A stretch of 64,000 nucleotides of DNA from an uncultured Desulfosoma sp. (GTDB taxonomy: Bacteria > Desulfobacterota > Syntrophobacteria > Syntrophobacterales > DSM-9756), in the NCBI GenBank assembly GCA_937960435.1, contig CALGPN010000046.1, positions 1-64,000 of the forward strand, written 5' to 3'. This document shows positions 1-64,000 of this stretch, one piece after another. Both the position numbers and the translations under genes were made by a program. The notes under the pieces were generated by a model. The model did not search any database. It was not told the origin of the DNA and saw only the letters and a program-made list of their open reading frames with translations. The stretch's first letter is position 1; each line of letters opens with the position of its first letter.

Positions 1-1
1 G

Positions 2-196
2 GCTGGCTTGATCAAGCGGGCAACTTGCCACACGTTCCGGCACTCCTTCGCCACGCACCTGCTTGCCGATGGCTACGACATTCGCACAGTGCAGGAGTTG
101 CTGGGGCACAAGGACGTGAGGACAAGGATGATTGACACCCATATCCTCAACAACCGGGGAGGAAGGGGTGTCAAGAGCCCCGTGGACGATTTGTAG
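2..196 (+). CDS. Integron integrase (IntI-type tyrosine recombinase), C-terminal part; catalytic Tyr replaced by Asp
   Basis: Only the last ~64 codons are in the window; the frame is open to the left edge. The [12 protein letters not shown] block carries the HxxR active-site motif. [16 protein letters not shown] follows, with the second conserved His in LGH. The tail [13 protein letters not shown] is typical of IntI proteins and unlike XerC/XerD. IntI family members read TTMIYTHVL at the nucleophile; here the codons at 128-142 read M-I-D-T-H, so the nucleophilic Tyr is Asp (GAC at 134-136). One substitution (TAC to GAC) would explain it. Without this Tyr no covalent DNA-3'-phosphotyrosyl intermediate can form, so the protein is predicted to be inactive in strand transfer, though it may still bind attC or attI. 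Confidence 0.8.
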
Positions 197-211
197 AGGA
201 GAAGCACGGGC

Positions 212-233
212 GTGTTAGAGAGAAACCATATAT
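212..233 (+). repeat. 22-bp direct repeat, copy 1
   Basis: It matches 335-356 at 19 of 22 positions; the three differences are adjacent (GAG here, TAA in copy 2). It lies just after the integrase stop codon. Confidence 0.8.
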
Positions 234-334
234 CACGCCGCTCCGAGCCTTATCGGCGATGTAGGTCTTTGAGTTCGGGAGGGTTATGCGTGTATTGGGG
301 CCAGGGTGTTATGCCGCGATTTCGCGGCCCAAAG

Positions 335-356
335 GTGTTATAAAGAAACCATATAT
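335..356 (+). repeat. 22-bp direct repeat, copy 2
   Basis: This is the second copy of the repeat at 212-233. It ends 25 bp before the start of the first cassette gene, so it may carry the attI/cassette junction or a binding site for the integrase. Confidence 0.8.
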
Positions 357-381
357 GCTATAGTTCGCAGGAGATAGTAAC

Positions 382-2082
382 ATGAATGACGACTCAGATA
401 AAAAAGACAATCAGGCTGCAATCGACCCATTTATATCAAGTGAGATTGCAAAGGGAATGGAACAGACGCAAATTGGCCGATACCATACAAAAGGCGGCCA
501 TGGTTTCGCTGCTGAAGATGCCAATGCACTTGCTGACAGAATCAGGCTAAGAAAAGTTGAAGTCACAGGTACATCTCAAGAGGCAAGTGGTGCTGACCGC
601 ATCGTGGATGGTGTACCTATTCAGACAAAATACTATCAGACAGCCTCATCAACAATCGATGCAGCCTTTGATTCTGAGTCTGGTATTTATAGATACAGGG
701 GGCAGCTTCTTGAAGTTCCGAAAGACCAATATGAAGACTGCGTCAAATTGATGAAGGAAAAGATTGCTCAGGGTAAAGTTCCCGGAGTAACGGACCCTTC
801 GGAAGCTGAGTGTCTGGTTAAAAGTGGCGAAGTTACGTATAAACAAGCACGTAACATTGCTAAAGCCGGCAATATTGATTCTCTCGTATTTGATGCTAAA
901 ACTCAGGCAATCACGACTTCTTATATTTTTGCGATCTCTTTCGCAGTACACTTTGCAAAAAGGAAATGGAATGGCGAAAGCAACGATAATGCTATTAAAG
1001 GCGCAATAGAAAGCGCGGTTGCAGCAGGGGGGACAACTCTAATAACGGGCATTATCTCAGCGCAGGTGTTGCGTAGTAGAGTAGCGGCTATTGGAGCTGT
1101 TCAGGCACGAAGTGTAGTTCGTTCTGTCTCATCAACATCCGCTGGTAAGAAAGTTATTGAAAGGCTTGCTCAAGCGTCGTTAGGGAAAGCCATATATGGC
1201 GCTGCGGCAGTCAATCATGTTGCCAAGCTCCTCCGGAGCAATGTCATTACATCAACTATCGCTACTGTAATAACTTCATCGCCCGATTTTTACCGTGCTG
1301 CGTTTTCTGGGTGTATCTCATGGCATCAGTTTACAAAAAATCTTCTTGTTAATGCAGGTGGAGTTGCTGCTGGTGCAGGCGGCTGGATGGGCGGAGCCGC
1401 CGCCGGTGCTGCACTGGGAAGTGCTGTGCCTGTAATCGGTACAGCAGCAGGTGGCATAATAGGTGGCATCATTGGCGCATTGGTTGGTGGTACCGCCGGA
1501 ACCGCGACAACAAAATGGGTAATGGACGGCCTAATTGAAGATGATGCAAAAAAAATGATCAAGCTTCTGCAGAGCGCTTTGGAAGACCTTGCAGCAGATT
1601 TTCTTCTCTCGGAGAGTGAAATTGAGGAGTTGAGTGGTATTATCAAAGACACAGTAGTGCCAAAATGGTTGAGGACAATGTATCAGTCCGGATCTTCCGA
1701 TAATGAACGTAAGGCATTTGCCTACAATGTTTTTGAATCGGCATGTGCTGCAATTATAAAAAAGCGCCCTAAAATACACCTTCCGCCAATAGAGAAAATA
1801 GAAAAGGAGATTAATCATATGGTTGAAGCCGTTGTGAATGTTAAAGAATGTGTCAATCCGAAAATTCGAGTCAACTGGAATCAAGGAAAATTAGCTTCTG
1901 ATGGTCTGCTCCGTGTTCATAGAATAGAGAACCAGAAATTAGCCTGCCAATTTGAAGAAATGAAAGATTTTACAGATTACATTGATCTGCAAACGGCAGA
2001 AAACGCAATAAGAAACAATGGCTACAATAAATACAAGAAATGTGCTCATTGTTGGGACAATAGCGTAGTATCCCTCATTTAA
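382..2082 (+). CDS. Cassette-borne protein with nuclease-like N-terminus and glycine-zipper membrane segment, function unknown
   Basis: The product has 566 aa. Residues ~33-90 hold a conserved-looking block, GHGFAAEDAN (39-48), then GADRIVDGVPIQTKYY (70-85). The D72...Q81-x-K83 arrangement resembles the GxD...QxK signature of Mrr-like PD-(D/E)xK endonucleases; this is inference from motif spacing only. The middle (~200-320) is Ala/Ser-rich with hydrophobic stretches. Residues ~324-379 form a long Gly/Ala-rich zipper with GGWMGGAAAG and GGIIGGIIGALVGG, typical of membrane-inserting helices. A charged helical region follows, then a C-terminal tail with CAHC. The start follows AGGAGA at a good distance. 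The gene is AT-richer than the chromosome and ends 11 bp before an attC-like site, so it is a cassette ORF. An immune, toxin or effector role is possible but not shown. Confidence 0.7.
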   Translation: MNDDSDKKDNQAAIDPFISSEIAKGMEQTQIGRYHTKGGHGFAAEDANALADRIRLRKVEVTGTSQEASGADRIVDGVPIQTKYYQTASSTIDAAFDSESGIYRYRGQLLEVPKDQYEDCVKLMKEKIAQGKVPGVTDPSEAECLVKSGEVTYKQARNIAKAGNIDSLVFDAKTQAITTSYIFAISFAVHFAKRKWNGESNDNAIKGAIESAVAAGGTTLITGIISAQVLRSRVAAIGAVQARSVVRSVSSTSAGKKVIERLAQASLGKAIYGAAAVNHVAKLLRSNVITSTIATVITSSPDFYRAAFSGCISWHQFTKNLLVNAGGVAAGAGGWMGGAAAGAALGSAVPVIGTAAGGIIGGIIGALVGGTAGTATTKWVMDGLIEDDAKKMIKLLQSALEDLAADFLLSESEIEELSGIIKDTVVPKWLRTMYQSGSSDNERKAFAYNVFESACAAIIKKRPKIHLPPIEKIEKEINHMVEAVVNVKECVNPKIRVNWNQGKLASDGLLRVHRIENQKLACQFEEMKDFTDYIDLQTAENAIRNNGYNKYKKCAHCWDNSVVSLI

Positions 2083-2093
2083 TAAAGTAATAG

Positions 2094-2167
2094 TCTGCGA
2101 ACAAGGCGCTCCACCGGACGGCAATTCCGCTGCGCTCCATTGCCGCCGGTGAGCTTGGTCGTTAGCC
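2094..2167 (+). other. attC-like recombination site closing cassette 1
   Basis: This is an imperfect palindrome of about 74 bp. The right end has CGTTAGCC (2160-2167), a GTTRRRY-type core. The left end has GCGAACA (2096-2102). The inner arms CACCGG-A-CGGCAAT (2112-2125) and ATTGCCGCCGGTG pair with one extra A unpaired, the extrahelical-base feature expected of a folded attC bottom strand. The terminal loop is short. The left core is a poor match to RYYYAAC. Its position directly after a cassette ORF supports the call. Confidence 0.7.
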
Positions 2168-2210
2168 CGCTTGTGCTACAATTGTAGTGCCAACAGATAG
2201 GTAAAGACCA

Positions 2211-2501
2211 ATGAACATCGAAGATATTTTAACCAAATTGAAAGAATTGAGACCTATAATCACCGCACGCTACAAAGCAAGGGAAATAGGTCTCTTCGGT
2301 TCTTTTGTTCGCGGAGAACAGAATGCAAACAGTGATATTGACATCCTGGCCGACTTTGAGGATGGGGCAGACTTGTTTGATTTGATAGGATTGACACTGT
2401 ACCTGGAAGAAACTTTCCAGCGTCCAGTGGATGTTGTTCCTAAACGCGCTCTGCGGGCAGAATTACAGGACTCAGTGCTCCGTGAGGTTGTGCTCGTATG
2501 A
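2211..2501 (+). CDS. mntA: MntA-like minimal nucleotidyltransferase antitoxin
   Basis: This 96-aa protein belongs to the minimal nucleotidyltransferase family. GSFVRGEQNANSDIDILADF (residues 31-50) contains the GSxxRG...SDxD catalytic motif, with the two metal-binding Asp in DID. In characterised MntA/HepT pairs the antitoxin AMPylates the HEPN toxin on a tyrosine close to its RNase active site and silences it. The next gene is a HEPN reading frame starting inside the last codons (ATGA overlap at 2498-2501), so the pair is translationally coupled. Both sit in one cassette between attC-like sites at 2094-2167 and 2831-2894, a common place for toxin-antitoxin modules. All catalytic residues look intact. 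Confidence 0.88.
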   Translation: MNIEDILTKLKELRPIITARYKAREIGLFGSFVRGEQNANSDIDILADFEDGADLFDLIGLTLYLEETFQRPVDVVPKRALRAELQDSVLREVVLV

Positions 2502-2836
2502 GAAACTATACGCTCTACCTGAAAGACATTCTGGTATCGATAGACAGTATTGAAAGATTCATCGCTGGGATGGATTTGTAAGCCTTTCAGTCCGATGACA
2601 AGACTGCCAGTGCGGTAATGAGAAAACTCGAAATCATCGGCGAGGCCGTGAAACAGATACCCGAAGAGATACGCCAGAAACATCCTCCAGTTCCTTGGAA
2701 AGAGATGGCAGGAATGAGAGACAAGTTGATACACTTCTATTTTGGGGTAGATTATCACTTGGTGTGGAGAGCAATCAAAGAACGGCTTCCTCAAGTTAAA
2801 CGGGAGATTCAGAAAATCCTGCAGGACGCGGGCTAA
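2498..2836 (+). pseudogene. hepT: HepT-like HEPN toxin (RNase) interrupted by an in-frame stop
   Basis: From the ATG at 2498 the frame reads MRNYTLYLKDIL...FIAGMDL, then TAA at 2579-2581 (codon 28), and continues in the same frame to the stop at 2834-2836. The continuation has [32 protein letters not shown] and a normal C-terminus. RDKLIHFY matches the Rx4HxY motif of HepT toxins: R and H for RNA cleavage, Y as the AMPylation site. Family members usually carry an acidic residue (E/D) at the stop position, so GAA to TAA would be a single change. The protein could restart at ATG 2618 (72 aa), keeping the motif but losing the first helix. Loss of the toxin with an intact antitoxin is the likely state, barring a sequencing error. 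Confidence 0.82.
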
Positions 2837-2894
2837 CATCTCGCTCCAGCGGGACGCGCCGCAAGCGGCGCGCCCCTGAGCTTGGACGTTGGGC
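2831..2894 (+). other. attC-like recombination site closing cassette 2
   Basis: The site runs from GGCTAAC (2831-2837), which contains the HEPN stop codon as is usual for cassette ORFs, to GTTGGGC (2888-2894), a perfect GTTRRRY core. The inner arms GCGGGACGCGCCGC (2849-2862) and GCGGCGCGCCCCTG pair almost fully around a tiny loop. Size (~64 bp) and layout fit an attC. The similar outer part, TGAGCTTGG before the right core, is shared with the site at 2094-2167. Confidence 0.75.
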
Positions 2895-3021
2895 GGAGCG
2901 CATGCATAGACTGGAATGCTCTAACGTTGGTGTCTAACAGGATGTTGAAATAGGGGGTTATGCCTCCCCCTGGATTTCGGGCAAACTCTTTTAAAGCTTG
3001 TCGGAAAAATGGCTTTCGACT
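2895..3021. other. Non-coding stretch after the last cassette
   Basis: No gene is visible. A GTCTAAC (2932-2938) matches the RYYYAAC left core of attC sites but has no partner. A G-run/C-run hairpin (GGGGG...CCCCC, about 2954-2972) follows. It may be the truncated start of another cassette end or the outer edge of the IS remnant. Confidence 0.4.
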
Positions 3022-3394
3022 TCAACTTTCACGATGTGCGACGTTTAAGAACTTTCTCTCCGGCTTTTTGTTTCCATCGGTAACATCCCGAGAACGGTCT
3101 TCCTGTGGGATGGTCCCACACCGGATCATCCAGAGAAAGACTGACGAACCGGCGAAAAAGAAAACGAAGGTCAAGATGTTCGATGAGAGACCGTTCGCCT
3201 CGAATGGTGCCCATCAATCGGAGCAGCAAGGCTTTCAAAAGCCTTTCCGGAGCAATCCCGGGGCGCCCGATGGGCGAGGACATCTTTCCAAATTTCGGGT
3301 CAAGGGCTCTCCGATGCCTTTCCACGGTCTCCTTCAGGGGCCGCAGGGGATGCTCCTTCTGCACTCGGGCTTCCAGGGACATGTACGAGAACAT
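3022..3394 (-). pseudogene. IS5-type transposase remnant (N-terminal part, frameshifted)
   Basis: Reading leftwards from ATG 3394, the frame gives MFSYMSLEARVQKEHPLRPL..., then GRPGIAPERLLKALLLRLMGTIRGERSLIEHLD and LFRRFVSLSLDDPVWDH. This is the conserved N-terminal domain (DUF772 type) of IS5-group DDE transposases. After VWDH the family sequence continues only in another frame (EDRSRDVT...ERKFLNVAHRES, stop at 3022-3024), so there is a one-base indel. The whole DDE catalytic part is missing. No convincing terminal inverted repeats were found. The fragment lies between the integron cassettes and the leuA-like gene and marks the right part of the accessory region. Confidence 0.8.
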
Positions 3395-3522
3395 TTTTCA
3401 CTGCCGATGAGCACGCTTTCTCATAGGCTCATCTCTCCATTTCATGAGCGATTTCCATGAGATGAGCATACCAGAAAAACAACATCTAAGCCCGAACTCT
3501 ATTTGTTTTTTTCAGCACCTTG

Positions 3523-5085
3523 CTACAGCCGAGGCTGCCAGCTTTCCATTTCGGTAAATTCGGAAACGGACGGTTCTTTGGTTTTCTGTTCCAGTTTGTT
3601 CAAAGCATTGACGAACGCTTTGGCGCTGGCCAGGACGATATCCGTTGCCACAGCGCGTCCTTGCACCATTTGGCCGTCTTCTTCCAAATGCACGTTGACT
3701 TCACCCAAAGCATCGGTTCCCGACGTGACGGCGTTGACTTCGTAGCGAAGCAGCCGTGGAAATCGATGAGTCATCTTGCAGATGGTTTTGAAGGCGGCAT
3801 CCACCGGTCCTTGGCCGAATCCGGCGTCTTGGCGCACCTGGCCGTCCATTTCCAATTGAACCGTGGCGTTGGGGACCGAGATGGATCCTGCGGAAACGTT
3901 CAAATAGAGGAGTTTGTAGCGTTGTGGAGGGGCGAGGATGGTCTCGTCCACGAGGTTTTCCAGGTCCGATTCGTAGATGTGTTCCTTGCGCTCCGCCAGC
4001 CCTTTGTAGGCTTCCCAGCATTGCCGCACGGCCTCCTCATCGACGGCGATGCCCATTTGCTCGAGTCGAGCGCGCAAGGCGTCCACGGACATGTCCTTGG
4101 CGACGGGTTCGGGCGCAACGTTCAGACCGAAATCCTTTGGGTCCATGATTTCATAGGGCGGTTGGGCGGATTCGTCGCCCAGTTGGGGGACGGTCGTTTC
4201 GTACACGAAAGCGTTGGCGCCCACCACGGGCTTATGCACCGCGAGGGTGATCCCTGTGAGGCGTTTGACGAGGCGGCATGTGGGGCCGATTTGAGTCGTG
4301 TCCACGCGGACTTCCGCTTGTAAACGGTCCCCGCGCGTCTTCAAAATCGCCACGACTTCTTCCAGCGGCGTATTTCCGGCCCGTTCCCCGATACCGTTGA
4401 TGGTCCCGTGGATTTGGGTCGCCCCGGCGGCGACCGCCGCCAAGGAATTGGCTGCAGCGAGCCCCAGGTCGTTGTGGCAATGGACACTCAGAATGACCCC
4501 GGAACCGTCCCCCAAGGCGGTCTTGACGGCACGGAAAACCATTTCGATTTCCAAGGGTGTGGCATAACCCACGGTGTCGGCAATGTTGATGACCGTGGCC
4601 CCGGCTTCGGCCACGGCCTTGGCCATGGCGACCACATCGTCTATGGAAGCCCGGAAGGCGTCCACAAGGGAAAATTCGACATCATCACATCGTTGCCTGG
4701 CCAGACGGACGGCTTTTTGCGCCAGATCCAGTGTCGCCGGAAAATCCCTTTTGAGGTAGTGACGCCGATAGAACGGCGACACGGGCGCAAAGGTATGCAG
4801 ACGAGGTCGGGAGTACCCCTCCAGGGCGCGCATGGCCACGTCGAAATCCATGGGGTTGGTGGCGCGAGCCAAAGCCGCGAGGACCGGCCCGGAAACCGTT
4901 TGGGCGATTTTGCGGACGGCCTCGAACTGCGCCTCGGAAGCCGCGGGGAAGCCGGCTTCGACCACATCCACGCCAAGACGCGCCAATTGAACGGCCAGGC
5001 GGACCTTTTCCGGGATGGTCAGCATGATTCCGGGCGATTTTTCTCCGTCGCGCAACGTAGTGTCAAAAAGAAGAATGGCGGGCAT
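3523..5085 (-). CDS. LeuA-family acyltransferase (2-isopropylmalate synthase-like), divergent paralogue
   Basis: This 520-aa protein has the LeuA layout: an N-terminal HMGL-like TIM barrel (TTLRDGE at ~9-15, EAGFP, DTVGY, SVHCHNDLGLA with metal-binding His), then the GIGERAGN loop, linker subdomains and a C-terminal LeuA allosteric domain with GQGPVDAAFK. Family members catalyse Claisen condensation of acetyl-CoA with a 2-oxo acid. Two deviations stand out. The RDGEQ motif reads RDGEK. The block that in LeuA reads HxSGIHQDG reads VYETTVPQLGDE, so its conserved His residues are gone. The substrate may therefore differ from 2-oxoisovalerate. No other leucine genes are nearby. A clear AAGGAGG precedes the ATG. 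The gene runs leftward, divergent from speD. Confidence 0.8.
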   Translation of the reverse strand: MPAILLFDTTLRDGEKSPGIMLTIPEKVRLAVQLARLGVDVVEAGFPAASEAQFEAVRKIAQTVSGPVLAALARATNPMDFDVAMRALEGYSRPRLHTFAPVSPFYRRHYLKRDFPATLDLAQKAVRLARQRCDDVEFSLVDAFRASIDDVVAMAKAVAEAGATVINIADTVGYATPLEIEMVFRAVKTALGDGSGVILSVHCHNDLGLAAANSLAAVAAGATQIHGTINGIGERAGNTPLEEVVAILKTRGDRLQAEVRVDTTQIGPTCRLVKRLTGITLAVHKPVVGANAFVYETTVPQLGDESAQPPYEIMDPKDFGLNVAPEPVAKDMSVDALRARLEQMGIAVDEEAVRQCWEAYKGLAERKEHIYESDLENLVDETILAPPQRYKLLYLNVSAGSISVPNATVQLEMDGQVRQDAGFGQGPVDAAFKTICKMTHRFPRLLRYEVNAVTSGTDALGEVNVHLEEDGQMVQGRAVATDIVLASAKAFVNALNKLEQKTKEPSVSEFTEMESWQPRL

Positions 5086-5239
5086 CGGTGTCCTCCTTAT
5101 CAGATGGTAACTGTGCTCCTCGTGCGGGAAAGCCCTCTTAGAGTGGGGCGATAGTGGCAGTGCCGTTGCTCTTTTGTCAACATGTTTGCGAACATGTGAA
5201 AAATGGGGGATGAAACTTGCTGGAGGCGTAAGATTTCCG

Positions 5240-5267
5240 TTGCATCCGGAAATTTTCTGTGTATAGT
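5240..5267 (+). promoter_or_regulatory. Sigma-70-type promoter for the speD-speE operon
   Basis: TTGCAT at 5240-5245, a 16-bp spacer and TATAGT at 5262-5267, preceded by TGTG (extended -10-like). Transcription would start near 5274, giving a leader of about 140 nt before speD. No other good promoter is seen in the 331-bp divergent gap. Confidence 0.6.
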
Positions 5268-5273
5268 GTGCCC

Positions 5274-5416
5274 GTTTGGCTCGCCTCCGTTTATGGCGTT
5301 AGGCTGGAAGCATGCGGTTAAGAGCCGAGTGCGGTTCCCCCCCATGAATTGGAGGTTTTTTGTTTTGTTAACCCCCAAAAAAGGTATACCCATGACGTGA
5401 GGAAGCGAAGAAGAAA
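5274..5416 (+). promoter_or_regulatory. Structured 5' leader of speD with terminator-like hairpin (candidate cis-regulatory RNA)
   Basis: Just after the predicted start site, GGCTC (5278-5282) can pair with GAGCC (5322-5326). This closes a multi-branch structure that includes a GCC...GGC hairpin and a GCATGC. Further on, a C-run and TGGAGG (about 5337-5355) can form a hairpin with one mismatch, followed at once by six T, which looks like an intrinsic terminator ahead of the coding region. Such a layout is typical of attenuators or riboswitches. I could not match it to a known family, so the call rests on structure seen by eye only. Confidence 0.3.
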
Positions 5417-5797
5417 ATGAAATCACTAGGAAAACACCTCATCGTTGAGCTCTATGACTGCGACTTCGGCCTCATCAACGATGTCTCCCAAGTGGAGAAA
5501 ATCCTTGTTGAGGCGGTCGCCATCTCCAAGGCCACCATTGTTCAACCAGTTTTCCACCAGTTTTCGCCGCACGGCGTGAGCGGCGTCGTGGTGATCGCCG
5601 AATCCCATTTTACCATCCACACATGGCCGGAATACGGCTATTGTGCCTTGGACATTTTCACGTGCGGCGAGCTGATCGACTCCGATGCGTCCCTTGAATA
5701 CTTGAAAAAGGCGTTTAAGGCAGGTAGCCTCTCTGTCATGGAGATCAAACGAGGGGTGTTGAATCTGCCGGCGGAAAGACTGAGACACAAGCCGTGA
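5417..5797 (+). CDS. speD: S-adenosylmethionine decarboxylase proenzyme (SpeD/SpeH type)
   Basis: This 126-aa prokaryotic AdoMetDC makes decarboxylated SAM, the aminopropyl donor for polyamines. Self-cleavage occurs between Glu62 and Ser63 in AESHFTIHTWPE, turning the Ser into the pyruvoyl group. The family's His68 and Cys83 (FTCG) are present. N-terminal GKHLIVELYDC is typical. Length is normal. The stop codon overlaps the start of the spermidine synthase gene (TGATG), so the two are coupled. Its substrate SAM would come from the metK product encoded at 26540-27721. Expression is probably controlled through the structured leader upstream. Confidence 0.95.
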   Translation: MKSLGKHLIVELYDCDFGLINDVSQVEKILVEAVAISKATIVQPVFHQFSPHGVSGVVVIAESHFTIHTWPEYGYCALDIFTCGELIDSDASLEYLKKAFKAGSLSVMEIKRGVLNLPAERLRHKP

Positions 5798-6714
5798 TGG
5801 GAAAACATCAGGGCTGCCTGTGGTTCCGCGAGCTGCAAAGCAGCGGCGAGGAAACATCTTACGTGTGCCGTGCGGTGGTCTACCACGGGCGTTCCGCCTA
5901 CCAGCAGATCGATATTGTCGAAACGGAGATGCACGGCCTCGTGCTTTTCCTGGACGGGGTCGTGCAGTCGGCCGAAAAGGACGAGTTCATCTATCACGAG
6001 GTCCTTGTCCATCCGGCCATGTGGAGTCATCCCGCCCCGCGCAGCGTGCTCATTATCGGGGGCGGGGAAGGGGCCGCGTTGAGGGAGGTCTGTCGGCACC
6101 CGGATGTGCGCCGGATTGTGATGGTGGAAATCGACGGGGAGCTGGTGGAGGTGTGTAAACGCCTGCTTCCCCAATGGCATCAAGGGGCTTTTGACGATCC
6201 CCGCGTCCAGTTGGTCGTGGGGGACGGACGGGCCTTTGTGGAAAACACCGAGGAACGCTTCGACGTGGCGGTTTTGGATCTCAGTGATCCCATGGACGAC
6301 AGCCCGGCGGCTCTGCTTTTTACCCGGGAGTTTTACGAAAAGGTGTCCGGCCGGCTCACACCCCAAGGGTGTGTGGCCGTCCAAGGGGAATGCATCAGCC
6401 CGCAAAAGGTGGCGGCACACGCGCGGATCGTCAACACGCTGAAGCGTGTTTTTCCTGTGGTCCATCCTTGTCCTTACAGCTTGCACAGTTTTCATCGTCC
6501 CGACGCCCACATCTTGGCGAGCAAAAACCCGCACTGGTCCGTAGACGCCGTTGTCGAACGGGCGCGATCCTCAGGTTTGGCGCTGCGCTACTTGAGCCCC
6601 GCCATGGTTGAAAAATTGTTCACCATTCCTCCTTATCTCGAAGAGGCCTATGCCGTCCATCGTGAACCTCTGACGGATGCCGCCCATCACCTCACGAGGG
6701 AAGACCTCCTTTAG
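5797..6714 (+). CDS. speE: Polyamine aminopropyltransferase (spermidine synthase family)
   Basis: The product transfers the aminopropyl group of decarboxylated SAM to a diamine or polyamine. Visible are LFLDGVVQSAEKDEFIYHE (family signature), the SAM-site IIGGGEGAALREV, EIDGELVEVC and VGDGRAF. The second-half motif reads LDLSDPMD...LLFTREFYE rather than the DSTDPVGPA...LF of classical spermidine synthases. That resembles the ACL5/thermospermine synthase branch, so a longer acceptor or product than spermidine is possible. The ATG at 5797 overlaps the speD stop; a GTG three bases earlier is an alternative. It is the second gene of the speD-speE operon. Length (305 aa) is normal. Confidence 0.9.
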   Translation: MGKHQGCLWFRELQSSGEETSYVCRAVVYHGRSAYQQIDIVETEMHGLVLFLDGVVQSAEKDEFIYHEVLVHPAMWSHPAPRSVLIIGGGEGAALREVCRHPDVRRIVMVEIDGELVEVCKRLLPQWHQGAFDDPRVQLVVGDGRAFVENTEERFDVAVLDLSDPMDDSPAALLFTREFYEKVSGRLTPQGCVAVQGECISPQKVAAHARIVNTLKRVFPVVHPCPYSLHSFHRPDAHILASKNPHWSVDAVVERARSSGLALRYLSPAMVEKLFTIPPYLEEAYAVHREPLTDAAHHLTREDLL

Positions 6715-6818
6715 AACGCACAGCGGCCCGCCCTCAAGGCCGGCCGACGCACGCCGGCATTCCTGGGCAAAGCCCCGCGGAACGACGCTCGAACCCCTAG
6801 GAAAGCAGGAGGACGCCT

Positions 6819-7199
6819 ATGCCCATTTACGAATACCTGTGTCTGCGATGCGGAAAGAAAAGCGAAGTGATCACCTTCCGCGTATCCGAAGAGGTCCATG
6901 CCCGATGTCGACATTGTGATGCCGCCGATCTCAAGCGCATTCCATCCAGGGTCCGGGTGCGTTTGTCCGAAGAAACGCGGCTGGAACGCCTGGCGGACCC
7001 GTCCCGGTTCGGCGCCCTGGATGAAAACGATCCCAAGAGCATGGCCAAGTTCATGAAGGCCATGACCCATGAGATGGGCGACGATTTCGACGAGGACGTC
7101 GACGCCCTGATGGAGGAGGCCATGGAAGAGGAAGCTTCCGCCAAGGGGGCGTCCCCTGAGGAATCGGCCGGCGGCGACGCCGATGAGGAGAGCCTCTAG
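6819..7199 (+). CDS. FmdB-family zinc-ribbon protein
   Basis: The product has 126 aa. The N-terminus MPIYEYLCLRCGKKSEVI...CRHCDAADLKRIPS is the FmdB/CxxC zinc-ribbon regulatory-protein domain, with two CxxC pairs (C9/C12 and about C32/C35) expected to bind one zinc. The rest is an acidic, helical tail ending in EESAGGDADEES. FmdB was first linked to formamidase/amidase regulation in Methylophilus, but most members have no proven role. An AGGAGG lies just upstream. The next gene starts eight bases after its stop, suggesting co-transcription with the RluA-type enzyme. Confidence 0.85.
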   Translation: MPIYEYLCLRCGKKSEVITFRVSEEVHARCRHCDAADLKRIPSRVRVRLSEETRLERLADPSRFGALDENDPKSMAKFMKAMTHEMGDDFDEDVDALMEEAMEEEASAKGASPEESAGGDADEESL

Positions 7200-7206
7200 A
7201 GCCGCC

Positions 7207-8124
7207 ATGCCCCCATCCGGAACCCCCACCTTCTGGAAGACACGAGTCCCTTCCCACCAGGACGGGTGGCGTCTTTGCGAACTCATCCGATGGGAATGCT
7301 TTCTGGAAATCGAGGAGGCGCGGGATTTGGTGGACTTCGGTTCGGTGCACGTGGCTGGCAGAGTGGTCCGCGACGGGGATCGATTCGTGCGGGCCGGGGA
7401 GGAAATCCGCATTTATTGGCCGTGGCCGGGAGTCCGCCGGTTTTACGAGTGGGATCCCGCGCGCATCCTGTTTCGCGATCCCTGGATCTTGGCCTATGAC
7501 AAGGAAGCCGGCATCCCCACCCAGCCCATGCCCTCCGACGCTTACAACAATGTGTTCGAGGCGGCCAAGCGGTTCCTGGCCGCAGAAGGGGCCGCAGATC
7601 CCTATGTGGGACTCCATCACCGACTCGACCGGGAGACCAGCGGTGTTCTCGTCATGAGCCTGTCGCGTCAAGCCAACAAGCCGTTGGGGCGTGCCTTTCA
7701 AGAGCGCCGGGTGAAGAAACTCTATCTGGCGTGGGTTCGCGGCGCGCCCGACTGGGACCGCAAAGTGATCCAAAAAGACATCGGGCGTCAGGCGGGCCGG
7801 TATGAAGCGTGGGAGGATCGTGCGGGGAAGAGGGCCGAAACGGTTGTGACGACGGTTCTTCGATGCCCCGACCGAAGCCTTGTGCATGCCGTCCCGACAA
7901 CGGGACGGACGCATCAGATTCGGCTCCATCTCGCCCACGAGGGCTTTCCCGTTCTCGGGGACCGCCTTTACGGCGACCCCGAAACGGCACGGGCGGCGCC
8001 TCGGCTTCTCTTGCACGCCTATCGGCTGGAATTCCCGCACCCCATTACCGGCGTGACCATCAAGGTGTGTGCGCCTCTTCCCCGAGACTGGCCTCCGGGG
8101 CCTGAGCCAGCCATTCCAGGCTGA
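7207..8124 (+). CDS. RluA-family pseudouridine synthase
   Basis: This 305-aa enzyme isomerises uridine in rRNA or tRNA. The catalytic Asp is in HHRLDRETSG (around residue 140). Other family blocks are LVMSLS, KLYLAWVRG, TGRTHQIRLHLAH and PVLGDRLYGD. An N-terminal S4-like region (WRLCELIRWECF...VDFGSVHVAGRVV) is present. The exact target base cannot be read from sequence. The start is taken at ATG 7207, after the FmdB stop at 7199; an in-frame start at 7183 inside the previous gene is less likely. The last 65 bp overlap the 3' end of the oppositely oriented dynamin-like gene. Confidence 0.88.
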   Translation: MPPSGTPTFWKTRVPSHQDGWRLCELIRWECFLEIEEARDLVDFGSVHVAGRVVRDGDRFVRAGEEIRIYWPWPGVRRFYEWDPARILFRDPWILAYDKEAGIPTQPMPSDAYNNVFEAAKRFLAAEGAADPYVGLHHRLDRETSGVLVMSLSRQANKPLGRAFQERRVKKLYLAWVRGAPDWDRKVIQKDIGRQAGRYEAWEDRAGKRAETVVTTVLRCPDRSLVHAVPTTGRTHQIRLHLAHEGFPVLGDRLYGDPETARAAPRLLLHAYRLEFPHPITGVTIKVCAPLPRDWPPGPEPAIPG

Positions 8125-10348
8125 GGGCTCGTCGGAGCTCCTCGATCTCCCCCAAAAGATTTTCCGCCAAAGCGGCGGTTTCCTCCAGAAGGGCCGCGGC
8201 CCGGTTGCGTTTGTCCTCCTCCATTTTGCCCTGTTGCAAAAGATGGCGAAAATCCATGTGCGCCATGCGGGCTCTGGCTTGGAAGTCCTCCAGAAGATGG
8301 GCCAAGGCCGCATCCAGCAGCTTGTGGAGGTACTGGTAGCGGAAATTCTGCCGATAATCCCGAAAAGCGTACACCAACTCCGCGCGAGCTTCCGCTTTGA
8401 CGGTTTCCACGGCTTCCAAAAAAGAGCCGCTCTGTTCGTCGGCGTCCTTTGTCAGGCGCTTTTTCCCCAGGCGGTCTTTGACGGTGTTCAGGAACCGGTT
8501 GAGGCGTCCGAGGCCGAATTTCATGAGCAGCAGCCCTCGCCCCACGGCGTTTTCGTCCACAAAGCCGCTGAAGGTTGGTGGAGTGATGTTTTTCCATTCC
8601 GCCCAGGGTTGCTGGGGGGACAAACCCGGTTCTCGCACCGCGACGCCCAGAGCCTGCAATTCCCGGTGGTATTCCTCCAGGGCGCTTTGAAACAACGACC
8701 AGAAAGCCTGAGACGACTCCCGGATGCGCCTCTTGAGAAACGACTCCTGGTCTTTGGCGAACCGAATGGTTTCCACATTGACCCGGTCCACCAGGAAGAC
8801 CGAAAGAGATCGGCGAAATTCCATGTAAAAGGCGTGGAGTTGGCGGATCACCTTGCGCGGATCGCTCAGATCTTTCGCAAAGGCGGAGTCCACGGGGTAG
8901 TGGTCCACGAGGCGCAAGGTCTCCTGCACCACAGGGCCGGTGGACAGGTCGAAGAACGTGGCGATGGCGTTGTCCAAATCGTTTTTCAAGCTTTCCCGCA
9001 AACCGCCGATGGCATTTTCCAAGGTGCTCAGGGTGCCGATGAGTTCTTCCTGTCTCCTTTGAAGGTGCCTGGCGGATTGCTCCAAATGATGGAGATCTTT
9101 TCCGAGGAGCTGCTTTTTCGTCCGGCACGTTTCCCCAAGGGTTTCGGCGACCACGGCCAACCGACCCAAGCCGGTGCTGAACAACACGCGACTGCGCTGC
9201 GTTCCGACGCGCTCGGCCAACTCCTCCTTGAAATCATTGAATCCCGGGGCATGGACCAACCGATGGGCCGCTTCCTCGCGCCACATGCTTAGGCGCAGGG
9301 CTTCCCGTGAAGACGGCTGAGGATCCAGCGCCTCCAGAAGATGGTACAAGCTGGAAAAAGCGTAGACCTGCGGGTTGGGGACCGTCCAGCCCAGCTCTTT
9401 TCGGAATCGTTCCACGGAAGCTTGGATGTCGTCGAGCCCGTGGTGCGTGTCCAGGTCCACGTTCAAGACAAAAAGGGTCTGGGGAGTCATGCGCAGGGTT
9501 TTGATGAGATCCAGGAGTTTGAGGTCCGCCTCTCGAAGTCCCGTGCGGCTGCTCACCACATAGACGATGATGTGGCTTTTCATGAGGTACTGCTGGAGCA
9601 AAGCGAAGTGCAGGGGGTTCGGCGAATCGCTGCCCTGACAGTCGGCGATTTCCACCGCATCGCCGATCCACGGTGCGGGGTAATGGATTTCCACATCCTT
9701 GAGATAAACGGCCGAGGATTCCACGCCCACGAAGTCTTGGTGCCGGGTTATGGTCTTTTCATCAAACGTCAGCTTTCGGGGTTGATCCTGCAACAAATCC
9801 CGCACCCCGGCGAAACCTTCCAGGTACGCATGAACCAGAAGGAAGTGAGCGTCCAGGGCGCTTCGACTGTGCTGCAATTGGGCCTGAACTGCCTTGAGTT
9901 TCCTGAGGAGGCTTTCTCGGTGGGTGCTTTTTCGCAGATCCCACGTTTTCGAAGCCACGGCGTCGCCTTCGGTGAGGGGGAGCATGGCGACGGCGCCGGA
10001 GAGCTCCTGATGGATTTCGTCCCAGCTTTTGAATTCAACCCAACCCCCTCGAACGGCATTGCACCGGATGCGCGTGATGAAAGACGTCACAATGCCGGCA
10101 CCCCTTTTGAGCAAGTCCCCACCCAGCAGGGCGTTGATCAAGGTGCTCTTTCCGGATTTGACGGAGCCCGCGACAGCGATTCGAACCAAAGGGTCCTGGA
10201 GGGCGTGTCGGACCAGATCCAGGTGATTCCGCCACAGCCCTGTCTGATGCCCGTCGGTGAGCTGCTCTGCCGCCAGGTTCTCCACGGCCCGGCGCAGGGT
10301 GAGTTCTCTTTGTTCAATCCCCTTCTTGAAAGCTTGGTAGTCGTTCAT
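8060..10348 (-). CDS. Dynamin-like GTPase (bacterial dynamin family)
   Basis: This 762-aa protein begins with a dynamin-type GTPase domain. The P-loop GSVKSGKST (61-69) follows RIAVA, a switch-like GIVTSFITRI follows, G3 reads ADCQGS near residue 234 in place of DxPG, and FVLNVDLD near 296 stands for G4. The C-terminal two-thirds is long and helical with coiled-coil stretches (KEELAERVGTQRS, SARHLQRRQEELIGTL, a final ALLEETAALAENLLGEIEELRR), as expected for the stalk of dynamin-related proteins. No transmembrane segment is evident. Bacterial relatives act in membrane remodelling or surveillance. It is a single gene with no paired dynamin beside it. Its 3' end overlaps that of the pseudouridine synthase gene by 65 bp. 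Confidence 0.85.
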   Translation of the reverse strand: MNDYQAFKKGIEQRELTLRRAVENLAAEQLTDGHQTGLWRNHLDLVRHALQDPLVRIAVAGSVKSGKSTLINALLGGDLLKRGAGIVTSFITRIRCNAVRGGWVEFKSWDEIHQELSGAVAMLPLTEGDAVASKTWDLRKSTHRESLLRKLKAVQAQLQHSRSALDAHFLLVHAYLEGFAGVRDLLQDQPRKLTFDEKTITRHQDFVGVESSAVYLKDVEIHYPAPWIGDAVEIADCQGSDSPNPLHFALLQQYLMKSHIIVYVVSSRTGLREADLKLLDLIKTLRMTPQTLFVLNVDLDTHHGLDDIQASVERFRKELGWTVPNPQVYAFSSLYHLLEALDPQPSSREALRLSMWREEAAHRLVHAPGFNDFKEELAERVGTQRSRVLFSTGLGRLAVVAETLGETCRTKKQLLGKDLHHLEQSARHLQRRQEELIGTLSTLENAIGGLRESLKNDLDNAIATFFDLSTGPVVQETLRLVDHYPVDSAFAKDLSDPRKVIRQLHAFYMEFRRSLSVFLVDRVNVETIRFAKDQESFLKRRIRESSQAFWSLFQSALEEYHRELQALGVAVREPGLSPQQPWAEWKNITPPTFSGFVDENAVGRGLLLMKFGLGRLNRFLNTVKDRLGKKRLTKDADEQSGSFLEAVETVKAEARAELVYAFRDYRQNFRYQYLHKLLDAALAHLLEDFQARARMAHMDFRHLLQQGKMEEDKRNRAAALLEETAALAENLLGEIEELRRALSLEWLAQAPEASLGEEAHTP

Positions 10349-10423
10349 GGGTCTCCACGGTCGTTTTCAAAGAATCCGCTCCGGCGATGTGCCCCTAAGC
10401 CGCGGCATGCTAGCCCATTTCGC

Positions 10424-11443
10424 TCATAGCGTAAACCGGCTTCTCACTCGCTCCAGTGCCTCACGAACCCATGTGACGATCTTTGGCACATCCTCGGCGT
10501 GAAACCATCGGAACTCGGCATCTCCTTTGAACCAGGTGATCTGCCTTTTGGCATAATGGCGCGTGTCCCTTTGCATGAGCCTTACGGCTTCGTCCAGAGA
10601 AACCGTTCCCGCCAGATACAGGCACATGTGGCGATATCCCAGAGACTGCATGGACTTGAGGGTGCAGGGATAGCCCCTTTCCAAGAGGCTGCGGACTTCG
10701 TTGAGAAGGCCACGGTCCATCATCTGGAGCACCCGCTGATCGATGCGCGCGTACAGGTCGCGGCGTTCTCGACACAGGGCGATTTTCACTGTGGGATAAA
10801 GGGCTTGTCGAAACCCGTGGGCGTCTTGCCATTGGGAAAGCGGCACCCCGGTGCTCCGGAAAACCTCCAAGGCCCGCACGATCCGCTGCCGGTCGTTGGG
10901 GTGAATCTTGGCTGCGCAGGCGGGATCGACGCGACGCAATTCTTCGTAAAGGATGGAGAGTCCTTGACGGTCCAACTCTTCCAGAATTTTCCGGCGCATC
11001 TCGGGATCGCCGCTCGGACCCGGGCACAGGCCTCGGGTGAGAGCCTTCATGTAAAGTCCCGTGCCGCCGACCACAAGGGGGACCTTGCCCTGGGCGTGAA
11101 GGGCATCGATGACGGGTCGGGCCTGGCGGACAAAGAGGGCGGCGTCGTAAGGTTCGTCGGGGTCCGCCACGTCGATGAGATGATGCCGAACGCGGGCGCG
11201 TTCTTCGGGAGAAGGTTTCGCCGTCCCGATGTCCATCAAACGATAGACCTGCATGGAATCGGCGTTGATGATTTCCGTGCCCAGAGTTGCGGCGAGATCC
11301 AAGGACAAGGCTGTCTTTCCCACCGCCGTGGGTCCCGCGATGAGGACGATCGGCAAGCTTCTGAAAGGCGTCGCCGGGGCTTCGGCGAAAGAGGAGGCGC
11401 TCTCCGCGGGGGTGGGCGGAAAGCGTGTGTCGATGGGCTTCAT
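10424..11443 (-). CDS. miaA: tRNA dimethylallyltransferase
   Basis: MiaA adds a dimethylallyl group to N6 of A37 in tRNAs reading U-starting codons; MiaB (44157-45587 here) then methylthiolates the product. The P-loop GPTAVGKTAL, the substrate motif IINADSMQVYR, DIGTAKPS, LVVGGTGLYMKAL and the late QRDTRHYAKRQITWFKGD are all present. The N-terminus has an extra ~28 Ser/Ala-rich residues before the P-loop domain. The ATG at 11443 overlaps the mutL stop codon (ATGA), which decides the start and shows coupling to mutL. The 339-aa length is close to that of the family. Confidence 0.95.
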   Translation of the reverse strand: MKPIDTRFPPTPAESASSFAEAPATPFRSLPIVLIAGPTAVGKTALSLDLAATLGTEIINADSMQVYRLMDIGTAKPSPEERARVRHHLIDVADPDEPYDAALFVRQARPVIDALHAQGKVPLVVGGTGLYMKALTRGLCPGPSGDPEMRRKILEELDRQGLSILYEELRRVDPACAAKIHPNDRQRIVRALEVFRSTGVPLSQWQDAHGFRQALYPTVKIALCRERRDLYARIDQRVLQMMDRGLLNEVRSLLERGYPCTLKSMQSLGYRHMCLYLAGTVSLDEAVRLMQRDTRHYAKRQITWFKGDAEFRWFHAEDVPKIVTWVREALERVRSRFTL

Positions 11444-13257
11444 CTTCTTTGGAAAAAGCGTTGAATGTGGTCCAAGGGAATTTTCCACCACAGGGGTCTT
11501 CCATGAGGGCAGGTGGCGGAAAGGCGAATGGCGTCCAGGTTTTGCAGGAGCCGCCGCATTTCTTCGACGCTCAGTCGTTGTCCGGCGCGAACGGACGAGT
11601 GGCAGGCGGCGGTGTGGGCCAATTTCTCCAAGAGATCCACACGCGGGGTCCGTTCTTCGGCCGGAGTGCTTTCCGCGAGACGGCGGATCAGGGTTGCCGG
11701 GTCCACGTGTTTCAACGCGCTCGGCATGGCGTGGATGACGAAAGAGCGGCCGCCGAAGGGTTCCATGTCGAATCCCAGGGAGTGCAGTTGGGGGAGCCAC
11801 CGAGTCACGGCGTCCGCTTCCAACGGGGGAAGGTCCAGCACGACGGGTGGGGCGATTCTTTGGGACCCTGACGATCCCAGACCGCCCGTCAACCGTTCAT
11901 AAGTGATCCGTTCATGGGCGGCGTGTTGATCCACGAGAATGAGCCCGTCCGGGGCTTCCAAAACCAGGTAGGCGCAGGCGAGCTGCCCCAGGATTTTCAA
12001 GGAAGAAAAGGTGGGAGGCACGGTCGGCTCTGGCGGTGGTTCCTGGGGGGACGGGCTGCAAGAGGCGCAGGATTCTGCAAAGCGTCCGGGCCCTGGGATG
12101 GGGATCGGCTCTGAGCGTGCCTGAGATTGCCAAGTCGCTGGACTCGGCGAGGGCAGCCCCCCTTGCAGCTCCAGTTGGCCTTCCCGAGCGCCGGCGTCGT
12201 GCGGGGCGGCGGGTCGAACGTTTTCGGCGGAAACGTAAAAGGGGCGACTCCAGGACGCCTTCATGGCCGATTCCAGCCCTTGGGTCAAGGCCCGCCGGAC
12301 CGCGTCCAGCACGAGGGGCGGGTCCCGAAAGCGAACCTCTCTTTTTGTGGGATGCACATTGACGTCCACGAGGCGGGGAGGCACATCCACAAAGAGGACG
12401 GCGAAGGGGTAAGATCCCTTGGGCAACAACGTGTCGTAAGCACTAAGGACGGCGTGGGTGAGCAACATGTCTTTGACCGGGCGTCTGTTGACAAAAAGGA
12501 AAAGCCCTCGAGCGTTCGCCCGCTGGAGCTCGGGGGGGCCGATGAGACCGCGCACCGCCGCGTGGTCTTCGTGAAGATCCACGGGGATCAGAGTCTTGGC
12601 CAACGCGGCGCCGAAAACCTGATAAATGCGATCATGCAAAGACGCGGCTTTGGGAAAATCGTGCACCGTGCGCTCGTGATGGCTCAGCTGCCAAGAAATT
12701 TCGGGCTGCGCCACCGACAGCCGAAGGAACATGTCGGAAATGTGAGCCGTTTCGGTTTCCACGGTGCGCAAGAACTTTCGTCGAGCCGGAACATTGTAGA
12801 AAAGATCGCGCACGGTGATGCGGGTTCCCGGGGGGCACCCCACGTCCTCCACGCTCCGGATCGTTCCCCCTTCCACAACGATGCGCGTTCCGCAGACCGC
12901 CTCCTTTTCCCGCGTGATCAATTCCATACGGCTGACGGCGGCGATGCTCGGCAAGGCTTCACCTCGAAATCCCATGGAGCGGATGGCCTGAAGATCCTGC
13001 GCCGTGGCGATTTTGCTGGTGGCGTGCCTTTCCAAAGCGAGGAGCGCATCTTCCGGGCTCATTCCCTCGCCGTCGTCCACCACCCGCACAAGAGAACGGC
13101 CCCCCTTTTCGAGAAAGACCCGGATGCGCTGAGCGCCGGCGTCCAAACTGTTTTCCACCAGCTCCTTGACCACGGCGGCGGGCCTTTCCACCACTTCGCC
13201 TGCAGCGATCTGGTTGCACAGATGATCGGGAAGGACCTTGATCTTGCCCATGGGCAT
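11440..13257 (-). CDS. mutL: DNA mismatch repair protein MutL (with endonuclease motif)
   Basis: This 605-aa protein starts with a GHKL ATPase: VVKELVENSLDAGA (catalytic Glu), VDDGEGM, GFRGEALPSIA and GTRITVRDLFYNVPARRKFL. A Pro/Ser-rich linker follows (residues ~345-430). The C-terminal dimerisation domain contains DQHAAHERITYE (~441-452), matching the DQHA(x)2E(x)4E metal-binding nicking motif, plus a later ACHSSVRAGQ and CPHGRP. MutL proteins with this motif cut DNA themselves, as in bacteria without MutH. The start may be 13257 or 13251; there is only a weak AAGG. It is the first gene of a mutL-miaA operon, as in many bacteria. The gene to the right is divergent. Confidence 0.95.
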   Translation of the reverse strand: MPMGKIKVLPDHLCNQIAAGEVVERPAAVVKELVENSLDAGAQRIRVFLEKGGRSLVRVVDDGEGMSPEDALLALERHATSKIATAQDLQAIRSMGFRGEALPSIAAVSRMELITREKEAVCGTRIVVEGGTIRSVEDVGCPPGTRITVRDLFYNVPARRKFLRTVETETAHISDMFLRLSVAQPEISWQLSHHERTVHDFPKAASLHDRIYQVFGAALAKTLIPVDLHEDHAAVRGLIGPPELQRANARGLFLFVNRRPVKDMLLTHAVLSAYDTLLPKGSYPFAVLFVDVPPRLVDVNVHPTKREVRFRDPPLVLDAVRRALTQGLESAMKASWSRPFYVSAENVRPAAPHDAGAREGQLELQGGLPSPSPATWQSQARSEPIPIPGPGRFAESCASCSPSPQEPPPEPTVPPTFSSLKILGQLACAYLVLEAPDGLILVDQHAAHERITYERLTGGLGSSGSQRIAPPVVLDLPPLEADAVTRWLPQLHSLGFDMEPFGGRSFVIHAMPSALKHVDPATLIRRLAESTPAEERTPRVDLLEKLAHTAACHSSVRAGQRLSVEEMRRLLQNLDAIRLSATCPHGRPLWWKIPLDHIQRFFQRR

Positions 13258-13372
13258 TGCCTTATTGACAGGGTAAAGGGGTTTCCTCCAGTATGCACGA
13301 CGTGAAGAAACCACCGGAACCATGATTGCCCTAAAGCCATGCGCTTTTTCTTATGAGGAAAGGGCCCCGGCG

Positions 13373-14845
13373 ATGATGCCCACATTCCAATCCGTGGTCA
13401 ACTGGCTGAGCAATGTGCTGGATGCCTACACCGTCGCGTTTTTTCTGCTGGACCCGCTCAAGAGCGGTTTTCGCCTCGTGACCTGCCAGTCCCTGAGCAA
13501 ACACCTCCACAGGACCTTGAGTCTTCCGAAAGACGGCAGCGGCATCCTTTCCCAAGTTCACAAAGTCGGGCACACGGTGCATTTGGGCAAGGTGGAAGTG
13601 GAGGAGCTCGCAGGATCGCTGCCTTTTTATCGTGAGGGGGAACAAGGGATCAAGGGCCTTTTGGCCATGCCGGTCGCCGGCGATCAGGGTCTCCTTTATG
13701 TGGACACAAAGCGCCACTGGGGTTTTAACGATAAGCAGCAAAAATGGATTCACGAAGCAGCCGGCATCCTGGAACAGCTCTTGGATCAGCACCATCGCCT
13801 CCAGGAAAGGGAGAGTTTTTCGCGGATCCTGACCTTGTGGCACGACCTGACGGCAGTGTGGGAGAAAACCTTAAGCCCACACGAGGCGGCCCAGGCTTTG
13901 GTTCAAGGCTGTGCGGATTACGTTCGGGCGGATTTCGCTTTTCTCGTGGGCCGAGGGTGCACCGACGCGGCCTACCGCATTCTAGCCGCTGCAGGAAAGC
14001 TTCCCCAAAGGTTGCTCCAATCCGCCATTCCCCGTGAGGCCAAGGGTTTGGTCATCGAGGCTCTGGAAGGAGGGAAGGGCGCTTTCATTCCCGCGTTGAA
14101 TCCTGAATCTCATGACCACTACCTGTTCGTCTCCGGCGAGCCCCTTCCCCATCAAGGGTCCCTGTGGGTGTTGTGCGGCGGTTCGCCGGAACTGGGGCCC
14201 CTGGGTTTGGCGATGCTCGGCAAGAAGCGCCTCACCTTGACCCAGGACGATAAAGTCGCCGTGAAGAAAAGCTTCAAGATTTTTGAAGCCTTTTACGAGC
14301 GCTGCCAATATGCGCAGAGCTACGCCGAATGGACCTGTAAAGACGGCGCCAGCGGGTTTTTGAACCCGTGGAGCTTTGCGGCTCACGTGAAAGAGGCCGT
14401 GCGCGCGGCGGTCCAAAACAGCGAAACGTTGCCTTTGGTGATGCTTCAGTATGAACCGTGGCAGTACGCCCAGGCGATGATCCCTCCGTCGGAGCTGGAC
14501 GTGTGGGAAAAGGCGCTCATGGAAAGCTTGAAAACGCACGTTCCGCCTGGGATCATCGTGGGACGGCTCGCTCAGAATCGCTGCGCCCTTATGGCCATCG
14601 GAAGCGAACTGCGGGATCTTATCGCCGTGGCCGAAAACCTCAGCCGCGCATGCTGCCGCCTACCCGGCCCCAAAAAGAAAAAGCTGGCCTTAAAAACCTA
14701 TGTGGGGGCATCCCAATTGCCCCAAGACGGGGTCACCTTCGATGAACTGTGGATGGCCGCCTGCCGGAGGCTCTTTGAAACGCTCCAGAGCCAGCCCAAA
14801 GAATCTATGCCGCCGTCGCCGTCCACCGGACAAATTTCAAATTGA
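13373..14845 (+). CDS. GAF-like sensory protein with degenerate C-terminal domain, function unknown
   Basis: This 490-aa protein has no signal peptide or membrane helix. Residues ~1-140 look like a GAF fold: VVNWLSNVLDAYTVAFFLLD, VTCQSLSKHLHRTLSLPKDGSGIL, IKGLLAMPVAGDQGLLYVDTK. Further GAF-like or helical regions follow. The C-terminal ~170 residues (SGFLNPWSFAAHVKEAVRAA...LVMLQYEPW...VGRLAQNRCALMAIGSELRDLIAVAENL) resemble a GGDEF fold in layout but lack a GGDEF signature, so cyclase activity is not expected. The start is placed at ATG 13373 because GAGGAAAGG lies at the right distance; upstream in-frame codons run into the mutL start region. It is divergent from mutL. The real function is unknown. 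Confidence 0.6.
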   Translation: MMPTFQSVVNWLSNVLDAYTVAFFLLDPLKSGFRLVTCQSLSKHLHRTLSLPKDGSGILSQVHKVGHTVHLGKVEVEELAGSLPFYREGEQGIKGLLAMPVAGDQGLLYVDTKRHWGFNDKQQKWIHEAAGILEQLLDQHHRLQERESFSRILTLWHDLTAVWEKTLSPHEAAQALVQGCADYVRADFAFLVGRGCTDAAYRILAAAGKLPQRLLQSAIPREAKGLVIEALEGGKGAFIPALNPESHDHYLFVSGEPLPHQGSLWVLCGGSPELGPLGLAMLGKKRLTLTQDDKVAVKKSFKIFEAFYERCQYAQSYAEWTCKDGASGFLNPWSFAAHVKEAVRAAVQNSETLPLVMLQYEPWQYAQAMIPPSELDVWEKALMESLKTHVPPGIIVGRLAQNRCALMAIGSELRDLIAVAENLSRACCRLPGPKKKKLALKTYVGASQLPQDGVTFDELWMAACRRLFETLQSQPKESMPPSPSTGQISN

Positions 14846-14927
14846 CCTGCCCACAGCTTATGACTAGACTCACGCCAGTTGCCGCAAGGTTTTGAGACGA
14901 TTTCGCCACCGGAAAGAAGGGGCATCG

Positions 14928-15950
14928 ATGCTGGAGAGGCTTTTCGGTTTTCTGGCCAAAGACTTGGCCATGGACCTGGGCACCGCCAACACCCTCATTT
15001 ACCTCAAAGGAAAAGGGATTGTTCTCAACGAGCCGTCTGTGGTGGCCATCGACCGGGACAGCCACAGGGTGGTGGCCGTGGGCAAGGAAGCCAAAAGCCT
15101 CATGGGGCGCACCTCCGAAAAGGTGATGGCCATCCGGCCTCTTAAAGACGGGGTCATCGCCGACTTCGAAGTCACCAGTGTCATGATTAAAGCCTTTCTC
15201 TCCCGTGTCCTTTCCCGCCGCCCTCTGGTCAAACCGAAGCTTGTGGTGGCCGTGCCGACAGGGATCACGTCCGTGGAGAAGCGGGCGGTCATGGAGGCGG
15301 CGGAACAGGCCGGAGCGGGGCGCGTCCACTTGGTGGAAGAACCCATGGCCGCGGCAATCGGCACGGGCCTTCCCGTAGATCAGCCCATAGGGAGCATGGT
15401 CGTGGATATCGGCGGAGGCACCACGGAAGTGGCGGTCATCTCCATGTTCGCCGTGGCTTATAGCGAATCGGTGCGCGTGGCCGGCGACGAAGCCAACGAA
15501 GCCATCATGCGATACGTTCAGCGGGAACGGCAGATGATCATCAGCGAGGTGCTGGCCGAGAACATCAAGATCCAGATCGGCTCGGCCCTCCCTCTGGAAA
15601 AGCCCATGAAGTTGGAGGTGCCCGGAAAAGACATCGTCACCGGCATCCCCAAGACCTTTACCCTCACCGATGAAGAAGTGCGCTTCGCCATCCAGGAACC
15701 GATCCATGTCATTGTGGAAGCGGTTCGCCGGGCTTTGGAAAAGACCCCTCCGGAGCTCGCGGCCGACATCGGCCAAAACGGGTTTTGGCTGGCCGGGGGC
15801 GGGGCGCTCATTAAAGGATTGGACCGCCTCCTGGAACAGGAAACCGGACTGAAGGTGAACATCTCCGACGACCCGCTGACCGCCGTCGTGCGTGGGGCCG
15901 GGTCGGTCATTGAGCATTTTGGCTATTTCCGTGATGTGTTCGTGAACTAA
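14928..15950 (+). CDS. mreB: Rod shape-determining protein MreB
   Basis: This actin-like protein polymerises under the inner membrane and directs lateral wall growth. The N-terminus MLERLFGFLAKDLAMDLGTANTL has the amphipathic start and phosphate-1 loop. Later blocks are VAVPTGITSVEKRAVMEAAE, VDIGGGTTEVAVIS (phosphate 2) and WLAGGGALIKGLD (adenosine motif). At 340 aa it has the usual length. GAAAGAAGG precedes the ATG at 14928. mreC, mreD, mrdA and rodA, which often follow, are absent; a short Cys-rich gene comes next instead. The organism is therefore probably rod-shaped. Confidence 0.96.
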   Translation: MLERLFGFLAKDLAMDLGTANTLIYLKGKGIVLNEPSVVAIDRDSHRVVAVGKEAKSLMGRTSEKVMAIRPLKDGVIADFEVTSVMIKAFLSRVLSRRPLVKPKLVVAVPTGITSVEKRAVMEAAEQAGAGRVHLVEEPMAAAIGTGLPVDQPIGSMVVDIGGGTTEVAVISMFAVAYSESVRVAGDEANEAIMRYVQRERQMIISEVLAENIKIQIGSALPLEKPMKLEVPGKDIVTGIPKTFTLTDEEVRFAIQEPIHVIVEAVRRALEKTPPELAADIGQNGFWLAGGGALIKGLDRLLEQETGLKVNISDDPLTAVVRGAGSVIEHFGYFRDVFVN

Positions 15951-15964
15951 AAGGAGCCTTCTCC

Positions 15965-16165
15965 ATGGAAAGAGTGTTCACGGCCTCGGAAGTTCAAAAC
16001 AAAATGGATTGTTACGGAGAGTTCAACCGAAACGACACGATCTGTGTCGGCTATTGCGCCCTTAACGTCACCTGCGCCATTCTCAAAGCCCGGGGAGCGG
16101 AGAACACGGCCGTGCGGTTCCTGGACGGTGAACCCATCCCCGCATACCGCTCGGATGTGCCCTAG
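15965..16165 (+). CDS. Small four-cysteine protein, function unknown
   Basis: The product has 66 aa. Four Cys are arranged C16-x10-C27-x3-C31-x5-C37 (MDCYGEFNRNDTICVGYCALNVTC), suggesting binding of a metal or an iron-sulfur cluster; this is inference. The gene starts 14 bp after mreB with AAGGAGCC as ribosome-binding site, so it is likely co-transcribed. No signal peptide is seen. I do not recognise a named family. Confidence 0.65.
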   Translation: MERVFTASEVQNKMDCYGEFNRNDTICVGYCALNVTCAILKARGAENTAVRFLDGEPIPAYRSDVP

Positions 16166-16344
16166 AGTCCGCTGAACCCGAAACATCTCGGGGCTGTTTT
16201 TCACTTCCCCATTGCCGTGCCGAGCTTTTCCAACAACCCGTGGCTCAAGACCTCCTTGGGCGGGTGCGTGCGGTGCCGGGTCACGGCCGACGGGCGGAAG
16301 GTGGGATTGCGGTTCGCAACAGGCATGGATATAGCCTTGGCGGA

Positions 16345-16752
16345 CTAAATGTTCCCTGTCGGATCGGGGGGCCGAACAATTCGAAGAACCGGCTTTGTTT
16401 CGGCCGCGGCCATGAGTTCCACCAGTTCCCGAAGAGCCCGCTGCGCTTCCTTGACCGATTCCACATAGAGCGCGCGTTTTCGGTCGTGTTCCGCCTCTTC
16501 TTGCCGGATTTCCAGCCGAACGCGTCGAAGCTTGTGGTAGGGAAGGAGCGTTCGCCAAAATGAGGCGTTGAGAGGGCGCCCGAAGGCTTCTTCCAGGCGA
16601 CGGCACAGAGCCTCGGCACCCCTCTCTTTGAGAAACCGCTCTAGGTCGAAAAGTTCTTCTTCGGGTAGAAAGTAGGCTGAATTCTCCCATGCAGCGACTT
16701 CTTCCCGAAGGGCCTCAAAAAGAGTTTTTTCCTCGCGCACGTTCGATCCCAT
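16345..16752 (-). CDS. Hypothetical helical protein
   Basis: The product has 135 aa and is highly charged and alpha-helical (EEELFDLERFLKERGAEALCRRLEEAFG, EEAEHDRKRALYVESVKEAQRALRELVELM). It has no membrane segment or recognisable domain. A strong AAGGAGG supports the start; the ATG at 16752 or the GTG at 16755 could be used. It is convergent with the mreB unit, separated by a ~180-bp gap without clear features. Confidence 0.6.
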   Translation of the reverse strand: MGSNVREEKTLFEALREEVAAWENSAYFLPEEELFDLERFLKERGAEALCRRLEEAFGRPLNASFWRTLLPYHKLRRVRLEIRQEEAEHDRKRALYVESVKEAQRALRELVELMAAAETKPVLRIVRPPDPTGNI

Positions 16753-17026
16753 CACTGCGCCTCCTTGGGCCCTAAGACCCTTTCGTCACGGTTTCGCCGA
16801 CGACAGTCTGCCAGTGCAGCCTCGTTCAAACTTGTATTAAGAAATCCCTCTGGAAAAATCGACGGGGCTCCCCCGTGACTTCGCCGATTTTTTCGCGACC
16901 GTTTTTTGAAAACATTAGAATATCCCCTCAAAACCGATTATGATTTTTTTGATGTAAAGGGTCTTTCCGTCGCAGGGACTCAAGCGGGTTTTTTCCTTTT
17001 CCGTTGGGACAAGGGAGGTGGCGAAG

Positions 17027-17695
17027 ATGTACGTCGGCTGGCATATGAAGACCAATCTGGTGACCATTTCTCCGGATACCCCCGTGCTCAAAGCCCGTGA
17101 AATCATGGATGCCAAGAAGATTTCCCATTTGCCGGTGACCGACGGTAAAGCCCGGCTGTTGGGGATTGTGACGGACCGCGATCTCAAAGAAGCTTGGGCG
17201 TCCCCGGCGAGCACGTTGAGCGTCTACGAACTGACCTATGTGCTGCAAAAGCTCAAAGTGGAAGCCATCATGACCAAAAAGGTTCTGACGGCGACCCCGG
17301 ACATGAGCATCGAGCGGGCCGCCAGCATCCTCCACGCCCACCGCATCGGCGCTCTTCCCGTCGTGGAAAATGACAAGGTGGTGGGCATCATCACCTCCAC
17401 GGACCTCATGGAAGTGTTGCTGCAAGCCCTGGGGATGAGCGAAGACAGCAGCCGCCTGACCCTCATCGTCCGCGACCGCATCGGTATTTTGGCGGAAGTC
17501 GGGCGGACGATGCAAGAAGCGGGGATCAATATCCGCAGTGTGATGACGTTCCCGCTTCAGGGCTTTCCGGACTTGTGGCAGCTGATCCTTCGGGTGAACC
17601 TCGCCGTTTCGGAAAAGGCCGTCCAGGTGCTCACCGAGCGCGGCTTCAAGGTGATCACGAAGTACGTGGACGACCTCACACCGTATCTGCCGTGA
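17027..17695 (+). CDS. CBS-pair plus ACT domain protein (AcuB-like)
   Basis: This 222-aa protein has two CBS motifs: MYVGWHMKTNLVTISPDTPVLKA...HLPVTDGKARLLGIVTDRDL, then VEAIMTKKVLTATPDMSIERAASILHAHRIGALPVVENDKVVGIITSTDL. An ACT domain follows (RLTLIVRDRIGILAEVGRTMQEAGINIRSV). CBS pairs bind adenosyl nucleotides and ACT domains bind amino acids, so it is probably a soluble sensor or regulatory subunit. The name AcuB comes from the acetoin locus of Bacillus; no acetoin genes are nearby. The ATG at 17027 is preferred over GTG 17018 because GGGAGG stands eight bases upstream. The 270-bp gap before it contains GC-rich hairpins but no firm promoter. Confidence 0.8.
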   Translation: MYVGWHMKTNLVTISPDTPVLKAREIMDAKKISHLPVTDGKARLLGIVTDRDLKEAWASPASTLSVYELTYVLQKLKVEAIMTKKVLTATPDMSIERAASILHAHRIGALPVVENDKVVGIITSTDLMEVLLQALGMSEDSSRLTLIVRDRIGILAEVGRTMQEAGINIRSVMTFPLQGFPDLWQLILRVNLAVSEKAVQVLTERGFKVITKYVDDLTPYLP

Positions 17696-17847
17696 TGGCG
17701 AAAAGGAGTCCACGCTGGCCTTCATCCGACAATAGAAGGGGCGGCTGTTTTGAGGAGGAGGCTCTCAGTGGGCGTGTGTCGGCCGGGCGTGGGGTCAGCC
17801 GCGCTCAAGCCGAACAAGAGCCGCACGGGGGCCGAAAAGGCGGGCTC

Positions 17848-18453
17848 ATGGGGCAAGTCATTGATTTTGGCGAAAAGAAAAAAACATCGACTCTCGTGAC
17901 CGCCCGTCCCGTGGAATTTCGTTGGGGGGAATGGGCGTCGGGGGCGGCCTGGTTGTGCGCCCGAAGCGAGTCCCAAAAGTTTGAAGCCCACCGGCTTGAA
18001 GCCCGCCGCCTGTCCGGCCACTCCCACATCCAATGGCTGCCGAATCACGTGAAACTGGATGGCGGCTGCCACTATACGGCTCGAGCCCTTTTCCGCCATC
18101 GGAACGACGAAGGCGCCATGCGCCGCATCTATCGACTGGCCGGAATGATGGAATGCGTGACGCGCGGCGTCTCCCCGGTGCTTCGCTCGGATCTGCTGCG
18201 CCGCATCTACGACGCCATCCTCGAGGAACGCAAACGGCTGCAGGTCGTCTGGCGGGGTTCCGCAGACCGGTTTCTGCTCCCCCTTTACCTGCATCACGGC
18301 GTCGTCGAGCGGCTTCTCGCACGCCTCGTCACCCTGGAAAGCCTCAAGGAGCTTTTCGCGGTGATCGACCAAGAAACCGGCATCCAGTTCGATCTGCTGG
18401 CGTCGGACTATGTCATCTATGTCCCCGTGGCCTTCGGGTTGCCGGAAGAGTGA
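17848..18453 (+). CDS. Hypothetical protein
   Basis: This 201-aa soluble protein begins MGQVIDFGEKKKTSTLV. It contains a central helical part (DEGAMRRIYRLAGMMECVTRGVSPVLRSDLLRRIYDAILEERKR) and a C-terminal FDLLASDYVIYVPVAFG. No known domain is recognised. The start at ATG 17848 is chosen because upstream codons in this frame look non-coding and low in typical usage; the ribosome-binding site is weak. It lies 152 bp after the CBS-ACT gene on the same strand. Confidence 0.55.
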   Translation: MGQVIDFGEKKKTSTLVTARPVEFRWGEWASGAAWLCARSESQKFEAHRLEARRLSGHSHIQWLPNHVKLDGGCHYTARALFRHRNDEGAMRRIYRLAGMMECVTRGVSPVLRSDLLRRIYDAILEERKRLQVVWRGSADRFLLPLYLHHGVVERLLARLVTLESLKELFAVIDQETGIQFDLLASDYVIYVPVAFGLPEE

Positions 18454-18631
18454 GGGTCCCAGCCGCCGTGATCGCCCTCTCCAGAAGCGCCTAAAAAAAT
18501 AGTGCACACGGCCCCATGGGGAATTCTCAGGGTGGCCCACGGCCTCCGCCACGGCGGGAAGAAGGGACTCCGTGAGGGGGGTGAGACACCGGTTGAGCTT
18601 CAGCGCTCAGAAGGGAGGAAGGGACAAAGGG

Positions 18632-19636
18632 ATGGCAGGCGCATACTGCATCGGGATCGACATCGGCGGAACCTATATCAAAATGGGGCTCTTCGATGCG
18701 CAGGGCCAAGGCCATGCTTTTCGGCGGACGCCCTCCAACGCCTCCGGCCCGCCCGAGACCTTGTTCGAAACCCTTGTGCGGGCATGCCGAGACCTGAAAG
18801 AGGCCGCTCGGCGCCAGGGCGGCCGTGTGATCGCCGTAGGCCTCGGCGTGGCCGGCAAGCTCGACACCTCTTTAGGCCGTGTCGTCTTTTCCCCAAACCT
18901 CCCGCACATGGCCGGTTTTCCCTTGGCCCCTCGGCTGCAAGAAGCTCTGGAGATTCCCGTCTTCATGGAAAACGACGCCAATGTCTTCGGCCTTGGGGAA
19001 GCCTGGGCCGGCTTGGGCCGTCATCGGCGCCACTGGATCGGCGTCACTTTGGGTACAGGTGTCGGGGGGTGCTTCATCGTCGAAGGCTCGCTTTGGCTCG
19101 GGGACCATTTGGGCTTTGTGGGGGAAATCGGCCACATGATCGTGGATCCTCACGGGCCGCCGTGCGCCTGCGGACAGGTGGGCTGCTTAGAGGCCCACGC
19201 GTCGGGATCGGCCCTGACGCGGGGGATGATCGAGGCTTTAAAAGCGGGGGCGCCCCTCCCGGAAGAGATCGAGCACGTCGTGCGTTCGGGATCCCTCACG
19301 CCCGAGGATGTCTACCGAGCCGCCGAATCCGGAGACCCCCACGCGCGGCAATTGTTCCAACGCATGGGCTGGGCCTTGGGGCTGGCGCTGGCGAACCTTT
19401 TTACGTTTCTCGGCATCCAGTCGGCCGTGATCGGCGGGGGCGTGAGTCAGGCATGGGATCAATTTTATCCCCCAATGATGGAAACCCTTCGGACCGTCCC
19501 TAAAATGCTCGATCCATCCGGCATCCAAATTTATCGAACCGCCCTGGGTCCCTTGGCGCCCCTCTACGGGGCGGCTTATCTGGCATGGACGAGATTGGAC
19601 GGGTCGGAAGGCCCTTTGAGGGTCGAAAAGCCATGA
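18632..19636 (+). CDS. ROK-family sugar kinase (glucokinase-like)
   Basis: This 334-aa protein phosphorylates a hexose, probably glucose. The ATP-binding start YCIGIDIGGTYIKMGLFD, the sugar-site block ENDANVFGLGEAWAG with the catalytic Asp, GVTLGTGVGGCFI, GEIGHMI and the ROK zinc site PPCACGQVGCLEAHASG (CxCGxxGCxE) are all present. There is no N-terminal helix-turn-helix, so it is an enzyme rather than a NagC-type repressor. AGGGAGGAAGGG precedes the ATG. The substrate is an inference from the closest family group. It is convergent with moaA. Confidence 0.88.
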   Translation: MAGAYCIGIDIGGTYIKMGLFDAQGQGHAFRRTPSNASGPPETLFETLVRACRDLKEAARRQGGRVIAVGLGVAGKLDTSLGRVVFSPNLPHMAGFPLAPRLQEALEIPVFMENDANVFGLGEAWAGLGRHRRHWIGVTLGTGVGGCFIVEGSLWLGDHLGFVGEIGHMIVDPHGPPCACGQVGCLEAHASGSALTRGMIEALKAGAPLPEEIEHVVRSGSLTPEDVYRAAESGDPHARQLFQRMGWALGLALANLFTFLGIQSAVIGGGVSQAWDQFYPPMMETLRTVPKMLDPSGIQIYRTALGPLAPLYGAAYLAWTRLDGSEGPLRVEKP

Positions 19637-19655
19637 AGAGGCTGCACAGGAAACG

Positions 19656-19680
19656 GGCGAGGCTGAGCCCTCGCCGATTT
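19656..19680. terminator. Hairpin between convergent ROK kinase and moaA genes
   Basis: GGCGAGG (19656-19662) and CCTCGCC (19669-19675) form a perfect 7-bp stem with a 6-base loop, followed by GATTT on the + strand. It sits exactly between two convergent genes, so it may serve both directions, though the T-run is weak. Confidence 0.5.
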
Positions 19681-19685
19681 CGACT

Positions 19686-20681
19686 CTAGCCGCCGATCGT
19701 GGTCATGGGCCGTGCGAGGCACTTGCGGCGGGGAACAGATCCTTCGTTCAGGCGGTGTTTTTCCGGCTTTGTTTCAATGGCCCGAGAAATGACCCGGGAG
19801 ATTTCCTCGTCGGAAGAGCCGTGCCGCAACGGCCCCCGCAGATCCACATCCCGGTCGGCGAACAGACAGGTTCGCAAAGACCCTTCCGCCGTAATCCGGA
19901 GTCGATTGCACGTCGAACAAAAGTGCCGGCTCATGGGGCTGATGAACCCGATCTTTCCGGGCGCCCCGGGGAACTCATAATAGCGCGCAGGCCCGTTGCC
20001 GTTTCCCGAGCTGCCCGGGATGAGCGGTCCAAGGCGGGCGATTTTTTTTACCACCACATCGGAGGGAACATACCGCTCTTCGTAGGAATCCGGCCGAAAC
20101 GGCATGAGCTCGATGAAACGCACATGGAAAGGGTAGGTGAGGGTCAGCCCGGCCAGGTTCTCGATTTCATCGTCGTTAATCCCCTTCATGGCGACGACGT
20201 TGATCTTGACGGGGGAAAACCCGTAATCCAGCGCCGCGTGCAAACCGCGCCACACGGCATGGAAGGCGTCCACCCCCGTGATGGTCGCAAATTTTTCGGG
20301 ATCCAAAGTATCCAAGCTCACGTTGAGGCGCCGGACGCCCGCGGCCCAGAGATCCCCGGCCATGGACTCCAGAAGCACGCCGTTGGTCGTGAGGCTCACG
20401 TCTTCCACTTGGGGGACCGCGCAGAGACGCTCCAAAAAGAGGAGGATGCCCTTGCGCACGAGAGGTTCCCCCCCGGTGACCCGAACTTTTCGAATGCCCA
20501 GCCGGACCGTGATGCGCACCAGCCGCAGCAGTTCTTCGTAGCGCAGGATGTCCTCATGGGGCAGAAACCGAAATCCACCGGCCGGCATACAATAGGTGCA
20601 CCGGAGATTGCATCGGTCGGTAACCGAGAGGCGAAGGTAGTCCACACGCCGTTGATAACCGTCTACGAGCCCTCGGGCCAT
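19686..20681 (-). CDS. moaA: GTP 3',8-cyclase MoaA (molybdenum cofactor biosynthesis)
   Basis: This radical-SAM enzyme makes 3',8-cyclo-GTP, the first step of molybdopterin synthesis. The N-terminal cluster motif is CNLRCTYC. VTGGEPLVRKG and SLTTNGVLL follow. The C-terminal cluster has HFCSTCNRLRIT with a third Cys in LRTCLF. The chain ends in GG, the MoaA C-terminal Gly-Gly needed for activity. At 331 aa the length is normal. AAGGACGG precedes the ATG at 20681. No other moa/moe genes are in the window. A molybdo- or tungstoenzyme-using anaerobe fits. Confidence 0.95.
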   Translation of the reverse strand: MARGLVDGYQRRVDYLRLSVTDRCNLRCTYCMPAGGFRFLPHEDILRYEELLRLVRITVRLGIRKVRVTGGEPLVRKGILLFLERLCAVPQVEDVSLTTNGVLLESMAGDLWAAGVRRLNVSLDTLDPEKFATITGVDAFHAVWRGLHAALDYGFSPVKINVVAMKGINDDEIENLAGLTLTYPFHVRFIELMPFRPDSYEERYVPSDVVVKKIARLGPLIPGSSGNGNGPARYYEFPGAPGKIGFISPMSRHFCSTCNRLRITAEGSLRTCLFADRDVDLRGPLRHGSSDEEISRVISRAIETKPEKHRLNEGSVPRRKCLARPMTTIGG

Positions 20682-20784
20682 GGCACGCCGTCCTTGCGTA
20701 TTGGGTTTTTGCCCCGTAAGAACGATAAGGCTTTTTAAGATCCGCCGGGCCGTTATGTCAAGATGAGAATAACGCAAAGACCGC

Positions 20785-20814
20785 TTTGTGGGCCTACGGC
20801 TTCGGTGCTATGAT
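20785..20814 (+). promoter_or_regulatory. Candidate promoter for fbp
   Basis: TTTGTG (20785-20790), an 18-bp spacer and TATGAT (20809-20814) lie about 145 bp before fbp. The -10 is good and the -35 weak. The 279-bp gap between moaA and fbp holds no gene. Confidence 0.3.
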
Positions 20815-20960
20815 GCGGCCCAAGGCACTGGGGCCCCTATGGGAGGGAAAGCTTTGAGGGAATAAGGGCCGTTCACGGCCCGGGGATCGTCACGTCGGCG
20901 CGGAAAACTACAGCACAAAATTCGATTCTACGGCAAGGTTCAGAAAGGGAGGGAGCGGTT

Positions 20961-21983
20961 ATGCAAACGAGAAGATTAGGTGTCACGGTCACCGAACACC
21001 TCCTCCGTCAGCAGCGGCTGACGCCTCAGGCGACGGGGGCTTTTACGCTTCTTTTCAATGAACTGCTCGTTGCCGCAAAGCTCATTAACCGGGAACTGAA
21101 CAAGGCGGGCTTGAACGATATCTACGGCGTCACGGGCGAAACCAACGTCTATGGCGAACAAGTCCAAAAGCTGGACGATTTCGCCCATCGCGTTTTGGTG
21201 CGGCGGTTGAGTCAGTCGGAGCAGTTGTGCGCCATCGCGTCGGAAGAGGATGCGGACGTCATCGAAATTCCGTCCAACGTCCCTCGAGGCCCGTATATCC
21301 TCCTCATGGATCCCCTGGATGGCTCTTCCAACATCGACGTGAACGTGAGTGTGGGGACCATCTTTTCCATCCGGCGTCGAGTCAAGGAAGCCGGCCCCGT
21401 GACACTGGACGAAGTTCTGCGCAAAGGCTCGGAACAGGTCGCCGCGGGCTATTTTATCTACGGTTCGAGCACCATGCTTGTGTACACGACCGGACAGGGC
21501 GTCCACGGCTTTACCTTGCATCCGGGGTTGGGTGAATTTTTCCTCAGCCACGAAAACATTCGCATTCCGAGCCGGGGAAATATTCTGAGCGTCAATGAAG
21601 GCAACTACAATTACTGGGACGAAGGGGTCCGGCGCTACGTGGACCATCTCAAGACGCCCGATGTGACCAAGGGCCGGCCGTACACGGCACGTTATATCGG
21701 TTCCTTAGTCAGCGACTTTCACCGGAATTTGCTTAAAGGCGGCATTTTCATGTATCCGGCGGACCGCAAGGACCCCAAGAAACCCTTCGGCAAACTGCGC
21801 CTCATGTTCGAAGCCGCCCCCATGGCCATGGTGGCGGAGCAAGCGGGCGGAGCGGCCACGGACGGTCTGCGTCGCATTCTGGACATTGAACCCGAAACCC
21901 TCCACGACCGTGTGCCTCTCTTTGTGGGCAGCCAGGAAGATGTGGAGGAAGCAGGCCGGTTCTTGCGGGGGGAAACGGCCTGA
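20961..21983 (+). CDS. fbp: Fructose-1,6-bisphosphatase class I
   Basis: This 340-aa gluconeogenic phosphatase converts fructose-1,6-bisphosphate to fructose-6-phosphate. The metal site is in [19 protein letters not shown] (~residues 118-136). AVNDEGNYN-type [34 protein letters not shown] and [20 protein letters not shown] match class I enzymes. A strong AAAGGGAGGGAG precedes the ATG. It sits upstream of tsaD-rsmA but has its own candidate promoter. It indicates that this organism performs gluconeogenesis. Confidence 0.96.
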
Positions 21984-22009
21984 GCCGGGCCTTTTCGGTG
22001 TGGCGACCC

Positions 22010-23044
22010 ATGCTCATTCTCGGCATTGAAACATCGTGTGATGAAACGGCGGCGGCCGTGGTTCGAAACGGTCGGGAAGTCCTCTCGGACGTGGTGGCCA
22101 GCCAGATCGCCGTGCACAGCCCCTACGGAGGCGTGGTGCCGGAGCTGGCCTCACGAAAACACGTGGAAAACATCCTCCCGGTGATTTCCCAGGCCTTGCG
22201 TGCAGCGGGCGTCGGTCTGAAAGACGTGGACGCTCTGGCGGTGACCCAAGGCCCCGGCCTGATCGGAGCGCTCCTCGTGGGGCTCAGCGCGGCCAAAGGC
22301 TTGGCCTATGCCCTGAAAAAACCGATTTGTGCGGTAAACCATCTGGAAGGGCACATGGAGGCGGCCTTTGTGGAGGCGGAGCGCCCCGAAGAGCCTTTCG
22401 TCTGTCTGGTGGTCTCCGGGGGACACACGGCGCTCTATTATGTGACCCACGACGGAACGGCGCAATGTGTGGGCTCCACACGAGACGACGCCGCCGGCGA
22501 AGCCTACGACAAAGTGGCCAAGTTGTTGGGCCTGGGATATCCCGGGGGGGTCGTTATTGATCGACTTGCACAAAACGGCAATCCTGAAGCGTTCTCGTTC
22601 CCCAAAGCGTACTTGGAAAAGAGTTCTTTGGATTTCAGCTTCAGCGGGATCAAGACGGCGGTGGCTTATTTTGTGAAAAAATACGGGTTGCCGTCGGAAA
22701 CGTCCTCCGTGGCGACCTACCGGCTGGAAGATCTGGCGGCCAGTTTCCAGGAAGCCGTGGTGGAGGTCCTGGTGGAAAAGACGATGCTGGCTGTGGAACG
22801 TTTCGGGGTGCGCCACGTGGCGGTGGCGGGAGGCGTGGCGGCCAACAGCCGGCTGCGGGCACGGCTTCAGGAGGAGGCGGCCTATCGGCGGGCGCACCTT
22901 TACATTCCCCATATTCGCTATTGTACGGACAACGCGGTGATGGTCGCCGTAGCCGGCTATCGGATCTGGAAGCGGCGCGGCTTTCACGGGGATCCCTTGC
23001 AGCTGGACGCTCGTTCCCGCTGGGTGGACGCCGCCGGTCCATGA
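22010..23044 (+). CDS. tsaD: tRNA N6-adenosine threonylcarbamoyltransferase TsaD
   Basis: TsaD with TsaB/TsaE moves the threonylcarbamoyl group onto A37 of ANN-decoding tRNAs. MLILGIETSCDETAAAVV, the metal-binding HLEGH in AVNHLEGHMEAAF, SGGHTALYYV, DDAAGEAYDKVAKLLGLGYPGG and the AGGVAANSRLR-type block are all seen. The 344-aa length is typical. The start is at ATG 22010; a TTG at 21998 is possible but would add four odd residues. The stop overlaps the rsmA start (ATGA), so both translation-related genes are coupled. Confidence 0.96.
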   Translation: MLILGIETSCDETAAAVVRNGREVLSDVVASQIAVHSPYGGVVPELASRKHVENILPVISQALRAAGVGLKDVDALAVTQGPGLIGALLVGLSAAKGLAYALKKPICAVNHLEGHMEAAFVEAERPEEPFVCLVVSGGHTALYYVTHDGTAQCVGSTRDDAAGEAYDKVAKLLGLGYPGGVVIDRLAQNGNPEAFSFPKAYLEKSSLDFSFSGIKTAVAYFVKKYGLPSETSSVATYRLEDLAASFQEAVVEVLVEKTMLAVERFGVRHVAVAGGVAANSRLRARLQEEAAYRRAHLYIPHIRYCTDNAVMVAVAGYRIWKRRGFHGDPLQLDARSRWVDAAGP

Positions 23045-23916
23045 AGGGCTTGGTTTCTCCTCAGGCATACTTTCGGCTCCACGGCGGGCGCCCCCGCAAG
23101 CATCTTGGGCAGCATTTCCTCACACAGCCTAAGACGGCGCAAAAGATCGTCCAAGCGGCCGCCCTGCGCCCCGAAGATGTGGTCGTCGAGGTGGGGCCGG
23201 GACTGGGAATGCTCACCGCTTTTCTCCTCGACGCCTGTGGCCGCGTCCACTTGGTGGAAATCGATCCCGAATTGGCCGCGTTTCTCGAAGAGACCCTGCG
23301 CGGGCGAAGCGACACCGTCCGCGTGCACCGACAGGATGTCCTTCAGTTCGACTGGGGCGGCGCCGCTCAAGAGGCAGGACGCCGTCTTGTCGTTGTGGGG
23401 AATCTCCCCTACCAGATCAGTTCTCCTCTCATGTTCCGCCTCCTCGAACACCGACACGCCATCCACCATGGGGTTTTCATGGTGCAAAGGGAGGTGGGCC
23501 GACGGTTCGCCGCCGAGCCGGGTTCGGGCGATTACGGCGTTTTATCGGTGTTGCTCCGGCTTTACGGGACGGTCCAGGCGGTTTTCTCCGTGGGCCCCGG
23601 ACAGTTCTATCCACCGCCCAAGGTGGATTCCCTGGTAGTGCGGGTGGATTTTCCCGAAGAGCGGTGCGAGGTGGAAGACGTCGATTTTCATCTTCTCCGC
23701 TGCGTGGTCAATGCGGCGTTTCAAAAAAGGCGAAAAACCCTATCCAATGCTCTGGCCGGCTTCCACGGCCTTGCCCCCACCGATTTGCGCGCTGCGTTTG
23801 AGGCCGCAGGCATCGACCCAAGGCTTCGACCGGAAACCCTTAGCCCGCAAGATTTCGCGTCCCTTGCTCGAAACCTGATAAAAGGCGGAATGTCCCCGGT
23901 GGATCCAACGGTGTGA
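23041..23916 (+). CDS. rsmA: 16S rRNA (adenine1518-N6/adenine1519-N6)-dimethyltransferase
   Basis: RsmA (KsgA) dimethylates two adjacent adenosines in the 3' hairpin of 16S rRNA. RKHLGQHFLTQPKTAQKIV, the SAM site VVEVGPGLGMLTAFLL, the catalytic NLPYQISSPLMF and the late NAAFQKRRKTLSNAL are the family landmarks. It has 291 aa. The ATG is set by the four-base overlap with tsaD. The long gap that follows (to panC) suggests this is the end of the tsaD-rsmA transcript. Confidence 0.96.
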   Translation: MKGLVSPQAYFRLHGGRPRKHLGQHFLTQPKTAQKIVQAAALRPEDVVVEVGPGLGMLTAFLLDACGRVHLVEIDPELAAFLEETLRGRSDTVRVHRQDVLQFDWGGAAQEAGRRLVVVGNLPYQISSPLMFRLLEHRHAIHHGVFMVQREVGRRFAAEPGSGDYGVLSVLLRLYGTVQAVFSVGPGQFYPPPKVDSLVVRVDFPEERCEVEDVDFHLLRCVVNAAFQKRRKTLSNALAGFHGLAPTDLRAAFEAAGIDPRLRPETLSPQDFASLARNLIKGGMSPVDPTV

Positions 23917-24378
23917 GGCTGGTTCTTGGGTCGATCCGGAAAAGATCGGAAAACTTGGCGATGAGGACGCCCGGTTTTACCGGGGGCGGAGAGTCTTTCC
24001 ATCAACGAAATTCAATTGACTGTCGGCGGAAAAGCGCACTCATTGGGCCGCCCCCCCCGGGCATCGGCGTTTCGCTCCATGTCTAAGCCGCATGAGTTTT
24101 CTCATGGTGACCTCTCGACATTGCCCATTGGTTCGACTCCGCCCGTTGCAGGTGCTTTTGCTTCTTCTGTGCGTTGCTCTGAGAATCTTGGGGATCGTTT
24201 TGATCCGGCCGGCTGTATTGAAAACTCGGCGCTCGGAAAATCCCATGCGGAAAACCAAGTCGAAGGAGCCAATCATCAGGGGGGTTCCAATTAGGCTCTG
24301 CAGAGCCAGCCCCTTGGGGCTTCATGGGGCGCACGGTCTGAGAGTCAAGGGAAATTTGTCCTTAGGTCACGCTGTGCC
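23917..24378. other. Intergenic stretch without recognised genes
   Basis: Between rsmA and the panC leader no reading frame with convincing coding character is present. The short frames here lack ribosome-binding sites and known motifs. Small palindromes exist (for example GGCTCTGCAGAGCC near 24293-24306), but their role is unclear. Confidence 0.5.
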
Positions 24379-24407
24379 TTGACATTATTCTTCGGGCTTG
24401 ATAGGGA
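24379..24407 (+). promoter_or_regulatory. Candidate promoter for panC-panD
   Basis: A perfect TTGACA stands at 24379-24384. At 17-bp spacing the -10 would be TAGGGA (24402-24407), which is poor. The overlapping TTGATA is better in sequence but closer. A leader of about 175 nt would result. Confidence 0.4.
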
Positions 24408-24412
24408 AGCTG

Positions 24413-24551
24413 CGCATCCTTGAGGGGGTGTGGGCACACGCCGCTTGGATCCGTGAAGGACCGAGACGGAAACGGCTGCCGAAGGGCTGAGTTTTGTGGA
24501 ATATGGGTTGTTCGAGGGGCCTTCTGGACAGCGGTCTTGGAGGCTTTTTTT
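24413..24551 (+). ncRNA. Candidate leader RNA of panC (pan-motif-like), ending in a terminator-like hairpin
   Basis: A long hairpin can form from ATCC...GGTGTG/CACAC-CC...GGAT (about 24416-24453). It is interrupted by unpaired bases, including As, and is followed by a second hairpin CCGT...ACGG (about 24453-24471). At 24519-24551, GCCTTC pairs with GGAGGC ahead of seven T, like an intrinsic terminator placed 35 bp before panC. The known pan RNA motif occurs upstream of pantothenate synthesis genes, including in Deltaproteobacteria, and consists of stems with bulged adenines. The location and general look fit, but I could not test the consensus. Confidence 0.35.
24519..24551 (+). terminator. 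Terminator-like hairpin just upstream of panC
   Basis: GCCTTC (24519-24524) pairs with GGAGGC (24539-24544, one G-U pair), followed by TTTTTTT. Because it precedes panC within the presumed leader, it would act as an attenuator rather than end a gene. Confidence 0.4.
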
Positions 24552-24586
24552 ATGAGCGACCCGGTAAAGGCACGAAAGGAGAAGCC

Positions 24587-25432
24587 ATGCGCGTCATCGA
24601 CACCATCGCCGAGATGCAGCAGCAGGCCGACCAGTGGCGGCGGGAAGGGCTTGTCATCGGGTTCGTTCCCACCATGGGGTACCTCCACGACGGCCACCTG
24701 GAGCTCATGCGGTGCGCCAAGACCAAGAGCGACCGCGTTGTGGTGAGTATTTTCGTCAACCCCACCCAATTCGCTCCGGGCGAGGATTTCGAACGATACC
24801 CCCGGGACCTGGACCGGGACATGGCCCTCATGGCTCCGGTGGGTGTGGATGTGGTCTTTGTCCCCGCCGTGGGCGAGATGTACCCCGAAGGGTATCAAAC
24901 TTACGTAGAAGTGGGTGAGATCTCCGAGCCGCTCTGCGGTGCCAAAAGACCCGGGCATTTTCGAGGCGTGACCACGGTGGTCGCCAAACTTTTTCACATT
25001 GTCAAACCTCATGTGGCGGTTTTCGGGGAAAAGGATTATCAGCAGCTTTTAGTCATTCGCCGCATGGTTCGGGATTTGGCCATGGACGTGGAAATCGTCG
25101 GTCATCCCATCGTACGGGAGCCCGACGGGTTGGCCATGAGCAGTCGCAATGTGTACCTCTCCGAAGAAGAACGACAGGAGGCGCTTCTTCTGTCCAAGGC
25201 TCTGGCGGAAGTGACCCGGCTTGTGGATGGCGGTGAACGCGCTGCCTCCGTGCTGGTCTCGGCGGCCCAAAAGGTCCTGGAGCAGGGAGCTCGAGTGCGC
25301 ATCGATTATGCGGAACTGAGAGACGCCGAGACGCTTCAGGAAATCACCACACTGGATCGGCCGGGTGTGTTGGCCCTGGCGGCCTTTGTGGGCAAAGCCC
25401 GCTTGATCGACAACACCGTGCTTCGGCCATAG
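24587..25432 (+). CDS. panC: Pantothenate synthetase
   Basis: PanC joins pantoate and beta-alanine using [18 protein letters not shown] (the HIGH-like MGxLHxGH), [44 protein letters not shown] and the KMSKS-like MSSRNVYLS are present. The 281-aa length is normal. The start at ATG 24587 follows AAAGGAGAAGCC. panD, which makes the beta-alanine substrate, is 32 bp downstream, so the pair forms a biosynthetic operon. panB is not in the window. Confidence 0.96.
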
Positions 25433-25464
25433 GGCACCGCAACCGCCATCGGGGAGGACGAACC

Positions 25465-25842
25465 ATGCGACGGACCATGATGAAATCCAAACTGCATCGA
25501 GCTCGCGTCACCGACGCCAATTTGAACTATGAAGGAAGCCTGACCATCGACGCCCAGCTCATGGAGCTGGCCGACATTTTGCCTTACGAGCACGTGAGGG
25601 TCTATAACGTCAGCACGGGTGCGCGCTTCGAAACCTATGCCATCGAAGGCCCTCCGGGGCGCGGCGACATCTGCCTTAACGGGGCGGCGGCCCGGATGGG
25701 AGCCCCCGGAGATTTAATCATTGTCGTCACGTATGCCGATTATGAAGAAGAAGAGGCCCGAAGACACACCCCTCGGGTGGTGCTCTTGGATGCATCTAAC
25801 AAGCCCAAGAAGCCGGAGTTGGTGCAGCGTTGCCAGTGCTGA
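25465..25842 (+). CDS. panD: Aspartate 1-decarboxylase proenzyme
   Basis: PanD decarboxylates aspartate to beta-alanine for pantothenate. It self-cleaves at Gly-Ser in NYEGSLTID, producing an N-terminal pyruvoyl group on the Ser. N-terminal [16 protein letters not shown], the substrate-binding [18 protein letters not shown] and [21 protein letters not shown] are typical. The 125-aa length is normal. GGGGAGGACG precedes the start. Its 3' end overlaps the start of the DUF502 gene. Confidence 0.96.
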
Positions 25843-26537
25843 AAAACTTAAGACATCGAATCCGAGGTATTTTCATAACGGGACTGCTCACCGTGGTCCC
25901 GCTTTCTTTTACGGTCTACGTGATCAGTATCGTTTTGAAAAATTCCGATAAGATTTTCAATATCTTACCAGAACCGTACAATCCCAAGCGTTTGATTCCC
26001 TTTCCCATCCCGGGACTGGGGATACTCGTGATGGTGTTCGTCGTGTTTCTCATCGGGCTGCTTGTCAGGAATTACGTGGGCAGCCGGATTGTGGAGTTTG
26101 GGGAAAGGATCGTTTACCAAATCCCGTTGGTTCGCCCCATCTATTCTGCCGTCAAGCAGCTTTTGGTGGCCATTTTCAGCCAAACGGGCCAGGGGTTCGA
26201 ACGGGTGGTCCTCATTGAATATCCCCGAAAGGGAATTTATGCTCTGGGTTTTGTCACGGGGGTTGCTCGAGGTGAGGTGCAGGAGGTGACGGAACAACGG
26301 GTGTTGAACGTGTTTTTGCCCACCACACCCAACCCTACCTCGGGTTTTTACCTGCTGGTACCCGATTCGGATATCATTCCCCTGAAAATTTCCGTGGAGG
26401 ATGCTTTCAAACTGATCATTTCAGGAGGGCTCGTGAGCTCTCAGGAGGGAATCGTGAATAACGGAGACGTGCGCTTCTTGACCCCACCAGGTGAGGCGCC
26501 CGCACGCATGACCGTCAACGAACGGAAGGGAGAATGA
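25830..26537 (+). CDS. DUF502 family membrane protein
   Basis: This 235-aa inner-membrane protein has two N-terminal transmembrane helices ([23 protein letters not shown] and [20 protein letters not shown]), then a soluble domain with [43 protein letters not shown] and [18 protein letters not shown]. These are DUF502 hallmarks. The function is unknown across bacteria; the Arabidopsis relatives (COV1-like) are membrane trafficking-linked. The start may be TTG 25830 or GTG 25836; both overlap panD. The stop overlaps the frame start of metK, so panC-panD-DUF502-metK may be one transcript. Confidence 0.88.
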
Positions 26538-26539
26538 CC

Positions 26540-29028
<2,489 letters not shown>

Positions 29029-29066
29029 CGAAGGTTCGGGCCTTTCTGAGGGGACGACGACTACCC

Positions 29067-30305
29067 ATGGCTTTAAGACACCGAAGGCCTTTTCCACGAC
29101 TTTATCGAGGGGCGGTGTGGGCTTCGGCCGCTGTCCTTGTGCTCGGAGGATGCGGCCTCTTAAAGCCTCGGCCGAAACCTCCGGAGCTTTTTATCAAACT
29201 TTCGCCCCGAGAGATTCCACCTATCGTGGACGATCTGCGGGGCGAAGGCTTGGAAAAAGCCCTGGAGCAATCCTTGGTGTACTTGGAGCGTGTGCGGGAT
29301 TTCCGTCCCGTGGTGCTGAACGAGCGCTCGGTCGATAAGGAGCTGGTCCTTTCGACGCTTCGCCATTTTCTCCAGCGGCTTCGAGAAAGACGATTGGATG
29401 CCCGGACCCTGGCCGAGGAATTCGACTGGTATGTGGCGAAGAACCCTTCGGGAGAAGGCTCGGGGATGCTCATCACGGGTTATTATGAACCGATTCTTTC
29501 GGCTCGCCGCCAGCCGGACGATCGGTACCGATATCCCATCTACGAACCGCCGCCGGACTTGATCCGTGTGGCCGTGGAACGGTTTCCCGCAGTTAAGCTC
29601 GATCCCGTCGGGGTGCGGTCCCTGATCGGACGCGTGGAAGGAAGGATCCTTGTGCCTTACTATTCCCGGCAAGAGATCGATTCCGGCGGGGCCCTTGTCG
29701 GCAAAGGCACCGTGATGGCCTGGCTTGACAATCCTTTCGACGTCTTCGTGTTGCATGTTCAGGGATCGGGGATCCTGCGGTTTGAAGACGGGGTGGAGCG
29801 GCGCGTCGGCTATGCGGCCTCGAACGGCCACCCTTACGTCAGTGTGGGAAAAATCCTCATCGAAGAGGGCGTGATCCCCAGGGAAGAGATGTCGCTGCAG
29901 AGCCTGCGCCGATATTTTGCGGCCCATCCGGAAAGAACGGCCGAGCTGTTGGAGCGAAACCCCAGTTACATTTTTTTCCGATGGGTGGAAGAAGGCCCGG
30001 TGGGCAGCTTGAACGTTCCCCTGACACCAGGGCGTTCCGCGGCTTTGGATCCGGAAGTTTACCCCAAAGCGCTGGTGGGCTTTCTGGAAGGGACTCTCCC
30101 CGATCCGCGCAGCGAAAGCTCAGCGGCCACCGCGCCCTTTTCCCGGTGGGTCGTTCATCAAGACGGCGGTGGAGCCATCCGCGGTCCGCATCGGTTGGAT
30201 CTTTTCTGCGGCACGGGGCCGGAAGCGGAGCTGACGGCGGGACGACTCAAATCCCCCGGACGCTTCTATGTCCTGCTGAAAAAGGACGCTAGGTCTCGTT
30301 TCTAG
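29067..30305 (+). CDS. mltA: Membrane-bound lytic murein transglycosylase A (MltA family lipoprotein)
   Basis: This 412-aa predicted outer-membrane lipoprotein has an N-terminal signal helix ending in the lipobox VLGGC (Cys29). The MltA core has TGYYEPILSARR, YPIYEPP, AWLDNPFDVFVLHVQGSGILRFEDG, VGYAASNGHPYVSVGK, and ERNPSYIFFRW. The C-terminal 3D-like domain HQDGGGAIRGPHRLDLFCGTG carries the catalytic Asp (in DLF). It cleaves peptidoglycan with 1,6-anhydromuramic acid formation. The ATG at 29067 is 38 bp after ahcY. Its stop overlaps that of the next, convergent gene by a few bases. Confidence 0.93.
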   Translation: MALRHRRPFPRLYRGAVWASAAVLVLGGCGLLKPRPKPPELFIKLSPREIPPIVDDLRGEGLEKALEQSLVYLERVRDFRPVVLNERSVDKELVLSTLRHFLQRLRERRLDARTLAEEFDWYVAKNPSGEGSGMLITGYYEPILSARRQPDDRYRYPIYEPPPDLIRVAVERFPAVKLDPVGVRSLIGRVEGRILVPYYSRQEIDSGGALVGKGTVMAWLDNPFDVFVLHVQGSGILRFEDGVERRVGYAASNGHPYVSVGKILIEEGVIPREEMSLQSLRRYFAAHPERTAELLERNPSYIFFRWVEEGPVGSLNVPLTPGRSAALDPEVYPKALVGFLEGTLPDPRSESSAATAPFSRWVVHQDGGGAIRGPHRLDLFCGTGPEAELTAGRLKSPGRFYVLLKKDARSRF

Positions 30306-30613
30306 GTTGGCGCGACGCCATGGTCTAGGAGTTTATGAAAAAGGAGAACCATTTCATCGAAACTGCGGCACATGGCTCGAGCCGCTTCCAAGGCCTCGTC
30401 GCCGGGAGAAGCCTCTTGAAAAAGATGCTGAAACAAGGCCTGCTGAGCGCCGCGAAACCGGTCCGTGGCCCTTTCGGATAAGGCGACAAGATGGCGAATC
30501 AAGAGCCGGGAATCGAGGTCTCGGGCCAAATCATCCAACTGGCGGCGTTTGGCGTCGTAATCTTTGGCCAAGGAGACGAGTTCTTCCAATGCGCTGGCGG
30601 CGATGTCGGTCAT
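30302..30613 (-). CDS. Hypothetical helical protein
   Basis: The product has 103 aa from MTDIAASALEELVSLAKDYD. It is fully helical and charged (KRRQLDDLARDLDSRLLIRHLVALSERATDRFRGAQQALFQHLFQEA), with no known domain. A possible upstream start at 30664 would add 17 residues. Its stop overlaps the end of mltA tail-to-tail at a CTAG. The coding call rests on composition and a GGAG at a fair distance only. Confidence 0.5.
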   Translation of the reverse strand: MTDIAASALEELVSLAKDYDAKRRQLDDLARDLDSRLLIRHLVALSERATDRFRGAQQALFQHLFQEASPGDEALEAARAMCRSFDEMVLLFHKLLDHGVAPT

Positions 30614-30815
30614 GGCATGGACTCCGAGGATCTCGACGCCCGGAAGAGAATTCGGCGGTGACAAGGGCGTCGGTGATGATTAAAAAGATTCTAAAGGCTT
30701 AAAAGATTCAAAATTCTGCGGCAAGCCCGATGAATCAAGGGCGCCTTGAAAATTCATAGTTTTCTGGTATGTCATTTGGCTAAATTCAACGACATCAGGG
30801 AGCCTGTGTGACGCA

Positions 30816-32366
30816 ATGAGAAAAACGGATGCCTTTCTCCTTTCCGACCACGGCTATCGTGGTCTGCCATACCTGTTTGAAGGCGGTGAACCTCACGCGG
30901 CATCGAAAGTTCTGAGAATCCAAGTGGCCGAGCACATCCGGATTCCCATCGGCGACGTGTCCCCGCAGGTGATGCGTAAGATACAGGATCGGCTGGTTTT
31001 TACCAATCCTGAATATGAACAGCGCCATTTGCGCGGAGAATGGATCGGGGGGATCCCGGCGCAAATCAATTGTATCCGCAAAATGGGCTCCGCTTACGTG
31101 CTGCCTCGAGGCTTTTTGGATCAGCTCCTGGAACTGTGTCGGAAGTTCCAGCAGCCGTACAAGATCATCGACAATCGACGGGTGTTGGACCCTGTAGCGA
31201 TGGAGTTCCATGGGCAGTTGAAAGAATATCAGCTCCAGGCGGCGGAAGAAATCCTGGAACGGGATGCGGCGACGCTTCTCGGCGGCTACAAAAGCGGCAA
31301 AACGGTCATCGCCCTTTACGTTATTGCCCAGCGCAAACAACCGGCGCTGGTGCTCATCCCCCGGATGGACCTCTTGGAAGGGTGGCTGACCAAGATCGTC
31401 AATTTCCTTCAGATTCCTCTGGAGGAAATCGGGTTGTTTGTTCAGGGGCTGCACAAGTTGGGAGAGAAAATTACGGTGGCCCACACCGCCGAGATGATGA
31501 AGGTGTGGAAAAAGGTCAAGGAAAGGGTGGGCTTTGTGATCCTGGATGAGTGTCAGCGAAGCCCGGCCAAGGTCTTGACCCAGCTCATTCCGAATTTCGA
31601 CAGCCGCTATCTACTGGGTCTATGCAACGCCACCCAACGTTACGACCAGCTTTCTCGGTTCATTTATCTCAATTTAGGAGATGTGGTCTACAGCATCAAT
31701 GAACAGGACGCTCGGGAAGGGCGTGGAATTATTCGAGCACACGTGGTGGCTCGGCCGACGAATTTCGATTATCCCTATCAAAGCCGAGACGACTACGGGC
31801 CCATGATGCAGGCTCTGATGACCGACGAAGAGCGCACGCGACTGATCGCCGAGGATGTCTCTGCGGAGGTTCGGGACGCCGACCGGCCTCTGGTAGTGGT
31901 TTCGGGGGGCGAGGTGCACAATGCAGTGTTGCAATCGGAATTGATTCGAAGAGGCATAAAAGTGCACATTCCGGAGTGCCGGTGGGACGAGGAGAGCGAA
32001 GAAGACGCCGAGGACGACACGGAGCCGAGGGCATGGGGATGCCGCTGTCTGGACGACATGCCGGAAGGACCGGGGGTGGTGCTGATGAGCGCGGAAGATC
32101 TGCTACGGTGCTATCGCTACCTGAACACGGGCGTGCTGTTCTTGGCCGTGCCGCTTTTCTTTAAGAAATCTGTCGTTCATGCCATCCGTGGGCTGCTCAT
32201 GGCCTCCTCGCTCGACGCAGGAAACGGCTCGGGGCCCTCCGGCAACGGTCGGCGCATCAAGATTTACGACTACGTGGACCAGAAAATCGGTCTTTTCGAA
32301 AACTATTTCCGGATGCGCAGTTACAATTACGGAGTCCATCCGGACGTTCTTCTCGGCAGCCATTGA
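30816..32366 (+). CDS. SF2 helicase-like ATPase, degenerate (XPB/UvsW-like layout)
   Basis: The product has 516 aa. The N-terminal ~125 residues (VAEHIRIPIGDVSPQVMRKIQDRLVFTNPEY...YVLPRGFLDQLLELC...YKIIDNRRV) match the accessory domain found before some phage and conflict-system SF2 helicases. Walker A is GGYKSGKTV (~155), Walker B reads LDECQ (~242-246), and motif III is LCNATQRYDQLSRFIY...GDVVYSI instead of LTATPxRxDG. The second RecA lobe ends with IKIYDYVDQKIGLFENYFRMRSYNYG. The motif VI region reads VVHAIRGLLMAS, so the usual QxxGRxxR arginines are missing. DNA translocation is doubtful; nucleotide binding is plausible. ATG 30816 has GGGAG 13 bp upstream. The next, unknown gene follows with no gap. 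Confidence 0.75.
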   Translation: MRKTDAFLLSDHGYRGLPYLFEGGEPHAASKVLRIQVAEHIRIPIGDVSPQVMRKIQDRLVFTNPEYEQRHLRGEWIGGIPAQINCIRKMGSAYVLPRGFLDQLLELCRKFQQPYKIIDNRRVLDPVAMEFHGQLKEYQLQAAEEILERDAATLLGGYKSGKTVIALYVIAQRKQPALVLIPRMDLLEGWLTKIVNFLQIPLEEIGLFVQGLHKLGEKITVAHTAEMMKVWKKVKERVGFVILDECQRSPAKVLTQLIPNFDSRYLLGLCNATQRYDQLSRFIYLNLGDVVYSINEQDAREGRGIIRAHVVARPTNFDYPYQSRDDYGPMMQALMTDEERTRLIAEDVSAEVRDADRPLVVVSGGEVHNAVLQSELIRRGIKVHIPECRWDEESEEDAEDDTEPRAWGCRCLDDMPEGPGVVLMSAEDLLRCYRYLNTGVLFLAVPLFFKKSVVHAIRGLLMASSLDAGNGSGPSGNGRRIKIYDYVDQKIGLFENYFRMRSYNYGVHPDVLLGSH

Positions 32367-32478
32367 ATCCAAGAGACAGCCTATTGAGATTTTTTCGCAT
32401 CTGGGCCGGGGCGCTCGATCCTTGCGATGGCGCTTCGGCCCCGGAAAACCGACGTGCGAGCGGATTCCCAAGGGATTG

Positions 32479-33324
32479 GTGAGGGAGCCTGGATTGCGCA
32501 AGTGTCCTTTTGTCGCCTTGGCCCATTTCCTCCGGGACGATCCTCGCGCGGTGACCTTGGGGGTTCGGCCGACGTTGGGGGATTACACGGCCGAAGAGCG
32601 CCGACTTCTCCGGCAGGCTCTGCGAGTTCTTTTCCCCACCGTGCGGTTCGCCGAGGTGTTGGAAGCGGGGGGATGTCGCTGTTTTCCGTCGGCAATGACT
32701 TATCGGTATCAGCGATGGCGGCCTTTGCAGTGGACCTTGGGCGCCTTCTTGGGCCTGCCCATGGTCCGGTCCCGAGTCTGTTACGGGCAGAAGGCCAAGC
32801 GAGAAATCCCTCAGTTGTTTCGGCTGCCTTTGCGCGTCCTGGGACCTCGGGTCGCCGGGGATCCCGTCTTCCTTGTGGATTCGTGGGCGGTGTGGGATGC
32901 CGTGGCCGCGGGATTCAACCCGGTGGTCGTCAGTGAATGGGTCAACTACCGATGGCGGCATGAAGTCTGGGTGGCGGGCGGCGCAGTGATGGCGTGGAGG
33001 AGTGTGCCGTGGGATGGCGTGGCCGATCGCGCAGAGGGGCCGTGGGTTCCGGGATACGCCAGCCGGGGAACGGCTGCGGAAATCTCCGAGCGCAGCCTCG
33101 ATGTGTGTCGCCGCGCCAACATTGACGAAGGGGTGTTGTTTTGGGGAGCTAAAGACGGCTCAGGGGCATTCTTCTTTGAAGGGATCAAACGTCCCCCGCT
33201 CAGGATGGAACACGCAACAGGCACCGGCGGAAGGTTTTCGCTGGCCTTTTCCGCTTTGATCGAGAGCCTTGAAAAAATCGAGAGTCCTTTCATCGCGGGA
33301 AGCTTTTGTCAGTCCGGATCTTGA
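32479..33324 (+). CDS. Hypothetical protein downstream of helicase-like gene
   Basis: The frame is open from inside the helicase gene; likely coding sequence begins around 32362-32479. No ATG is available early, so GTG 32479 (or TTG 32476/32422) is a guess. Residues include KCPFVALAHFLRDDPRAVTLGVRPTLGDYTAEERRLLRQALRVLFPTVRFAEVLEAGG, RYQRWRPLQWTLGAFLGLP, and FLVDSWAVWDAVAAGFNPVVVSEWVNYRWRHEVWVAGG. This is a soluble alpha/beta protein without a family I know; the VRP...G/FPSAMTYRYQR region might bind a nucleotide or sugar, but no motif proves it. It is probably co-expressed with the helicase-like gene. Confidence 0.55.
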   Translation: MREPGLRKCPFVALAHFLRDDPRAVTLGVRPTLGDYTAEERRLLRQALRVLFPTVRFAEVLEAGGCRCFPSAMTYRYQRWRPLQWTLGAFLGLPMVRSRVCYGQKAKREIPQLFRLPLRVLGPRVAGDPVFLVDSWAVWDAVAAGFNPVVVSEWVNYRWRHEVWVAGGAVMAWRSVPWDGVADRAEGPWVPGYASRGTAAEISERSLDVCRRANIDEGVLFWGAKDGSGAFFFEGIKRPPLRMEHATGTGGRFSLAFSALIESLEKIESPFIAGSFCQSGS

Positions 33325-33445
33325 CTTCGCTCGCGAGGAATGGTCTTAAGAGCCGCGGGCGATGTTTATGGATGGAGACCGGTTGGTGACGAGAGGGATC
33401 GAGGAAATCACGGGCGCATGATCATCACCCGAAAGGAAAGCGATC

Positions 33446-33655
33446 ATGATGGACGAGTGGGAAAAAGATTACGAAAAATCCGCACAGATGGCCCAGCGCC
33501 ATTTTCGAAAGGATGTTGCCGGGTTTCGGGAACGAAGACGGCTGGAATTGGAAGATCTCTTGAAAATCGAACAGGCAAAGCCCGAGGATTTGAGAGACGA
33601 GGAAAAAATCCGATGGATCCTCGAGGAATTGCAAACCACCGGAGAACAATCGTGA
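33446..33655 (+). CDS. Small charged helical protein
   Basis: The product has 69 aa (MMDEWEKDYEKSAQMAQRHFRKDVAGF...LEDLLKIEQAKPEDLRDEEKIRWILEELQ) and is almost entirely helical and charged. GAAAGGAAAGCG gives a good ribosome-binding site; the second ATG at 33449 is an alternative. No domain is recognised. It is 121 bp before the M16 peptidase gene on the same strand. Confidence 0.6.
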   Translation: MMDEWEKDYEKSAQMAQRHFRKDVAGFRERRRLELEDLLKIEQAKPEDLRDEEKIRWILEELQTTGEQS

Positions 33656-33776
33656 AAGTCGCCCCGCCGCCCTTCGAAGCACGGGTCGCCCCGGCGGTTT
33701 CTTACCTCAAAGCCTTCGCAGGAAATCCGGCACAAAGAACCCGGTGTGCCCGACCGATCGCCATAGGTTGAACATC

Positions 33777-36524
33777 ATGCGCAACACCCATGGGCGCTTT
33801 CGGCGCCATTTCATGTTTTTTTACGGATTCTTCTGGATCGGTGTGACCCTTTTGGGTTCTCTGGTCGAGGCCGCCGAGTTTCCCGCGTCGGCATCCTTTG
33901 TCGAACGATACCTCCAATCCCAAGGAGCCGACACCTTCGTGATTCTCCGCAACGGTTTGACTGTCTTGATCCGGCCTCGAGAGGACACCGATGTCGTGGC
34001 CGCCAAGGTTTTTGTGCGGGCCGGGTCCATCTATGAAGAAGAGAAAATGGGCGCCGGCCTCTCCCACTACCTTGAGCATGTCGTTTCCGGGGGGACGACG
34101 AAATCCTTCACGGAACAGGAAGCGCGGGATCGGCTGGAAAAGCTTGGGGGGGCGACCAACGCCTACACCAGCCATGACCGTACGGTCTACTACATCACGA
34201 CCAGTGCCTCCCATTGGCGCGATGCTTTGGAGCTGCTTCTGTCCTACGTTACCGAATGCACCTTGGAGGATTCGGAAGTCGCTCGGGAAAAAGCGGTGAT
34301 CCAGCAGGAATTCAAGCTTGGCGAAAACGACCCCCAAAAGGAGCTCTGGAAGCTGTTCATGAAAACGGCCTACAGAGTCCATCCGGCTCGGCATCCGGTC
34401 ATTGGCTACGAAGACGTGTTCGTCCAGACCAGCCGAGAGGACCTTTTGCGCTACTATACCGAGCGCTATCAGCCGCAAAACATGGTGCTGGCCGTCGCCG
34501 GTCGCGTGGACCCCGAAGCGGTGATTGCCTTGGTGGGGCAAAAAACGCTCTCTGAAGTCCGAACAGGTGTGAAGGAGGCGTCCCTGCCTCAGGAGCCTCC
34601 GCAGACGGGACGGCGATGGGCGGAAAAGTCCTTGCCCATGGCCCGCATGGTGCAAGCCATGGTGGGTTTTCGTTCAGTTCCTCTCAGCCACGAAGACCTC
34701 TATGCCCTGGACGTCCTGGCCATCGTGCTGGGCGAGGGACGCACCAGCCGCCTCTACCAACGGCTTAAAGAACGGGATCAAAAGGTCCTCCAGATCGGCG
34801 CTTTCAATTGGACCCCATCCTATGTGGCGGGGCAATTCGTGGTGTCCATGACGCTTGCCCCCCAGCACTGGCCCCAGGTGCTCGACGCCCTAAGAGAGGA
34901 AATCCGCAAGGTTCAGGACAAAGGGGTGTCCGACGCGGAACTGGAAAAGGCCAAAAAGAAGGTGATCGCCTCCCACGTGTTCGGGAAGGAAACTACGGAG
35001 GAAATGGCGGCTTCTCTGGCTTCTTCCTATTTCGACACGGGGGATCCCTATTTTGAGGACTTTTATGCGAAAAACGTGCGGCGCGTGCGCAAAGCGGATG
35101 TCCAGAGGGCGGCCAAGCGGTACTTGGTGGAAGACACCATGACCGTGGCGGTGATCAAACCGCAGGAGGTTCCGGGGGCGGACAAAGCGGTCGAGAAGAG
35201 TCCGGTAAAGTCCGAGGCGCCAAGCGTTAGAAGGCAGGCGAAGCGTTCGGCGCTGGGCAACGGCCTGCGCGTGCTTCTAAAAGAAGATCGCCGGTTTCCT
35301 TTCGTCTCCTTGCAGCTCTACGGCATTGGGGGAGTGCTCCTCGAAAGCCCGGCCGAGGAAGGCTATGCGGCCATGACGGCCTCCTTGCTCACGGCCGGGA
35401 CAAAAACACGGAGCAAGCTGGAGATTGCGCAGGCGCTGGAGTCCGTCGGGGGCAGTATTGCCAGCGGCTCGCAGCACAATTCCTACTACGTGGCGGCGAA
35501 GGTGTTGAGCGAGGATCTGCCATTGGCCGTGGAAATCCTGTCGGATGTCGTGCTTCATCCCGTTTTCCCGCCCCACGAAGTGGAAAAGAAGAGGCAGGAG
35601 ACTCTGCTCGCCCTACAGAAGCAGGATGAGAATTGGCAGACGGAGCTTGTCCGGTTGTTCAAGAAAAACTTTTTCCGCACACACCCTTACCGCCATGACA
35701 TCCTCGGGAACGAGCAATCCATCCGAGCCGTCAGCAGGGAGATGATCCGGGATTTTTACGCCAAAATGGTCGTGCCGCAGCGGGCGGTTCTGGCGGTCTA
35801 CGGCGATTTTGATGCGGCGACGCTCATGCCGCTTCTGGAAAAGGCCTTCCTCCAGTGGCGCCCTTCCGGGTCTGCGGACATGCCTTCCGTGCAGGAGGAA
35901 GACGGACGAATCCAGGGGCGGCATGTCGTGGAGAAAAAAAACGACAAGACATCCATGGGCCTTTTTGTGGGCACGCCCGGTTTGGACCTCCACGATGCCC
36001 GAATGGCCGCACTTGATGTGCTGGATGCCGTGCTCTCCGGTATCGGCTATCCAGGGGGGCGACTCCACGCCGCTTTACGAGGCGGGGACAACAATTTGGT
36101 TTACGTCGTGCACGCTTTTCCCTTCAGCGGCTACCGGGCGGGCTATTTCGGCGTCATTACCCAGACGACGCAGAAAAATGCGCAGCGCGTGGAATCCCTC
36201 ATCCATGAACACCTGGACCGACTTATGAAAGAGCCCGTTGACGCCGAAGAGCTCCAGCGAGCCAAAGACATGGTGATCACCATGCACGTGCTGGAATTGG
36301 AAAGCCTGGAAGCCCAAGCGCGCAGCGCCGCCGTCAACGAGCTCCTCGGACTGGGCTACGATTATGCCGATCGCTACCCCGATCTGGTGCGGCGGGTGAC
36401 GGCCGAAGACGTGCAAAAGCTGGCGGAGGAGCTCTTTCAAGGGCGACTCGTGGTGCGAACTCTCCCGGAAAATCCGGTGGAAGTCCTTCCGACGGACACG
36501 CCGTCTCCGGCCCATATCCGCTAA
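33777..36524 (+). CDS. M16 family zinc peptidase, two-domain, exported
   Basis: This 915-aa protein has an N-terminal signal segment (HFMFFYGFFWIGVTLLGSLVEAAE). The first M16 unit has the inverted zinc motif HYLEH (in LSHYLEHVVSGGT, ~96-100) and the distal Glu in EKAVIQQEFKLGEND, so it looks catalytically complete. A second unit (LGNGLRVLLKEDRRFPFVSLQLYGIGG...) lacks HxxEH and is probably structural, as in insulinase-type clamshell enzymes. It acts in the periplasm, degrading peptides. The start is set at ATG 33777; a later ATG at about 33813 would still keep the signal. The gene downstream is convergent. Confidence 0.9.
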   Translation: MRNTHGRFRRHFMFFYGFFWIGVTLLGSLVEAAEFPASASFVERYLQSQGADTFVILRNGLTVLIRPREDTDVVAAKVFVRAGSIYEEEKMGAGLSHYLEHVVSGGTTKSFTEQEARDRLEKLGGATNAYTSHDRTVYYITTSASHWRDALELLLSYVTECTLEDSEVAREKAVIQQEFKLGENDPQKELWKLFMKTAYRVHPARHPVIGYEDVFVQTSREDLLRYYTERYQPQNMVLAVAGRVDPEAVIALVGQKTLSEVRTGVKEASLPQEPPQTGRRWAEKSLPMARMVQAMVGFRSVPLSHEDLYALDVLAIVLGEGRTSRLYQRLKERDQKVLQIGAFNWTPSYVAGQFVVSMTLAPQHWPQVLDALREEIRKVQDKGVSDAELEKAKKKVIASHVFGKETTEEMAASLASSYFDTGDPYFEDFYAKNVRRVRKADVQRAAKRYLVEDTMTVAVIKPQEVPGADKAVEKSPVKSEAPSVRRQAKRSALGNGLRVLLKEDRRFPFVSLQLYGIGGVLLESPAEEGYAAMTASLLTAGTKTRSKLEIAQALESVGGSIASGSQHNSYYVAAKVLSEDLPLAVEILSDVVLHPVFPPHEVEKKRQETLLALQKQDENWQTELVRLFKKNFFRTHPYRHDILGNEQSIRAVSREMIRDFYAKMVVPQRAVLAVYGDFDAATLMPLLEKAFLQWRPSGSADMPSVQEEDGRIQGRHVVEKKNDKTSMGLFVGTPGLDLHDARMAALDVLDAVLSGIGYPGGRLHAALRGGDNNLVYVVHAFPFSGYRAGYFGVITQTTQKNAQRVESLIHEHLDRLMKEPVDAEELQRAKDMVITMHVLELESLEAQARSAAVNELLGLGYDYADRYPDLVRRVTAEDVQKLAEELFQGRLVVRTLPENPVEVLPTDTPSPAHIR

Positions 36525-36550
36525 ACGACCCTCCGAGCGGCCCGCGTGGC

Positions 36551-38299
36551 TCAAGCCCCGGGCGCAGCCAGACGCGCTCGGAGCCTCTCCGCGTTGTCTC
36601 GCGCAAAGTCCAGCGTCGGGTCCAATTCCAGAGCCATTTCGTAGAGACGAAGGGCTTCGTGCGCATGGCCCAGTTCGCGCAGGTTCGAGCCGATATTGGC
36701 GTAGTCGATGGCGGATCCCGGATCGATTTCGATGGCCTTTTCAAAAGCCTCGATGGCCTTCTCGTGCCTTTTGAGTTTGTAGAGGCAGAAGCCCTTGAGG
36801 TTGTAGATTTCTTTCAGGGTCGGGTTGAGTTTTTCCGCCTCTTGCAGGGCTTCCAAGGCCGCATCGTAGCGCCCCAAGTCTTTTCGGCATGAGCCGATGT
36901 GCACGTAAATGCTGGCGACTTCCCGAGGATCGGGGTTCTGGGTCAGGGATTTTTCAAAGAGTTCCAAAGCCTCCTCGTATCGTGCCATGCGCTCCAAACT
37001 GTGCGCCGCAAAGAAGGTGAGATCGAACCGGGGGCCGAAGAGATCCGTCAACCGCCTCAAGTGCTGGAGCGCCTCGGGCGGATCCAGGCTCCTCAGAACC
37101 GTCCGAGCCATATGTTGGGCAAAGTCCGTATTTCTTGTGTGATCCAGGAAGTGAGCTCCAGGAATGATGACATAGACGCTCGGGATCTGGAGTCCCTCAT
37201 GGGTCACATTCACCGCCAAAACATCCCAGCCGAGGTGGGACAAGGCCTGCACGGCCCGGTGAATTTCCACGCGCAGGTTGTCGTCGCTCAGATCGGGCAA
37301 GGCCTCGATGGGGACGGTCCGCTCACCTGTCATGAGATACCGGGCTTCGTGGAGTGAACCGTATTTGGGCAGCGTGGGCTTATAGGTTGTGCGGTTTTCA
37401 AAATCTCCTGCCAGTTGGGCCACTTCGGTCAAAGCGCGACAGAGGGACTTTTCCGGGCATGACGTGGTTCCCGCCGTAAAAACGATTTCACTTTTGTGCG
37501 GAAAGGTCTCGGGATCGTAAGCCAAAACGCCCACGGTGGGGATGCCGGTGTCTAAAGAAAAATCATGGGCAAAGAGGCGGATCCCGCACCGCCGGAATTT
37601 TCCGATGAGTTCCCTCGCCGCCTCATCTCGGACGCTTTCCAGATCGATGATCGGGGTGAGGCGCCGATCGTGGGAGATGACCGATCCCACGTGCCGTTCC
37701 ACGACCTCGCACAGGGCTTGCAACAGGGCTTCCTCCAGAGTGTTTCCTGCAGCGGGACCGTTGTATTCGTTGATGAGATAGAACCAATCGATGGGGATCC
37801 ACTCATCCCGGTCCTTTGTGAGGTTTCGGCCGGGAACCCACCGCATGGGGCACGTCTTCAAGAAGGTTTGTACCCGTTGCGTAGGCGTGTCGTCGTCATG
37901 CACGGATCTCAAGAGCACGTCCGCAGACGTGCACGGCCCGTCCAACTCCGCCATGCGGGCGGTCAAAAACCTTTGGGCATGAACAAAGGAAAAAAAACTG
38001 AACCGTTCCATGAGTTCCATCAGGGCGCTGGCTTCCGCCTGGGCCGGGGTGGCTCCTTTGCCCATCTGTTTTTGCGTGCCCGTCATGGCCGCGGCATCGG
38101 GGCCGCACAGGCTGATGTAGACAGGGATCCCCAAACGGCCTGTGTCGATGCGCAGCGTCTTGGCGAGAATGCGCATCTGAAGATTTTCCAGGCGTTTGCG
38201 AACCCACCGCACGGTGTCTTCGGGGGCTCGAGCCTTTTCCTGGTCATGGCGAAAGGTCTTGAAGCAATCGTGAAGGTTGATGCGGGCATCCAGACGCAT
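36551..38299 (-). CDS. YcaO-like protein with C-terminal TPR repeats
   Basis: The product has 582 aa. Residues ~1-390 form a YcaO domain: TGTQKQMGKGATPAQAEASALMELMERFSF, GNTLEEALLQALCEVVERHVG, and LCRALTEVAQL carry the ATP/Mg-binding Glu residues of the family. YcaO enzymes use ATP to activate peptide amides for cyclodehydration or thioamidation; E. coli YcaO affects RimO-dependent methylthiolation of ribosomal protein S12. The C-terminus has about four TPRs (YEEALELFEKSL, YDAALEALQEAEKLNPTLKEI, HEKAIEAFEKAIEIDPGSA, HEALRLYEMALELDPTL), which would bind a protein partner. No precursor peptide or TfuA gene is nearby. AAGGAGC sets the ATG at 38299. Confidence 0.88.
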   Translation of the reverse strand: MRLDARINLHDCFKTFRHDQEKARAPEDTVRWVRKRLENLQMRILAKTLRIDTGRLGIPVYISLCGPDAAAMTGTQKQMGKGATPAQAEASALMELMERFSFFSFVHAQRFLTARMAELDGPCTSADVLLRSVHDDDTPTQRVQTFLKTCPMRWVPGRNLTKDRDEWIPIDWFYLINEYNGPAAGNTLEEALLQALCEVVERHVGSVISHDRRLTPIIDLESVRDEAARELIGKFRRCGIRLFAHDFSLDTGIPTVGVLAYDPETFPHKSEIVFTAGTTSCPEKSLCRALTEVAQLAGDFENRTTYKPTLPKYGSLHEARYLMTGERTVPIEALPDLSDDNLRVEIHRAVQALSHLGWDVLAVNVTHEGLQIPSVYVIIPGAHFLDHTRNTDFAQHMARTVLRSLDPPEALQHLRRLTDLFGPRFDLTFFAAHSLERMARYEEALELFEKSLTQNPDPREVASIYVHIGSCRKDLGRYDAALEALQEAEKLNPTLKEIYNLKGFCLYKLKRHEKAIEAFEKAIEIDPGSAIDYANIGSNLRELGHAHEALRLYEMALELDPTLDFARDNAERLRARLAAPGA

Positions 38300-38379
38300 G
38301 GGACGCTCCTTTTTCGTTGTCGGCGTTCTGGTCGGCGGCCAATCCACGGGATCAAAGGCCGACGAACCTGAACCGACAT

Positions 38380-39279
38380 TCATGATGAAAGGCTCTGGGC
38401 GGTTTTGGCGTTGTGGGATTCCATGGAGGCGCGGATGGTCTCCAAGAGCTGCCGGGCGTGAATCCCGGACTGAAACGATCGAGGCAGGCCTTTGATGGAT
38501 TGGAGCTCTTCGAGGGTTTCGGGCATTTTTTGGGCGAGCCGAATCAGGGCTTCGTTGGGAAGGATGCGGAAAGGCGCTCGATCCAACCTCCTTGCCGCCT
38601 CGTCTCGAAACGCATAAAGGTCCTTCAGGACGGCTCTGGCTTTTCGGGACAAGCCTCGCGCGCCCTGGAGCCGCCGGTACCCGTCGGCGGGGAAGCGTTC
38701 TCGAGGAGGGGCCTGGTCACACACTTTCGCGAAGGCGCTTCGCGCCTGGTCCCACAGGCCTCGGTGCATCAATTCCTCGTGCAGCTGATCCCGTAAGGCA
38801 ATCAGATAGTGCGTGTCCAAGCGGGCATAGTGGAGCTGGGAGTCCTTCAGAGGACGTAAACCCCAATCGCAGCGCTGCCATTTCTTGTCCAGATGGACCT
38901 GAAACCGGGCCTCCAGGATGTGCGAAAGGCCCAAATGTTTTTCGCCCAAAATCTTGCACGCCACGGCGGTATCGAAAACATTGCGGAAAAAGAAGCCGAA
39001 ATCCCTCTTGAGGGATCCGATGTCGTTGGCCGCAGCGTGAAAAATCTTTTCCACCGAGGGGTCTTCAAAAAGGTTTGACAAACACTGCGGGTGGGCGATG
39101 CTTAAAGGGTCGATGATGTAATCGTCCTGATCCGTGGAGATCTGGATCAGGCACACGCGCTCGTAGTAGGCATAATAACCGTTGGATTCGGTGTCTACGG
39201 CGATTCGGGGGCACGAGAGCAATGTGTTCAAGCTCTTCTGCAGCGCATCATCCGATTCGATGAGGATGTAGGGACGCAT
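38380..39279 (-). CDS. rnd: Ribonuclease D-like 3'-5' exonuclease with HRDC domain
   Basis: The product has 299 aa. The DEDDy exonuclease core has IAVDTESNGYY (DxE), FHAAANDIGSLKRDFG, FDTAVACKILGEKHLGLSHIL, and YARLDTHYLIALRDQL (YxxxD). The C-terminal HRDC domain (LYAFRDEAARRLDRAPFRILPNEALIRLAQKMPETLEELQSIKGLP) binds nucleic acid. RNase D trims tRNA 3' ends. It is shorter than E. coli Rnd, having one HRDC. The start at ATG 39279 is chosen because the family N-terminus begins shortly before DALQKSL. It lies directly before (80 bp) the YcaO-TPR gene, likely in one transcript. Confidence 0.9.
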   Translation of the reverse strand: MRPYILIESDDALQKSLNTLLSCPRIAVDTESNGYYAYYERVCLIQISTDQDDYIIDPLSIAHPQCLSNLFEDPSVEKIFHAAANDIGSLKRDFGFFFRNVFDTAVACKILGEKHLGLSHILEARFQVHLDKKWQRCDWGLRPLKDSQLHYARLDTHYLIALRDQLHEELMHRGLWDQARSAFAKVCDQAPPRERFPADGYRRLQGARGLSRKARAVLKDLYAFRDEAARRLDRAPFRILPNEALIRLAQKMPETLEELQSIKGLPRSFQSGIHARQLLETIRASMESHNAKTAQSLSS

Positions 39280-39337
39280 GAAAGGGGATCTCGATTCCGT
39301 CCTCGTTGTGTCCTGGGAAAACCTTTGGAGTGAAGCC

Positions 39338-40108
39338 ATGAGTCGAAAAAGGAAAAAATCCTCCACGGCGTTTCCGTCGATGCATGGCAAGACTGCGCCC
39401 GTCCATGAGCAGGGCTTCTATACTCCTTTCTCCTGCTTGGATCAATACGGGAAACGCAAGACCCGCCGCTCTTCCAGACGGGATGTTGCGGTTGAAAACA
39501 ACGTGGCGACGGTATTGCCCCATAGCGAGGGCACGGAGGAAGAGCGGCTCTTTTTCGAGGCCATGGCGGATGTGCGTCCGTTGCCGCACGATGGCCGTGA
39601 ACGCGTGCCTCCGAGCGGCCCCACGTGCGGTTTCCCGCGCTTTGCCGTCCGAGAAGATTGGGAAGTTCTGGCGCATCTTGCGGATCTCGTCAGCGGGGAA
39701 AGCCGCTTTTCGGTTCACTATTCCGACGAGTACATGGACGGGGCGGTGGTAGGGCTGGCTCCCACGGTGCTGAAAAAGCTTCGCAATGGGGATTTCAGCT
39801 ATCAAGACCATGTGGATCTGCACGGATTGACCCGACAGGAAGCGCAAGACCGGGTCACGGACTTTCTCGTGCGCAGCCATGCCCGAGGGGTGCGGTGTGT
39901 GCTCATTGTGTGCGGCCGCGGGCTCAATTCGCAGGGCAAAGAACCGGTCCTGAAGCGGGCGCTCGTCAGCTGGATGACCCACGCGCCGCTAAAGCGGCTG
40001 GTGTTGGCTTTTGCCAGCGCCCGCACGTGGGACGGAGGAGCCGGAGCCGTCTATGTGCTGCTGCGTCGTCGCAAGGGGAAAAACCCCGTACGCACGCCGG
40101 CCTTGTAA
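39338..40108 (+). CDS. Smr-domain protein
   Basis: The product has 256 aa. A Lys/Arg-rich N-terminus (MSRKRKKSSTAF) and a low-complexity middle are followed by a C-terminal Smr domain, DHVDLHGLTRQEAQDRVTDFLVRSHARGVRCVLIVCGRGLNSQG...LKRALVSWM, with the DLHGL and CGRG (usually HGKG) motifs. Smr domains bind or nick nucleic acid; some cleave stalled mRNA. The start at ATG 39338 follows TGGAGTGAAG. It is divergent from rnd by 58 bp. The last 120 bp overlap the end of the opposite transporter gene. Confidence 0.88.
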   Translation: MSRKRKKSSTAFPSMHGKTAPVHEQGFYTPFSCLDQYGKRKTRRSSRRDVAVENNVATVLPHSEGTEEERLFFEAMADVRPLPHDGRERVPPSGPTCGFPRFAVREDWEVLAHLADLVSGESRFSVHYSDEYMDGAVVGLAPTVLKKLRNGDFSYQDHVDLHGLTRQEAQDRVTDFLVRSHARGVRCVLIVCGRGLNSQGKEPVLKRALVSWMTHAPLKRLVLAFASARTWDGGAGAVYVLLRRRKGKNPVRTPAL

Positions 40109-41035
40109 GGAAAGGAAAGGCATCCCCTTCAAAAAACGGCCCCACGGCCCCACAGCCCCCTTCTGGCTGCTCACCCGAACCCCCAAAAGAATGAAGAAAG
40201 CCCCGGCCAACTGGGCCCAGGACAAGGTTTCGTTCAGGACGACTCGCGCCGTCAACACGGTCACCAGGGGGATGAGATTGATAAAGACGGCGACTTGGGA
40301 CGCCGGCAGGGCGCGCAGCGAGGCGTTATAAAGCCAAAAGGCCGCAAGCGTCGCGAAAAAGGCAAGAAAGAGAAGGCTGGTCAGAGCCTGTGGGGTGAGG
40401 ACATTTTCCGTGCGGACCGGACCCTCACCGACGGCGAAAACGGTAAAGAAAACCGTGGCAAAGGCGGCTTGGATCGTTGTCAGGGTCATGGGCCGATAGC
40501 GGGCGCTCAAGGACCGGCTGACGATGGTGTAGACTGATGCACAGAGCGCTGCGGCCATGATGAGGAGATTGCCTTTGAGCGGGGAGGCGGCGATGGAAAG
40601 ACCGTCCAGATCCTTTTGCACAAGAAAGGCGATCCCGAGCAGGGTCATGGCGATGCCGACCACGGTGTGGGGGCGGACGGGTTCTTTGAGAAAAACGGCG
40701 CCAAGCGCCATGACGAACACGGGAATGGATCCGATGATCAAGGAAGCCACGGAGGCGCTCGTGGACATCAGCCCCCGGGTTTCGCACAAAAAGTACAACC
40801 CCGGTTCCATAATTCCCAAGAGGCAGAAAAGCCCCAAGTCCCGCGCGAGCAGCTTTTCTCTTTGGAAAAGGAAAAAGGTGGGAAGGAGAAAAGCGGAGGC
40901 GATGGCGAACCGCAACGCGAGAAGCGTGTGGGGCGAAAAGCTCTGCAAAGCCACCTTGGTGGCCACAAAGGACACACCCCAAATGACGCACGCTGCAGCC
41001 GCCGCGCCGTATCCTTTGACGTTCCCGTCCATCAT
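39989..41035 (-). CDS. EamA/DMT-family transporter
   Basis: This 348-aa inner-membrane protein has about ten transmembrane helices in two EamA repeats: GYGAAAAACVIWGVSFVATK at the start, and MAAALCASVYTIVSRSLSARYRPMTLTT at the second repeat. RALPASQVAVFINLIPLVTVLTA, ETLSWAQLAGAFFILLGV are typical. It probably exports an amino acid or metabolite; the substrate is unknown. The last ~37 residues (GRRAYGVFPLATTQQHIDG...) lie antisense to the Smr gene and look unlike the family, so the true end of the functional domain is near 40110. Two adjacent ATG codons (41035/41032) are possible starts. Confidence 0.88.
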   Translation of the reverse strand: MMDGNVKGYGAAAAACVIWGVSFVATKVALQSFSPHTLLALRFAIASAFLLPTFFLFQREKLLARDLGLFCLLGIMEPGLYFLCETRGLMSTSASVASLIIGSIPVFVMALGAVFLKEPVRPHTVVGIAMTLLGIAFLVQKDLDGLSIAASPLKGNLLIMAAALCASVYTIVSRSLSARYRPMTLTTIQAAFATVFFTVFAVGEGPVRTENVLTPQALTSLLFLAFFATLAAFWLYNASLRALPASQVAVFINLIPLVTVLTARVVLNETLSWAQLAGAFFILLGVRVSSQKGAVGPWGRFLKGMPFLSLQGRRAYGVFPLATTQQHIDGSGSSVPRAGAGKSQHQPL

Positions 41036-41125
41036 CCACCGCAGTCGAAAGAGGACTAAAAAAGAGAGAACCCGCACGGAGATATCCGACGGGTTCTCTC
41101 TATCCGGCCAGGCTCACAAAGGCGC

Positions 41126-41587
41126 TCAATCCCAGGTGAGGATCTGATCGTCGTAGAGCTCCTCGATCTTGCGTTTGTGCTTGATTTCTTCCTGGGCGAG
41201 CCTTTCGAAGACCTTGGCCGTCTTTTCGTGCATGCACTTTTCCTTCCATGCGCTGTAGAACGCATGGGCCTTTTCTTCTTTTTTCATGGCCAAGGTCAAA
41301 GCTTCCTGATACGTCATGTCGTCCCGGAAAGGCACATCCATGAGATAGTCGCTGATCTTGAGGTCTTCGACCTTATCCAAGGTGAAACTTTCCAGTCCTG
41401 CAGGATCCAAGCCTTTGAGAAGTTCGCGGTGTTTTTTCTCCTCTTCGGCCATTTCGAGGAAAAACTCCTTGATGCCCGGGTTTTTGGCCTTTTCGGCGCA
41501 TTTTTCGTAAAACTCCTTGGCCAGTTCTTCTTTTCTTATGGCGAAATTTACCACGTCATCGAAGGATCGACAGGTCAGGACGGACAT
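41126..41587 (-). CDS. Ferritin-like/rubrerythrin-type di-iron protein
   Basis: The product has 153 aa and is all-helical, with two related halves: FDDVVNFAIRKEELAKEFYEKCAEKAKNPGIKEFFLEMAEEEKKHRELL and YQEALTLAMKKEEKAHAFYSAWKEKCMHEKTAKVFERLAQEEIKHKRKIEELY. Glu and ExxH residues in each half form the di-iron site. No rubredoxin CxxC tail is present. Such proteins reduce peroxide or store iron in anaerobes. AGAGGAGG sets the start at 41587; an upstream ATG at 41656 is less likely. Confidence 0.87.
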   Translation of the reverse strand: MSVLTCRSFDDVVNFAIRKEELAKEFYEKCAEKAKNPGIKEFFLEMAEEEKKHRELLKGLDPAGLESFTLDKVEDLKISDYLMDVPFRDDMTYQEALTLAMKKEEKAHAFYSAWKEKCMHEKTAKVFERLAQEEIKHKRKIEELYDDQILTWD

Positions 41588-41837
41588 GACGGCCTCCTCT
41601 TTGGCTCCATTGGCGTAAAGTCTCCCGATTGTTTCGTTGCGAACCTGTATTCTCATAGCAGAACCCTAAGTCTCGGCGCAACCGGTTTCAAGGCCTTTCA
41701 TCCCTTCCTCCAGAGGCTAGGGAACGGCTTATGCGCCTCTTGGCCCCGGGGCCGTCGCCCCACTCGACCCGGAAGGCGCTCATGGAGCGACGCCGCACAC
41801 TACGAGGAGGCAGCCGCGAAAACCGGGGGCCGGGGGC

Positions 41838-43580
41838 TCACACGAAAAGGGGGACCGACTGGAAACGCTCCACGTCCACCAGACCCCGAGAGGTCATCTT
41901 GAGGGCGGGAATGACCGGCAAAGCCAGAAAAGACAACGCCATGAAGGGGTGTTTCAGGGAAGAGCCCAAGGCATGGGCGGCCTCGGTCACCTCCTCCAAA
42001 CCTCGGCAAACCTCTTCCAGCGGTTGGAGGCTCATGAGACCGGCGACGGGTAACGGCAGATGAGCAATCACCGCCGTGGAGGAGCTGACGCTCAAACCGC
42101 CGCGGCTGTCCGCAACCGCGCGCACGGCGCGGACAATGGCTTCATCCTCCGCTCCCACGGCGATGAGATGGTGGGAGTCGTGAGCCACGGTGCTCGCCAG
42201 AGCTCCTTCCCGAAGCCCGAATCCCCGGACAAAGCCCACCGCCGGGCGAGCGGGGGCTTGTCCCGATCGGTAACGGTCGAAAACCACGATCTTCAGAAGG
42301 TCCCGTTCGGGGTCGCACACGGCGGCATTGTCTCGGATGGTCGCCGGAAGGACCAGATGGTCGGTGATCAAACTGCCTTCGCGCACACCGATCACCCGCA
42401 GTTGCTTCCCTTCGGCGGGAACCCGAAGATCGTTCGGATCCACCCGGCCAACGGCCATGGGGCTGGGCAGGCTTTCCAGAATCGTGTCGTCCGGCGGCTC
42501 CCCGAGCCCACAGCATTCTCCGTCTCGTGCCACGCACCGCCCGTCTTTGAAAACCAGGCACGGTTTCCACGGGCTCAAAGTGGGGCTTACGGAAAAGTCC
42601 GCCGCGTAGCCCGGGGCGAGGGCGCCTCGGCCCCTCAAGCCGAAGGCCTGAGCCGTCGTCCAAGATGCCAGGGCAATGGCGCGCACGGGATCCATGCCCA
42701 AAGCCATCGCTCGGTTGACCACGTGGTCCATGTGGCCTTCACGCAGGAGATCGGTGGGGTGACGGTCGTCGGAGACGAAAAGGCATCGCGGCCAGGTGGT
42801 GTCCGTCACGGCGGCGATGAGGGCGGCCATGTCCTTGGATTGGCTTCCTTCCCGGATCATGAGGATCATGCCTTTGGAGAGCTTTTCCAGGGCTTCGGCC
42901 AGCGTCGTGGTCTCATGGTCGGAAGAGATCCCGCACGATCGGTAGGCGTTGAGCTCCATGCCGGAGAGTTTCGGACAATGTCCGTCCACAATCGAGTCTT
43001 GAAAAAGGACGATTTTTTCCAAGACTTCGGGGTCCCCGTGGAGCAGGCCGGGAAAGTTCATCATTTCCGCCAGCCCGAGCACTCTAGGATGGCCGCGGAG
43101 CGTGTGGAGGTCGGCACCACGGAGGACCGCTGCCGATGGATCCAAGGGGGAAGCCGGAACGCAGCTCGGAAGCATGAAGAAAAAATCCACGGGAAGGCCT
43201 TCCGAAGCCTGGATGAGGGCGCGAACTCCGGGAAGTCCCAAAACGTTGGCGATTTCATGAGGATCCAGCACCACGGCGGTGGTGCCGTGAGGCAAGACGG
43301 CTCTGGCACATTCTCGAGGGCTGAGCAGGGTGCTTTCCAGGTGAAGATGCCCGTCGATGAAACCCGGAGCCACATAGGATCCGCGGAGATCCACCTCTTC
43401 CCCGCCGCGGTAATCGCCCCAGCCCACCACGCGACCCTGATGCACCCCCAGGTGAGCCGAATGGATCTCGCCCGTGAACACGTTGACGATGCGGGCGTTT
43501 CGTAGACACAAATCGGCGGGCTTTCGCCCACGGGCCACCTCGATGAGGTCCGTGAGAGCGGCGATGTCCATGAGCGGCAT
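41838..43580 (-). CDS. ade: Adenine deaminase
   Basis: This 580-aa amidohydrolase deaminates adenine to hypoxanthine. ADLCLRNARIVNVFTGEI, the metal site GFIDGHLHLESTLLSP, HGTTAVVLDPHEIANVLG, DGHCPKLSG, CGISSDHE, FVSDDRHPTDLLREGHMDHVVNRA and RGFGLREGALASTVAHDSHHLIAVG are family blocks. The size agrees with bacterial Ade. The first ATG (43580) is eight bases after the preceding bfn stop codon; ATG 43571 is an alternative. It runs with bfn and miaB leftwards. It supplies the purine salvage arm that complements the purL/purQ/purN genes at 57-62 kb. Confidence 0.94.
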   Translation of the reverse strand: MPLMDIAALTDLIEVARGRKPADLCLRNARIVNVFTGEIHSAHLGVHQGRVVGWGDYRGGEEVDLRGSYVAPGFIDGHLHLESTLLSPRECARAVLPHGTTAVVLDPHEIANVLGLPGVRALIQASEGLPVDFFFMLPSCVPASPLDPSAAVLRGADLHTLRGHPRVLGLAEMMNFPGLLHGDPEVLEKIVLFQDSIVDGHCPKLSGMELNAYRSCGISSDHETTTLAEALEKLSKGMILMIREGSQSKDMAALIAAVTDTTWPRCLFVSDDRHPTDLLREGHMDHVVNRAMALGMDPVRAIALASWTTAQAFGLRGRGALAPGYAADFSVSPTLSPWKPCLVFKDGRCVARDGECCGLGEPPDDTILESLPSPMAVGRVDPNDLRVPAEGKQLRVIGVREGSLITDHLVLPATIRDNAAVCDPERDLLKIVVFDRYRSGQAPARPAVGFVRGFGLREGALASTVAHDSHHLIAVGAEDEAIVRAVRAVADSRGGLSVSSSTAVIAHLPLPVAGLMSLQPLEEVCRGLEEVTEAAHALGSSLKHPFMALSFLALPVIPALKMTSRGLVDVERFQSVPLFV

Positions 43581-43587
43581 GGGGCAC

Positions 43588-44088
43588 TCACATCTTGTAC
43601 TTGCCGAAATCCTCGGGGTCGAGTTTTTCCAGAAGTTCTTCCAGGTTTTGTTTGTCCTCCTGGCGGAAGACCGGATGCGTTTCTTTTTCGCCGACCTTCT
43701 GGGACCGTTTGAGCACCTCTTCCCTCACGTAAATGGGGGCGTTGGTGCGCAAGGCGATGGCGATGGCGTCGCTCGGTCGGGAATCGATGGGGCTCACGCC
43801 CAGCTCGGTTTTGAGGTAGATCAGCGCGTAGTAGGTGTTTTCCTTAAGGTCGCACACTTCGATTTTTTCCACCTGCACGTGGAGGTGATCCAAGAGGTTT
43901 TTTACTAAATCATGCGTCATGGGGCGCGGGAACTTGATCTTTTCCAATTCGGTGGCGATGGATGTGGCTTCCAGGAGTCCGATCCAAATGGGCAGATGGT
44001 CGTCTCCCTCCGGATCGTTCAAAATGACGATGGGCGTGTTGGTCTGCGGGTCCATGACCAGACCGGCGACCTTCATCAAACGATACAT
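43588..44088 (-). CDS. Bifunctional nuclease family protein (BFN, DUF151)
   Basis: The product has 166 aa. LVMDPQTNTPIVILNDPEGDDHLPIWIGLLEATSIATEL, PRPMTHDLVKNLLDHLHVQVEKIEV, NTYYALIYLKTE and DSRPSDAIAIALRTNAPIYV are the conserved DUF151 blocks. Family members show RNase and DNase activity in plants; the bacterial role is unclear. The C-terminal tail has a charged extension resembling UvrB/UvrC-interacting segments of relatives (HPVFRQEDKQNLEELLEKLDPEDFGKYKM). AAGGAGA fixes the ATG at 44088. It is downstream of miaB by 68 bp. Confidence 0.9.
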   Translation of the reverse strand: MYRLMKVAGLVMDPQTNTPIVILNDPEGDDHLPIWIGLLEATSIATELEKIKFPRPMTHDLVKNLLDHLHVQVEKIEVCDLKENTYYALIYLKTELGVSPIDSRPSDAIAIALRTNAPIYVREEVLKRSQKVGEKETHPVFRQEDKQNLEELLEKLDPEDFGKYKM

Positions 44089-44156
44089 GGGATCTCCTTG
44101 CGTGGGCGATAGGGCACGGGCCGGGGGTCTCATGGGTCTTCAGCCTGTGCCGAAGT

Positions 44157-45587
44157 TTAGGGCCCATGGTCGCCGAGCTCGGTGCCCGCGAACGGCCGGT
44201 TCGGCAACGCCGCCTCAGTATCCGAACATTCCTCGTCCAAAAGCCGCCCCTTGAGCGAGTGCGCATAGGCTTCCGTAATTTTCACCGATACGATCCGCCC
44301 TTTCAATGCCGGAGAGCCCGGAAAATTCACAATCCGGTTTTGCGGGGTGCGGCCGCTCATCAGACCGTCTTTGCTCTTGCTTTCCGATTCCACGAGAACA
44401 GGCCGCACGCGGCCCATTTCTTCCCGGTTCTTTTCCAGGGTGATGGCCGCCTGAAGACTCTGGAGTTCGGTCAACCGACGCGCCTTCTCGGCTTCGCTCA
44501 CCTTGTCGGGGAAAAGGCGGGCGGCGGCAAAGGGACGATCCGAGTAACGGAAAGAAAAAAGCGTGTCGAATCGCACATCGCGAATGAGGTCCAAGGTCGC
44601 CAGAAAATCCTCTTCGGTTTCTCCGGGGAAGCCCACCATGACGTCGGCGGAAATGCCGATTTCGGGGCAGGCGGCCCGCAGCAGGTCCACTTTGCGCCGG
44701 TAGTCCTGAGCCGTGTAGCGGCGGTTCATCCGCTCAAGGACGCGGTCCGAGCCTGCCTGGAAGGGCAGATGAATGTGCGGGCACAGCTGGGGGATGTCCG
44801 AAAAACATTGGACCAGATCTTCGGTCAGATCCTTGGGGTGGGAAGTAGTAAACCGGATGCGCGCCACATCGGTTTCCCGGGCGATCATGCGCAGCAAGTC
44901 GGAAAAACGGAGCTTTTCGTCCAAGCTCCTGCCGTAACTGTTGACATTTTGTCCTAACAAGAGGACTTCACGCGCCCCCTTTTCCACAAGGAGATGCACT
45001 TCCCGCAAAATCTCGCCGCTGGGGCGGCTCCGTTCACGGCCCCGCACATAGGGCACGATGCAGTAGGTGCAAAAGTTGTCGCAGCCCTGCATGACGGTCA
45101 CCGGAGCGACAATGTCGGTGCGCCATGTGTCGGTGAGCCCGAACAGTTCGCGCCACCCCTCTTCGTCTTGCTCCGGCAGGTGGGCGACTCTCGGGGTGCC
45201 GCCTCGCAAGGAGCGGAGAAGATGCGGCAAGGATCCCAAAGCGCGGGTGCCGACCACCAGATCCACGTGAGGAAACCGCTCCAGCAGGGCGGAACCCAGC
45301 TGCTGCGCCACACAGCCGCCGACGACGATAACGAGGGAAGGCTTGCGCTGTTTGAAGCGGCGCAGGCGCCCGAGCAGAGAGAAGACCTTTTGTTCGGCCT
45401 TTTCCCGCACCGAACACGTGTTGATGAAGATGACATCCGCTTCTGAGGGGTCCGAGCTGAGAGTGTATCCGTCTTGGGCGAGCAGGCGCTGCACGCGCAA
45501 GGAGTCGTATTCGTTCATCTGGCAGCCGAACGTGTGCACGAAAAGCCTTGAGGGGCGGGCCTCTGCGGCTAGAGCAAGTCCTTCCAT
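44157..45587 (-). CDS. miaB: tRNA-2-methylthio-N6-dimethylallyladenosine synthase
   Basis: This 476-aa radical-SAM methylthiotransferase acts after MiaA on A37. The N-terminal UPF0004 domain has FGCQMNEYDS, NTCSVREKAEQK and GGCVAQQ, whose Cys residues bind the auxiliary cluster. The radical-SAM motif is MQGCDNFCTYCIVPYVRGRERSR. A TRAM domain lies at the C-terminus (LVESESKSKDGLMSGRTPQNRIVNF...GRIVSVKITEAYAHSLKGRL). The protein continues with an extra tail of ~25 residues. The ATG at 45587 overlaps the cNMP-domain gene by 19 bp, so translation is coupled. Confidence 0.95.
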   Translation of the reverse strand: MEGLALAAEARPSRLFVHTFGCQMNEYDSLRVQRLLAQDGYTLSSDPSEADVIFINTCSVREKAEQKVFSLLGRLRRFKQRKPSLVIVVGGCVAQQLGSALLERFPHVDLVVGTRALGSLPHLLRSLRGGTPRVAHLPEQDEEGWRELFGLTDTWRTDIVAPVTVMQGCDNFCTYCIVPYVRGRERSRPSGEILREVHLLVEKGAREVLLLGQNVNSYGRSLDEKLRFSDLLRMIARETDVARIRFTTSHPKDLTEDLVQCFSDIPQLCPHIHLPFQAGSDRVLERMNRRYTAQDYRRKVDLLRAACPEIGISADVMVGFPGETEEDFLATLDLIRDVRFDTLFSFRYSDRPFAAARLFPDKVSEAEKARRLTELQSLQAAITLEKNREEMGRVRPVLVESESKSKDGLMSGRTPQNRIVNFPGSPALKGRIVSVKITEAYAHSLKGRLLDEECSDTEAALPNRPFAGTELGDHGP

Positions 45588-46372
45588 TGTTTCGATTGGA
45601 TGTCCCTTTCGCTGAGTCGGATGTTGGCCGCCGAAAGTCGGCGGGCGAGTGTGCCGATGAGCCTCATGGCCAGTTGAGGGTTTTCGGAGATGATCTCTTG
45701 GAGCCGCTGGGGTCGATAGACTTGAACCAGGCTTTCGCCCACGCTGGTCACCGTGGCTTGACGGGGTGCTTTGAGCAAGCAGGCCATCTCGCCGAAAAAA
45801 TCTCCTGGTTGGTCGATGCGGCCGATTTCCACCCCTTTGAGGGTGACCCGAAGGCCGCCGTCGCTGGAAACCAGCCGATAGAATTCTTGGCTGTCTTCGC
45901 CTTCCCGGATAAGGATTTCCCCGTCACGGTAATGGCGCACCTCCACGTCCCCGGGCGGAACGAGGGGTTCTTCGCCGTTAGCGGAAAGGGAGGCGTCGGT
46001 GAGTTGCCGAAGCAGCGACAGCACCATTTCTCGAAAAGCCCTGGGCCGGCTGTACAAAAAGTCGTCAAAAGCCATGGCGTCGTAAACCATGATGCGGCAC
46101 GGCGTCAAAGCTCTGGCCGAGAAAGGCGATCGTTTTTTGAAAACCATGGCTTCCAGGCCGAAGACGTCCTTTTCGCCCAGCACCCGGATCTTCCGCTCTC
46201 CTCGCAAGAGGCGCACCTGTCCCCAAAGAATGACATAGAACGCATTCAACGGTTCGCCTTCGGCAAGGATGAGCTCCCCTTCCTGATACGATCGGGCTTC
46301 AACGGGGTAGGGTGGGGCGGTCCCCGGGTCGTCCGGACCTACGCCGTTGGGCGGATAGGATTCGTCGCTCAT
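45569..46372 (-). CDS. Tandem cyclic-nucleotide-binding domain protein
   Basis: This 267-aa soluble protein has two cNMP-binding folds in a row: YQEGELILAEGEPLNAFYVILWGQVRLLRG...GEKDVFGLEAMVFKKRSPFSARALTPC, then YRDGEILIREGEDSQEFYRLVSSDGGLRVTLKG...QPGDFFGEMACLLKAPRQATVTSVGESLVQVY. The second has the FGEMACLLKAPRQATV phosphate-binding cassette (normally FGE...RxA). No HTH follows, so it is not a Crp-type regulator. It may act through protein interaction. The start is set at ATG 46372. It leads miaB in the same transcript. Confidence 0.86.
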   Translation of the reverse strand: MSDESYPPNGVGPDDPGTAPPYPVEARSYQEGELILAEGEPLNAFYVILWGQVRLLRGERKIRVLGEKDVFGLEAMVFKKRSPFSARALTPCRIMVYDAMAFDDFLYSRPRAFREMVLSLLRQLTDASLSANGEEPLVPPGDVEVRHYRDGEILIREGEDSQEFYRLVSSDGGLRVTLKGVEIGRIDQPGDFFGEMACLLKAPRQATVTSVGESLVQVYRPQRLQEIISENPQLAMRLIGTLARRLSAANIRLSERDIQSKQWKDLL

Positions 46373-46425
46373 GACGTGTCGCCTCACAGGGTTTTGAGTG
46401 TCATCGTCCGGAGATTTCCTTTGAG

Positions 46426-46710
46426 CTATGGGGCGTTTCCGTTGTCCTTTCTCTTAGACGAACGCTCATCGGAATGCAAGGGGGCGCCGTCTCGAAAGAA
46501 CCGGATCCCCAAGCGCTCTTGTTCGTTGTGAAGGATCTCCATGAGGTCGGCTTCACAGCCCGGGGCGACGGCGATGCGCACACGGGCCAGTCGAGGGTCT
46601 TCGGTGCTGACGACGCCCAGTCCCTCGTAGGCTTCGATAATGGAGGTGAGAAGATGGATGTTGTGCGGACGGATCCACACTTCGACGATCGTGCACCGAT
46701 CGGCTTTCAT
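46426..46710 (-). CDS. DUF4911 family protein
   Basis: The product has 94 aa. CTIVEVWIRPHNIHLLTSIIEAYEGLGVVSTEDPRLARVRIAVAPGCEADLMEILHNEQERLGIRFF matches the DUF4911 pattern: a beta-strand/helix fold with IEAYEGLG. The function is unknown; it is common in Deltaproteobacteria beside miaB- and cNMP-type genes. GGAAGGATT lies upstream of ATG 46710. It is probably the first gene of the DUF4911-cNMP-miaB-bfn-ade unit reading leftwards. Confidence 0.75.
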   Translation of the reverse strand: MKADRCTIVEVWIRPHNIHLLTSIIEAYEGLGVVSTEDPRLARVRIAVAPGCEADLMEILHNEQERLGIRFFRDGAPLHSDERSSKRKDNGNAP

Positions 46711-46811
46711 GGAATGAAAATCCTTCCATTTTCGGCTTTGTTTTGCGTCAAACCCTATGATAGCAATGGAGACGAAGCAGGGAAAGGGATTCCGAGCGGG
46801 CATGCCTTTCT

Positions 46812-46836
46812 GTAGGGGCGGGCCTTGTGCCCGCCC
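46812..46836. repeat. Palindromic GC-rich repeat, unit 1
   Basis: GTAGG followed by the stem GGGCGGGC / GCCCGCCC around CTTGT. It can fold into a strong hairpin. It recurs at 46887-46911 and, with one extra G, at 46961-46986, at steps of 75 and 74 bp. It is a REP-like interspersed element. Confidence 0.85.
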
Positions 46837-46886
46837 GGACCCATGCGAACCGTAGAGATAGGGGTACTATTAGAGGCCGTATTTCC

Positions 46887-46911
46887 GTAGGGGCGGGCCT
46901 TGTGCCCGCCC
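46887..46911. repeat. Palindromic GC-rich repeat, unit 2
   Basis: Same 25-bp sequence as unit 1. A short shared GCGAA lies downstream of each copy (46848-46852 and 46920-46924), suggesting a longer, less conserved unit of about 75 bp. Confidence 0.85.
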
Positions 46912-46960
46912 GAGTGAAGGCGAAGCAAGGAATATTGTTTCTGTGAATGCATGGGATTTC

Positions 46961-46986
46961 GTCGGGGCGGGGCCTTGTGCCCGCCC
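46961..46986. repeat. Palindromic GC-rich repeat, unit 3 (variant)
   Basis: The left arm carries an extra G and a TC for TA change relative to units 1 and 2. The same ATAGGG/CCCCTAT-type flank is seen at 46991-47017. It lies 104 bp upstream of the following gene's start and could affect its mRNA. Confidence 0.8.
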
Positions 46987-47089
46987 TTTCATAGGGCGCG
47001 ACACGGCGAAACCCCTATGTCCAATAGGAACTGAGAAACCGGTCCGAGACCCCCGGAATCCAAGGGCAGGCCGGCGAGGTAAAGGATCC

Positions 47090-48424
47090 ATGAAACAAAG
47101 CCTCGGCGCACGATGCGCGCTTCTCCTGATCTGTGGTGTCTTTGGGGTTTTGGCCGTGGGGAACCCCGGTGCGGCGCGTGCGGCCCCCCAGAGCTTTGTG
47201 GCCCAAGGTACCGCCCCGCTCCAGCCCAACAACAGAGCGCAAAGCCGGGATCAGGCCCTTGAAGACCTCCTTCGCCAGGCGGTCTTGCAGGCCTTGGGCA
47301 CCTTCGTGCCCGGGCAGGTGCTGGCCGAGAAAAACAAAGAGATTCGAAAAGACATTCTTGCCCAACCCGGGCGTTACGCCCAAAGCTTCAAAATCTTGGG
47401 TGAATATGTGGACGGGGACCTTTATCGGATCCAGGGAGTGGTGGACGTGGCCGTGGGGGCCCTGCGCGCCGATGCGGAAAAACTCGGCATTGTGCCAGCC
47501 CCGGCGGTTCCTCAAGGGGAATCTCCCCCGGTGCCGGAACCGCCGGAGTCCGTCCCCGGATCCGGAGCAGAACCCCGGGGGGGGCCGTCGCGCGCGTCTC
47601 CTGAAGAAGCTCCATCGAAGCGGGTCCTTTGGGTTGTGGCCGAAAACTGGGACGGTTCGTGGAATCTGCCCGCCGAAGACAGCCCGTCGGCTCACGGGAG
47701 CCTATGCGACTGGGCCGTGCAGGAAGCCTCCGACTATGGATGGCGCCTGGAGCGGCTCCCGTCTTCAACGGGTCTGGGACCTCCGCCGTGGGACGCGGAG
47801 ACGCAAAAGCGAATCATGGAGCAGGCCCGTCGGCAGGGGTGGACCCACGGGGTTTTCGGTACGGCACAACGGGCCGGAAAAGTCTTTGAGGTTCGGCTGA
47901 AGGTTGTGGAAACCGCCTCAGGGCGATTGCTGGGCGTGGTGGAGGAACGTGTGGCCACATTGGGCGGTGAGCCGAGCGAAGCGCTGGTCACGTTGGCCGA
48001 GGTTGTGGTGTCCCGAGTGGACGCGCTTCTTTCGGGGACTCCCGCCGCGACGCCGCCGAGCTCACCCGGACCGGCCACGGCGGGTCCCGCCACGGCGCCG
48101 CCCGGCACCGCCGCCGGCCCTTGGGAAATCGCCGTGAAAGGGGATGCCGCCTTCGCCGCCTGGTTGTCCATGGAAAAACGGCTTTCGGAAGCGTCCAAAG
48201 AATTCGCCGTGGATTCGGTGGTTTTGGAAGGGGAAGCCGTGGTGGTGCGGGCGAAAAATGTGGATCCCGAGGCGGTCGGCAAATTGCACGGGATGCGCGT
48301 GGGACTCGCTCTGGTGCTGCGGTTGGAAGGGATCGATCCGACGGCGCGAAAAATCACCATGACGATCGCCCCTGAGTCGGCGCAGCCTCAGGGTCCCGAA
48401 GCCCAAGAATCGAAGACCCCATGA
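47090..48424 (+). CDS. Exported protein with FlgT_N-like domain, function unknown
   Basis: This 444-aa protein has a Sec signal (ARCALLLICGVFGVLAVGNPGAARAAPQ). Residues ~33-135 (FVAQGTAPLQPNNRAQSRDQALEDLLRQAVLQALGTFVPGQ...YAQSFKILGEYVDGDLYRIQGVVDV) resemble the N-terminal domain of FlgT and related SHS2-like envelope proteins. Two Pro/Ala-rich linkers (~140-175 and ~315-345) divide it into three parts. The middle part (KRVLWVVAENWDG...EALVTLAEVVVSRVDALL) looks like a TolB/CsgG-type alpha-beta fold. It is probably periplasmic. No flagellar genes are nearby. GAGGTAAAGGATCC precedes the ATG. Its stop overlaps pgsA (ATGA). Confidence 0.7.
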   Translation: MKQSLGARCALLLICGVFGVLAVGNPGAARAAPQSFVAQGTAPLQPNNRAQSRDQALEDLLRQAVLQALGTFVPGQVLAEKNKEIRKDILAQPGRYAQSFKILGEYVDGDLYRIQGVVDVAVGALRADAEKLGIVPAPAVPQGESPPVPEPPESVPGSGAEPRGGPSRASPEEAPSKRVLWVVAENWDGSWNLPAEDSPSAHGSLCDWAVQEASDYGWRLERLPSSTGLGPPPWDAETQKRIMEQARRQGWTHGVFGTAQRAGKVFEVRLKVVETASGRLLGVVEERVATLGGEPSEALVTLAEVVVSRVDALLSGTPAATPPSSPGPATAGPATAPPGTAAGPWEIAVKGDAAFAAWLSMEKRLSEASKEFAVDSVVLEGEAVVVRAKNVDPEAVGKLHGMRVGLALVLRLEGIDPTARKITMTIAPESAQPQGPEAQESKTP

Positions 48425-48978
48425 GCATTCCCAACATCCTGACCCTGATCCGCATCTTGCTCACCCCATTGCTGGTGTGGCTCTTGCTTAATGAAAAGCT
48501 CACGGCGGCTCTGGCGGTCTTCTTTTTCGCGGGGATTACCGACGGCCTGGACGGCTTTATCGCCCGCGTGTTTCACCAAAAAACCCGCCTGGGCGCCTAC
48601 CTGGACCCCTTGGCCGACAAGATCTTGCTCGTGAGCAGCTTCGTCTTGTTGGGGCATATGAATCTTCTGCCCAGCTCCCTAGTGGTGGCGGCCGTCAGCC
48701 GGGATCTCTTGATCCTGACCGGGGTCATGACGCTGACGTTCTTTCAGGTGCCTTTGGAAATTCGGCCCAGTGCTCTCAGCAAGTTGACCACGCTGGCCCA
48801 AATCGTCACCGTCTTGGTGACCCTTTCCCACCCGCTTATGGCGTGGGCATCATGGCTTCGAAAGAGCCTCTATGTGCTCACGGGGCTCCTCACCGTCGCC
48901 AGCGGTCTGCATTACACGATCTTGGGGTTTCGCATTTGGGAACGCAGCCGCCCCATGGGGACCAACGGGTCCCCATGA
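48421..48978 (+). CDS. pgsA: CDP-alcohol phosphatidyltransferase (PgsA-like)
   Basis: This 185-aa inner-membrane enzyme has about five transmembrane helices. SIPNILTLIRILLTPLLVW starts the family. The active-site motif spans TDGLDGFIARVFHQ and GAYLDPLADK (residues ~41-70), giving the D-x2-DG-x2-AR-x8-G-x3-D-x3-D pattern needed for Mg and CDP binding. It probably makes phosphatidylglycerophosphate from CDP-diacylglycerol; CDP-alcohol enzymes with other acceptors cannot be excluded. The start is fixed by the ATGA overlap with the preceding gene. Confidence 0.9.
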   Translation: MSIPNILTLIRILLTPLLVWLLLNEKLTAALAVFFFAGITDGLDGFIARVFHQKTRLGAYLDPLADKILLVSSFVLLGHMNLLPSSLVVAAVSRDLLILTGVMTLTFFQVPLEIRPSALSKLTTLAQIVTVLVTLSHPLMAWASWLRKSLYVLTGLLTVASGLHYTILGFRIWERSRPMGTNGSP

Positions 48979-49005
48979 GGGGAGCCTTTCGTTGCAGCAT
49001 TTTCC

Positions 49006-49035
49006 TTGACACGACGGGGGCACATTGGCTATAGC
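49006..49035 (+). promoter_or_regulatory. Promoter of tRNA-Val
   Basis: TTGACA (49006-49011), an 18-bp spacer and TATAGC (49030-49035) stand just before the tRNA, with a predicted start near 49042. A GC-rich segment follows the -10. Confidence 0.7.
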
Positions 49036-49049
49036 AGGTCCAACTTCGT

Positions 49050-49124
49050 AGGCACGTAGCTCAGTGGGAGAGCGCTACCTTGACGCGGTAGAAGTCGGCG
49101 GTTCAATCCCGCCCGTGCCTACCA
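49050..49124 (+). tRNA. tRNA-Val(GAC)
   Basis: This is a full cloverleaf. The acceptor stem AGGCACG pairs with CGTGCCT. The D-arm is GCTC/GAGC. The anticodon stem CTACC/GGTAG carries the loop TTGACGC, with anticodon GAC (Val). The variable loop is AAGTC. The T-arm is GGCGG-TTCAATC-CCGCC. The discriminator A and encoded CCA end at 49124. The Val GAC isoacceptor reads GUC/GUU. Confidence 0.95.
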
Positions 49125-49256
49125 CCCGACCCCCTTATTGGGGTCCGCGGCATCGTCACAGGGCACAGACACCGAAGGATGGGTTAAGGCTCGCGGGTGG
49201 AACATCACGCTGTACGGATTCTTCCTTCCAGCGCCCAGACAGGTTGAATCGATAGC

Positions 49257-49295
49257 AAGCATCAGATCCGTCTTGAGGCGGCTGATGCTTTTTTT
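49257..49295 (+). terminator. Intrinsic terminator before thrS
   Basis: AAGCATCAG (49257-49265) pairs perfectly with CTGATGCTT (49282-49290), an inner CCG/CGG extends the stem, and a T-run to 49295 follows. It may end the tRNA transcript or act as an attenuator, since thrS begins 62 bp later. Confidence 0.8.
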
Positions 49296-49357
49296 ATGAA
49301 ATGCGGCGGATGGAGCCGAGGCGACGGCGCCGCCGGGAAAAGGGGATAAACGAAATC

Positions 49358-51304
49358 ATGTCGGAACAATCGGAACACGTATGTGTGAAGTTGGCGGATG
49401 GGACGGCCGTGGAAGTGCCCAAAGGGGCGACGGTGGCGGAAGCGTTGGCTGCAGGGAAGAAATCCAAAAACGGCTGGGTGGCTGCGCGGCTGAACGGACG
49501 GCTGCTGGATCTGCATGCGCCCATCAGGGAAAGCGGCACCTTGGAGCCCATTACGGCTGAAACTCCCGAAGGCCTCGAAATCCTCCGCCACAGCACCTCC
49601 CACATCATGGCTCAGGCGGTGCAGGAACTATATCCGGGAACCAAGATCGCCATCGGACCTGCCATCGAAAACGGTTTTTACTACGACTTCGATGTGGCTC
49701 AGCCTTTCAGCCCCGAGGACTTGGAAAAGATCGAAGCCAAAATGGCCGAAATCATCGAGGCCAAGCTTCCGTTCCGCCGAGAGGAATGGGAGCGCGAAAA
49801 AGCCATCGCGCTGTTTCGGGACCGTGGGGAAACATACAAGGTGGAGCTGCTGGAGGAACTCCAGGAACCCACGGTGTCCGTGTATCGGCAAGGGGACTTC
49901 GTGGATTTATGCCGCGGCCCGCACATTCCCGACACCGGCCACGTCAAAGCCTTCAAACTGCTTTCCCTGGCGGGGGCCTACTGGCGGGGGGACGAACGCA
50001 ACCCCATGCTCCAACGCATCTACGGCACCGTTTTCCCCGACAAGAAGGCCCTGAAGAAATATCTCGATTTCCTGGCCGAAGCGCAGCGCCGCGATCACCG
50101 GCGTCTGGGGCGCGAATTGGATCTCTTCAGTTTTTCCGATGAAGTGGGTGCCGGGATGGTCATCTACCACCCCAAGGGGGCTTTGCTGCGCCACATCCTG
50201 GAAACCTTCGAAAAAAAGGAACATCTGCGCCGAGGCTACCAGATCGTCATGGGGCCGACGCTGTTGAAAACCGAGCTCTGGAAGCGTTCCGGCCATTTCG
50301 ACAATTACCGGGAAAACATGTACTTTACAGAAATCGAAGGGCAGTCCTACGGCATCAAGCCCATGAACTGCCTTTCTCATATGCTCATCTACAAGTCCAA
50401 GGTGCGCAGCTACCGGGACCTGCCCCTTCGGTACTTCGAACTGGGCACGGTGCACCGCCATGAAAAATCCGGGGTGCTTCACGGGTTGCTGCGCGTGCGC
50501 CAGTTCACCCAGGACGATGCCCACATTCTGTGCACCCCCGAGCAGCTCCACGGGGAAATCCAGGGCATCGTAGACTTCGTCATCGAAGTCATGGGCCTTT
50601 TCGGGTTTTCCTACGAAATGGAAATCAGCACTCGGCCGGAAAAATCCATCGGCACCGATGAAGATTGGGAAAGGGCCACCAAAGCCTTGATGGCCGCCTT
50701 GGAAGACAAGGGGATCCCTTACCAGATTTGCGAAGGCGAAGGCGCTTTCTACGGCCCCAAGATCGATGTGAAGCTCCGGGACGCTCTGGAACGCAAATGG
50801 CAATGCGCGACGATTCAATGCGACTTTACCCTGCCGGAGCGTTTCGATCTCACCTACGTGGGCCCGGACGGCAACCGCCACCGCCCCGTCATGCTGCATC
50901 GCGTGATTTTGGGGGCCATCGAGCGGTTTCTCGGGGTGCTTATCGAGCACTATGCCGGGGCCTTCCCCACGTGGCTCGCACCCGTTCAGGCCGTCCTCGT
51001 CACCGTGACGGACAAGCAATTGCCTTTCGCCCGCGAGGTCTACGAACGGCTGCGCGAGGCGGGGGTGCGCGTGGAAATCGACGAGCGCAACGAGAAGCTG
51101 GGCTTCAAAATTCGCGAAGCCCAGGTGCAAAAGATCCCCTACATGCTGGTCGTCGGGGACCAGGAAGTGGAAGCCGGGGCGGTTCGGCCGAGGAAGCGGG
51201 ACGGCCGACAGCTGGACCTTATGAGCCCCGAAGCGTTTATCGAGCTCCTCCGGACCGAGTGCCTCGAAGGTTCCGGGGGACGAATCGGGTTGGGCGCGGT
51301 GTAA
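49358..51304 (+). CDS. thrS: Threonyl-tRNA synthetase
   Basis: This 648-aa class II synthetase starts with a TGS domain ([26 protein letters not shown]). The editing domain has [11 protein letters not shown] and the later C-rich [20 protein letters not shown] with metal-binding His/Cys. The catalytic core has [37 protein letters not shown] (motif 2), [18 protein letters not shown] and the motif 3 [17 protein letters not shown]. The C-terminal anticodon-binding domain follows. It uses the common order thrS-infC-rpmI-rplT-pheST. A terminator-like hairpin lies upstream. The start ATG 49358 has a moderate AAGGGG further away than usual. Confidence 0.97.
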
Positions 51305-51355
51305 TGGGAAGATCGCGGAGATGGGCGAAACCTCGAACGAAGGGAGGAACGGACT

Positions 51356-51868
51356 CTGAAAAAAGAACAAGAAAACGTCAATGAGAAGATCCGCGCCCGA
51401 CAGGTGCGCGTCATCGGTGCCGACGGAAGCCAGCTGGGAATCATGTCCTTGCAGGACGCCTTGAACGCGGCTCGGGAAGAAGGCCTCGACCTGGTGGAAG
51501 TGGCCCCCAATGCGGATCCTCCCGTCTGCAAGATCATGGATTACGGCAAATTCCGATACCAGCAAAGCAAGCGGTCCCAGGAAGCCAAGAAGAAACAAAC
51601 GGTCATCCAAGTCAAGGAAGTGAAACTTCGGCCGAAAACCGACGAGCACGACATCCAGACCAAATTGCGCCACATCCGCCGGTTCCTTGCCCAGAAAGAC
51701 AAGGCCAAGGTCACCGTCATCTTTCGCGGTCGGGAAATCGCTTTTAAAGACCGAGGAGAAATGGTGCTGCAAAAGGTGCTGGAGGAACTCAAGGACGAGG
51801 TGGTGGTGGAGATGCCGCCCAAGATGGAAGGGCGCAATCTGGTGATGATCTTGGCCCCCAAGTCCTGA
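51356..51868 (+). CDS. infC: Translation initiation factor IF-3, apparent CTG start
   Basis: The 170-aa IF-3 has an N-domain ENVNEKIRARQVRVIGADGSQLGIMSLQDAL, the linker KFRYQQSKRSQEAKKKQ and a C-domain (EVKLRPKTDEHDIQTKLRHIRRFLAQKDKAKVTVIFRGRE). The family N-terminus begins upstream of the first ordinary start codon (GTG 51404). The frame is open back to 51305, with no in-frame ATG, GTG or TTG before 51404. AGGGAGG at 51341-51347 points to CTG at 51356, eight bases away. Non-AUG starts (AUU, AUC) on infC are known and let IF-3 repress its own translation; CTG is unusual. It lies 51 bp after thrS. Confidence 0.9.
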   Translation: MKKEQENVNEKIRARQVRVIGADGSQLGIMSLQDALNAAREEGLDLVEVAPNADPPVCKIMDYGKFRYQQSKRSQEAKKKQTVIQVKEVKLRPKTDEHDIQTKLRHIRRFLAQKDKAKVTVIFRGREIAFKDRGEMVLQKVLEELKDEVVVEMPPKMEGRNLVMILAPKS

Positions 51869-51910
51869 AGGGAACGAGCCCCGCAGGGCGGGCGTTTTCC
51901 GATAAAACGC

Positions 51911-51939
51911 TTGACACCTCTTAGGTGTGTCAATAGATT
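51911..51939 (+). promoter_or_regulatory. Promoter with palindromic spacer upstream of rpmI
   Basis: TTGACA (51911-51916), a 17-bp spacer and TAGATT (51934-51939). The sequence TTGACACCT at the left and AGGTGTGTCAA at the right of the spacer form an almost perfect inverted repeat covering the -35 box and the whole spacer (51911-51933). It may be an operator for a dimeric regulator or just a hairpin. It would drive rpmI-rplT-pheS independently of infC. Confidence 0.6.
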
Positions 51940-52034
51940 ACACGCTCCGATCGCCGGGACGCCCGGTAGAGGCCTTCGTGCGTCGAAGCCCGAGGCGTCG
52001 TTGAAAAACGGATACAGGAATCGCGGAGGGATTC

Positions 52035-52232
52035 ATGCCGAAATTGAAAACCAAACGGGGAGCCGCCAAGCGTTTCCACCGCACGGGCGGCGGTCTTTTT
52101 GCGCGAGCCAAGGCGGGCAAAAGCCATATCCTGACCAAAAAGAGCGCCAAGCGAAAACGGGCGCTGCGTCAAAGCGCTCTTGTGGATTCAGCCAATTTCA
52201 GGGCTGTGTCGCGCATGCTTCCTTATCTGTAA
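52035..52232 (+). CDS. rpmI: Ribosomal protein L35 (bL35)
   Basis: This 65-aa basic protein is typical of bL35: [20 protein letters not shown]...[32 protein letters not shown] gives the ribosome-binding site. It is the first gene after the promoter at 51911 and precedes rplT by 50 bp. Confidence 0.97.
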
Positions 52233-52282
52233 GAACCGCCGGAACCCGGCGCGCATGACAAGAGAGTGAAGGAGCCGGAACC

Positions 52283-52636
52283 ATGCCTCGAGTGAAAAAA
52301 GCGGTGAAGTCGCGCCAACGGCGCAAGAAGATCCTCGATATGGCCAAGGGGTATCGAGGAGGCCGGAGCAAACTCTATCGCACGGCCAAGGAGACGGTCC
52401 AAAGGGCTTTGGTCTATGCCTATAGGGACCGCAAGGCGCGAAAGCGCGATTTCCGATCCCTGTGGATTATGCGCATCAATGCCGCCGCCCGTCAGCACGG
52501 CATGAGTTACAGCCGGTTGATGGATGGACTCAAGAAAGCCCAGGTGGCCCTCGACCGCAAAGTTCTGGCCGGCCTTGCGGTCCATGATCCCAACGCCTTC
52601 GCCAAATTGGTGGCCTTGGCCAAAGAGGCCGCATAA
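52283..52636 (+). CDS. rplT: Ribosomal protein L20 (bL20)
   Basis: This 117-aa protein assembles into the large subunit early. [51 protein letters not shown] and [22 protein letters not shown] are canonical. In many bacteria L20 represses translation of its own operon by binding leader or inter-gene mRNA; a binding site cannot be placed here. It is five bases before pheS, so the two are tightly coupled. Confidence 0.97.
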
Positions 52637-52641
52637 AAATT

Positions 52642-53652
52642 ATGGAAGACGCAGCCCGCGCGTTACTCGCAGAAGCGGAGCAGGCCGTCTCGGCCGCCGG
52701 CACGGACCTCAAGGCCCTGGAAGCACTCCGCGTTCGAATCCTGGGACGAAAAGGGGAACTGACCGCGCTGTTCAAGGCCTTGGGCCAGGTGGACGCCGAA
52801 CGGCGTCCGGCCATGGGAAAAATCCTCAACGAGGTGAAAACACGCCTGGAAGCCCTTTTGGAGGAAGCCATCCAAAGGGCCAAGGAGCAGGCCACCCGGG
52901 AAGGCGAGCGGCTGGACATCACCGCGCCGGGGCGGCGCCCCCTGCGGGGTCGTCTCCATCCCATCACCCAGACCGCCATGGAGATCGCCGCCATTTTCAA
53001 TCGCCTGGGCTTCGAAACCGTGGAAGGGCCCGAAGTCGAGCTGGATTATTACAATTTCGAAGCCTTGAATATCCCCAAAGACCATCCGGCCCGGGACATG
53101 CAAGACACGTTTTACGTGTCCGAAGACGTGGTCCTTCGCACCCACACATCCCCGTTGCAAGTGCGCACCATGGAGCGCAAAAAGCCGCCCATCAAGGTGA
53201 TCGCCCCCGGCAAGGCCTATCGGTGTGACTCCGACGTCACCCATTCCCCCATGTTCCATCAGGTGGAAGGCCTCATGGTGGGGCGCGGCGTCTCTTTCGG
53301 CGACCTGAAGGGGGTCCTGACCGTTTTCGTCCATCAAATGTTCGGCCCCGACGTGGGCCTTCGATTCCGCCCCAGCTTTTTCCCGTTTACGGAACCCAGC
53401 GCTGAAGTGGACATTCAGTGCGTCATCTGCAAGGGATCCGGATGCCGGGTGTGTTCTCAAAGCGGCTGGCTGGAAATCCTGGGCTCGGGCATGGTGGATC
53501 CGGAAGTTTTCAAAATGGTGGGCTACGATCCCGAGGAGGTGACCGGATTTGCCTTCGGCATGGGGATCGAACGCATCGCCATGTTGAAATACGGCATCAA
53601 CGACCTCAGGCTTTTCTTCGAAAACGATCTTCGGTTTCTGCGTCAGTTTTGA
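52642..53652 (+). CDS. pheS: Phenylalanyl-tRNA synthetase alpha subunit
   Basis: The product has 336 aa. An N-terminal coiled-coil ([42 protein letters not shown]) is followed by the class II core with [58 protein letters not shown] (motif 2) and [18 protein letters not shown] (motif 3). It includes a [12 protein letters not shown] zinc-like insertion, an occasional feature of the family. It works with PheT as an alpha2-beta2 tetramer. It starts five bases after rplT with no clear ribosome-binding site of its own. Confidence 0.97.
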
Positions 53653-53777
53653 GTCGGTGAGCTTCCAAAACAGGGCGGCGGGTAGGCCTGAGGGCAAAGG
53701 GCACGACGGGGTCGTGCCCTTTGCCGTAAGAAGGCGGGCGTGAATCGGCCGCAGAGGTTTTGAAGAGGGGAAAATCC

Positions 53778-56189
53778 ATGATTGTCAGCGGGGCGTGGCT
53801 TCGTGATTACGTGACCCTCACCATGGACATGGAACAACTGGCCCAGCGGCTCACCATGGTCGGGCTCGAAGTGGAAGCCGTGGGAAAACCGTACGCGTAT
53901 TTGCAAACGGTGGTCGTGGGCGAGGTGACGGCCGTGGAACCCCATCCCAAGGCGGACAAGCTCAAGATCTGCCGGGTGCAGGACGGCCGCAGCGAACGGC
54001 GCATCGTCTGCGGGGCGCCCAATGTGGCGGCGGGACTGCGTGTCCCATTGGCCCTGCCGGGAACGAGCCTGCCTTCGGGCATGGGTGTTCACGAAACGGT
54101 CATTCGAGGCGAGCTCTCCCAAGGCATGCTGTGTTCCCAAAAGGAATTGAACCTGGGGGACGACGCCTCCGGCCTCTGGATCCTTCCGATAGACGCCCCC
54201 GTAGGCACCCCGCTCGCCGTCTACCTGGACCTGGAGGATGTGATCCTGGATGTGTCCGTCACACCCAACCGAGGCGATTGCCTGTCCATGGTCGGCATGG
54301 CGCGCGAAGCGGCGGCCATCTGCGGCACCTCCGTGCGCTATCCCCGCATTGTCGTGGAAGAGACCGGCCCGCCCATCGATTCGCTGGCTTCCGTGACCTT
54401 GGAAGACCCGGTGGGCTGTCCGCGATATGCCGCCCGGCTCATCCAAGGGGTGCGCATCGGGCCGTCCCCCGAGTGGATGAAACGGCGCCTGGAGGCGGCC
54501 GGCATCCGTTCCATCAACAACGTCGTGGATGTGACCAACTACGTCCTGTTGGAACTGGGCCAGCCCCTGCACGCCTTCGACTACGACCGGCTGCGGGAAG
54601 GACGGATCGTGGTGCGCCGAGCCGTCTCCGGGGAACGCTTTGCCACGCTGGACGGCGTGGAACGCAGTCTCTTCGATGACACCCTCCTGATCTGCGACGG
54701 CAAAGGACCCGTGGCCATCGCTGGCATCATGGGCGGTCTGGAATCGGAAATCACGCCGACCACGACGCGCGTGCTCATTGAAAGCGCCTATTTTCAGCCG
54801 GAGTGCATCCGAAGAAGCAGCCGAAAACTGGGGCTGCGGACGGAGTCCAGCTACCGTTTCGAACGGGGCGTGGACCCGGAAGGCGTCTTGAGGGCGGCCG
54901 ATCGAGCGGCCCAGCTCATGATCGAACTGGCCGGCGGGTCCGTCGCCAAAGGCCGTATCGACGCCTATCCCGTGCCCATCCCGCGGCCCACCATCGTGCT
55001 CCGCGTGCCCAAGGTGAACGAATTTCTGGGCATGGATCTATCCCTGGAGTCCATGGCCGGCGTGCTTGAGGCCTTGGAAATGGACGTGGAGACGATGGAT
55101 GCCGAGACCCTCAGGGTGACGCCGCCGTCGTTTCGACCCGATATCACGCGGGAAGTGGACTTGGCCGAAGAAGTGGCGCGTCTTACGGGCTACGACAAGG
55201 TGCCGGTGACCCATGCGCAGGTTCCCCTGTATAGCGACCCCGTGGATCCGCACGCCGCGGCGCGGCAGGAACTGAAACGGGTTTTGGAAGCCGTGGGGTT
55301 TTACGAGGTCCTGACCTACTCGTTCACCTCAGAAAGGGCCCTGGGATCGCTTCAACTTCCCGATGACGACCCGCGGTTGCGTCCCGTGCGACTGCTCAAC
55401 CCGCTGAGCGAAGAGCAGGCGGTCATGCGCACGTCCTTGCTGCCCGGCCTGTTGCAAACGGCGCGCCTCAATCTGGACCGAGGCAACACGGATCTTCGTC
55501 TGTTCGAGCTGAGCAAAGTCTTTCTCCCTCGGCAGGGGGAGCTTCTGCCCCGGGAGGATCATCACCTGGCCGGGGTTCTGGCGGGGCGCCGCGATCCCCG
55601 CGCCGTGTACGGGTCCGAGGACCCCGTGGATTATTCCGACGTCAAGGGTGTGGTGGAAGAGATCCTTTCGTCCTGCTGGCTGGATGAATCCGAGGTCCGT
55701 TTTTCCCATGACGCGCTGCCCGTCTACTGCGATCCTCGCTGTGCCGCATCCCTTTGGGTCAAGGGCATGGTGGTGGGCTCTCTTGGGCGCCTTCATCCCG
55801 ACGTGCGGGAAGCCTTCGATCTGAAACGGGATATTTATTATTTCGAGCTGGATTTCGAGAAGTTGTTTGCCCTGCGCAACCCCCATCCGGGTTTTGTGCC
55901 GCTGCCCAAGTTCCCCTCGGTGACGCGGGATTTGGCTTTGATCGTGGAGGGGACACTGCCGGTGGCGGACCCCTTGGCCTTCATCCGGTCGCTGCCCGAG
56001 CCCTTGGTGGAATCGGTGACCGTCTTCGATCTCTACCGGGGAAAGCCGTTGGCCGACCATCAAAAAGGCGTAGGCTACCGCATCGTCTATCGAGCGGCGG
56101 ACCGCAACCTGACCGATGAAGAGGTCAACGCCCTGCATCAGCGCATCACGGATCAGGTGCTCAAGGCCTTTGGGGCGACCTTGCGTTAG
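53778..56189 (+). CDS. pheT: Phenylalanyl-tRNA synthetase beta subunit
   Basis: The product has 803 aa. Domains in order: a tRNA-binding OB fold (VVVGEVTAVEPHPKADKLKICRVQDG), the B3/B4 editing domain (SINNVVDVTNYVLLELGQPLHAFDYDRL), B5 (FRPDITREVDLAEEVARLTGYDKVP), a core-like region, and the C-terminal FDX-ACB domain (PKFPSVTRDLALIVEG...VTVFDLYRGKPLADHQKGVGYRIVYRAADRNLTDEEV). The start at ATG 53778 follows AAGAGGGGAAAATCC. It lies 125 bp after pheS; the gap holds a GC-rich palindrome (CGACGG...) but no strong terminator. Confidence 0.97.
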   Translation: MIVSGAWLRDYVTLTMDMEQLAQRLTMVGLEVEAVGKPYAYLQTVVVGEVTAVEPHPKADKLKICRVQDGRSERRIVCGAPNVAAGLRVPLALPGTSLPSGMGVHETVIRGELSQGMLCSQKELNLGDDASGLWILPIDAPVGTPLAVYLDLEDVILDVSVTPNRGDCLSMVGMAREAAAICGTSVRYPRIVVEETGPPIDSLASVTLEDPVGCPRYAARLIQGVRIGPSPEWMKRRLEAAGIRSINNVVDVTNYVLLELGQPLHAFDYDRLREGRIVVRRAVSGERFATLDGVERSLFDDTLLICDGKGPVAIAGIMGGLESEITPTTTRVLIESAYFQPECIRRSSRKLGLRTESSYRFERGVDPEGVLRAADRAAQLMIELAGGSVAKGRIDAYPVPIPRPTIVLRVPKVNEFLGMDLSLESMAGVLEALEMDVETMDAETLRVTPPSFRPDITREVDLAEEVARLTGYDKVPVTHAQVPLYSDPVDPHAAARQELKRVLEAVGFYEVLTYSFTSERALGSLQLPDDDPRLRPVRLLNPLSEEQAVMRTSLLPGLLQTARLNLDRGNTDLRLFELSKVFLPRQGELLPREDHHLAGVLAGRRDPRAVYGSEDPVDYSDVKGVVEEILSSCWLDESEVRFSHDALPVYCDPRCAASLWVKGMVVGSLGRLHPDVREAFDLKRDIYYFELDFEKLFALRNPHPGFVPLPKFPSVTRDLALIVEGTLPVADPLAFIRSLPEPLVESVTVFDLYRGKPLADHQKGVGYRIVYRAADRNLTDEEVNALHQRITDQVLKAFGATLR

Positions 56190-56221
56190 AAGCCCGGGGC
56201 CATGGAGGGGTCGGTTCAGTG

Positions 56222-56602
56222 ATGGTGGAAAACGGGGTCTCAAACGACAAAAGGGAGGAGGATCGGCCGAAGCCGTGCCAGGTGAGTTTTGTCCATGAGT
56301 CCCGTAAAGGCACGGGGCGGGCGGTTCACTTCAACGAACTCGGCATGCTGGTGCTCTGCCGGGATCCGGCACCGCTTCAAACCCGGCTCCGGATGAGCCT
56401 CCATTTCCCCGGTTTGAAAAACCCCATCGATGTGGAAGGGGAGGTGGTGTGGAGCAATCAGTACGGTCCGGACGACCCCACGACGCCTCGGGGCATGGGC
56501 GTCAAGTTTACCGACTTGGATCCCGCCACAGCCCGGCTCCTGGCCGACTTTTCCGCACGCTACAAAGTTTACGGCACTCAGTACGAACTGTTCTATTCCT
56601 GA
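56222..56602 (+). CDS. PilZ-domain protein
   Basis: The product has 126 aa. After a short charged N-terminus comes a PilZ-like barrel: KPCQVSFVHESRKGTGRAVHFNELGMLVLC...GEVVWSNQYGPDDPTTPRGMGVKFTDLDP. The usual RxxxR + D/NxSxxG c-di-GMP motif is not clear, so c-di-GMP binding is uncertain. The GMGVKF ending is typical of the family. GTG 56219 is a competing start. It sits 32 bp after pheT. Confidence 0.75.
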   Translation: MVENGVSNDKREEDRPKPCQVSFVHESRKGTGRAVHFNELGMLVLCRDPAPLQTRLRMSLHFPGLKNPIDVEGEVVWSNQYGPDDPTTPRGMGVKFTDLDPATARLLADFSARYKVYGTQYELFYS

Positions 56603-56653
56603 TCCGTCGCCGGTCGGCATGAGACCTGCCCGGCTCCTGACCGAAAAACACCC

Positions 56654-57199
56654 ATGAACCCGTTGGAAACCTTTCTCCTCGCCGTGGCTCTGGGCTGCGA
56701 TGCGTTCGCGGTGGGCCTAGGGGTGGGCACACGGTTTTGTTCCCGGCGCCAAATCTTTCGCCTCTCGTTTCACTTCGGTCTTTTCCAGTTCGCCATGCCC
56801 CTCCTGGGTTGGGCCATGGGATTGTATCTTGTGGGGCTCGTCAAAAAATGGGGGCCGTGGCTCGCTTTTTTTCTTCTTGTTTTCATCGGCCTCAAAATGG
56901 CTTATGAGAGTCTTCGGGGCGAAGAGTTCCAAGACGAATGCCCGGACCCCACACGAGGGATGAGTCTCATCGTCCTGTCGCTGGCAACCAGCATGGACGC
57001 GTTGGGTGTGGGGTTCAGTTTAGGGATTCTGGGCCGGCAGCTTCTGGGAGCCGCCGTGGTCATCGGGGTGACCGCCGCGGCCATGACGTGGGCGGCCATG
57101 CGCATCGGGAATCGCCTTTCCACCTTGTGGGGGCGGCGCATGGGGGTTTTGGGAGGGGTGGTGCTCGTCGCCATCGCCTTCAAATTGCTTTTGGGTTGA
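56654..57199 (+). CDS. mntP: Manganese efflux pump MntP
   Basis: This 181-aa inner-membrane protein has six transmembrane helices in two related halves. The Asp-bearing helices read ALGCDAFAVGLGVG (first half) and LATSMDALGVGFSLG (second half), where the Asp residues carry the metal path. LVFIGLKMAYESLRGE matches the inter-half region. It exports Mn2+ and protects from manganese excess. E. coli mntP is preceded by an Mn-sensing yybP-ykoY riboswitch; no such structure was seen in the 51-bp gap here, so it is presumably transcribed from upstream. Confidence 0.9.
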   Translation: MNPLETFLLAVALGCDAFAVGLGVGTRFCSRRQIFRLSFHFGLFQFAMPLLGWAMGLYLVGLVKKWGPWLAFFLLVFIGLKMAYESLRGEEFQDECPDPTRGMSLIVLSLATSMDALGVGFSLGILGRQLLGAAVVIGVTAAAMTWAAMRIGNRLSTLWGRRMGVLGGVVLVAIAFKLLLG

Positions 57200-57225
57200 G
57201 TCGCTTGAAAATCGATAGGAAGCTT

Positions 57226-60216
57226 ATGGCGGTCAGACTGGAAATCGCCCTGAAGCCGCACTTGTTCGATGCCGAAGGTTCGGAGCTGTGCCGAAAGATC
57301 CGGGACTATTTCGGGTGGGACGTGGGACGGGCCCGCGTGATCCGCGTGATCACCCTGGAAACGAGCCTCAGCCCGGATGAGCTGGAAGCGATCCGAACGG
57401 AAATCTTCACCAACCCCGTCTCCCAAGTGTCGTCTTTTCGGCCACTGGCCTCAGGCGACGACTTTCAGTGGGCCATTTGGGTGGGGTATCGCCCCGGGGT
57501 GCGGGACACGGCGGGCAGCGTGGCTTTGGAAGCCATCGCGGACTTTCTGCGCCGTCCCTTGGGAAAAGACGACGCGGCGTACACATCCAAGATTTTCCTT
57601 CTCTATGACGCGCCGCTGCAGCGTGCCCAGGTGGACACCATCGCCCGGGAACTGTTGGCCAACGACATCATCCAACAGTGGCGCATCTACGCCCGGGAGG
57701 AATGGGACGCCGAGGAAGGCATCGGGCTCATTTGCCCCAAGGTGGCGTTGCGTCACAGGCCCACGGTGGAAAAGATCGCCATCGGCAGTGATGAGGAACT
57801 CAAGGCCTTGAGCGATGCGCGCAATCTGGCGCTGAACCCTCGCGACATCCCCGTTATCCGCCGCTATTTCCTGCGTCCCGACGTGCTGCAGCAAAGGGCC
57901 CGCGTGGGCTTGGATCTTCCTACCGATGTGGAACTGGAAACCATCGGTCAAGCCCGAAGCGACCATTGCAATCACAACACCTTTCGCGGCCGTTTCCATT
58001 ACAAGGACGTGGACACGGGCCGGGAAACCGTTGTGGACAACCTTTTCAAGACGTGCATCGAAGCCCCCACCTTGGCCGTGCAGGCTCGCAAGGACTGGGT
58101 CGTCTCGGTCCTGTGGGACAACGCCGGCGCCGCCCGCTTCGACAATGACCATCTCTATGTGATCACGGGCGAAACCCATAACAGCCCGTCCACGATGGAA
58201 GCTTACGGCGGGGCGCTCACGGGCATCGTGGGCGTGTATCGCGATCCCATGGGCACCGGCAAGGGTTCCCGGCTCATCGCCGGACTTTACGGCTACTGTG
58301 TGGGACCTCGCGATTACGCCGGGCCGCTTCGCCCACACCTTCACCCGAGGCGCCTGCTGGACGGCGTGGTGGAAGGGGTTCGAGACGGAGGGAACAAACA
58401 CGGGGTGCCCACGGTGTTCGGCAACCTGTTTTACCATCCGTCCTATTTGGGGAAATGCCTGGTCTTTGTGGCCGCCCTCGGGATCATGCCCCGGCACATC
58501 CAAGGGGAACCCGCGGAAAAGAAAAAACCCGAGCCCGGCGATCTCATCGTCATGGCCGGGGGACGCGTGGGCAAAGACGGCATCCACGGCGTCACGGCCT
58601 CCAGCCAAAGCTACAGTGAACAGACGCCGGCGGGCCACGTGCAGATCGGTGACCCGTATACGCAGAAGAAAATGCACGATTTCCTGCTGGAAGCCCGAGA
58701 CGAGGGCCTCATCACCTTCATCACGGACAACGGCGGCGGGGGTCTGTCCTCCTCCGTCGGAGAATCGGCTCATCTGGCCGGAGGCGCCCACGTGGAACTG
58801 GATCGGGTGCCGTTGAAATACGAAGGCCTGGATGTGTGGGAAATTTGGGTGTCCGAATCCCAGGAGCGGATGACGGTGGCGGTGCGGCCGGAAAACCTGG
58901 ATCGGTTCATGACCCTGGCGGCGCTCCATGAAGTGGAATGCACCGTCATCGGCCGCTACGAAGACACAGGAAAGCTCCATCTGACGTACCAGGGAAAAAC
59001 GTGCGCGTACCTGGATTTGAGTTTCTTTCGGGAAGATTTTCCGCAATGGGAGTTCCAGGCCCACTGGCGTTCCCCTGAATCCCGAGGGCTCACGGAACCG
59101 GTGATGAGCGAACCCGAAGATTACGGGCGGCTTCTCGCCGATCTTTTGGCCTCGCCCAATCTGTGCAGCCGCGAATGGATCCAGCGCCAGTACGACCACG
59201 AAGTGCAAGGGACGAGCGTGGTGAAGTTCCTCGTCGGGCGGTGCCGCGATGTCCCCAACGATGCGGCCGTTCTTCGCCCCGTGCTCACTTCGCGCCGAGG
59301 TCTCGCCGTCACCCAAGCGCTCCATCCCCCCTACGGCCTTATCGACACCTACCACATGGTGGAAGCGTCCATCGACGAATGCGTCCGCAGACTGTTGGCC
59401 GTAGGAGGCCTCCTGGACGAGATCGGCGGGGTGGACAATTTCTGCTGGCCATCCATCCAATACGACGAACACAAAAACCCGGACGGGCGATACAAAGCGG
59501 CCCAGCTGGTGCGCGCCAACTGGGCCTTGAAAGACATGTGCCTCGCTTACGGCATCCCTCTCCTTTCCGGGAAAGACAGCATGTACGTAGACGGCCATCT
59601 GCCGGGAACCTACGGGGAACGGCACAAGGTTTCGGGCTTGCCCACCATGCTCTTCACGGCGACGACCGTCGTGGAAGACATTACCCGGTGCTTGACCATG
59701 GACGTCAAGATGCCCGGCGACTGGGTCTACGTCCTGGGGGAAACCCGCCATGAGATGGGGGGATCGGAGTATTACGAAAAATTCGGCTATGTGGGGGTAA
59801 CGGTCCCCAAGGCCGACCCGGCGGCCTTCCTCGGCTTGTATCAGGCGGTGGAAGCGGCCGTGCGGGAGGGACTCTTGGCGTCATGCCGGGCCGTGGGTCG
59901 AGGTGGTCTCGCGGTGCATGGGGCTCTGAAAGCCCTGGCCGGAAACCTCGGCATGCATTGGGATCTGGGCGCTGTGCCCGTCTCGGGAAAAATGTCGCCG
60001 GCCGTCCTGCTCTTCAGCGAATCCCTGGGTCGGTTTTTGGTGACGGTAGCGCCGGAGCGCCGCGAGGCCTTCGAGGCGCATTTCAAGGGATGGCCTGTGG
60101 GTCTTTTGGGGCGTGTGACCGAAGATCCGGTCTTTGTCGTCCGGGACGGATCCGGTCGGGAAATTCTTCGGGAAAGTCTGGAAACTTTGGGCAGATCCTA
60201 CCGCGGCGGTTCATGA
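57226..60216 (+). CDS. purL: Phosphoribosylformylglycinamidine synthase, PurS-like domains fused to PurL
   Basis: The product has 996 aa. The N-terminal ~170 residues contain two PurS-like units (AVRLEIALKPHLFDAEGSELCRKIRDYF... and FQWAIWVGYRPGVRDTAGSVALEAIADFL...). The PurL core follows, with the active His in SDHCNHNTFRG, ITGETHNSPSTMEAYGGALTGIVGVYRD, GRVGKDGIHGVTASS, DNGGGGLSSSVGE and SGKDSMYVDG. No glutaminase domain is present; the amidotransferase subunit is the separate purQ (60427-61251). This is intermediate between the small PurL+PurS type and the single-chain enzyme. The start ATG 57226 follows TAGGAAGC, 26 bp after mntP. Confidence 0.94.
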   Translation: MAVRLEIALKPHLFDAEGSELCRKIRDYFGWDVGRARVIRVITLETSLSPDELEAIRTEIFTNPVSQVSSFRPLASGDDFQWAIWVGYRPGVRDTAGSVALEAIADFLRRPLGKDDAAYTSKIFLLYDAPLQRAQVDTIARELLANDIIQQWRIYAREEWDAEEGIGLICPKVALRHRPTVEKIAIGSDEELKALSDARNLALNPRDIPVIRRYFLRPDVLQQRARVGLDLPTDVELETIGQARSDHCNHNTFRGRFHYKDVDTGRETVVDNLFKTCIEAPTLAVQARKDWVVSVLWDNAGAARFDNDHLYVITGETHNSPSTMEAYGGALTGIVGVYRDPMGTGKGSRLIAGLYGYCVGPRDYAGPLRPHLHPRRLLDGVVEGVRDGGNKHGVPTVFGNLFYHPSYLGKCLVFVAALGIMPRHIQGEPAEKKKPEPGDLIVMAGGRVGKDGIHGVTASSQSYSEQTPAGHVQIGDPYTQKKMHDFLLEARDEGLITFITDNGGGGLSSSVGESAHLAGGAHVELDRVPLKYEGLDVWEIWVSESQERMTVAVRPENLDRFMTLAALHEVECTVIGRYEDTGKLHLTYQGKTCAYLDLSFFREDFPQWEFQAHWRSPESRGLTEPVMSEPEDYGRLLADLLASPNLCSREWIQRQYDHEVQGTSVVKFLVGRCRDVPNDAAVLRPVLTSRRGLAVTQALHPPYGLIDTYHMVEASIDECVRRLLAVGGLLDEIGGVDNFCWPSIQYDEHKNPDGRYKAAQLVRANWALKDMCLAYGIPLLSGKDSMYVDGHLPGTYGERHKVSGLPTMLFTATTVVEDITRCLTMDVKMPGDWVYVLGETRHEMGGSEYYEKFGYVGVTVPKADPAAFLGLYQAVEAAVREGLLASCRAVGRGGLAVHGALKALAGNLGMHWDLGAVPVSGKMSPAVLLFSESLGRFLVTVAPERREAFEAHFKGWPVGLLGRVTEDPVFVVRDGSGREILRESLETLGRSYRGGS

Positions 60217-60426
60217 ACACCGAAAGGCGTGGAGGTTCTGCGGCGTTCGGACCGACGGCCTTCTGAAGCGCGGTCCCCCGCCCGAGGGTTTTCCTCCAAG
60301 CGGGCGCCGAGAAGGGCCTTTTTGTTCGGGGTGCACGTGTCCCGCACGCACGAGCTCCGGGGCGTGCGGCGTCGTCGGGCGTTTCCATGAGACCGCAGGC
60401 GATGGAAGAAGAGGGCGGAGGACGGC
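60217..60426. other. Gap between purL and purQ
   Basis: This 210-bp stretch has no convincing reading frame. A few GC-rich inverted repeats are present but no clear terminator or promoter. A GGAGGACGGC just before 60427 serves purQ. Confidence 0.5.
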
Positions 60427-61251
60427 ATGGCGGAAGTTCGAGCGTTGGTGCTCACCGGTTTCGGGCTTAACTGCGATTGGGAAACGGCCCACATCTTGAC
60501 CCTGGCCGGAGCCCGAGCCGAACGGGGGCATCTGAACCAGCTCATTTGCGGTGCCAAAACCCTTCGCGACTATCATATCTTCGTCATCGGGGGCGGGTTT
60601 TCCTGGGCGGACGATCATGGCGCGGGGGTCATTTTGGCCATGCGCTTGAAGCACCGCCTTCGGGACGAGATCCTCACGTTTGTGGAAAACGGCGGCCTGG
60701 TCTTGGGCATTTGCAACGGCTTTCAGGTGCTCGTCAACACGGGACTGCTTCCGGGCTTCGAACCGGGCCGGTTGTCCCGGCAGGTGGCCTTGATCGACAA
60801 CGACTGCGGGCGGTTCCGGGACCAATGGGTCCATTGTGTGTTTGAAGCGTCTTCGCCGTGTGTGTTCACGCGGGGCTTGACGGCCATGGATCTTCCGGTG
60901 CGCCACGGCGAAGGGAAGTTCTTCGCCGAACCGGGCATTCTCGACAGGCTGGAACGGAACCGTCAAGTGGTGGTGCGTTACGCCTTTGCCGATGGCCGAC
61001 CGGCAGGGGGGGCCTTTCCCGAAAACCCCAACGGCTCTCTTCACGACATTGCCGGCATCTGCGATGCCACAGGGCGCATTTTCGGCCTTATGCCCCATCC
61101 GGAAGCGTTCCACCATTGGACGAACCACCCCGACTGGACCTGGGAAAAAGAGCGATACCGACGGGCCGGCCTGCCGTTTCCGGAAGAAGGAGCCGGCCTG
61201 CGCCTTTTCCGTAACGCCGTGGACTACGTGCGAGAACAAGGAGCGCGGTGA
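60427..61251 (+). CDS. purQ: Phosphoribosylformylglycinamidine synthase, glutaminase subunit
   Basis: The product has 274 aa. The class I glutamine amidotransferase has the nucleophilic Cys in LVLGICNGFQVLVN, LPVRHGEGKFF and the His-Glu pair in GLMPHPEAFHHWTNHP. It supplies ammonia to PurL. Its family is the longer PurQ form, with inserts after the active Cys. The stop codon overlaps the purN start (TGATG). GGAGG precedes the ATG at 60427. Confidence 0.95.
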   Translation: MAEVRALVLTGFGLNCDWETAHILTLAGARAERGHLNQLICGAKTLRDYHIFVIGGGFSWADDHGAGVILAMRLKHRLRDEILTFVENGGLVLGICNGFQVLVNTGLLPGFEPGRLSRQVALIDNDCGRFRDQWVHCVFEASSPCVFTRGLTAMDLPVRHGEGKFFAEPGILDRLERNRQVVVRYAFADGRPAGGAFPENPNGSLHDIAGICDATGRIFGLMPHPEAFHHWTNHPDWTWEKERYRRAGLPFPEEGAGLRLFRNAVDYVREQGAR

Positions 61252-62141
61252 TGTCCTCCAATCCCCAAGGTCATGAGGAAAGTGTCGGCACGGCCCGAAG
61301 CGCCGCATCGGAGACGTCGGGGCGGCTGCGCATCGCCGTTCTTGTCTCCGGCGGTGGAACGAATCTTCAAGCCCTGATCGATCGGGCCGAAAAGGGAAAA
61401 CTGGATGCGGACATCGTGTGCGTGGGAAGCGACCGGGCGTCGGCCTACGGCCTGGTTCGGGCCCAGCGTGCGGGCATCCCGACCTTTGTCGTCTCCTACG
61501 AAAAATACCTCAAGGGCCCATTGGACGAACCCGTGGATGAGGCCCTGCTCGGTTCCGTGGATGCCCGCCAAAGGATTCTTGCCGATGCGGATGCAGAAGT
61601 CCGCCGTGACCGGATCCGGCGTCTCATGGCCGCCGAAAAGGAAATTCTTGCCCATTTGGAAGCCTACGGGGTGGAGCTGGTCTGCCTCGCCGGCTTCATG
61701 CGGTTGCTCACCCCTTTTTTCCTCAGCCGTTTTCGGAAAAACGACCGTCCCGGGGTGGTGAACATTCATCCGGCCCTGCTGCCCGCCTTTCCCGGCCGGC
61801 ACGGCTACCGGGACACCTATCGCTACGGGTGCAAATGGGGCGGCATCACCATTCATTTTGTGGACGAAGGGGAAGACACAGGGCCGGTGATCGCCCAGGC
61901 CGTCTATCCCATTTGGGATGAAGACACCTGCGACGAGGTGCAGCAGCGCGGGCTTCACCTGGAACACATCATGTACGCCCAGGTCATCAACTGGATTGCT
62001 CGGGATAGGGTGCGTCTCGTCCCCCGTTCGGACGGGCGGCCCCGCGTGTGCATCGAAGACCCGCTCTACCGGGAAGTGGTCGGCTCCTGGGTGGAAGCGA
62101 CCTTTCGTCCCGATCCGCTTGTGGAACACCGCCGCACGTAA
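61251..62141 (+). CDS. purN: Phosphoribosylglycinamide formyltransferase-like (PurN family)
   Basis: The product has 296 aa. The formyltransferase core has IAVLVSGGGTNLQALID, VCLAGFMRLLTPFFLSRF, VNIHPALLPAFPG with the catalytic His, and ITIHFVDEGEDTGPVIAQ with the catalytic Asp. An insertion of ~45 residues (EYLKGPLDEPVDEALL...AEKEILAHLEAYG) lengthens it relative to E. coli PurN (~212 aa). This longer form suggests a distinct subfamily; formyl-tetrahydrofolate as donor is assumed. It overlaps purQ by one base. The next gene is convergent. Confidence 0.9.
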   Translation: MSSNPQGHEESVGTARSAASETSGRLRIAVLVSGGGTNLQALIDRAEKGKLDADIVCVGSDRASAYGLVRAQRAGIPTFVVSYEKYLKGPLDEPVDEALLGSVDARQRILADADAEVRRDRIRRLMAAEKEILAHLEAYGVELVCLAGFMRLLTPFFLSRFRKNDRPGVVNIHPALLPAFPGRHGYRDTYRYGCKWGGITIHFVDEGEDTGPVIAQAVYPIWDEDTCDEVQQRGLHLEHIMYAQVINWIARDRVRLVPRSDGRPRVCIEDPLYREVVGSWVEATFRPDPLVEHRRT

Positions 62142-62215
62142 CGCGAAGACCGAAGCGCTTGGATCAACCATTTTCTTCTGGCGGTTTCAGGATCTCTCCA
62201 GAGCGCGGGTCGGAT

Positions 62216-63370
62216 TCAGACGAGGGCTTCCACAAGGCGCGCCTGCACCTCGGCGTCCAGATAGGGGTGCATGGGCAGGCTCACAATGCGCCCGGCGAGA
62301 TCTTCGGTGACGGGAAAATCTCCGGCGCTGTAGCCCAGGGCGGCGAAGGCGGGCTGCAGGTGAAGCGGGATCGGATAATAGACGGCGGTGGGAATGCCGA
62401 CCCTTTGAAGCCGCTCCCGAAGGACGTCCCGGTCGGCGGGAGTGGGGGCCAAAACGGAAAATTGCGCCCAAACCGACTCGACCCCCTCGGGAACCCTTTG
62501 CACCGTGAGGTCGGGCCGGTGGGTTTCCAAAAGGGCGATGTAGCGATGCGCCGCTTCTTGGCGAAGCCGGCGTTCTTCTTCGAAGAGCGTCCATTTGGCC
62601 AGCAAGACGGCGGCCTGGAGGGTGTCCAGGCGGCCGTTGAGACCCAGCCGCACGTGCTCGTAGCGATGACTTCCCTGGCCGTGGACGCGGATGGAGCGAA
62701 GCTTTTGAGCGACGGCTTCATCGTCGGTAAAGCACATGCCGCCGTCCCCGTAGCCTCCCAGGGGTTTGGCGGGGAAAAAGGAAGTGGCGGCGCCGTGGCC
62801 GAACCGACAGGCGGGCACGCCATGAAGGCGTGCGCCGAAAGACTGGGCGGCGTCTTCCAGAACAAAGAGGCCTTCTTCTTCGGCGATGCTTTCGAGCTCC
62901 GGGTAATCGGCCGGCACGCCGAAAAGATCCACGGCGATGAGCCCTTTCGGCTGGGCGCTCAGGGCGGCCTCGGGGAGGGGATGCAGGGAGCGGTCCTTTC
63001 GCCGGAGGGCCTCGATGGCCAGTCGCAGTTTGTCCGGATCCAGGTTAAAAGTTTCCGGGTCCACATCGACGAAGACGGGAACGGCTCCCAGAAGGGCGAT
63101 GACTTCGGCCGTGGCGATAAACGTGAACGGAGTGGTGAAGACCACATCCCCCGGCCCCACGTCATAGGCCATGAGCAGCATCAAGAGGGCGTCGGTGCCG
63201 GAGGCGCACCCGACGGCATCCCGGGTGCCCACGTATCGGGCCAGCGTTTGTTCCAGTTCCGCCACTTCAGGCCCGAGGATATATTGGCCGTGATCCAAGA
63301 CCGCGCGGATGCGCTCCTCGAGAAGCCCGCGGATTCGACGCTGTTGGCTTTTGAGGTCGATAAAGTCCAT
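62216..63370 (-). CDS. DegT/DnrJ/EryC1-family PLP-dependent sugar aminotransferase
   Basis: The product has 384 aa. MDFIDLKSQQRRI...GQYILGPEVAELEQTLARYVGTRDAVGCASGTDALLMLLMAY is the family N-terminus. TTPFTFIATAEVIALLGAVPVFVDVDPETFNLDPD, VLEDAAQSFGA, and the PLP lysine in SFFPAKPLGGYGDGG are present. It probably transaminates a nucleotide-linked keto-sugar (as in O-antigen or glycan synthesis), but no other sugar genes are beside it. CAAGGAAATTCACCC precedes the ATG at 63370. Confidence 0.9.
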   Translation of the reverse strand: MDFIDLKSQQRRIRGLLEERIRAVLDHGQYILGPEVAELEQTLARYVGTRDAVGCASGTDALLMLLMAYDVGPGDVVFTTPFTFIATAEVIALLGAVPVFVDVDPETFNLDPDKLRLAIEALRRKDRSLHPLPEAALSAQPKGLIAVDLFGVPADYPELESIAEEEGLFVLEDAAQSFGARLHGVPACRFGHGAATSFFPAKPLGGYGDGGMCFTDDEAVAQKLRSIRVHGQGSHRYEHVRLGLNGRLDTLQAAVLLAKWTLFEEERRLRQEAAHRYIALLETHRPDLTVQRVPEGVESVWAQFSVLAPTPADRDVLRERLQRVGIPTAVYYPIPLHLQPAFAALGYSAGDFPVTEDLAGRIVSLPMHPYLDAEVQARLVEALV

Positions 63371-63534
63371 AGGGTGAATTTCCTTGGCCGTCGTCTGTCT
63401 GGGAACGACGTGATTCCGGCTTGTGGTGAAAGGCCCCCCGTTCGAAACGTTTTCCCTTATGAGGCAACCCGGGGGCGGTGTCAATCCTTTCCCCCCGGAT
63501 TCAGGCACCATCGGAAACAGAGGAGGAATCGATC

Positions 63535-64000
63535 ATGCCGTCCGTTTTTGTGGAAAAAGCCGGCCCCATCGCTCATTTGGTCCTCAACAGCCCCGAAACC
63601 CGAAACGCCTTGTCCCTGGAGGTCATCCGCAGTGTGATGGATCATTTGGACGCTATCGGTCGGGATCCGGACCTTCGGGTCGTCATTCTGCGCGGGGAAG
63701 GCCCCGCCTTCTGCGCCGGCCACAACCTCAAGGACATGACGGCCGAAGGGGCCGACATTGGCCTCTATCGGGAATTGTTTTCCACGTGCTCGCGCATGAT
63801 GCTGCAGATCCACAGCCTGCCGCAGCCGGTGATCGCCCAGGTCCACGGGATCGCCACGGCGGCGGGGTGCCAGCTTGTGGCGGCGTGCGATTTGGCCGTG
63901 GCGGAGACGGAAGCCCAGTTCGCCACGCCGGGCGTCAAGATCGGGTTGTTTTGTACCACGCCCATGGTGCCTCTGGTTCGCCTCATCGGGCGGCGTCGCG
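63535..64000 (+). CDS. Enoyl-CoA hydratase/isomerase family protein, 3' end outside the window
   Basis: The product starts at [30 protein letters not shown] and continues to the right edge (about 155 codons). The crotonase fold shows [20 protein letters not shown] (first oxyanion-hole loop) and [25 protein letters not shown] (second loop). The pattern [11 protein letters not shown] and the following ECH core match ECHDC3-like enoyl-CoA hydratase relatives. AGGAGGAATC precedes the ATG. The reaction cannot be settled without the C-terminus. It is divergent from the DegT gene. Confidence 0.88.

Follow-up and report, generated by a model that had tools for sequence, protein, structure and literature searches.

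Sequence comparison gives good support to the view that G1, a protein encoded in the window (the whole 64,000-nucleotide stretch of DNA analysed here), is a pseudo-helicase: it descends from intact helicases, has lost motifs essential to them, and has been kept under selection. The presence of a strongly selected ATP pocket in almost every sequenced member of the class, in most of them together with a disabled neighbouring protein (G2), suggests that G1 has a core function and is not a decaying gene.

Motifs and fold of G1

The open reading frame of G1 (Table 1) carries the features that an earlier note on this DNA had read from it: Walker A (GGYKSGKT), Walker B (DECQ), NAT at motif III, HAIRGLLM at motif VI, and a YDYVD helicase tail. 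The losses extend beyond those described there. Motifs IV and V are also gone, and the residue before SGKT is a lysine in place of glycine. Thus, G1 has the Walker A and B motifs of an SF2 helicase and lacks the S/T-A-T of motif III, motif V, and the QxxGRxxR of motif VI. Pfam matched the first RecA half alone (ResIII, 8.3e-10), and no Helicase_C match was found in G1.

Table 1. Coordinates of G1, its segments and the neighbouring genes in the window
Feature	Position	Strand	Remark
metK	26534..27721	+	conserved upstream locus
ahcY	27658..29028	+	conserved upstream locus
mltA-like lytic transglycosylase gene	29064..30305 (start provisional)	+	next conserved gene upstream of G1
G1, pseudo-helicase, 516 aa, predicted XPB/UvsW-type SF2 fold	30816..32366	+	ORF, Pfam, AlphaFold model
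G1 N-terminal domain, residues 31-127, FTNPEYE...PRGF	30906..31196	+	conserved in G1 family; with RecA1, superposes in the model on the N-terminal half of T4 UvsW
G1 P-loop GGYKSGKT	31281..31304	+	K159 (K-3) and K162 invariant
G1 Walker B DECQ	31545..31556	+	D244 invariant; position 245 is E in 35 of 44 orthologues, D in 9
G1 motif III position	31623..31631	+	C-N-A replaces S-A-T
G1 motif IV position	31905..31910	+	Gly-Gly replaces Asp-Arg (SDR to SGG)
G1 motif V position	32100..32117	+	LLRCYR replaces IGEGFD
G1 motif VI position	32178..32201	+	HAIRGLLM replaces the QYLGRVLR of intact relatives; both arginine fingers lost
G1 C-terminal tail KIYDYVD...ENYFRMRSYNYG	32259..32333	+	hyperconserved
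G2, predicted pseudo-ATP-grasp protein, RimK/LysX-type fold	32479..33324 (start GTG 32479 or TTG 32494)	+
M16 peptidase gene	33744..36524	+	conserved downstream boundary in families f1 and f3, including loci without G2

The same motif losses were found in all 44 full-length G1 orthologues, which are 35-76% identical. The alanine of motif III (position 271) occurs in about one of the 44, and G432 of motif V and R459 of motif VI in none, whereas each is present in 27/27 intact relatives; R462 of motif VI persists in 10/44 orthologues and is likewise universal in the relatives. The motif IV arginine is gone or essentially gone in the 44 orthologues and present in 27/27 intact stand-alone relatives. 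The K-3 residue of the P-loop is lysine in 44/44 orthologues, compared with glycine in 27/27 relatives. Since every orthologue has the same losses and the outgroup helicases covering the region are intact save one, motif loss in G1 is more than chance.

The nucleotide-binding residues were retained: K162, G161, and D244 are invariant across the 44 orthologues, the Q-motif residue Q139 is invariant or nearly so down to 35% identity, and the Walker threonine T163 is found in 42/44. Mean column identity in the family is highest in the tail (0.67), which is thereby the best conserved part of the protein; RecA1 (0.59) and the N-terminal domain (0.58) follow, and the motif V-VI part of RecA2 is relaxed (0.34). 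Within the tail (IYDYVD...NYFRMRSYNYG), D485, Y486, D488, and R501 are common to the intact relatives, R501 occurring in 25/27 of them. N496, F498, R499, M500, S502, Y503, and G506 are fixed or nearly fixed in the G1 family, where R499 and R501 are both nearly invariant. Judged by the alignment, the G1 tail is an elaboration of the ancestral helicase tail. The most decayed G1 proteins are those of two members of family f6 (L043 and L044), which read GKK for GKT at Walker A and DDCN at Walker B and have no G2 nearby. Their tail is still intact despite the Walker decay, suggesting that the tail, and not ATP use, is the common denominator.

XPB/Rad25 and T4 UvsW are active enzymes with intact motifs, unlike G1. 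Their structures (PDB 6p4o, 2fwr, 1rif, 2oca) represent the nearest solved folds. The AlphaFold model of G1 (pLDDT 84) matches XPB at Z 23-24, and its residues 31-293 match T4 UvsW (1rif_A) at Z 21.8, with an rmsd of 3.2 A over 242 residues. The model therefore predicts an XPB/UvsW-type fold with an N-terminal domain and two RecA domains. Because the XPB alignments extend to residues 485-495, the fold is predicted to be kept in both RecA domains; their relative orientation in the model differs (high overall rmsd).

Distribution, selection and origin

A profile built from 34 rows detected a full-length G1 (at least 620 bits) in 44 of the 55 genomes of the window's class, and several further class genomes hold pieces of G1 at contig ends. 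Outside the class, the best match in the rest of the 297-genome phylum sample reached 397 bits. Nearly all related genomes have one orthologue each. Two conserved peptides were scanned over 84,980 species genomes and gave 38 loci, and the record titles place all of these in the same taxonomic group (Desulfacinum, Desulforhabdus, Desulfoferrobacter, Syntrophobacteraceae, Desulfarculales-labelled MAGs, BM002, and similar). The apparent absence of G1 from one genome (G003) was rejected: a contig ends there, about 130 bases away from G2. Five SF2 helicases in class genomes (L048, L049, L061, L063, and L064) were considered as G1 members and rejected as distant paralogues outside the clade.

In a quick tree of 85 sequences, the 44 orthologues lie together on one side of a branch whose SH-aLRT is 100 and whose stem measures 1.3 changes per site. 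Apart from L055, all outgroup helicases in which the motif region is covered have kept their motifs intact. Between close pairs, the dN/dS of G1 is 0.03-0.14.

The closest sequence relatives of G1 are stand-alone phage-type and TOTE helicases of Desulfobacterota, at 23-37% identity. The phrog_16-type stand-alone and TOTE helicases have the architecture of N-terminal domain and tail in common with G1; unlike G1, they have intact canonical motifs, are not restricted to one class, and in several cases occur in mobile-element contexts. Intact stand-alone relatives match the phage helicase family phrog_16 at 1e-65 to 1e-75, compared with 8e-12 for G1 itself. Several of those examined adjoin phage integrases or proteins with Toprim, primase zinc-ribbon, or NrS-1 polymerase domains. 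Among phages and plasmids, distant helicases alone were found, the best being that of a Desulfohalobium plasmid (31%). Given the phage-type intact relatives, several of them beside primases or integrases, G1 is probably a domesticated mobile-element helicase; the simplest account would be that it was captured from such an element.

A second helicase of this superfamily, which sits on a very long branch, has degenerated independently (L159:4178-5716, on G090:C78). It has lost motif V, reads FQAMGALMKAA at motif VI, and carries DQCE. It adjoins a Toprim/CHC2-type primase (L159:1065-3839), with integrase-like ORFs nearby (L159:5886-6494 and 7028-8197), a setting that resembles a mobile element.

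The locus and the neighbouring gene G2

The genes panC/panD, (DUF502), metK, ahcY, and mltA lie upstream of G1 with order and orientation kept in most members of f1 (the window's family), f3 (its sister family), and f5. G2 follows G1 on the downstream side, where f1 and f3 also have the M16 peptidase gene. Families f2 and f6 have other neighbours around G1, and most f2 genomes still keep G1 and G2 together. Three further ORFs were observed in this region of the window. One of 120 aa between mltA and G1 (30302-30664, minus strand) has no Pfam match and is conserved at 44-64% identity in ten loci. A small ORF of about 68 aa between G2 and the M16 gene (33447-33652, plus strand; MMDEWEKDYEKSAQMAQRHFRKD) is 69-72% identical in two Desulfacinum loci only. 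The third (36551-38383, minus strand) encodes a YcaO domain fused to TPR repeats and is 71% identical in Desulfacinum.

The earlier note had placed the next gene directly after G1 without a gap and assigned it to no known family; neither description holds. The mechanical ORF (32179-33324) does overlap G1, and its end is correct for G2. G2 homologues have the FVALAPF block as their first residues, which puts the gene start at GTG 32479 or TTG 32494, about 112-127 nt past the G1 stop. The structural model of G2 (pLDDT 89) has an ATP-grasp fold in common with the RimK, LysX, and ArgX ligases (PDB 5k2m, 3vpb, 7qys, 5zk6) over about 240 residues, with Z about 19 for LysX/ArgX and 17 for RimK. The Pfam RimK profile matches 6 of 24 G2 members; the window's G2 matched no Pfam family.

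Most genomes have a second, ordinary G2 paralogue elsewhere (G000:C37:882-1571 in the window's genome), as do other Desulfobacterota. These paralogues retain the FPFIAK lysine, the glycine loop, QEYLPIDRDLRV, YWR, N..GG, and LEAN. By contrast with them and with RimK, LysX, and ArgX, most G2 proteins have lost the catalytic lysine, the phosphate-binding glycine loop, the YWR arginine, N..GG, and LEAN; these are partly kept in f5 and intact in paralogues such as L136:798-1625. The alignment suggests that the f5 members are an intermediate stage in the loss of catalytic residues. With a dN/dS of 0.16-0.22, G2 is also under selection, weaker than that on G1. An intact RimK-type paralogue in another locus (L148:4877-5662, minus strand) overlaps an ORF (4128-4889, minus strand) that reads VVLTGAGISAESGVPTFRG. 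By eye this is a Sir2-type deacylase signature, and the two may form a ligase/deacylase pair.

G2 lies directly downstream of G1 on the same strand in 31 of the 44 loci, and one further case (G017) is on a second contig. Neither of the two observations that the earlier note had named as refuting its reading was made: the pairing is conserved, though not obligate, and motif VI is lost in 44/44 members of the clade. G2 has moved away from G1 in five genomes (G008, G020, G024, G034, and G037), and nothing above paralogue level was found in seven others, all G1-positive (G018, G021, G023, G025, G035, G041, and G043). Thus, G1 does not need G2. No G2 remnants were found by tblastn (E 0.001) downstream of G1 at the G2-less loci, and in four of these the M16 gene is directly next to G1. 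Outside the class, G2-like paralogues and G1-like helicases of the same genomes are at different places.

Possible roles of G1

The reading we rank first, at about an even chance of being right, is that G1 is a domesticated pseudo-helicase that binds ATP, hydrolyses it slowly or not at all, and works as a clamp or adaptor on nucleic acid, with G2 as an accessory. Sequence and comparison show that G1 descends from XPB/UvsW-type SF2 helicases, several intact members of which occur in the replication modules of mobile elements. Motifs III, IV, V, and VI disappeared along a single stem branch, on which the N-terminal domain, the C-terminal tail, and the ATP-binding RecA1 half were retained; strong purifying selection has since maintained G1 in one class. 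The fold and the conserved N-terminal domain point to nucleic-acid binding. As both arginine fingers are lost and the K-3 glycine has become lysine, ATP hydrolysis is probably slow or absent, which suggests an ATP-gated clamp or adaptor; G1 would bind ATP and nucleic acid without coupling hydrolysis to movement. According to a structure survey, most classes of P-loop NTPases consistently have Gly or some other small residue at K-3; flexibility of the backbone at this position was proposed to be needed in the transition state, and the oncogenicity of Ras Gly13 was linked to this (PMC9599529). The invariant tail NYFRMRSYNYG may be a site that recruits a partner or holds the nucleic acid. G2 would be a degenerate ATP-grasp protein without ligase activity that most likely serves G1 as an accessory regulator or cofactor and was lost in some lineages. 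We infer both the clamp mechanism and a physical pairing of G1 with G2. Three findings stand against the clamp. E245 is kept as E in more orthologues (35/44) than pure ATP binding would require, the two f6 genomes lack the Walker threonine (GKK), so that G1 may do its work without ATP in some lineages, and G2 is missing or elsewhere in 12-13 G1-bearing genomes.

The earlier note had suggested that the two proteins may form a pseudo-helicase complex, which their adjacency in the 31 loci makes a candidate. G1 and G2 could be the two subunits of one machine, the disabled ATP-binding folds regulating one another or acting on a common target, a possibility to which we give a modest chance. The genes are adjacent and co-oriented across the class, the pair persists amid other neighbours (f2 loci L080, L083, and L090), and both proteins have lost catalytic residues. 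Against this, G2 is relocated or absent in about a dozen genomes, and the distance-matrix test is not specific for G1 and G2 (0.68), because G2 and mltA score higher (0.78).

G1 might instead be a nucleotide-independent scaffold like yeast Utp25, the helicase fold serving as a platform and ATP binding being vestigial. The disappearance of every RecA2 motif, the strong conservation of the tail, and the f6 proteins with GKK and DDCN all argue in this direction. The preservation of K162, G161, D244, Q139, and T163 across the 44 orthologues is difficult to reconcile with a vestigial site and makes the scaffold unlikely.

It is rather improbable that G1 is an active ATPase whose lost fingers have been replaced, whether by K159, by R501 in the tail, or by an arginine that a different protein or subunit supplies. 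K159 is fixed in the same family that lost the fingers (44/44 against 0/27), R499 and R501 hardly vary, and most orthologues retain the Walker B glutamate. Moreover, Lys, Arg, or K+ can stimulate P-loop NTPases in different families (PMC6310460). Replacement of the small K-3 residue, however, is tied to impaired hydrolysis (PMC9599529), and motif V has been lost too. R501 as a gained finger was rejected: it was already conserved in the intact relatives, and is thus ancestral.

A part in a TOTE-related defence or conflict system is highly improbable. The earlier note had likened the N-terminal domain to those of conflict-system helicases, and this holds in so far as the TOTE relatives are similar there; the closest intact relatives, however, are stand-alone phage-type helicases. 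The AEP-TOTE primase domain is present in more distant relatives (L058 and L062), with which the N-terminal domain is common; no match to it (PF22548) was found in G1, and the weak matches to two PADLOC models are confined to the helicase half. G1 is single-copy and near-universal, its orthologues form one clade, and its place among fixed housekeeping genes lends no support to a conflict role today. There is next to no chance of local decay or a sequencing artefact, and comparison refutes both, for no support for either was found, no homologue of the clade has an intact motif VI, the same state recurs in 44 genomes with frames open in nearly all, and dN/dS is well below 1.

Precedents and significance

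Pseudohelicases are already known as a kind. The Deinococcus radiodurans PriA is a bacterial pseudohelicase that has lost Walker A and B (PMC4504706). It is a phylum-wide bacterial helicase derivative that, like G1, has lost helicase motifs, and it keeps a DNA- and partner-binding role (PMC4504706). PriA has, however, kept its ancestral job of replisome reloading, whereas G1 keeps Walker A and B and has lost the RecA2 motifs; G1 is not PriA, and it has no ortholog with a known job. The Utp25/Def pseudohelicase also uses the SF2 fold as a platform, with dispensable helicase motifs (PMC9539457); it is a eukaryotic DEAD-box derivative involved in ribosome assembly, whereas G1 is of XPB/UvsW type and has kept its P-loop. 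For G2, TTLL12, a TTL-type ATP-grasp relative, may be a precedent, as it is reported not to carry out the reaction expected of its family (PMC3520985); TTLL12 is eukaryotic and its context is unrelated to that of G2. The literature searched on TOTE or Syntrophobacter helicases yielded nothing on the G1 protein. In the part of the literature covered, we found no description of the G1 family, its class-wide range, the K-3 lysine, or the disabled ATP-grasp neighbour.

In sum, pseudohelicases are rarely recognised in bacteria; the literature search gave one, the Deinococcus PriA, in which the opposite half was lost. For G1, the whole series can be read, from intact phage-type relatives through one stem of change to 44 descendants under strong selection. 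This makes the use of an immobile helicase fold and the role of the invariant K-3 lysine testable, and in G2 the stepwise loss of catalytic residues can be traced. As a tentative and rather speculative proposal, a mobile-element motor rebuilt once may have become a class-wide core ATP switch, in which finger loss and the P-loop lysine would yield a nucleic-acid clamp, ATP-locked and partnered by another disabled ATP-binding fold, in a class-specific process. G1 is a near-universal protein in one class that is important for syntrophy and sulfate reduction.
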